A stretch of 40,600 bases of DNA from Candidatus Altimarinus sp. (GTDB lineage: Bacteria; Patescibacteriota; Gracilibacteria; BD1-5; UBA6164), in assembly GCA_020724225.1 (NCBI GenBank), contig DYHI01000006.1:1-40600 (forward strand), in the 5' to 3' direction. Below the pieces are notes generated by a model, which was not told where the DNA came from, ran no database searches, and worked only from the letters and a program-made list of their open reading frames with translations. Of the stretch, positions 1-40,600 are shown in pieces (positions within the stretch are counted from its first letter, which is position 1; each line of letters starts with the position of its first letter). Made by a program: the position numbers and the translations under genes.

Positions 1-35
1 TTTAGAGATTAGAGATTAGAGTTTAGAGATTAGAG
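1..35. repeat. TTAGAGA heptamer array (reverse complement of TCTCTAA)
   Basis: TTTAGAGATTAGAGATTAGAGTTTAGAGATTAGAG. Confidence 0.75.
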
Positions 36-200
36 TATTTGGTTAATTAGCTAATATTCTCTTCTCTAAACTATCAATTACAAACTAAAATCTAAAATGA
101 GAATAATTCTCAAAATAAATTTGACTTAAAAAAATTTAAGAATATATTTTAGGAAATGTTAGAAATAACATTTCCTATTTTAAAATTTAACTAAAAAAAT

Positions 201-833
201 ATGACTTGTTGCGAATGAGAAATCCTATTTCACCAAGTGAAAATAGATTGTGAAGCACCTAATTTTGATTTACCTGCATATAATCCTCTAACTGATGATG
301 AAACTAAAGTAAATTTAGAAAGTTTGAAAGGAAAATGGGTAGTATTATTTTACTATCCTGCTGATTTTACTTTTGTTTGTCCTACTGAATTAAAAGATAT
401 GGCAAATGAAAGAGATAGATTTGAAACTCTTTGAGTTGAAGTACTTGCGGCATCTACTGATACAGTTTTTTCTCATAGAGCATGGGTAAAACACGAAAGA
501 TTAATGCAAAATTTCCCTTATATTATGTTAGCTGACCATAACTTAGAAGTAGCTGATGCTTACAATATACTTGATGAAGATTCAGGAATCGCTTGAAGAT
601 GAACTTTTGTAATAGATCCAGATGGAATCGTAAGAGTTATAGAAGTAACTTCAGGGCCACTAGGAAGAAATAGTGAAGAACTTATAAGAAAAATTGAAGC
701 TCTACAACATATGAGAGCAAATCCTGGTATAGCTTGTCCTGCTAAATGGGTAAAAGGTAATACTACACTTACTCCATCAATAAAAATTGCTTGAGAAGTT
801 TACGAAGCAATGAATAAAGAAAAAACTTTGTAG
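201..833 (+). CDS. ahpC: Peroxiredoxin (AhpC/Prx family)
   Basis: Open for 211 codons with TGA=Gly; MTCCEGEILFHQVKIDCEAPNFDLPAYN...FYYPADFTFVCPTEL...NPGIACPAKW; peroxidatic (FVCPTE) and resolving (ACPA) Cys motifs. Confidence 0.95.
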
Positions 834-844
834 TCTCACAAAAA

Positions 845-873
845 AATAGTTTGCATTCGCAAACTATTTTTTT
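845..873. terminator. Bidirectional intrinsic terminator
   Basis: AATAGTTTGC-ATTC-GCAAACTATT followed by T-run, between convergent genes. Confidence 0.8.
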
Positions 874-1103
874 AATCTAAATTCTATATTTTCCAACCAC
901 TCACCTAATCATATTATATGATCAACTTTCATATGAATAATTCTGCATTGTTCCCAAATACTTTCAGCAAGTAAATAATCTACCCACTTTTTATTCCAAG
1001 TTAAAAAAGTCTCAATCAAATCATCTCTTCATTTTAGCAAATCACCCAATGTATTTCACTTTATTTTCTCAGCAAACTCATATCTTGAATAATTTGATTT
1101 CAT
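864..1103 (-). CDS. Hypothetical small protein (79 aa)
   Basis: Table 25 ORF MKSNYSRYEFAEKIKGNTLGDLLKGRDDLIETFLTWNKKW...; TAG stop inside the shared terminator. Confidence 0.7.
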
Positions 1104-1203
1104 TTTAAAAAAAAATTATAAATTACTTATTTTATATATAATTTTATGAAGCTGTCAAATACAAATTAAAAATTACTTTATGATTTAATAATTTTTCCTT
1201 ATA

Positions 1204-1236
1204 ATTCTAATCTCTAATCTATAATCTCTAATCTAC
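1204..1236. repeat. TCTCTAA-type heptamer array
   Basis: TCTAATCTCTAATCTATAATCTCTAATCTA immediately upstream of the ATG at 1238; same unit at 11611-11674 and, inverted, at 1-35. Confidence 0.75.
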
Positions 1237-1237
1237 T

Positions 1238-2134
1238 ATGAAAATCCTTGTTTCTTGATCTATGGCATATGATTACATAATGGACTTTGGTGATAGTTTC
1301 AAAAATCATATAATGCCTGATAAAATACATATGTTAAGTGTAAGTTTTTTTACACCAAAACTATCAAAAGAAAAATGATGAACATGACACAATATAGCTT
1401 ACAATATGTGACTTCTATGAGAAAAAGCAATTTTACTTTGAGCTGTTTGAAATGATTTTACAGAAAAAAGTGAAATAATTGATTATAGTAATTTACATAG
1501 AGTTGAAGATAATCTTACAGCTTCATGCTACATCATAAATGATAAAGACAATAATCAAATCTCAGCTTTCTACCCTGGTGCTATGTCTGAGGCTAGTAAT
1601 CAAGATGTACCTACATCTATTGATATATCATATGCAATCATATCTCCAAATGATAAAGAAACAATGAAAAAACATTTAAAACAAGCATATCTTGCTTGAA
1701 TCAAGACATTTTTTGATCCAGGGCAACAGATAACAAATATAACAAAAGAAGAATTAATTGAGTGTTTAAATTATACTAATTATTTGATTCTAAATGATTA
1801 TGAATACTCTATATTTTTAGAAAAGACTTCAATATTAGAAAATGAGTTAATAGAAAAAATAGAAAAAGTAATAATTACACTATGAAAAGAAGGGGTTAAA
1901 ATAATAGATAAGAATTGAATAGAAAAAATTGAAGCTATAAAAGATGTAGAGGTAGTAGATCCAACTTGAGCTTGAGATGCTTTCAGAGCTTGATTAATTG
2001 TTTGACTTCATAGATGAGAAACATGGGAAAAATCATGTAAGATGTGAGCATTAACTGCATGTTATTGTATTAAACAATACTGAACTCAAAAACATTTTTT
2101 CACATTTGATGAGTTTGAGACAAAGTTATCTTAA
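1238..2134 (+). CDS. PfkB-family carbohydrate/nucleoside kinase
   Basis: MKILVSGSMAYDYIMDFGDSF...GGTGHNIAYNMGLLG...DPTGAGDAFRAGLIVGL; DTGAGD-type PfkB signature using TGA Gly. Confidence 0.9.
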
Positions 2135-2135
2135 A

Positions 2136-2163
2136 TAAAAAAGAACCTAATTAGGTTCTTTTT
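2136..2163. terminator. Bidirectional intrinsic terminator
   Basis: AAAAAAGAACCTAATTAGGTTCTTTTT between convergent genes. Confidence 0.75.
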
Positions 2164-2888
2164 ATGTTTCTTGCAATTGTTTTATTATTTTTTTGTTTAT
2201 TGTTTTTACTAATAGATTTAATTATAATATCTACTTTTGAAGTATCTCATTTATAAAGAACTAATAAAATATCTCTCATTGAATATGATTGTAGTAACAA
2301 TGTTTTTCAAATCAAATTTACAAATCCAGATCTTCATCAAGAAGTTATACTTGAAAATCTTAATGAAATTTCTTTTAATCAAGAATCAATTTCCCTTACA
2401 CTTTTTATAAGTGCTTCTCAAAAATTCATTCATTTTTCTATATTTTCTTCAAATTTTTGTTTCCATCAATTATTCCATACAGTTAAAATTATACTTTTAT
2501 TTATCTGTTCATTTTTTGGTCTTATTCAAGACATAGCTACTGTTTTTCTTTGTTCATCAACTTTTTGAAGCACATCTTTTACCCTTTCATTTGTTTCTCA
2601 AAGTGCAATCAATATTTCTTCTATATTTTTTCACTTTGCATCATCAAATAAAATTCAAGCTATTCTTCTTTGAAAAGCTCTTACATCAGAAACAACTCAA
2701 GGATAATAAGCTCTAGAAAATGATAATAATCATGATGTTAAATCATTTTCAACCAATTTATTTGCACTTCTTAAAAATGCTTTTGAAAAAGGTTCTCAAG
2801 AATTTATTTGCAAATCAAATTCATGTTTCCATCATCATTTTTGCCATATCTCAACTATATCATCTTTCAAAAGCATAGTTCTAGTCAT
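2151..2888 (-). CDS. Hypothetical protein (245 aa)
   Basis: Table 25 ORF MTRTMLLKDDIVEIWQKGGWKHEFDLQINSGEPFSKAFLRSANKL...; no recognised family. Confidence 0.8.
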
Positions 2889-2895
2889 ATAAATT

Positions 2896-3705
2896 CTATA
2901 ATCAATAAGGATTATTTAATTTTATCCATTCGTCTCACTTAGGTAGTTCTGGAAACTTAATATGATTTTTTTCTGATTCATATCTGATTTTTGCTTCAAC
3001 TGATTTCAATGATGGTTTTGGGAAACTTAGTTCAGTATCTCATAAATAACCTTTTTCTCTATCAGATAATTTATTAACTACATAATTTCTTCTTAATGCA
3101 GTATTTCAATCTGTCCAACACATCAATTTTTGTGAGTATCAAAAGTTTCATAAATCAACTCATTCAAGTATTTCTCAATTTACTATAACCTTTGAATTCA
3201 CAAAATCTCAAAATGCTCAAAATCAATTATATAAACTATACTCATCAGTTGATAAATATTCAAATCATTCAGAACTAACTCATTTTAACAAGCTTCATTT
3301 ATGAAATACATAATTTTTATCTACAGCATATCATCATCCTAAAACCTTAAATGTATCTTTATCAGCATTTTCTACTACTATTTTTGTAGGACTATGATAT
3401 TCAGGATTAAACTCATAGTAAACATTTCAATTTTCATCTAAGCTATACCCTAGTCAAAAAACTCATTCTACATTAGTTTTTATATCTTCTACTTGTAAAC
3501 CTATATCACTTAATCACGATTCTGTTACTTCAGTAATCATATCAAGTAAATCAGAAACAGTACCATTTGTTTCTCAAAAATCAGGATTATCAGTATTAAA
3601 ATTCACTCATTTGATTTCAACTGAATTTAAAGAAGTTTTTGTAGTATCAGTATCATTATTTAAATTATCATATCAAGGAAACTCTGGAGTGTGTGGTCAA
3701 GACAT
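2896..3705 (-). CDS. DKNYY-like domain protein
   Basis: MSGPHTPEFPGYDNLNND...FKVLGGGYAVDKNYVFHKGSLLK...; DKNYV/DKNYY-type motif. Confidence 0.75.
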
Positions 3706-4100
3706 AAAAAAATAGTTTAAAATATAAATCTTCTAAATTATACAAATATTTATTATATGTCAATATATTTTTCTTTATGAATAATTATAATTTAATTATT
3801 TCATCTTCCTGCTTTCCACAACTCAGAATAAATTTCAGGAACAAATCAATTAATTCATACTTTTCTACTCATTTCAAAATTTCAAATTTTCAAGTTACTA
3901 ATCTTAAAACCATATTTTTACTATTTTATTAAATTTTGGAATAATAATATATATAATTAAAATAAAATATGTCAATATTTTTTAAAAAATAAATTCTTTA
4001 AAAAACAACTTTTCGATATAATCATTTTCGAAATGTTAAATTTGAAATTATGACTTTTCAATTATTTAACATTTAAAATTTAACATTTAAAATTCCAAAA

Positions 4101-5510
<1,410 letters not shown>

Positions 5511-5552
5511 AAAATAAATAACTCTCTGAATTCAGAGAGTTATTTATTTTTT
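5511..5552. terminator. Bidirectional intrinsic terminator
   Basis: AAAATAAATAACTCTCTGAATTCAGAGAGTTATTTATTTT. Confidence 0.85.
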
Positions 5553-5564
5553 AATTGATTTATC

Positions 5565-6389
5565 TTAACTATTTACAACATTTTGTTCCAATCTTCTTAC
5601 ATTATCAATTGCATTATTATCGTAAGGCCTTATATTTAAAATCTCTTCATAAACTTTTATAGCATCTTTTAGTTTTCATACTCACTCAAAAGAAACTGCC
5701 TTCATTTTCAAGAAGTCTATATTTTTAGGTTTTTCTTTTAGTAAAAAATTTACATATTTTAATGATTTTTCAAAGTTTTGGATTTCATATGTTAAATTTG
5801 CAAGCATTTCAATTACCTCAAAATCTCATTGTTTTCTTTCATGTACTTTTTCATAGATAACAACTGATTCTTCCAAATTTCATTGCATAGCAACTATAAA
5901 TCAAAGCTTTGTTAGTATAGCAGTATTATCTTTATGAACTAAACACATATCTTTATAAATATATTCAGCATTTTTATAATTTTTTTCTTGCTCATATATA
6001 TAAGCTAACTCCATATTTAACTCTTTATTGTATTTATCAATTGTTAGTCACTCTATTATAAGTCCTCTAGCAACATCATAATATCATTTTTCTAAATGAA
6101 CTTTAACTTTTTTAAGAATCTCAGCTATTTTATTTTTTTCATCTTCAGATAGATTTTTCAAAGATGGATCATAAGTTTTCTTTATGCTTACTTTAGAACT
6201 TTCTTTGTTTATGCTTATAGTTTGTACAACCTCATTTTCTTCCTTTTTTATTGAAGAAACTAGTGTTTTAACTTTATGAAATATTTTGTAAAAATATGAG
6301 GCAGTATAATAAATACTATATCCTAAAGTTAAAATAAATATAAATAATTCTATTCTAAGTAAAATCAAATTTTCCATAAAAATAATCAA
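5565..6389 (-). CDS. TPR-repeat protein with N-terminal membrane anchor
   Basis: MIIFMENLILLRIELFIFILTLGYSIYYT...ELAYIYEQEKNYKNAEYIYKDMC...DAIKVYEEILNIRPYDNNAIDNVRRLEQN; TPR-like helices. Confidence 0.8.
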
Positions 6390-6469
6390 TGTAATTTTTA
6401 AATTTTTGTTATTTTATCTAAATAAATTTACTTTTCAATAAATAAGTTTTATTAATTCTTGACAATAGT

Positions 6470-7540
6470 TTAATATATTTCATATTTTCCTCATTCTCAT
6501 TTTCTTAATACTCATCTTATTTCCATCATTGAAAGAGTAATTGAGATTTCTGTTAATCAAAATCACATTTTTTTTACTAGTTCATCTATTGTAAAACTTT
6601 CAAGTAATAATGTATCATAAATCATATTTTCAAGTTGATTTTCAAATGATATTTTTTTCGTATTTTCTTTTATTTTTATACTTATATTGTATTCTTCTAA
6701 AATATCTTCACTACAAGTTACCATCTTTGCATTACCATTTTTTATTAAATTATTACATCAAATCGAGTTAGTTTTATTTATTTCTCCAGGAATTGCAAAT
6801 ATATCTTTTCCTTGCTCTAAAGCAAGATTTACAGTTATAAGTGTTCCTGATTTTTCTTGAGCTTCTATGACTAAAACTCAAGAAGATAATCAAGAAATTA
6901 TTTCATTTCTAATAGGAAAATTATAAGCATTTCAAGGTTCTCATAGTGGAAATATAGATATAACTGCTCAATCTCTTTTTACTATTTCATCATACATTTT
7001 CATATTGCCAATTGGATAATCTACATCTATTCAAGTTCATATAACAGCAATAGTTTTTGAGTTATTTTTCATAGTTTCGATATGTGCTGCACTATCACAT
7101 CACATTGCTCATCAACTTACAATTGTGAAATATGAAGAAATACTAGGAACAATCTTTTCAATAGCTTTTTCTCAATAACTAGTCATTTTTCTAGATCAAA
7201 TTACAGCTATTTTTGGAGAATTATTTATTTTTCATCTTATATAAAGTAAATATGGAGGATTTGCAATTTCTTTTAGAAGTTTAGGATATTTTTCATCAGA
7301 TATTTCAATTATATCAACTCCCCTATCTTGCAGTCTTTTTTTGATTTGTCATAAATCTATTTTTTCTTTTCTTGATATTATATTACTTATTTCATCATCT
7401 TTAAAATAACTCTTCAAAGTTTTATAACTCAAATTTTCATAAAAATCTTTATAATTTTTATTTACTTCAAAAATTAAAGAAAGTTTCTTTTGAGTAATTC
7501 ATAAATAGTGTAGTGCTACAAGGTAGATATTAGTATTCAT
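6470..7540 (-). CDS. dprA: DNA-processing protein DprA/Smf
   Basis: PPYLLYIRGKINNSPKIAVIGSRKMTSYGEKAIEKI...IVSGGAMGCDSAAHIETM...[40 protein letters not shown]. Confidence 0.95.
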
Positions 7541-7554
7541 TATTTTATAATTAT

Positions 7555-8403
7555 TTACTTAAAATAAACTCACAAACTAACAAGTCATAGTATAATTATT
7601 GATAGTAATATATCCTTTTTCATCGGTTTATCCTGAAAAAATATATAAGACAATATTAAGATAAATGCTAGATATACAAAAGAAATAAGTATGTTCATAA
7701 CCATTCATAATTCTCATATAATAAAGAGAGATAACAAATATGCTAAAGCTCAAAATAAACTTGATACAAATGAAAATTTATAAAAACTACTTCACAATTT
7801 AAAAATACTTTTAAATTCTTTCAAATAAATAACTAAAAATAAGGAAAAAATAGTTGCTAATATAGAATCAATAATGAAATAATCAATAGATGATAATTTT
7901 ATAACTAAATAGGCAATTATTAAAAGTCTAATTGATAATAAAAATTGATTAAAAATAAATAGTTTCACATTGTTTGAAATAGATAAGTTTTTGAAATCTA
8001 CAGCAGAAAATATGATTATAAAAGATGTTAATAATGTAATAAAAAATGATGTTTTAGAAATATCATCTTTCAAAAAAAGAAATGAAAATACAATTATTAA
8101 AACTTTATTTAAGTTCGAATATGGAGTAAGTGTTGAGATTTTTTCTACTTTATAAACCTTTTGATTTATGTGATTTTGTACAATTCAAAGTACAATTACT
8201 AAAATACTTAATAAAATTACTTTTACATCCAAAAATAAACTAGTTTCAGTAAGTAATAAATAGTACAAAGCAATTAAAAGATAACTAAAACACCAAAGAA
8301 AATAAATAAGTACGGATGATATATTTTGATCACCTGAAATTGATTTTTTCCAAAAGATAGTTGAAAAACTCGAAAGAAATGCACTAATTATTCAAAAAAA
8401 CAT
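7555..8403 (-). CDS. Multi-pass membrane protein, EamA/DMT-like
   Basis: MFFGIISAFLSSFSTIFWKKSISGDQNISSVLIYFLWCFSYLLIALYYLL...; repeated hydrophobic helices. Confidence 0.7.
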
Positions 8404-8477
8404 TTTTAGTATTTAATTTGTAAATTTGATAAATTTATATATATTTTTATATAAAAGTAAATTCTAATTTTTATTAT

Positions 8478-9020
8478 ATGTGATTAGAAGCTTGAATTTT
8501 CTCTGAAGATAAAAGTAAAAAAAATACACAGAAAGAAGTTTTAAATTCTGAACAAGAAAAAATTCTTGATTTTCAGAAAAGAAAAGAAAAATTGAGACAA
8601 CAAATAGAAACTAATAATGAGTTAACAAGACTTAGAGATTTACTTGAATCATGAGATTTAAGTATTGAAGATTTCTATATAATTGAAGATATAGTAAATC
8701 ATATAGAAATAGATGAATTTGCAGTATCAAAAATATTTGAAAAAATTGATGAGATAGGAAATAATCCAAAAATAGACTTATATTTACCTTTGAAGTTAAG
8801 AATAACAAAAGAAGAATATTTACAGGCACTTAAAGATACTCAAAAAAGAGATGATTTACTAAAAAAAATTGATAAAGTTTTATGAGTATTAGCTCAGCAT
8901 ATAAGTTCTGCAAATTGGGATAGACTAGGAATATTTTCATCATTTCTATGATTACTTGATAGAAATCTAGTGATAATACAAGAAAACACTATTGATATAA
9001 AAAATAGTTTACAAAAATAA
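8478..9020 (+). CDS. Hypothetical protein (180 aa, helical)
   Basis: Table 25 ORF MGLEAGIFSEDKSKKNTQKEVLNSEQEKILDFQKRKEKLRQQIE... Confidence 0.75.
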
Positions 9021-9029
9021 TTTTAAAAA

Positions 9030-10397
9030 ATGGACGAAAAAGAAATATTTATAAGACCTTGATTTTGGGAAGATATACAAAGCTCTGAGAAAAAATATGT
9101 GCATATAATAATGATAGCTACAAAACCTGATATTATAAAACAAGCTCCTTTATATCTTGAATTGAAATCCAGATGAGAACTTGTTATTCTTATACACACA
9201 TGACAACACTATGATTATAATCTTAGTTCTTGAGTTTTGTTAGAATTTGGTATGTCAGTAGATGTTAATCTAAATATATTTTGACCAATTCACAAAAAAT
9301 ATAGTCTCATAATAGAAAGACTTTGAAATTTCTTAGTTGAACTAGCCAGCTACAAAAAAATCCCAGTTCCATATGTACACTGAGATACTCTTACTGCTAC
9401 AACTGCCGATAAAGCAGCATTTTTAAATAAATTTGCTGTAGTTCACGTAGAAGCATGAATTAGAACTTACACTCCAAATAAACACTTTTTTAAATCACTT
9501 TTTATAAACTACGAAAGTGGAAATTTTGATTTTGATAAATACAGAGAAGAACTAATGGATTTTTCAATATACGAACTTGGAAGTATAGAGCCATATCCTG
9601 AGCAATTTGATACAAGATGAATTGAGGCAAGTACTGGTTATTTTGCAGCACCGGTTGAATTATATAAACACACATTGATTTCAGAATGATTTCCAAGAGA
9701 AAACATAGAAGTAGTTTGAAATACAGTTGCAGATGCAATAAAAATCTCAAAAACAAAAATTTGAGAATCAAAAGCTTTTGAAATTTACTCAAATATGAAG
9801 TGAAAACCTTTTATTTTTATCACTATTCACAGAAGAGAAAATTGTGAAGTAAAAGAAAGATTCCTAAGTATTTTCAATGCTATAAAAAAACTAGTTGAGG
9901 ATTGAATTTATGTATGTTTCCTTGGACTTTATGCTTCAGAATTTGCTATAGACAACTACTGACTTAGAGATGAAATAGAAGAATTAAAAGAAAACTACAA
10001 AGATAATTTTGCATATTGACCAGCACTAGCACACCATAGCGAAGTTATAGATATGATTTCTAAAGCTTGAGCAGTTGTTACAGATAGTTGATCTATGCAA
10101 GAAGAGGCAAATATAGTATGAGTTCCTTGTATAACAATCAGATTTTGATCTGACAGAACTGAAACAATACTAGCTTGAACAAATATAATTGCTCCACCTG
10201 TAAATTCCCTACTTATCATAGATATAATAAAGTGAAGCATAAACAATGAAAAAATGAGAGGGAAAAATATCTACTGAGAAAATGTATCTAAAAAAATAGT
10301 TGATTGAGTTTTAGAAAAACTAAAAAGAAACTGAAAACTTTTCAGATTTGATCATGAAAGACTTGAACTTGAACAATTTTTTAATTGGAAGGTTTAG
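9030..10397 (+). CDS. UDP-N-acetylglucosamine 2-epimerase (WecB-like)
   Basis: KYVHIIMIATKPDIIKQAPLYLEL...HTGQHYD...VHGDTLTATTADKAAF...VVHVEAGIRT...FITIHRRENCE...VVTDSGSMQEEANIVGVPCITIR. Confidence 0.93.
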
Positions 10398-10482
10398 TTA
10401 AAATATTATAAAAATAAAATCTATTGACATTTATAAAAGTTATATATAATATATTTATTATTATAACTTTTATTAATTAAAT

Positions 10483-10878
10483 ATGTCTATAAATAAACCA
10501 GAAATATGAAAATTTAAAACATTATTGTATGCTGATATAACAACTCATGTTGTTAATTGACAAAATTTTATATCTTATAAAGTTCTATTTAATTCAGCTT
10601 TTGAAAATGAGGATGAAGTATTGGAAATATTAAATTATCTTGAAAATGCTTGAATTGACTATATGATTTCTTGTAATTGAAAAGATATAACTCATAGTAA
10701 CTTAAGTTCAGCAGTATGAGAGATGTGTTTTACTATGGATGAATATACATTTTTATTCTTACAACATTATTTACAAAAAGCACATAAATGAAGTTATATA
10801 TCAGCTAAAGTAGAAAATACAAGATGATATGTAACATGAGAAGTAGCTCTTTTATTACCAAATAATGCAAATGATTAA
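10483..10878 (+). CDS. Hypothetical protein, tandem paralogue A (131 aa)
   Basis: Table 25 ORF MSINKPEIGKFKTLLYADITTHVVNGQNF...YMISCNGKDITHSNLSSAVGEMCFTMDEYTFLFLQHY... Confidence 0.75.
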
Positions 10879-11263
10879 TTCAATAACTGTATCAAGTAAT
10901 TCTGAATTCAAAAAACTAGCTTCTGCAAAATTTCATGAATCAAAAATTAATTGAAAAACAATAATAAGTTATGATATAGATTTTGTAGATCCTTTGTTTG
11001 AAGATGATCTTTTGGATATTTTTGCATATATAAAAAATCTGGGAGTAAATCCTATGTTTTTTTGTAATTGAGATGAATTAACACTTGATAATTTAGAAGA
11101 ATATGAATGGGAAAGCAGTTTTTCTTGTGATGAAGATACCTTTTTTGCACTTACAAAATATATGAAATTTGAAAAAATAAAAGAAAATTTATCTAAAAAA
11201 GCAAAAAATAATAAAGAAAAAACAAAAAATGAAGTTTGTTATCTACTTAGAAAAAAAGATTAA
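10871..11263 (+). CDS. Hypothetical protein, tandem paralogue B (130 aa)
   Basis: Overlaps the previous gene by 8 nt; MINSITVSSNSEFKKLASAKFHESKINGKTIISYDIDF...MFFCNGDELTLDNLEEYEWESSFSCDEDTFFALTKY. Confidence 0.75.
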
Positions 11264-11301
11264 ACAAAAATCTCGTTTCATTTGAAACGAGATTTTTGTT
11301 A
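11264..11301. terminator. Bidirectional intrinsic terminator
   Basis: AACAAAAATCTCGTTTCA-TT-TGAAACGAGATTTTTGTT. Confidence 0.85.
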
Positions 11302-11305
11302 TTTC

Positions 11306-11470
11306 TTAAATCAATTTTGAAAGTTCTTGAGATTCTTCTTTTGTTAAATAAGCGATATATTTTAAAAAGTTTAATTTCTCTTGTTCTGTCAAAATGATAG
11401 AATTTGCAATTTGGTCTAACAAAGTGTTATCCTTTATTTGCAGTCTCCTATTTTTGTTGTAATTTTTCAT
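11306..11470 (-). CDS. Hypothetical small protein (54 aa)
   Basis: MKNYNKNRRLQIKDNTLLDQIANSIILTEQEKLNFLKYIAYLTKEESQELSKLI. Confidence 0.6.
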   Translation of the reverse strand: MKNYNKNRRLQIKDNTLLDQIANSIILTEQEKLNFLKYIAYLTKEESQELSKLI

Positions 11471-11610
11471 ATATTGTATATCATATGTAAAATACTATTA
11501 AGAAATATTTAACTACACATATATATTAAAACATATATTTTATATTATGTCAAATATTTAATAGTCTAAAGTTTATAGTTATTAGTTTAGAGAAAAAAAT
11601 AATATTATTG

Positions 11611-11674
11611 TCTCTAATCTTTAATTTCTAATCTCTAATCTCTAATTTCTAATCTCTAATCTCTAATCTCTAAT
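11611..11674. repeat. TCTCTAA heptamer tandem array
   Basis: TCTCTAATCTTTAATTTCTAATCTCTAATCTCTAATTTCTAATCTCTAATCTCTAATCTCTAAT abutting the ruvC ATG. Confidence 0.9.
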
Positions 11675-12145
11675 ATGATTATTCTTTGAATTGATCCATG
11701 AACTACCACAACTTGATTTGCTATAAGTGAAAAAATATGACATAAAATCACTTTAATTGATTATGGTATACTAAAAACTATACCAAAAGTTTGAATTGAT
11801 TTAAAGTTACTTGAAATCTGAAATGATATAAGAATGCTTATAGAAAAGTACAATCCTGAAATAGTAAGTATAGAGAAACTTTTTTTTACAAACAACATAA
11901 AAACTTGAATAGATGTATCTCATGCAAGATGAGTAATAATATATGAATGTATGAAACATAATTTAAGAATACTAGAATATACTCCACTTGAAGTAAAAAA
12001 ATGAGTTACATGAAGCTGAAAAGCAAATAAAATACAATTACAAAATGCTATAAAGATAATTTTTAAATTGAAAGAAATACCAAAACCAGATGATGCTGCA
12101 GATGCTATATGACTTAGCTATATATGAGCTTTAAATTCGAGATAA
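11675..12145 (+). CDS. ruvC: Holliday junction resolvase RuvC
   Basis: MIILGIDPGTTTTGFAISEK...[32 protein letters not shown]...[29 protein letters not shown]...DDAADAIGLSYIG. Confidence 0.95.
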
Positions 12146-12190
12146 AATTTGCTTTTATTGAATTTTTTATATAATTCAATTATTAAATTT

Positions 12191-12267
12191 ATGGACCTAG
12201 CTTAACTAGAAGAGTGTCAGGATTCCGACCCCTGAAGACGTAGGTGCAATTCCTACGGTCCATGCCA
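12191..12267 (+). tRNA. Non-canonical tRNA, apparent anticodon CCG; Arg or reassigned (Trp-like) identity unresolved
   Basis: Acceptor ATGGACC/GGTCCAT, G73, encoded CCA; T arm GTAGG-TGCAATT-CCTAC; anticodon arm TCAGGATTCCGACCCCTGA with 7-nt loop option TTCCGAC; D arm GCTT-AACTAGAA-GAGT. Confidence 0.7.
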
Positions 12268-12285
12268 TAATTAAAACAATAAAAA

Positions 12286-12531
12286 ATGGAAAACAATAAT
12301 AATCTTGATTCACATAATATATTACATTGAGTATCATTATCAATGATAATGGATTATCTTATAGCTGAATATGGTTTCAAGGAATTAAGCGAATTAATAA
12401 GAATAAACTGTTTCAAAACAAACCCAAGCAAAGAGTCTAGTCTAAAATTTCTTAGAAAAACTGAGTGGGCCAGAGATCAAGTAGAGTGACTTTATGTAAG
12501 AACAGTAAGAGCAAAAGCAAGAAAGAAGTAA
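12286..12531 (+). CDS. VF530 family (DUF2132-type) DNA-binding protein
   Basis: LHGVSLSMIMDYLIAEYGFKELSELIRINCFKTNPSKESSLKFLRKTEWARDQVEGLYV. Confidence 0.88.
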
Positions 12532-12569
12532 TAACTTCTTTTTATTTTAGATCATTTTTAAATATTTAA

Positions 12570-13247
12570 ATGAAAACTATTTTTTTAATTCCTCCTTCTG
12601 AGTGAAAACTTGTAAATTGAATTTTTGAGATTGAGAAACTAAGTTTTAATTTTGAAAAACCGATTTCAATAGCTATAAATGCAAGTGAAAAATGTTTAAA
12701 ATGTAAATGAAATAGATACTCAGAAGCTATAGAATTAAACAAAACTATAGAAAATTCAAAAACTCTAAAAGCTATAGAAAGATATAGTTGAATTATGTAT
12801 AAATACATAAATTATGAAAATATGTCAGAGAAATGAAAAAAAATCTTTGAAAATAATTTTTTAATTATATCTTGATTTTATTGATTAATAAAACCATTAG
12901 ATTTAATATGAAACTATAAGTTACCGATTGAAACAAAATTACTTTATAAATTTTGGTGAGATAAAATTACAGAAAAATTAAACAATTTAAATCCAGATTT
13001 CATAGTAAATTTACTTCCTGAATCTTATTTCAAAGTTATAAATAAAGATAAAATTAATCCGAAAATAATTAATATAAATTTTCTTACAAATAAAAACTGA
13101 AAAGTTCAAAAATTAACTCACTGAGTTAAAAATATCAAATGAAAATTTATAAGAAATATTTGTGAAGAAGAGATAATAGATTATTATAAATTTGGGTGAG
13201 AAATAATAGATAATTGAAAAATTATTAATGTGAATTTTATTTATTAA
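12570..13247 (+). CDS. yaaA: Peroxide stress protein YaaA (DUF328)
   Basis: MKTIFLIPPSEGKLVNG...ERYSGIMYKYINYENMS...IISGFYGLIKPLDLIGNYKLPIETK. Confidence 0.9.
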
Positions 13248-14455
13248 GCCCTTATCATCACCTTTGCCTCATCATTTTTACCAAGTAATCAAACTCAAAA
13301 AGAAACTTTGTGATTTCAGTATTTTTTATTTATAGAATTAACTATTTTTGTGAGTTTATACTCATTATCCTTTGAGTGATAAGCTTTATCAAACAAACTT
13401 ATTTGACGAGGTAAATAACTTCTAAATTCACTCATAACAACTCATGTAGAACGATAAAGCTTTGTATCATCAAAATTGTTTTTAAAAAGCCTCAATAAAG
13501 CATCAAGTAAATCTTTTCTTATATTTGTAAAACTAGTAAACTTATAAGTAAAATAATATGTATAAAAACTTTTATCTCTAAGCATAACAGAGATAGTTTT
13601 TATTTCTAGATTTTTATCACTTATTTCTTCAAAAACTTTATCAAAATTGTAAAGTATCTGTTCTAGTAAAAAGTTTTTATCTGAAGTCATAAATTTATTG
13701 AAACTACGAGTTCTGGAAATAGATTTTGCATTTGGCGACTTTTTTACCACAAAAGCATTTACTCACATAAGTTCTAACCACAAATCAGTTCAGTTTTTAC
13801 CAAATATCTTTTTTATTTCCCAAAATCAAAGCCTAATAAAATCAAAAATAGTTTTTGCTTTAAATTTCAATTTTTCTTGTGAAGATTTTCAAATAAATGG
13901 TATTTTTCAAACTGCCAATGTTTTAAAAAGTTCAAATTCCATTTCTTTATCATATCATATATAAATTCAAAAAGGTTTATTTAACTTTGAAAATATCTTG
14001 GATTTGATACGAGTATTTGAGCACCCAATAGAAACAGTAACTCATATTTTTTCCAATATATCTTTTTGTAGATTTTTCAAGTAGGTATATAAATCTAGTT
14101 TATACATTTCAGGAAGTCAACTTATTTCACAAAAAGCCTCATCTATAGAAAATTGCTCAACAGAAAGCATATTTTCTTGCAAATATCCCATAAGTTTGTT
14201 CGAAATAAGTGAATAAAAATCATGATCTAATCATAGGAAAACTCCAGAATTTCCAAGTATAGTTTTTGCTTCCCACACAGGAGTTCCAGTTTTTACTCAA
14301 AGTGCTTTTGCTTCATAAGTACAAGCTATAACTATCTCATTTCCTACACATACTTTTTTCCCTTTCAGTTTTGGATTACGAAAAACCTCGCAAGCAGCAA
14401 AAAAACTATCACAATCTATATGTACAAATAATTTATTTGATTTTTTGAAAAGCAT
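13244..14455 (-). CDS. Y-family DNA polymerase (Pol IV/UmuC-like)
   Basis: LFVHIDCDSFFAACEVFRNPKLKGKKVCVGNEIVIACTYEAKALGVKTGTPVWEA...QFSIDEAFCEISGLP...GVTVSIGCSNTRIKSKIFSKLNKPFGIY; stop overlaps the yaaA stop. Confidence 0.92.
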
Positions 14456-14578
14456 AGATATATTATATATACGATTAATATATCTATTATATACTATTTA
14501 TACTTTCTTGCAAGAGAATTGATTTGATTATTTTTTGAAATAAATATAATATCCGTATTACATTGTAACACATAATAT

Positions 14579-14821
14579 ATGAATACAACTTTTTCGGTAA
14601 GAGTGGATCAAAAATTAAAAAATTCTTTCTTAACTAAAACAAAAGAAAGATGACTTGATGGAAGTGTTTTAATTAGATACTTTATGGAAAAATATAATAC
14701 AAATCCAGATATAGTAAAATTTGATATTGATGATACTGCCTTTGATGACATGTTTAAAAATAAAGAAGTAATAGATAGATTATGAAAAATATCTAATAAA
14801 CTTGATAAATTATGATTTTAG
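14579..14821 (+). CDS. Putative antitoxin (RHH/RelB-like)
   Basis: MNTTFSVRVDQKLKNSFLTKTKERGLDGSVLIRYFMEKYNTNPD...; 80 aa, overlaps the next gene by 10 nt. Confidence 0.65.
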
Positions 14822-15159
14822 TAACAAATACTTTTTCAAAACTAGTAATAAAAATAAAATCAGTTTCTTTTGAAGATATAAAAATTGAGATAGATAAACA
14901 TAAGTCATGAATTAATAATTTTAAGGAAATATGACTTATAGAATGAAGAAAAGTACTGAAATGATATTTATTGTCAAAAAAAGTAAGACTTGTTGTATTA
15001 TTTCAAGAGAAAAATTGAAACTATATTCCCTTTTACTTAGCGAAAAAAGAGAGTAAAAATTGATATAATATATCAAAATATTCACTTACTAACTTAATAT
15101 GAAAATTAGATAACATATTTAAAGATTTAGAAAATTGAGATTATAAAATTATAGATTAA
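14812..15159 (+). CDS. Putative toxin of TA-like pair (115 aa)
   Basis: MILVTNTFSKLVIKIKSVSFEDIKIEIDKHKSGINNFKEIGLIEGRKVLKGYLLSKKVRLVVLFQEKNGNYIPFYLAKKESKNGYNISKYS...; basic, ATGA-type overlap with antitoxin-like gene. Confidence 0.6.
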
Positions 15160-15233
15160 TTTAAAAAAATTATTTTTTGTTTCAAAATACAAAATGGGTA
15201 CACTATAAAAAAATATTTAATTAAAAATTTCAT

Positions 15234-16103
15234 ATGAATTACTGAAAAACAATAACAACATATTTAGTTGACTGAAGTCCAACTTGAATAAAAACAGTTG
15301 AACTGTCAAATTGGATTTGAAAAGCAATTATTATACCAAGAGCAAAGCTAAAAGATGTAAAACAAAGACAAGAGGTATTACAACCAGCAATTTATTTTCT
15401 TTTTTGAAAAGATGAAAATTGAAATGATTTAGCTTATATTTGAGAAGCTGAAAATTTAATAAATAGAATTTGAAACCATGATACAAACAAAGATTTTTGG
15501 GATTTAGTTATTGCTTTTGTTTCAAAAGATAACAATTTAACAAAAGCTGATGTTAAATATCTTGAAGCTAGAGCTATTGAAAAAGCAAAGAAATTAAATA
15601 GATATATTCTACAAAACTGAGTTGAACCAATTCCAAATAACCTTCCTGAATATCAAGTTTCTACAATGAATGAATTTTTAGATAATATTGATTTACTTAT
15701 TTCTGCTATTTGATATCCTATATTAAAAGAATTTACGAAAAATTTAAAATTGGAAAATAATGATGAAAATATATATTTTTTAAAAGCTAGAGGAGCTGAA
15801 TGAAAATGATTTTTAACAGATGAATGATTTATAGTTTTAAAATGAAGCAAATGACCAATAAAAATGATTGATGCAGAAGTAAAAAATAAATGGTATGCAT
15901 TTAGAAATAGGCCATTATTAAAAGACAAATGAATAATTAAAGAAGAGTGAGAAAATATTATTTTTATTAAGGACTACTTATTTTCTAGTCCAAGCTGAGC
16001 TTGAAATCTAATTACTTGAAGACCTGAAAATTGATGGATAGTATGGAAAAATAAAGACTGAAAGACTCTTGATGAGATAGAAAGAAAAAATTTAGAAAAA
16101 TAA
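15234..16103 (+). CDS. GIY-YIG nuclease/DUF4357-type protein
   Basis: IYFLFGKDENGNDLAYIGEAENLINRIGNHDTNKDFWDLVIAFVSKDNNLTKADVKYLEARAIEKAK...; degenerate GIY-YIG plus DUF4357-like C-terminus. Confidence 0.8.
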
Positions 16104-16112
16104 AAACGATTA

Positions 16113-18407
16113 ATGCCACACCTAAAAAAAATCCTACAGGAGAAATTTAAGCTTGAAGAGTTTAGAGAATGACAATTAGAGATAATTGAAAGTATCATAG
16201 ATTGACATGATACTCTTGTTTTTATGCCTACTGGATGAGGAAAATCGCTTACATATCAGTTTCCTGGAGTTATGAGACCTGGACTTGTTATCATCATCTC
16301 CCCTCTTATTTCGCTTATGAAAGATCAGGTAGACAAACTAAATGAACTTGGTCTTAGGACAGAATTTATAAACTCTACTATTTCCATTACTGACAAGAGA
16401 TTTACACTAGATGAAATCAGTCAAAATATGCCGGATGAAGTTTGAGGTATAAAATTTCTGTATATTGCTCCTGAAAGACTCAATGATGAACATTTTTTAA
16501 GAATTATTAAAAATGTAGATATATCACTTATAGCTATTGATGAAGCTCATTGTATAAGCCAATGGTGACATGATTTCAGACCTAGCTATATGAAGATAAA
16601 ATGATTTTTAGATGAATTAAAATATGAAAAATATTTCCCTACTGTAGCACTAACTGCAACAGCAACAAAAAAAGTAAGAGAAGATATAGTAGAAAGGCTT
16701 TGACTTAAAAATTACCGTATATTTACAAAATGATTTGATAGAAAAAATCTAGTTTTTATAGTTCGTGAAATCACAAAAAAAGAAGAAAAACTTAAAAAAG
16801 TAAAAGAAATAATACAAAAAACTCCTCCGTACTGAATAGTTTACTGTTCATCTATAAAAGCTGTAAAAGAAGTGTACGAATATCTAAAAGAAGAGTGAAT
16901 AAATGCCTGAATCTATACTGGAGAAATGAGTGCAAACAATAGAGAGTCAGAGCAGAACAATTTCATGACATCAAATTATGATGTAATAGTTGCAACAAAT
17001 GCTTTTGGTATGTGAATAGACAAAAAGGACATAAGATATGTAATTCACTATAATTTACCAGGAAGTATAGAAAACTATTATCAAGAAGCCTGAAGAGCCG
17101 GAAGAGATGGAAAAACAAGTTATTCGATTGTAATAGCTTCTTACCAAGACACAATTATTCAAGAGTTTTTTATAGAAAATGCCTATCCTCCAAAAGATGA
17201 TATATTGAAACTTTATGATTATTTTTACAAGGACTTCAAATTATGAGAATGAGTATGAACTCAAATACTTAAAACCTATGCAATAATAGCAAAAGAAAGT
17301 GGGATAAACTGAGATATGAAAATATGAAGTATCATAAGAATATTTGAAAAATATGGTATTGTAAGAAGATGATTTGACACAGATGATAATACTTCAGATT
17401 TCAGATGAAGATGAATTACACTTTTACTTTGAAAAAAACTAGAAAAAGACATCCCTATTTTGTGGAATCACCAAGATGTACTAAAAAATGAAAGTTATTT
17501 CAAACTTGAACAAATAAAAAAACTCCTTTTCAAACCAGGTTGTAGAAAAAAGTTTATTTTGGAGTATTTTTGAGATGAAGAAGATTTAAGCAACTTGTGA
17601 GAAAACTGCTGAGTTTGTGATTATTGTATAGACAAGAAAAAACTTAAAGAAGCAGTATTCAAAGAAATAGTTCCTACAAATGTATTTTTTATAATTTTGG
17701 AATTTATAAAAAAAATAGATAATAGATTTTGAGCAAATATACTCGCAGGAGTTCTTGTTTGAAGCAAAGAAAAAAAGATCACAGAATGGAATCTAGATTT
17801 AAATTCCGATTTTGCAATACTTGAAGAATTCAACAAAGATGTAGTTATATCAGTTTTTGAAGTTTTGATAGATGCTTGATATCTATATAAATCTGACTGA
17901 CAATATCCAAAAATATGACTAACAGAAAGATGAAGATTAGCTATTTTTAGTAATGGAATTTTACTTGATGAAAAAGATGATTTGCAATCAAATCTTTTTA
18001 TGAAAGCAAGTAAATATTTAAATAAAGAGAAAGAAGAAAAAACAAAAAAAATTGAAAAGTTAAAAACGATAGCAAAAGAAGAAAAGATAGATACATACAC
18101 ACAGACTTTGGAAATGTATAATAATTGAATTTGAATTGACGAAATAGCAAAAAAAAGAGAATTAACAAAACAAACAATAGAATGACATATAATCTGATTG
18201 TATTCTGAGTGAAAAATCTCTCTATTCAATGTAATGAAATTATCAGAACTCGAAAAATTGAAGTTTATAAAAGATTTTTTAATGAATTCAAAAATAGAAG
18301 TCACTAAATTATCGGAAATAAAAGCTGAAGTAGACAAGGTAAGAAATGATATAAATTATGTAGACATAAAATTGTGTTTAGCGATGATTGAAAAAAAAGA
18401 TATATAA
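16113..18407 (+). CDS. recQ: ATP-dependent DNA helicase RecQ
   Basis: [36 protein letters not shown]...AIDEAHCISQWGHDFRPSY...ALTATATKKVREDI...[38 protein letters not shown]; Zn-binding CGVCDYC; C-terminal HTH. Confidence 0.97.
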
Positions 18408-18417
18408 AAAATGAGAT

Positions 18418-19590
18418 TTAAAATTTATACTTTATAATTATTGGATCATTACTAATTGTATATTCTCATTTGTATTCTGCTTTTCAATCTTGTTCCATTT
18501 GAATTATTTTTGCATATCATTCAAATCAGTGTTTTTTTGCTAAATCCATTGCTAAACTTGTTGATTTTTCATTTCAATTGCTTGAGTGATACAATCATCA
18601 AATCAAGGTTTCTATATCTTTTTTTGATAAAAATCTTGTTTTATTTTCATCTTCAGCAATTTCTCTAAAAGTTTCTTCTGCTTCCTTTAGTTTTCATAGT
18701 TTATATTGGCTTACTCAAATGTTTAGATAAGATTTATAAAAGTATTGTCTTGCTTGAATATTGTCAGATTTAAATAATGATTTTGATCATTCTGCATATG
18801 TCTTCCATGCTTCTTCATATTTTTTCTCATTAAATAATTTATGTCATATAACTCTATGTAATATTCCTAAAGCAAATAATCAAGTTGAATCTCATGGATT
18901 TTTTGCTAATACTTCATCATATGTAGTTTTTGCTTCGTCAAATCTTCATAATTCTCTCAAAACTGCTGCTTTGTTCATAAGTAAAGCATATTGTTCTCCT
19001 TTGTTACTAGTTTTTGTCTTTTCAAAAAAACTAAGAGCTATATCATGTTGTTTTGTGTGAAGATATGATAATCAAAGTGCTTGATTATAATAATAATCAT
19101 TTAAAAATATTGGATTTTTAACATCCTCTAAAATTCTAATCGTCATATGATAATTTCTTTTATCAAATTCTTGTAATCATTTTAGAAAATTAATTGATTC
19201 TTGTATTTGCTGTATGTTTTTTTTGAACTTATCTGGAATATCAGAAGCTTGTATTATTGTTATAGTTTTACTTTTTCATACAAAATCTATTTGTCATGAG
19301 TAAACGATTTTTCAATCTGTTAATCATTCTTCTTGATTTGATTCATATGATATTTTTTCATAATACTTTGAAGAAATATTTTTTAAAAATATGTTTAATA
19401 GTTCATTTTCTATTTCTTTAATTCTTGTTTCTAATCTATTTAATTTTTGATCTATTCATTTTGGTGATTTAGCTAATTCTCTACTTAATTCATTTAGTCA
19501 TACAATAACCTGAGATAGTTCACTTAATAATCAATCCCTACTTTTTTCATACTCTGATTTTTCTTGATTTAATTCTTCTAGACCTGACAT
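18418..19590 (-). CDS. TPR-repeat protein with N-terminal coiled coil (390 aa)
   Basis: Table 25 ORF MSGLEELNQEKSEYEKSRDGLLSELSQ...NKAAVLRELGRFDEAKTTYDEVLAKNPGDSTGLFALGILH... Confidence 0.8.
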
Positions 19591-19651
19591 TTTGATAAGT
19601 TATATAGTATTTTTATTATTTTACTATATTTACTTATTTATTACAAATTTA

Positions 19652-20596
19652 TTATTTTGTAAATTCTTTTAGCAAATTTACTATTTCAAATTCTCATTTT
19701 ATTGCCTTGTACATATTTTTTATACAAGGTGTTCAAGATGCTAAAATAAGCTTACAATCTGTGTATTTACTTATCTCTACTGCTACTTCCCTAGCATCTA
19801 TTCTAGGCGAAGTTTCTGACTTGTAACTTAGATCATGTTCTTCATCAATTATTATCAGTCATAAATCCGTATATGGATAAAACAAAGCAGATCTGGTTCA
19901 AATAATTATTTTTGCATTGTTTGTATAGATATCAATCCAGTTTTTTGTCTTTGTAGCTTCGCTTATAGAAGAGTTAATTATGATAACATCTTTTCAGAAA
20001 ATAGTTTGAAATCTTTCAAATATTTGGTTTGTAAGAATTATTTCAGGCACTAGTACTAGTGATTGTTTTCATAGTTCTAGGTATTTTTTTACTAAATTTA
20101 TGTAGACTTCAGTTTTTCCAGATCAAGTAACTCAGTAAAATAATGTATTTTTTGTTGTTCAAATTATTTCTTTGTAGGCTATGCTCTGCTCTGGAGAAAG
20201 GTTTTTCGAATAATTAAAAACATAATTTAGGTCTTTTTTACTTACTAAATCAAACTTTTGTTTTTCTATTTTTTCTTTTAGATTTTTAGGAAAAAATTTA
20301 GAAGCAGATGAATGAATAGTAACAAAATAGTATTTTGCTATCCATTTTAATATTTTTATTTGGTAATCATGAAGTAATGGAGTCTTGAATTTTATTCAAA
20401 TTATTGATTTGAGTTTATTATGATCTATGTTTGTTTCTTTAATTATATCAAGAATAATTCAAGTTACAATTTTTGATTGTAGTGGGATATCAACAATAAC
20501 TCACGGTTTTATGTATTTTTCTAAATCAGTTGGTACAAAATAAGTAAGTCATATATCGTCAAAACTTTTTGAAAATGGTGATATTAAAACAAGCAT
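19652..20596 (-). CDS. priA: Truncated PriA-like primosomal helicase (314 aa; N-terminal region plus first helicase domain)
   Basis: LEKYIKPGVIVDIPLQSKIVTGIILDI...[39 protein letters not shown]...[43 protein letters not shown]...LASGTPCIKNM...; ends in TAATAA without Zn-binding/RecA2 domains. Confidence 0.85.
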
Positions 20597-20696
20597 TATA
20601 GATATAAAAAATAATTAATATAAAATTTAGAAGTATTTTTAGTTTCAAAAAATATATTGAGGATTACTGTCTTTGTAGTAATTATAGTAAAAATAT

Positions 20697-22205
20697 TTAA
20701 TTTATTTTTAATTTAATATCATAAAATCATAAGTTTTCCATTCAAGTAATAATAATTTCTTGACTTGATGCTTCTTCTATTGACTTTAAAGCAATTTTTG
20801 TTGGTGCTTTTATGTTTAATGTATTTCAATCAAATGATAAATTTCATCATCTAAGTCACATTGTTAGACTTCATTTTCATCATAACTCTTTGATTTTATC
20901 TATAAGTTTTTCTTTTGAAAAATTTGAATCTTTATTTTGTGTAGTTTTAGGTTCTTCACTTCATCAAAATACATCTAGAATATCTGTATGATCTATTTGT
21001 TCGATTTGTCATTTGTTTTTTGTAATATGTTTTCATTCTGAGAGTAATGAAGAATCATTTAAGCTTTGATTATTTGAATTATTGCTTGTAATAGTTTCAT
21101 TATTTGGTATCAAAAAACCCCTAATCTCCTTTTCGAAAGGGGGTATTAGACTTTCTTTATTTCATTCTGTTTTTCAGATTCAAGTATTTATATTTTCTTC
21201 ACCTTTTGTAATAACCTTTAAAATCCCAGAAAGTAATGTGATTTTTTCGTCCATTGAATTTTTTGTTTTGCTGTATGTTTCATCAAGTATTTCAAGTATA
21301 TTGTTTAGTTCTTTTACTTTGGCTATATTTTCTATATTTTTAATTATTTCATCTCTTGTTGTATAGATAAGATCTTTGAAAAATAGTCTAACATTTTTTC
21401 AATTTTCTATGATTTTATCAAATTCTTTTACTACACTTATGTCTTTGTTTATAAGTTTATTTAAGAAATCTGAAACAAATGAGTTTTCAATAATTCCTAG
21501 ATTTTGAGTAATATTTTCAAATTTTATTTCATCATTTATAATAAATTGTTCAAATAATGTAATAGCATTTCTAAGTCATCAGTGAGAATTCTTTACTATG
21601 AAATCTATAGCACTTCAATCAGTTTTTATATTTTCTTCTTTTGCTATATATTTAAGTCTTTCTTTTATATCTTGTTCACTTATGTTTTTGAAATCATATC
21701 TTTGACATCTAGAAAGGATAGTTTCAGGGATTTTATGGCTTTCTGTAGTTGCAAGAATAAATTTTACAAAAGATGGCGGTTCTTCAAGTATTTTTAAAAG
21801 AGCATTAAATGCTCAAGTACTTAGCATATGTACTTCATCGATAATATATACTTTATATTTTGCTTTGTTTGGTAAGAATTGTGCTTTTTCGATTATATCT
21901 CTTATGTTATCAACTCAAGTATGACTTGCCGCATCTATTTCGATTATGTCTATAAGTTTATTGTCCATAAAGTTTTTGCATATATCACATTCATGACATG
22001 GATTTCAGTCTTTTGGATTTAAACAATTTATTGTTTTTGCTAGTATTCTTGCTGTACTTGTTTTTCCTGTTCATCTAGGTCCACAAAAAAGATAAGCTCA
22101 TACAAGCTTATTTTCCTTTACGGCTTCCTGTAATGTTTCTTTTACAAATGTTTGTCATACCATTGAAACAAAATCTTTTGGACGGTATTTTACTGCTAAT
22201 GACAT
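20697..22205 (-). CDS. dnaX: DNA polymerase III subunit gamma/tau
   Basis: [25 protein letters not shown]...[26 protein letters not shown]...[53 protein letters not shown]. Confidence 0.97.
21112..21150. repeat. GC-rich palindromic repeat inside dnaX
   Basis: AAAAAACCCCTAATCTCCTTTTCGAAAGGGGGTATTAGA; sister copy at 30832-30869. Confidence 0.85.
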
Positions 22206-22229
22206 AAATTTTTTCTTAAGACTATTAAA

Positions 22230-23543
22230 TTATTCCATTATTCTAAACTCATCAAGATCTTTAAGTATTTCTTCGACTATATCTCTATCATGCCAATCTA
22301 TTGGTCAATCATTTGTCATCATTAAGTGTTCATCTCATTTTCAAGCTATAAGTATAGCATCGTGTTTTTCAGCTGTAAGTAGAGCTGTTCTAATTGCCTC
22401 TTTCCTATCTGTAATAATCCAAAAATTTTCTCACTCTTTTCTCTCGATTCATGGAAGTACATCTTTTATTATTTTTTCAATTTTCTCAGTATAATCATCA
22501 TCTTGTGTAAGTATTACTACATCTGATTTTTCTGAAATTATTTTTCACATTATTGGTCTCTTTGTAGTATCCCTATCTCATGTAGCTCAAAAAACTGTTA
22601 TTATTCTTTTAATTCACTTTATTTCCCTTATTGTATCTAGAACTTGTATAAGTGCATCTGGAGTATGTGCATAGTCTACAAATACCTTGTAATTATTGTT
22701 GTTTGGGATTTCTTCCATCCTTCAAGGAACTCATGTTATTGATTTAATTATTTCTTTTATTTTTTCTGGTTTAAGTCAAAAAGCTATAAATACTCAGATT
22801 GATGCAAGTATGTTATATACATTGAAATCTCATCTTAAGTGAGTTTCTACTTCAAATTTAGATCCGGCAATTTTTACATCAAAAGTCGTATTGTCAAAGT
22901 TATTTATTATATTATCTACTTTTAGAGTTGATGAGTTATCTTTTCAGTAAGTATATAAATTGTCATAAGTTTCAGATAAAAACATATCTTTATAATCTGA
23001 TTCGTTGTTTATAACTGCTACTTTTTTTATTCAAGGTTTTCTTCTATATGTTATCAGATTTTTGAAAAGTTGAAGTTTGGTATTTACATAATTTTCCATA
23101 GTTTTATGTAAATCTAAATGATCTTGAGTTATATTTGTAAGAACTGCAATATCATAATTTAATCAATAGTTTCTATTATATAATATAGAATGTGAACTTG
23201 TTTCGATAACTGCTATATTGCATCATTCTTCTTTTGCTTGTTTAAGTAATTTTTGCAAAACAAATACATCCGGAGATGTCATTTTTGAATTATTCACATA
23301 TTCTTTATCTCACATGATTATATTTATAGTAGAAAACATAAAAACTTTGTTTCATGCTTCTCTAAGTCATTTTGCAACTAAATTTGTAGTTGTTGTTTTT
23401 CAGTTTGTTCAAGTAATACCAACTATTACCATATTTTTGCTTGGAAATCCATAAACAAAATTTGCAATAATAGCTCTTGCTTTGTGATACATTAGCCTAA
23501 ATGGGTTATCTAGGGCTATCATTTTTTTTACATTACTTAGCAT
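22230..23543 (-). CDS. murE: UDP-N-acetylmuramyl peptide synthase MurE-like
   Basis: [51 protein letters not shown]...[21 protein letters not shown]...[21 protein letters not shown] open to a GTG at 23648, start uncertain. Confidence 0.93.
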
Positions 23544-23632
23544 TGAAAATTGTTTATTAATGTGTATTGTATAAGCTTTCTTTATTCTACTTTTTTTAAT
23601 TTTTTTGTAAAGAAAAAATATAAAAGAAAAAT

Positions 23633-23658
23633 AAGGTATTACTTCCACGTAATGCCTT
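23633..23658 (-). terminator. Hairpin/terminator after the DUF4012 gene
   Basis: Minus strand AAGGCATTAC-GTGGAA-GTAATACCTT-ATTTTTCTTTT. Confidence 0.65.
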
Positions 23659-23669
23659 ATAAAAATTAA

Positions 23670-25817
23670 CTATTTTTTAAATTCAAAGTCTTTTGTTATA
23701 TTTTTTCTTTCTATACTTGCTTCATCATTTTTAAATATTAAATCATATTTTCTTATTCAGGCTTGTTTGTAAAGGTTAAATGAGTATGGGCTACATTCAG
23801 GATTTTTTAATTTATAGGATATATTTACTGATTTTGTTTCAAATCTCTTTGTTTTTAGGTAAAAACTTACTACTTTCGAGCTTGGTGTATCTGAGATTTT
23901 ATATGCTTTATCTTCTTTTATAATTGCGTCTTTTGGAAATAATACTTTTACATATTCCCAGTTATCTCACATTCATTGGATATACATTGTTCAAGGTGTT
24001 TTTATTTCATACTTTTTTACTAGTTCTTTGAGTTTTTGTTCTGCTTCTATATCTAGATTATGAGTAAGAGATACTTTTAGGCTTGTATCTATGCTACAGT
24101 CTTTGTTTTTCTTGATTTCTTTTTTGTATGATCTTGTAAGATATCTATCAGATTTATTTCAAGAAATAGATGTGTAAACTGGATATGCAAAATCTAGTGT
24201 TGATTCATAAAATATCTTTCAATTTAAATCAAGTTTTCATAATAGTTCGTTTTCTTTCGGAGAAAAACTATATACCATAACTTCCCTTTTTGAAATATTA
24301 TCTAGGATTATTTTTAAGTAAGCTAGGTAATTTCAATCATTTACAAGTTTTTGTTTAAACTCATCTATAAAATCAAAAAGTATTTGCTTTGGAGTTCATA
24401 TAGTTCAACTTTTAAATTTCTTTGATTCTACAAGTAATGACATAATTTCAGAGAAATTTGAATCTTTTATGTTTTCTCAGATCTTTGTAAAACTTATATT
24501 TCATGTTAGTTTCAAGAAGTCTTCAATTATAGTATTGTTAATATAAATTATTCAATCAAGTTCATATCAAGCCTTGTTAATAAAAAATTTGATATTTTCA
24601 CTTGAATTGTCTAAATTTATTGAATGATTTGCATCTCTAAGTCATAATATAGGAGTGATTTTATTTAATCATTCTGGAGCTTTCATTCTCATATAATCTG
24701 CTTTCTTTAGATTCCATTCATAAGAGTAAACATCTTCTTTTACAAATTTTGTAATTTTCCCTTTATATAGATAAATAATTCACATACTTCACATAAAACC
24801 TCAAGTTGGTCTAATTTCATCTGCATTTTGAAAAACAATTAGATATTTTTTTTCTTTTTTATCTCATAGTATATTTAAAAAAGTTTGGTAATTTGACCTT
24901 ATAGTTCATAGGTACTTTGATAAATCATTTAAATACTTTCTTCAAGTTTCAAATTTATCATTTAGAGATGGTTGATTTATGTCTTTAATCTTGTTATAAT
25001 CTTCAAGTGCTTTTGATAAGTCTGAATCTATTTTTTTTATATTTTCTTCATTTTTATGAAGTATATAAGTTAATTCTATATTTTTCACTCATTTTTCTTT
25101 GATTGATTTATTTATATCTTTGTAAACATTTATTAAGTCATTCATTGTATATGCTATATTTTTTCATCAATTGATTATATATTCTGCAGTATTTATCTTT
25201 TCTCACGGTATTATTTTGAAAGGAAAGAAGAAAAATTTAGAGATATTGAAATTTGTTATTGAATCTTCAACTAACTCAATCATAACATCTTCATTTTTAT
25301 TGCTATTTTTTAAATCTACTAGATTATTGTAACCAGAATTTACATTGTATTCTATTATAAATTTACTGATTAAAACAAAACTAAAAAAACAAATAACAAA
25401 AATTGCTAAAATAGATGATTTTCTTGAATAATTATTGGTTACTTGATCTATTTGAGTGAAAATATTATTAATGATTTTCTTTGTTTTAAAGAAAGTAGTT
25501 GATTTTATATTTATGTGATTATATTCTGCACATTTACTTATATTTTCTTCACTCACTAAATCTATTGTTTCATTTTTTGAAACAATAGATTTAGGTAAAA
25601 ACGTTGATTTATTTTTTGATAAAGCATCAAAATTTTTTGTATTACTTTTGTGAATTCTTACAAAAAATTTTTTATATAGATTTACATCTTTTAGTTTCTT
25701 TTCTATATCATTTGTATTTTTAAGTACCAATGAATGATCTATAGATAACTTTTTAGTCTCAATTTGGGATTTTATATCTACTTCTTTATCAAAATCATTA
25801 TTTAAGTCGTTTAGCAT
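23670..25817 (-). CDS. DUF4012 domain-containing protein
   Basis: MLNDLNNDFDKEVDIKSQ...single TM SSILAIFVICFFSFVLISKFI...KKYLIVFQNADEIRPTGGFMGSMGIIYLYKGKI... Confidence 0.88.
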
Positions 25818-25832
25818 AGTATTTGATAAATT

Positions 25833-25864
25833 GATTAAATGATTAAATGATTAAATGATTAAAT
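25833..25864. repeat. GATTAAAT octamer x4
   Basis: Four exact copies of GATTAAAT between the DUF4012 gene and dnaA. Confidence 0.9.
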
Positions 25865-25904
25865 GATAAATTACTTAATCATCACATCTTATTTTATCAT
25901 CTTA

Positions 25905-27329
25905 TTATATTCCAATTCAATCTCTAAGTGTATTTATTTCATGAAGTAGTTCTTTGTCTTTTTTCATTATTTGTTCAAGCTTATTGCAACTATATAGTAC
26001 TGCAGCATGATTTCTTCAAGAAAATATATTTCCTATTCTCTCATATGTATAATTTAATTTTGTTTTTAAAAGATACATAGAAACTTGTCTTGGAATCATA
26101 AATTCTTTTTTTCTATTTTCTCATAGGATACCTTCTTTTTCTATTCAAAAATGTCATGATACTGCATCGATAATATCTTCATAACTTTTAATTGTTTTTT
26201 TAATAGATCAAGTTTTATTATTTCATATAAGATCAGTTGTAAAACTTAATTTTTTTAATTTTTGAGCTATTCTACTTAATGTTGGTGAACTTCAATCAAG
26301 TTCATATTCAGCAATCATTTGATTTAATACTCACTCAAGTTCTCTTACGTTTTCAGTTACATTAGTAGCGATAAATTCTGCTACATCATGAGGTAATAAA
26401 AATTCTTTTTCCCTAGCTTTTTCTTGTATGATTGCAAGTCTAGTTTCATAATCAGGTTTTCCTATATCTACTGTAATTCCCCATTCAAATCTACTTCTAA
26501 GTCTCGGTTCAAGTTCTGTTAATTCTTTTGGAGCTCTATCTCAGCTTATAATTATTTGTTTATTTGATTCGTAAAGTAGATTAAAAATATTATAAAGTTC
26601 ATTTTGTGTTTGTTCTTTTCATGACAGGAATTGAACATCATCTATTACTAGTACATCAATTTCTTGGAATTTTTGCCTCATCCTTTCTACACTTCTTTTC
26701 TTTACACTCATAACATATTCAGTTATAAATTTATCAGCAGTTGTGTAAGCTACTTTTTTATCTTTATATTTTCTAATTATTTCGTTTGCAGTTCATTGTA
26801 AAAGATGTGTTTTTCAAAGACCAACATCTCAATATATATAAAGTGGATTATATGATTTACCTGGATTTTTTGAAACTGCTTCGCAAGCAGAAAATGCTAA
26901 TTGATTATCTGATCAAACAACGAAGTTTTGTAAAGAATACCTTTCGTTTGTAGGTTTTGTGTTTGATATTGTTGTCATAGGAGTTCAGTTTGAATCTAAC
27001 TTAACTACTTTTTTACTAGACTTTTCAGAATCTTTAAAATAACTTACACAGTCAATAGCATATTTATTTGTAGGATTATCTATAGAGTTATCAACTTGAA
27101 AAGTAACTTTACTTATTGAAGGAATTTCTTTTTGAGTAGCTTCAAGAACTTCTTTATAAAACTTTGCTTCAAGGTTTCATTTCATAAAAGTTGAAAATAC
27201 ACCAAATTTAACTTCATCTTCAGTTATTTCAAGTATAGATATTTTTCTAAAATACACAAGATAATCTTGTTTTTTTACTCTTTCAATTATATTTAATAGT
27301 ATATTTTGTAGTTTATAAACCTTTTCCAT
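25905..27329 (-). CDS. dnaA: Chromosomal replication initiator DnaA
   Basis: NPLYIYGDVGLGKTHLLQGTANEI...[45 protein letters not shown]...RLRSRFEWGITVDI...PRQVSMYLLKTKLNYTYERIGNIFSGRNHAAVLYSCNKL. Confidence 0.98.
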
Positions 27330-27402
27330 ACATATAATTTTTATTTTGTAAAATTCACATATTTTCTTTTGATTTTCACTAATTTATGATTTTTTTTTCT
27401 AA

Positions 27403-27457
27403 TGTCAAAATTATATTTTCTTTTGACAAAATCTTGTCTGTTCAAAATATTTGAACA
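27403..27457. promoter_or_regulatory. Divergent intergenic control region with two inverted repeats
   Basis: TGTCAAAA-ttatattttc-TTTTGACA (27403-27428; TTGACA on both strands) and TGTTCAAA-ATA-TTTGAACA (27439-27457). Confidence 0.5.
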
Positions 27458-27523
27458 TATAAAACTTTTGATTTCTTTAAATAAAGATATACAATAAATT
27501 CCGTATATTTTTTCATTATATTT

Positions 27524-28393
27524 ATGATTAAAAAAATAGCTATATTTTTTATTATTTTACTTGTATTTTTGTTATATTTTTTTATACAAAGATATGATAA
27601 TATAAACAATCTTTTGTTTAAGTACCCTGATTTCCCTATTGACTTTGCATGAGAAATTGTTCCAACTGATTCTAAACATTTTTCAAATACTGAAAAATTT
27701 GATAGAGAGTTTATTGTAACTTCAAATACTTTGTATCAATTTTATCTTTATATTAAAAGGTATTCTTTATATATTCCATATATTGAGATTAAATTAAAGG
27801 AAAATAATATGCCAGATGATTTGAAATATATGGTAATTGTTGAAAGTGCTCTCAGAAATGAGGTCGTTTCAAGTGCTTGAGCAGGTTGAATTTGGCAATT
27901 TATGCCAGAAACCGCAAAACAATATGGCTTAGTTATAGATGACTATGTAGATGAAAGATATAATTTCGAAAAATCTACTGATGCTGCAATCAAGTATTTA
28001 AAAGTAATTTACTCACATTTTTGAAATCGGACTTTGGTACTTGCAAGTTATAATAGATGAGAAAATGCAATTAAACAAGCTTTAAAAGATCAATGAGTTG
28101 AAAGTTATTATGATTTGTATTTAAATGAAGAAACTTCAAGATATGTTTTTAAGGTTTTAGCGGTTAAATATATAATTAAAAATTATTTTGAACATAAAAA
28201 AGTTTTAGATAAGATTATAGGAGAATCTTTTTCTTTACCTAAAACAGAAAGTTTAAATGTATGAAAAGTGGATGATTTAGTAAAGTTTGCTTTAGATAAT
28301 TGACAAAGTTACAATAATTTAAAATTATTAAATCCATGGATTATATGAGATTCATTGCCGGAGTGAGATTGGGAGGTGAAGGTAATAAAATAA
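27524..28393 (+). CDS. Membrane-anchored lytic transglycosylase (SLT domain)
   Basis: N-terminal [43 protein letters not shown]...[18 protein letters not shown][CGG][17 protein letters not shown]. Confidence 0.93.
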
Positions 28394-28425
28394 AACAGAT
28401 GAGATTTCATCTGTTTTATTTTATT
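28391..28425. terminator. Bidirectional intrinsic terminator
   Basis: TAAAACAGATGA-GATT-TCATCTGTTTTATTTTA. Confidence 0.8.
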
Positions 28426-28427
28426 AC

Positions 28428-29009
28428 TTATAATATTCAATCGACTCTTCTATTTAAAAATTCTCTTTCTATTTCAGAGAACCAGTCTCATACAGAATAG
28501 CTATCATTTATAATTTCATTATCAATCAAATTATTAATATAACTATCATCTTTATCATTTAACTCTGGAAAATTTTCTTTCAAAAATTGTGTAATTTTAT
28601 CTATTTGACTTTCAGATAAAAAATAGTATGTATCATCATCTATATCAATAATTTCATCATTAGATAATCATAAATATACTCTTAATTTATCGTCATCTAA
28701 ATACGAACCTAAAATAGCATACATATCATTTAAGGTAACAACTTTTAAATCTTTTAAATTTGTATTATTTTCTACTTCTTCAATGCAGCGGATTAAATTA
28801 TAAAAAAAAGATCAATCCAAATAATTTAGATTTCATGTCATATATAAGTCTAATTGGTTTGACTCTATTCATCAAAATCTTAACATATATTCTATTATTG
28901 GTTTTGCAAATTTTCTATTTTTTTCAAGTAAATTGGCAGTTTCATTATTAGTAAGTTGTTCAGTATAATTTCTCGTGCTTTCTACTTGAGTTCCTGTTGG
29001 ATTGTTCAT
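28428..29009 (-). CDS. Hypothetical acidic protein (193 aa)
   Basis: Table 25 ORF MNNPTGTQVESTRNYTEQLTNNETANLLEKNRKFAKPIIEYMLRFGGIE... Confidence 0.75.
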
Positions 29010-29121
29010 ATAATCTTATATATTAAAAATGTAAAGTATATATATTGTACAAATTAATAATTAAATGTCAAATATATTTTTTAAATTTTACATTTAATAT
29101 TTTTTCTATATACTTCATTAG

Positions 29122-29532
29122 CTTATTTAAAGGCAGATACCAGCCTCGTGAAAATGGGGAGGAAAGTCTGGACACCACAAGGATAGGATAAGAGATAACG
29201 ACTCTAGCTTGAAGATATAATTCATAAACTTCAAGTATGGCTAGTGCCACAGAGACAATACTAGGAATGCAAATTCTGAAAAGTGAAAAGTCATTTGGTG
29301 TTACAATGTTGATTTTGCAAATATTTGCAAGTAAATAGAAGTAGCTACAGATGAAGATTAGAGTAATCTAATTTTGGTAAACCCTATCTGGTGCAATTGG
29401 AATGGTATCTTTATTTGCTTCATTATCCTTTATTGGCTTATAAAGATATACCAAGCTTGACCCAGCGGGTGATCGCGGGGCTAGATAGATTGGTATCTAG
29501 ATACAGAATCCGGCTTATTACCTTTAAATAAG
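29122..29532 (+). ncRNA. rnpB: RNase P RNA (bacterial class A-like)
   Basis: Closing stem CTTATTTAAAGG/CCTTTAAATAAG; conserved GAGGAAAGTCTGGACACCACAAGGATAGGATAAGAGATAACG, TGGTAAACCC, AGATAGATTGGTATCTAGATACAGAATCCGGCTTA. Confidence 0.95.
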
Positions 29533-29561
29533 TATTAAATTATATAATTATAAGTAAATTT

Positions 29562-30167
29562 ATGAAATTAGTTTTTATATGAATTCAGTGATCAGGTAAA
29601 TGAACTCAAGCTCGCATTCTTGAGGAAAAGTTTGGTTTTAAACTTTTTGAAACTTGATGAGTTTTGAGATCTATGTCAAAAGAAGATAGTGATTTATGAA
29701 GACTTGTAAAAGAAACAATAGATGCTTGAAAGCATGTAAGTCCTGAAATAGTTGAAGATATATTAAGAGATATTTTGGTAAAAAATGATTGAAATTTGAT
29801 ATTTGATTGATTCGTAAGAAATGAATGAAATAAGCAAAGCTTTGATAAAATAGTTTGAGATTACAGAGTTGTATTTTTTGATTTACCTGAAGAAAAGGCA
29901 AAGGAAAGATTACTTTGAAGAATGTATGATAAAGAGACTCAAGAAACTTTTGTTGCTTGAACTCTTGTGAATCCAAAAAATTGAAATACTTTGGTTAAAA
30001 GAGCGGATGATGAAGAATCTGCAATAATGCAAAGAATAAGATTATTCTACGATGTAACAATGCCAATTGTTGAAGAATATAGGGAAAGATGAATTTTGGT
30101 TGATGTAAATGCTAATCAAAGTATAGAGGATGTAAGTAATGAGTTAGTATCTAAATTATGATTGTAA
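29562..30167 (+). CDS. adk: Adenylate kinase
   Basis: MKLVFIGIQGSGKGTQARILEEKFGFKLFETGGVLR...NLIFDGFVRNEGNKQSFD...ADDEESAIMQRIRLFYDVTMPIVEEYRERG. Confidence 0.9.
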
Positions 30168-30168
30168 T

Positions 30169-31464
30169 ATGTTTTGATTTGAACTTTGAAGAGAATATAA
30201 ACTAAGTATTGCTGAAATTTACTCACTATATCCTGAAATGGAGATAGTTTATTTTGATGAAAAAATTTTAGTTGCAGATAATATAGACGAAGAAAAATTG
30301 TTTAATATTGCGCCTAATATGTGATGAACTATAAAAATATTTAAGATGACTAAACAATTGTCATCCTGAACTTGATTCAGGATCAATAAAAATATAAGAA
30401 AGTCATTTAATGATTCTGAAATAAATTCAGAATTACAACTTAGCGAAATCTATAATGAGATAATGTCAAAATTTACTCATGATAGAAAAAATAATTATGC
30501 TATAAATTTTTATTGAAACACTAGATTAAACCAAAAAGACTATTTGTTAAAAGCAAAAAAATATTTTCAGAAAAATGAGTTTTCTTCAAGATTTGTTAAT
30601 AGTGATTTTCAAAATATTAAGTCATATTTAGTTACAAAAGAAAAGTTACTTGAAAATAAAACTGATTTCAATTTGATATTTATAGGTGATTCTATTTACA
30701 TTTGATATACTGTTTTTGTTCAAGATATAGATAGTTATAGTAAAAGAGATTTTTGAAAAACTAGAGATATGATAGTGTGAATGCTTCCACCTAAACTAGC
30801 CCAAATGATGATAAATTTTTCTAGAAGTAATAAAAAACCCCCTACCCCCCTTTCTCAAGGGGTAATAGATAGTGAAAATCAAGTTATATATGATCCTTTT
30901 TGTGGTTTGTGAACTGTACTTTTGGAATCAATTATAGCCTGAAATACTGAAGTCTATTGAAGCGATATATCTTCTGAAATGATAGTTGCTACAAAGAAAA
31001 ATATAGAATATATAAAAGAAACTTTTAAAAATAATTTGAAAAAATTTGAGATAGTTGAACTTGATGCAAAAAATATAGCAAATTCCCCTATTTTGAAAAG
31101 TCATAAGATAAACTCAATAGTTACTGAATGATATCTTTGAGAAATATTTTGAAAAAATACTATAGATTTAGAAAAAGTTAAAAAACAAAGACAATTACTT
31201 TCTCAAATTTATGAAGAATTTTTCTCATGACTTAAAAAAATATCATTTTGATGAAGAATTGTTATATCATTTCCTTTTTGGGAAATAAAATGAAAATATA
31301 ATTATTTTGATGAAATTCCAGATATAATTCATAAATACTGTTTTATTGATCCATTCTTCCCTTCTGATATTGAATTGAAACCAAGTAGATCTGGAAGTTT
31401 ATTTTATAAGAGACCAGATCAAACTGTGTGAAGAGAGATATTTAAATTGAGAATCAAAAAATAA
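30169..31464 (+). CDS. TRM11-like tRNA (guanine-N2) methyltransferase/THUMP-type RNA methylase
   Basis: MFGFELGREYKLSIAEIYSLYPEM...KRDFGKTRDMIVGMLPPKLAQMMINFSRS...VIYDPFCGLGTVLLESIIAGNTEVYGSDIS...; two in-frame repeat-derived segments. Confidence 0.85.
30360..30436. repeat. GTCAT-type paired-palindrome element within the TRM11-like CDS
   Basis: GTCATCCTGAACTTGATTCAGGATC at left; GATTCTGAAATAAATTCAGAATTAC (degenerate ...ATGAC end) at right. Confidence 0.7.
30832..30869. repeat. GC-rich palindromic repeat inside the TRM11-like CDS
   Basis: AAAAAACCCCCTACCCCCCTTTCTCAAGGGGTAATAGA; aligns with 21112-21150. Confidence 0.85.
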
Positions 31465-31466
31465 GC

Positions 31467-31658
31467 CTATTTAGACTTATTTTTTTGTCTTTCTTTACAG
31501 TATACACATACTCAGCAATGACATTGAATTTGAGCTGTTCTTCTTTTTATTGATTCTTTTGCTTCATCTAATGTCATTCAAAATCAAGTAGATGTATTTT
31601 TTCATGACTCATTTCAATATTCAAATCTTCATCAAGGAGGTTTATTTGCTCATCACAT
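31467..31658 (-). CDS. Small Cys-rich protein (63 aa)
   Basis: MGGANKPPGGRFEYGNESGKNTSTGFGMTLDEAKESIKRRTAQIQCHCGVCVYCKERQKNKSK. Confidence 0.65.
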
Positions 31659-31772
31659 ATATATATTATTAGTAGTAAATAGTTACTATTTTTTAGTAAA
31701 AAGTGTTTTATTGTAAAAAATATTTTTAAAATTGGCTACATAAATTATTAACTATTCATTATTAATTATTCA

Positions 31773-32078
31773 CTAATTTTTATTCCAATTATTTATTCAT
31801 CATTCTAAATCACAAGCCCAAGAAAATCAGTTTTCTTTCATAAATTGTATTACAGTCTGACTTCTGTTACCATGCCGACAGTAAACAAGATATTTTTTTG
31901 ATTTATCAAGAGATAATATATCTTTTGTTATGCTTGGATTGTAGAAGTCCATATTTAATTGATTTTCTTTGATTTGTCAATATATTTTTCTTTCTTGATC
32001 TGTTCTCACATCAATAAGGATTTTATCATTATTTTCTAGCTCATTTTTAAACTCTATTTTGCTTAATTGTTTAAACAT
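31773..32078 (-). CDS. Rhodanese-like domain protein
   Basis: ILIDVRTDQER...YLVYC[CGG]HGNRSQTVIQFMKENGFSWACDLEGGINNWNKN. Confidence 0.9.
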
Positions 32079-32111
32079 ATAAATTAAATTAATAAATTAT
32101 TAATGATTCTT

Positions 32112-32217
32112 GTCATTCCTGCGAAGGCAGGAATCTGTTAGATTAAATTATTAACAATGGTTGCTTTTTTAAAAGGATTAATTACTTTTTATAGATTCCT
32201 GCCTTCGCAGGAATGAC
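32112..32217. repeat. 106-bp paired-palindrome MITE-like element (intergenic)
   Basis: GTCATTCCTGCGAAGGCAGGAATCT ... AGATTCCTGCCTTCGCAGGAATGAC, perfect 25-bp terminal inverted repeats, each itself palindromic. Confidence 0.85.
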
Positions 32218-32239
32218 GGATATGGGTATTTAATTTCTA

Positions 32240-33832
32240 CTATACACTAGTAATTATTTTTCATTTAAGCACCCATTCATCTAGTTCCGTAATTTTTATT
32301 TTTACCTGATCTCAGATTTTTAGTTTTTCATCTTTATCAAAAAATACTTCTTTAAAGTTTCTGGTTCTACCAAAGAATTGTTCGTCTTTTTCTCAGTAAA
32401 TCAGAATATTTTCTTCTCTTCATAACATCATTTTATTTCTTATACTTACTGATTTATTTAAAGCGTTATTTAAAATATGCCATCTTTCAGCTTTTACAGA
32501 ATCAGGAACATCATCAGGATATATCTTGCTTGCTATTGTTCCAGGTCTGACACTATATCTTGCAATATAGGCAAAGTCAAAATTGCATTCTTCAAAAGCT
32601 TTTAGAGTATCTTCAAACATCTCGTCTGTTTCTCCACTATATCAAACTATTATATCTGTTGATATAGAAAAAAGAGGATCTTTTCACCTCAAAAAATCAA
32701 CTTGTTTTTTGAAATCTTCATAAGTATGTCTTCTATTCATTTTTTTAAGCATTTCATTATTTCATGATTGCAATGCAAAGTGTAAGTAATTACACATATG
32801 TTCTAGTTCAAAATGTGCATTTAATATATCCTCAGTCATATCATGTGGATTGCTTGATGTAAATCTTATTCTATCAATTCAAGGTATGTTATTTACTTCC
32901 TCAAGTAATTCTCTGAATGGGGATTTAAATTTATTTGTTTGGCATTGTCATTCCGACCGTAGTGGAGGAATCTGTTTTTTACACAAAACATCATTTTTTC
33001 ATATTTCATTATTAGTTTCTTCGACAGATCTCTCGACTTCGCTCGAGATGACAGTATTATTTGGTAGTCAATTTCATCTATTCCACCTACTTTTTTCTTC
33101 ATTCCATAGTTTTTTATCTACAAACTGTTTTCAATAACTATTTACATTTTGTCCCAGTAATGTTACTTCTTTTGCTCATGCTTGTACTGCTTCCCTACAC
33201 TCTTTTATAATCTCCTCTTTTTTTCTGCTTGTTTCTTTTCATCTTGTATATGGAACTATACAAAATGAACAATAATTATCACATCAAGTTTGTATTATAA
33301 CTGAGGCTTGAGATGGATTATCTCTTAGTTGTTTTGTTTTTAAATAATCATCAAACTTATCATCAGATCAGATTTTTTCTCATAGAATATGACTTAAGAT
33401 AAGTTGTAGGTATTTAATTTCTTCAATTCTAAGAGTAAAGTCTAAATCAGGAATTCTAGGAAAAAGTTTATCATCATTGTTGAAAATTCATTTTTCATCG
33501 TTTAATAATTGTATTTTTCTAGCTCTTTCTCTTTGGTTTCAATCTTGTAAGTATTTTTCATTCATTCATGTTTTTCTAACCATACATCATGTAATTCATA
33601 ATATAGGAAAGTTAGTATTCTTTTTTTTCTTAAATTTTTTTATTTCAGTAGCTAATCAAAATACTCTATCCTCTCATTTTTGTCTTACACTACAAGTATT
33701 TAATATAACTAAATCTGCTTCTTTCCATTCATTTGATTTCATAAATCATGATTGTAAAAGTAGCATATTTATTTTTTCACTATCAGCCGCATTCATAGCA
33801 CATCAAAACGTTTGTATAAAGTATTTTTTCAT
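32240..33832 (-). CDS. miaB: tRNA-2-methylthio-N6-dimethylallyladenosine synthase
   Basis: MKKYFIQTFGCAMNAADSEKINMLLLQSGF...LVILNTCSVRQKGEDRVFGL...[31 protein letters not shown]...VTLLGQNVNSYGK...RIRFTSSNPHDMTE. Confidence 0.96.
32947..33052. repeat. 106-bp paired-palindrome element inserted in frame in miaB
   Basis: GTCATTCCGACCGTAGTGGAGGAATCT ... AGATCTCTCGACTTCGCTCGAGATGAC. Confidence 0.85.
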
Positions 33833-34007
33833 TGTAATTATTGATTTATTTAGTATTTGTGCATTTTACTCAAATATTTTTTTTGTAAAGTTTATGTTTT
33901 TATGATTTATGATTTATGATAATAAAGTTTAAAATTACTATATAATTTATTGACTTTCAAGATTATTTTAATATAAATTACTAATATAAAATTTAAAAAA
34001 TAAAAAT

Positions 34008-34436
34008 ATGTGAATAAGGGCAATAACAGAAAAAGCATCTGAAAATCAATTAAAAAAAGAAATAACTATTTTATGAGTAAAATATAGTATAAGAAAATAT
34101 TGACCTAAAATATATATATTTGATGAAGAATATTTCACACCTGCAAAGTGACTTTTAAAAACACCAAATTGAGAGCAGGTATATGATATTGAGGATTTAT
34201 GAAAAAATACTAAAGATTGATGATTTCCTGTATTTAAATTTATGTATTATACTTCTGACTGATATTCTGCTGAATTAATTGTTTATACTGAAGATTGAAA
34301 GAAATTTTTTAATTTATGAGATAAATTAACTATAAATAAACCAGTAGAAACCTCGGTTCAAAATGAAGTATGAAAAAGAAAATGATTAGTAAAAAGAGTT
34401 GTAGATAGGGTTATGCATCCAAAGAGAAAAAAATAA
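34008..34436 (+). CDS. Hypothetical protein (142 aa)
   Basis: Table 25 ORF MGIRAITEKASENQLKKEITILGVKYSIRKYGPKIYIFDEEYF... Confidence 0.75.
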
Positions 34437-34467
34437 GATGATTTCATTTGAAATCATCTTATTTTTT
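34431..34467. terminator. Bidirectional intrinsic terminator
   Basis: AAATAAGATGATTTCA-TT-TGAAATCATCTTATTTTTTT. Confidence 0.85.
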
Positions 34468-36224
34468 TAGTTTGGGATATTATATAATGGAGCTAAATCA
34501 ATCTTGTTTCAAAATTTTTCTTTCGCATAATCAAGGGCATCATGTCTTTTATGGAAAACTTTATTTTTATCATAATGTTTAAAAAATCAAGATTCTTCAA
34601 ATAGTTTGTAGTGTTTTTGTTTTACTCTAGCTAAATAAACTTCTGTTCATCATTTTTCTAGTTTATCAATTATATTTTCAATAGCTTCCATTCATGTAGC
34701 ATCTATTTCTTGTACTCATTCAAAATCTAATACTATAACTTTAGCGGTATCTTTTTTACTTATATAATTTATAAGTTTTCATTCAAAATATCATGCATTT
34801 GCAAAATATAAAGGTCAATCAAATTTATAAACTCAAACATTTTTGCTTGTTTCTAAATTAAACTCTTCTGCTTCTCTTAACATACCACTTTTATGCATGG
34901 AAACTTCAAAGAATTTAGGTTTCATAGAACGGTATAAAAATAGTGAAAGTGATAATATAACTCAGATTAATATTCATTCTTCTAAATTTGGGGCAAAGTA
35001 TAAAGTTGAAAAGAAAGTAATTATAGCAACAATTCAATCATGTTTCTCTATTTTAAAAGCATGTTTAATAGGTTCTATTTTAATTAGATTTATTACTGCC
35101 ATTATGATTACTGCTGCTAGTGTAGCTTGTGGTAAATGATAAAGTAGAGGTGTTAGGAAAACTAATGTTATAGCAACAATTATACCTGTTACAACTGAAG
35201 AAAATCAAGTACGAGCACCAGCTGAAAAGTTAACAGCACTTCTAGAGAATGATCAACTTACTGGATATCCTGAAAATAAGCTTGCAGATATGTTTGATAA
35301 TCATTGTCATATAAGTTCTTGATTTGCAGATACACTTTGTTTTGCTTGTGATGCCATTCATTTTGCTATTGATATAGCTTCCATAAATCATACAAGAGAT
35401 ATAACTATAGCTGTAGTTATCATTGCTTTAATTGCATCTAAATCAAATACAGGAAATTTAAATGGAGGAAGTCATTCTGGAATTGCTCAAATTATACTTT
35501 TTGCTCAAGCGATTTGTTCATATCATATGAAGTATGAAACAGTTGTAAAAATAGCAACTGTAATTAATACTCACGGAAGCTTTTTTGCAAATTTTTTAAG
35601 TAAAAATAAAATAGTAATAGATCATAGTGCGATTGCGAGTGTAGTTAAATTTGTTCAAGTCATTGCATTTTGTATAGTTCCCCATACAATTTCATATTGG
35701 TGTTCTCATTTTCAAGCTGATACTCAAAATATTTTATTTAATTGAGATGATGCAATTATCAAAGCTCATGCATTTGTAAATCAAACTACAACAGGATGTG
35801 ATAGGAAATTTACAACAACTCCAAGTTTAAGAAGTCAAAGAGATAGTTGAAATATTCATACCAAAAGTGCTAATAATGCTGCATATACAAAAAATCATTC
35901 AGGATCTTTTGTAGCATATGGTTCAAGGGCTATTGCTGTCATAAGTGATACTATGGCTACTGGTCAAGTTGCTAGTTGTCTAGAAGATCCAAAAATTGAA
36001 GCAATCATAACGGGTATAAAAGATGCATACAATCAAATGTATGGTGGTAATCATGCAAGTTGTGCATATGCCATTGATTGAGGTATTAGTACAAGTGCAA
36101 CTGTAATTCAAGCCAATATATCAGCTTTTAATACATTTTTATCTTTTAATTCTCCAATCCATCACATAAATGGAGTAAATTTATTTAATAACCTTTTTGG
36201 TATACTTTTTATAGTTTTATTCAT
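34467..36224 (-). CDS. SulP-family anion transporter with STAS domain
   Basis: LKADILAGITVALVLIPQSMAYAQLAGLPPYIGLYASFIPVMIASIFGSSRQLATGPVAIVSLMT...; C-terminal STAS-like TAKVIVLDFEGVQEIDATGMEAIENIIDKL. Confidence 0.95.
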
Positions 36225-36281
36225 ATCTTTTTTTATTATATAAAACGGTCTTATTTTAGTAATTTTTTATTTTATTCAAGT

Positions 36282-37949
36282 TTATTTTGCAAGTAGTTCT
36301 TTAAGTGCATAAGAAGTAGAAGATTTAATCCTATCTTTTTTTTCTAGTTCTTTGTAAAAATGATTTTTTTCTATTATATCTATTGATTTATCTGTAATTC
36401 ATGAAAAATATAAGTTTATTTTATTTTCATTTAAAGTTTTTACTATTTCCTCAAGTCATTCTATTCAGTCAACATCCAGATTTCACATGTGTGAAAAAGA
36501 TATAAGTAAGGTTTGTCACTTATCTATTTTTGCAACATCTTCTAGTAGTGGTTCTACATTTAAGTAACTTAATCATCAAACAAAATTAAGTACAACTATA
36601 TCATCTTTTCATTGTTCTTTTACATACTCATCTAAGCTCATTTTTTTATAAAAATCTTTATTTCTAAATACTGATACATAAGCGTCACCCGATGAAACTC
36701 TTTTTATGTATATTATCAATGCTATAGATGTTCAGATTAAGATTCAATAAGTTGCATCTTCTATAACTGCTATTATTGTTGTAAGTATAGTTATGTAAAA
36801 AGCTGATTTTTCTAGTTTAAACATTTTTTTCATTGGAGCAACATCTATAAGTCATATTGCAATATTGAAAAGTATTGCTGCAATTATAGGAAAAGGTAGA
36901 AATTTAAAATATCAATTAAATAAAAGTGCTGCAATGATAAGTGTAAAAATTCAAGTAATTGCTTGAGCAATTTTATGGTTTGCTCATGATTTTATATTTA
37001 GAGCTGTTCTTATAAATACTGCTGTTACTGGCAGTCATCAAACTAATCAAGTTCATATATTTGATAGTGATAATCCTAATACCTCTTTATCTCTATCAAA
37101 TTTATCTTTTGTCATTTTTTCAGCAATTTTAGCCGAAATTATAGTTTCAAGAATTGCGACTACTGCTATAACCAATGAAGTTGAAAACACATCTTGAATT
37201 AAATTAATAGCATCTTTGTAGTTACTTATACTTAGTGATGAAAATGGGAATTGAAATAAACTAAATGATAAGTTTTCAAATTTTTCTGAAAGAAGAAGTA
37301 AATCAAAAGGAAGAGTTTTTTTATCTATCAGTAATCCAATAATTATTCAAATAATTGTCAAAACTATTACTGAAGGAAATCTTTGAAAATATTTTTTACA
37401 AATAATTAAAAATGCAAGTCATGCAATAAATACAAGAAATGCAGATATACTTATAGAATTAAAGTTATTAAATACTTCAACTAGGTTTAAATATACTTCT
37501 TTGTGAGTCGTTATATTTAACGCTGGATCATTTAATCATAATGCTCAATAGATTTGTGAAAGTGCTATTACTATACCTACTGAAACCAAAAATCAGTGAA
37601 GTACTGAAGTAGGAATTAAAGTTATATATCTAGTTATTTTTAGTAAATATACTAAAAGAATTATAAGTCAGCTTATAATTGCCACTATAGGAAGTAAAGC
37701 TGCTCAGTTTGCTCAATGTGTAAGTACAAAAGCTAATATTATTGATGATAATGCTCCAGCAACTCAAAAAACATTGTAATTACTAGATGCAAATATTGCT
37801 GCAATCAGTGTGGCCCAAATTCAAGTAATAATTCACTGAGTTGGTGTCGCCCCAGATGCAACAGCTAGTGATATAGATAAAGGTATGTTTATCATTGCAA
37901 CAGTAAGTCAGGCTTTCCAGTTTGTTTTAATTTTTCATAAAATTTCCAT
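36282..37949 (-). CDS. Second SulP-family transporter (555 aa)
   Basis: WKAGLTVAMINIPLSISLAVASGATPTQGIITGIWATLIAAIFASSNYNVFGVAGALSSIILAF...LSLSNIGTGLVGGLPVTAVFIRTALNIKSGANHKIA...; STAS-like C-terminus. Confidence 0.93.
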
Positions 37950-38147
37950 CTTAAAAAATTATAAAATAAAAATTCTTTAGAAATTTTATTAAGTAATTTT
38001 TGAATGAAACGAAAAATCTCTTAAGAGTCTACACTTAAGCGATACTTCACTACTTTCAAAAAATTTAATAAATTTTTTCTAAAGATTTGAGGATTATAGC
38101 TTATTTTTTTATTTTTCAAGTTGATTTTTGATTTTTTTTAATAATAT

Positions 38148-38969
38148 ATGGTTGATAATTTTAAAAAATTTAATAAATCTATGTTTAAAGTAATAGCTCC
38201 TCAAGATATAATTTCTCATGTAAAAACTTGAAGTTTTAGGATTGAAAATCCTCATATTTCTCAATGTATAGATTGAAGAAGAACAAAAAATGAAAGTAAT
38301 TTTGGGATATCAATTCCAGGTGGGTGAATATGACAGTTAGCTTCAATTTTATCAGTTCTAGAAGAAACGAGAATAATTAATTATGTTGATTTTAGAAAAA
38401 AAGCATTAAAAATACTTTTAGATGCTATTTGATGAGAAAGTAATCTATCTTTTCATACAGATGATAGTTGCTCCTTAGAACATTGAAAAATTTGATGTTG
38501 ACATGTTTGATTAATTTTAAATAAAGAAATGAGAGATGAATACTTACTTAGTGATGACAGTGCAATATTTATAGAAGAAACAATGAAAAAATATGAGGAA
38601 ACAGCTAAAATAAATGTTTTATGTTGATGACATAGTGAGGTTTGAGTTTTGATTGTTGATTCTATTTTTCATAGTGTTCATGCAAATATTGATTGACATC
38701 AATTGTTTGTTTATACTCCTGAACTTGCAAAACTTAGAAATACTGAAATAGCAAAAAGAATATATGATGAATTTATAAAATGAACATGAATGAGTTTAAC
38801 TCCAGATTCACTTTTGGATATGCTTCAAAGAAAAACTGATCTTCACTTTAAACAAACTTTAGAGACTTTAGCTCCAACTCTTCCTGTGTATGAAACTAAA
38901 CATTTTTTAAATTGAGATATTAAATATTTAAAAACTTTATGAACAATTAATGATATGTATCATATATAA
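38148..38969 (+). CDS. Cadmium/zeta carbonic anhydrase (CDCA)-like protein
   Basis: ISQCIDGRRTKNESNFGISIPGGGIGQLASIL...NLSFHTDDSCSLEHGKIGCGHVGLIL...INVLCGGHSEVGVLIVDSIFHSVHANIDGHQLFVYTPELA; CxDGR, PGG, HxDxS...GCGH, GGHSE motifs. Confidence 0.7.
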
Positions 38970-38996
38970 AAAAACGAGTTTTTCTCGTTTTTTTAT
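38967..38996. terminator. Bidirectional intrinsic terminator
   Basis: AAAAAAACGAG-TTTTT-CTCGTTTTTTT. Confidence 0.8.
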
Positions 38997-39565
38997 ATAT
39001 CACTATGTATTTTACTTACCTCAGGAAGTATTTGATTCATGTATTTACTTCCCTTTCTTTTATCATATGGATTTATAACATCTCAAAGAAGTGTTTCAAA
39101 TGCAAATTGTCATATTCTCATACCTGGATGAAGTGCTACTGGAACTTCATTTATATTTGTTATTTCTAGAGTTATAGTTCCTTCAAATCATGGATCTATA
39201 AATCAAGCTGTAGAATGTATAATTATACCTAGTCTTCAAAGACTACTTCTTCATTCACACCTTACAACTAAGTCATATGGGACCTTGATTTTTTCAACAG
39301 TTACTCAAAGTACAAATTGTCTAGGATGAAGTATAAAAGGTGTATTTTCATCTAAAGTAACAGTCTCTATATGCCTTTCATCTACCTTCTCCTTTGGATC
39401 TATCAATGTTAGACTATCTCTTTTATAGAATCTAAAAGTATTTCCGAGTCTTATATCTAGGCTACTTGGTCAAATTTGATCAAGTACATTGTGTCAATTT
39501 AAAGATTCAATTACTAGATTTCCTGATTTTAATCTAGAGATTATTTCGCTATCTGCTAATATCAT
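38993..39565 (-). CDS. dcd: dCTP deaminase
   Basis: MILADSEIISRLKSGNLVIES...IGPSSLDIRLGNTFRFY...[37 protein letters not shown]. Confidence 0.95.
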
Positions 39566-39574
39566 ATATAAATG

Positions 39575-40045
39575 TTATTTATCTAATTTTTGAACTGATC
39601 ATGTATCAATTGAATTTATTATTCAATCTCTCATCTTATCTATATCATTAAAAACTTCAGTTGCCTTATCAAAAGTTTCTTTTCAATCATTTATTACTTC
39701 TTTTGTTTTGTTGTAAGTATCTTCAGCTCAAGAAAGTGATTTTCTTACATTATCAACTTTTGATTTTGTTGTGTCAATTCAAGTCTGAACTCAAGTTTTA
39801 ATAGAATCAACTTTTGGTGCGACTTTTGAGTCATATAATTCTTTTGACTTTGTTGATGTTTCAGATGTTTTTCACATAATATATCAAGTAATTTCTTTGA
39901 TTTTTGTGTTAACTTTTCATAGATATGTATATTTTGTTTCAAGTTCTGTAAGTTTTGTTGGATTATTTGTAATATATACAGAATACCATATAAAAGATGA
40001 TAATATAAGTATAAAAATCATTTTTTTACTTACTAAAAGTTGCAT
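39575..40045 (-). CDS. Hypothetical membrane-anchored coiled-coil protein (156 aa)
   Basis: MQLLVSKKMIFILILSSFIWYSVYITNNPTKLTELETKYTYLGKVNTKIKEITGYIMGKTSETSTKSKELYDSKVAPKVDSIKTGVQTGIDTTKSK... Confidence 0.75.
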
Positions 40046-40063
40046 AAAAAATAAAATTTAAAT

Positions 40064-40105
40064 AATAAAAGGTATATTTAATTTGATTAAATATACCTTT
40101 TATTT
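40064..40105. terminator. Intrinsic terminator
   Basis: AATAAAAGGTATATTTAAT-TTG-ATTAAATATACCTTTTATTT. Confidence 0.75.
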
Positions 40106-40120
40106 AATGAAAATCAAGTT

Positions 40121-40600
40121 TTATTGTATTTCGTTAAATATGTTTTCTATATCTCATAAATCATCTCATTTATATTCATCAATTTTTGATTTTAGTTTAG
40201 ATATAATATAGTCAATTAATTGTTTTTGATTTGGTTTTGAACTAGATAATTTATTTAACTTTTCTATTACTGTATTTAAAACTGAAATTCTTTTTTCAGT
40301 TTCACTATAATTTTTTTCAATTTTTTCTATAAATTGGTTTACTATTTTATCTGCTTTTAGTTTTATATTATATTCTTGAATTCTTTTAGTTATATCACTA
40401 CTACTTGTGTCTCAATTATTTCATTGAATATTTGTAGGTTTTTTACATTCTCATGAATAAAGATAAGCTGCATTCGAGTTTGTTAACATACATTTATTTG
40501 AAAATGTTTTTTCTTCTCAATTCATTTTTCAGCAAACTGGCATATATTCTTTTGTACAACTAGGTTTTATATCATTATTTGTAGTAGGACATTTTTCAAA
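40121..40600 (-). CDS. Kazal-type domain protein (partial; N-terminus beyond window)
   Basis: CTKEYMPVCGKMNGEEKTFSNKCMLTNSNAAYLYSGEC: Kazal spacing, followed by helical tail. Confidence 0.8.

What the first reader, a model, noticed from the sequence alone, without database searches (positions are those of the whole stretch)
12191..12267. Non-canonical tRNA with apparent CCG anticodon and broken G18-Psi55 contact
The cloverleaf is credible (7-bp acceptor, 5-bp T stem, encoded CCA) but the D loop AACTAGAA lacks G18, the T loop is TGCAATT (G55 instead of U55), and the anticodon arm has either a 9-nt loop or an A-C closing mismatch around TTCCGAC. The anticodon would be CCG, matching the nearly unused CGG codon. 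A1-U72 and G73 are compatible with tRNA-Trp but also tolerable for Arg (A20, C35), so identity is open. It could be a reassigned decoder, a decaying tRNA, or a specialised tRNA.
Basis: partly seen in the sequence, partly recalled or inferred. Interest (0 to 1): 0.7.

Follow-up and report, generated by a model that had tools for sequence, protein, structure and literature searches.

The report
Odd tRNA reading CGG as tryptophan
In one family of tiny uncultured Gracilibacteria, an oddly shaped but strongly conserved tRNA appears to make the rare codon CGG mean tryptophan instead of arginine, while CGA still means arginine.

Summary
The tRNA at 12191-12267 is real and is not decaying. The organism is a Ca. 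Gracilibacterium (UGA=Gly code). The tRNA is present in 36 of 49 genomes of its family, with strong base-pair covariation. In all 37 copies read, anticodon CCG, A1-U72, G73 and A20 are invariant. G18-G19 is never intact, and position 55 is G in 33 of 37. The anticodon helix has an extra outer pair. Within its own genome only this tRNA and tRNA-Trp(CCA) carry A1-U72 with G73. Testing conserved protein positions in this family, CGG falls at Trp sites in 21 gene families and at Arg sites in none; CGA falls at Arg sites. In genus g13, which lacks this tRNA and has a normal tRNA-Arg(UCG), CGG falls at Arg sites (9 families, Trp 0). The best reading is a tRNA-Trp(CCG), probably built on an arginine-tRNA body, that makes CGG=Trp while CGA stays Arg. 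Shulgina and Eddy (2021) already reported that some Gracilibacteria read CGG as Trp. I found no report of the tRNA architecture, of the CGG/CGA split here, or of the link to tRNA presence. That the broken elbow helps exclude ArgRS is a hypothesis only.

The parts
12191..12267 (+). tRNA gene, anticodon CCG, inferred tRNA-Trp(CCG); 77 nt with encoded CCA
12191..12197 (+). acceptor stem 5' strand; A1 pairs with U72 (12263), invariant in 37/37, shared in this genome only with tRNA-Trp(CCA)
12204..12211 (+). D loop AACTAGAA: A14 A15 C16 U17 A18 G19 A20 A21; G18-G19 never intact in 37 copies, A20 invariant
12217..12235 (+). anticodon arm of 19 nt: 5 covarying pairs (TCAGG/CCTGA) plus an A-C closing position and a 7-nt loop TTCCGAC
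12225..12227 (+). anticodon CCG, invariant
12245..12251 (+). T loop TGCAATT with G at position 55 (33 of 37 copies; U55 in 4)
12264..12264 (+). discriminator G73, invariant
11675..12145 (+). ruvC, the conserved upstream neighbour of this tRNA in most f1 loci tested
   Evidence: Pfam RuvC; synteny
28028..28030 (+). CGG codon 169 of an SLT lytic transglycosylase (27524-28393); aligned to Trp in relative G010 (TGG) and in PDB 8rhe
32957..32959 (-). CGG codon 292 of a miaB-like gene (32240-33832); lies in an unaligned insert, meaning not testable there

Best explanation
The gene makes a dedicated tRNA-Trp(CCG) that decodes CGG as tryptophan in this Gracilibacteria family, on top of UGA=Gly, while CGA remains arginine. 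Shown here by computation: orthology, covariation, Trp at CGG sites, Arg at CGA sites, and Arg at CGG in genus g13, which lacks the tRNA. Inferred: it is charged by the TrpRS of the cell (one gene in most of these genomes) through A1-U72, G73, C34 and C35, with G36 tolerated. Its D-arm and anticodon arm most resemble a tRNA-Arg(NCG) body, so it probably arose from an arginine tRNA that switched identity. tRNA-Arg(UCG) is not detected wherever the tRNA occurs in the family, which would leave CGG to this tRNA alone. More speculative: since the ArgRS determinants A20 and C35 are still there, the broken G18-G19/Psi55 elbow and lengthened anticodon helix may displace A20 and so keep ArgRS away.
For: Family-wide presence, 36 of 49 f1 genomes at 90-103 bits; in the class-wide search only G054 (96-100 bits) and the f15 relative G071 (73 bits) outside f1 stand above the ordinary tRNAs at 62 bits or less. 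Covariation 0/500 shuffles. CGG sites in tRNA-bearing genomes: 43 Trp, 0 Arg by site majority; 21 Trp, 0 Arg by gene family; CGA 26 Arg, 0 Trp by family. Own genome: CGG Trp 6, Arg 0. Genus g13 without the tRNA: CGG Arg 9 families, Trp 0; Fisher p 7e-8. Independent standard-code checks: window CGG 28028 aligns to Trp in PDB 8rhe; in relative G010 a CGG fills the fibrinogen motif GGGWT. Only this tRNA and tRNA-Trp(CCA) have A1-U72 plus G73 among 28 tRNAs of the genome. 0 of 36 carriers have a pattern-detectable tRNA-Arg(UCG), against 8 of 13 non-carriers. One TrpRS match in this genome and most relatives of the family.
Against: A20, the main bacterial ArgRS determinant (PMC9976931), is invariant, and by the rule used in PMC8629427 this tRNA would be called Arg or left unassigned. 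TrpRS would have to accept G36 instead of A36. Many of the 43 Trp sites come from one repeated gene family in G004; at family level 21 remain. Several CGG sites align to other residues (Y, G, S, M). G054 carries both this tRNA (two copies) and tRNA-Arg(UCG). No charging, expression or proteomic data. The tRNA that reads CGA, CGU and CGC in the carriers was not found.
Confidence: 0.88

Rival explanations
1. It is an ordinary tRNA-Arg(CCG) with a drifting structure, and CGG is still arginine.
For: A20, C35, G36 and an Arg-like D-arm (best non-acceptor match is tRNA-Arg(CCG) of G171, 75%); ARAGORN labels it Arg.
Against: No gene family has Arg at CGG sites in carriers while 21 have Trp; A1-U72 and G73 in all 37 copies; the control codon AGG aligns with Arg, not Trp, in the same test.
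Confidence: 0.05
2. A tRNA specialised for a non-ribosomal job (as in the staphylococcal cell-wall tRNA-Gly, which I recall also has GUGC in place of GTPsiC and lacks G18-G19).
For: Conserved loss of G18-G19 and G55 would weaken the elbow used in translation; CGG is rare.
Against: Within the family tested, CGG sits at Trp positions where this tRNA exists and at Arg positions where it does not, so a translational role explains the data; the neighbours examined (ruvC, VF530) suggest no transferase link.
Confidence: 0.05
3. A decaying tRNA or pseudogene.
For: Weakest Rfam score in the genome; non-canonical loops.
Against: 36 of 49 genomes, invariant loops and compensatory changes in 12 pairs; ruvC linkage conserved.
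Confidence: 0.01
4. CGG is ambiguous (Arg and Trp both inserted) because the tRNA keeps ArgRS determinants.
For: A20 and C35 retained; about a third of informative CGG sites are not Trp.
Against: Arg is essentially never the aligned residue at CGG (a single aligned cell, AGA in G017, against 85 Trp cells).
Confidence: 0.08

Closest known systems
CGG/CGA to Trp reassignment in Absconditabacteria, with CGG to Trp noted in some Gracilibacteria (Shulgina and Eddy 2021, PMC8629427)
   Same: CGG read as Trp, same class-level lineage, low G+C, rare CGG, tRNA with CCG anticodon
   Different: Here CGA stays Arg; in the text of that paper I found no description of this tRNA's altered D and T loops, its extra helix pair, or the correlation with tRNA presence
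CGG to Trp in Anaerococcus and the Bacilli clade Onthovivens (PMC8629427, PMC13092985)
   Same: CGG=Trp with CGA=Arg, tRNA-UCG missing, tRNA-CCG as sole decoder
   Different: Bacillota presumably read CGA with I34; those tRNA-CCGs often have a 4-bp anticodon stem, whereas this one has a lengthened stem
tRNA-Pyl and mitochondrial tRNA-Ser(UCN) (reviewed in PMC7609411)
   Same: Six-position anticodon stem and short variable loop; tRNA-Pyl also lacks G18-G19 and TPsiC
   Different: This tRNA keeps U8-A9, an 8-nt D loop, usually G19-C56 and a 4-nt variable loop; kinship by sequence was not tested
Staphylococcal non-proteinogenic tRNA-Gly (recalled, not tested)
   Same: No G18-G19 and GUGC in the T arm
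   Different: Different anticodon and lineage; here the tRNA tracks codon meaning in proteins

Membership tests
tRNA (RF00005) | Cloverleaf above the family's gathering score | tested here: met
   46.6 bits against cut-off 29
tRNA-Arg(CCG) | A20, C35 and A/G73 | tested here: met
   A20, C35, G73 invariant
tRNA-Arg(CCG) | Its codon CGG is read as Arg | tested here: not met
   0 Arg against 21 Trp gene families
tRNA-Trp | Identity elements G73 and A1-U72 | tested here: met
   37 of 37; otherwise only tRNA-Trp(CCA) in this genome
tRNA-Trp | Anticodon CCA | tested here: not met
   Anticodon CCG: C34 and C35 kept, A36 replaced by G36; so it is a Trp-type tRNA by inferred function, not a standard tRNA-Trp
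tRNA-Trp | Charged by TrpRS | not testable with these tools
   Inferred from Trp at CGG sites and a TrpRS gene in the genome
Absconditabacteria code (UGA=Gly, CGA and CGG=Trp) | CGG=Trp | tested here: met
Absconditabacteria code (UGA=Gly, CGA and CGG=Trp) | CGA=Trp | tested here: not met
   CGA aligns to Arg in 26 families, Trp in 0
Non-proteinogenic cell-wall tRNA | Absent from ribosomal decoding | tested here: inconclusive
   Indirect: codon meaning tracks the tRNA; no biochemical test

The most novel reading that the evidence does not exclude
A distinct structural class of codon-reassigning tRNA: an arginine tRNA converted to a Trp tRNA in which the D-loop/T-loop elbow was broken and the anticodon helix lengthened to hide the still-present A20 from ArgRS and/or stop C34 from misreading CGA, so that CGG and CGA could take different meanings in a lineage thought to lack I34 wobble.
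Probability: 0.3. Interest if true: 0.78.

Novelty: new variant of a known kind. Interest (0 to 1): 0.62.

Why it matters
If right, NCBI code 25 is incomplete for this family, and CGG is mistranslated as Arg in its annotated proteins. It gives a natural set of close relatives with and without the tRNA in which CGG means Trp or Arg, which makes the order of steps in sense-codon reassignment testable. It also supplies an unusual tRNA body that carries elements of two synthetase identity sets, of interest for orthogonal tRNA design.

Tried and rejected
Decay: rejected by conservation and covariation. Ordinary tRNA-Arg(CCG): rejected by the CGG alignments. Duplicate TrpRS as explanation: most carriers have one TrpRS match. 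The extra TrpRS matches in a few genomes were not pursued. Promoter/terminator scan around the gene gave no site directly upstream. Search for the tRNA that reads CGA/CGU/CGC in carriers with anticodon-loop patterns found nothing tRNA-like in the genomes tested, apart from GCG candidates in G013, G023 and G031. Test of CGG meaning in the f15 relative G071: too little sequence and no PDB homologue. RNAalifold alone gives a 9-nt anticodon loop; single-sequence folding misfolds the D arm.

Full report
What is there. The window reads open only with UGA as glycine (53 long ORFs with code 25 against 6 with table 11), and the closest named relative is Candidatus Gracilibacteria STE_160. ARAGORN and Rfam both find a tRNA at 12191-12267, just downstream of ruvC and upstream of a VF530 gene.

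Conservation. BLAST and then a covariance model found the same tRNA in most genomes of the family. In a full family search 36 of 49 genomes carry it at 90-103 bits. In the class-wide search the only other matches above the ordinary tRNAs are G054 of a sister family (two tandem copies, 96-100 bits) and G071 (73 bits), a relative with an intact elbow; the next matches are ordinary tRNA-Trp(CCA) at 62 bits or less. It lies near ruvC on the same strand in most loci tested. Across 28 aligned copies 22 pairs form in 96% of cells and 12 pairs show double changes; no shuffle reaches the covariation score.

Anatomy. In 37 copies read, A1-U72, G73, A20 and anticodon CCG are invariant. Positions 18-19 are AG (30), CG (5) or GA (2), never GG. 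Position 55 is G in 33 and U in 4. So G19-C56 remains possible in 35 of 37, with A18-G55 or C18-G55 in place of G18-Psi55 in 33. The anticodon arm is 19 nt with an extra covarying outer pair, and the variable loop is 4 nt. Outside the acceptor stem the best match is a tRNA-Arg(CCG) (75%; tRNA-Trp 71% or less), and the D arm is nearly that of tRNA-Arg(UCG). This points to an arginine-tRNA origin, but with such short sequences that is an inference. Within the genome only tRNA-Trp(CCA) shares A1-U72 plus G73, and only this tRNA lacks GG and TTC.

Meaning of CGG. I took stretches of the own genome and relatives, called ORFs with code 25, masked CGG and CGA, aligned homologues between genomes and tallied residues at each codon. 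In carriers CGG is at Trp sites at 43 positions and at Arg sites at none; counted once per gene family, Trp 21 and Arg 0. CGA, CGU, CGC, AGG and AGA all fall mostly at Arg. In genus g13, where no genome searched carries the tRNA (8 genomes), CGG in the two genomes sampled falls at Arg (9 families, Trp 0). Standard-code references agree: the window's CGG at 28028 sits at the Trp of the SLT transglycosylase motif (GDWMLALAAYNAGEG in PDB 8rhe), and a CGG in relative G010 fills the GGGWT motif of fibrinogen domains.

The rest of the decoding set. No carrier in the family has a pattern-detectable tRNA-Arg(UCG), while eight non-carriers do (p 3e-6, but the genomes are related and the eight fall in two genera, so the events are few). 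A U34 tRNA would be expected to read CGG too, so its absence fits. G054 is an exception with both. I could not find what reads CGA, CGU and CGC in most carriers; the own assembly also lacks other expected tRNAs such as Val and Arg(UCU), so absence there is weak evidence.

Relation to earlier work. Shulgina and Eddy (PMC8629427) reported CGA and CGG to Trp in Absconditabacteria and said that some Gracilibacteria were predicted to read CGG as Trp and others as Arg, possibly by reversion. The present data agree for one family, indicate that CGA is not included, and tie the switch to one tRNA. Their identity rule for Trp excludes A20, so this tRNA would be called Arg or left unassigned by it. PMC13092985 predicts 5-bp stems for CGG-only reassigners and reports 5-bp stems for Absconditabacterales CCG tRNAs; the stem here is longer. 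I searched the open-access library only, and figure supplements were not readable.

Mechanism and uncertainty. Firm: a real, conserved tRNA whose presence goes with CGG at Trp sites. Likely: TrpRS charges it through A1-U72, G73, C34 and C35. Speculative: the remodelled elbow moves A20 out of ArgRS reach. Against that last step, G071 has A1-U72 and G73 with an intact elbow, and its CGG meaning could not be tested. The g13 genomes are one genus, so the presence/absence contrast is one or two evolutionary events, though the codon evidence within each group is spread over many genes.

Noticed in passing
L315:936-1014, L328:1341-1419, L330:299-377: In sister-family (f2) genomes the tRNA with anticodon UCA (called SeC by ARAGORN, with Gly-type acceptor G1-C72, C2-G71, G3-C70, U73) also has a D arm without a GG pair. 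It is probably the UGA-reading tRNA-Gly, so both code-changing tRNAs of this class may have abnormal D loops.
   Followed up: no
L200:4754-4830 and 5461-5537 (G054): Two tandem, slightly different copies of the odd tRNA in a sister-family genome that also has tRNA-Arg(UCG); their anticodon arm is that of the copy in G004 (same genus as the window), which suggests horizontal transfer.
   Followed up: partly
G000, G001, G004, G010, G021: Carriers use CGU and CGA as Arg yet no tRNA with NCG anticodon was found by the patterns tried; the decoder of CGU/CGC/CGA is unknown.
   Followed up: partly
L251, L252 (G004): Array of paralogous genes with repeated motif IPDDILNWAIECE in which the Trp codon is often CGG: a local hot spot of the reassigned codon.
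   Followed up: no
L260:7401-8657 (G010): A Gracilibacterium gene with a fibrinogen/intelectin-like domain (CDMTTNGGGWTLV).
   Followed up: no
window 29125-29533: Class A RNase P RNA, 147.9 bits.
   Followed up: no
G010:C8, G028, G034: A few family members have a second TrpRS-like match.
   Followed up: no
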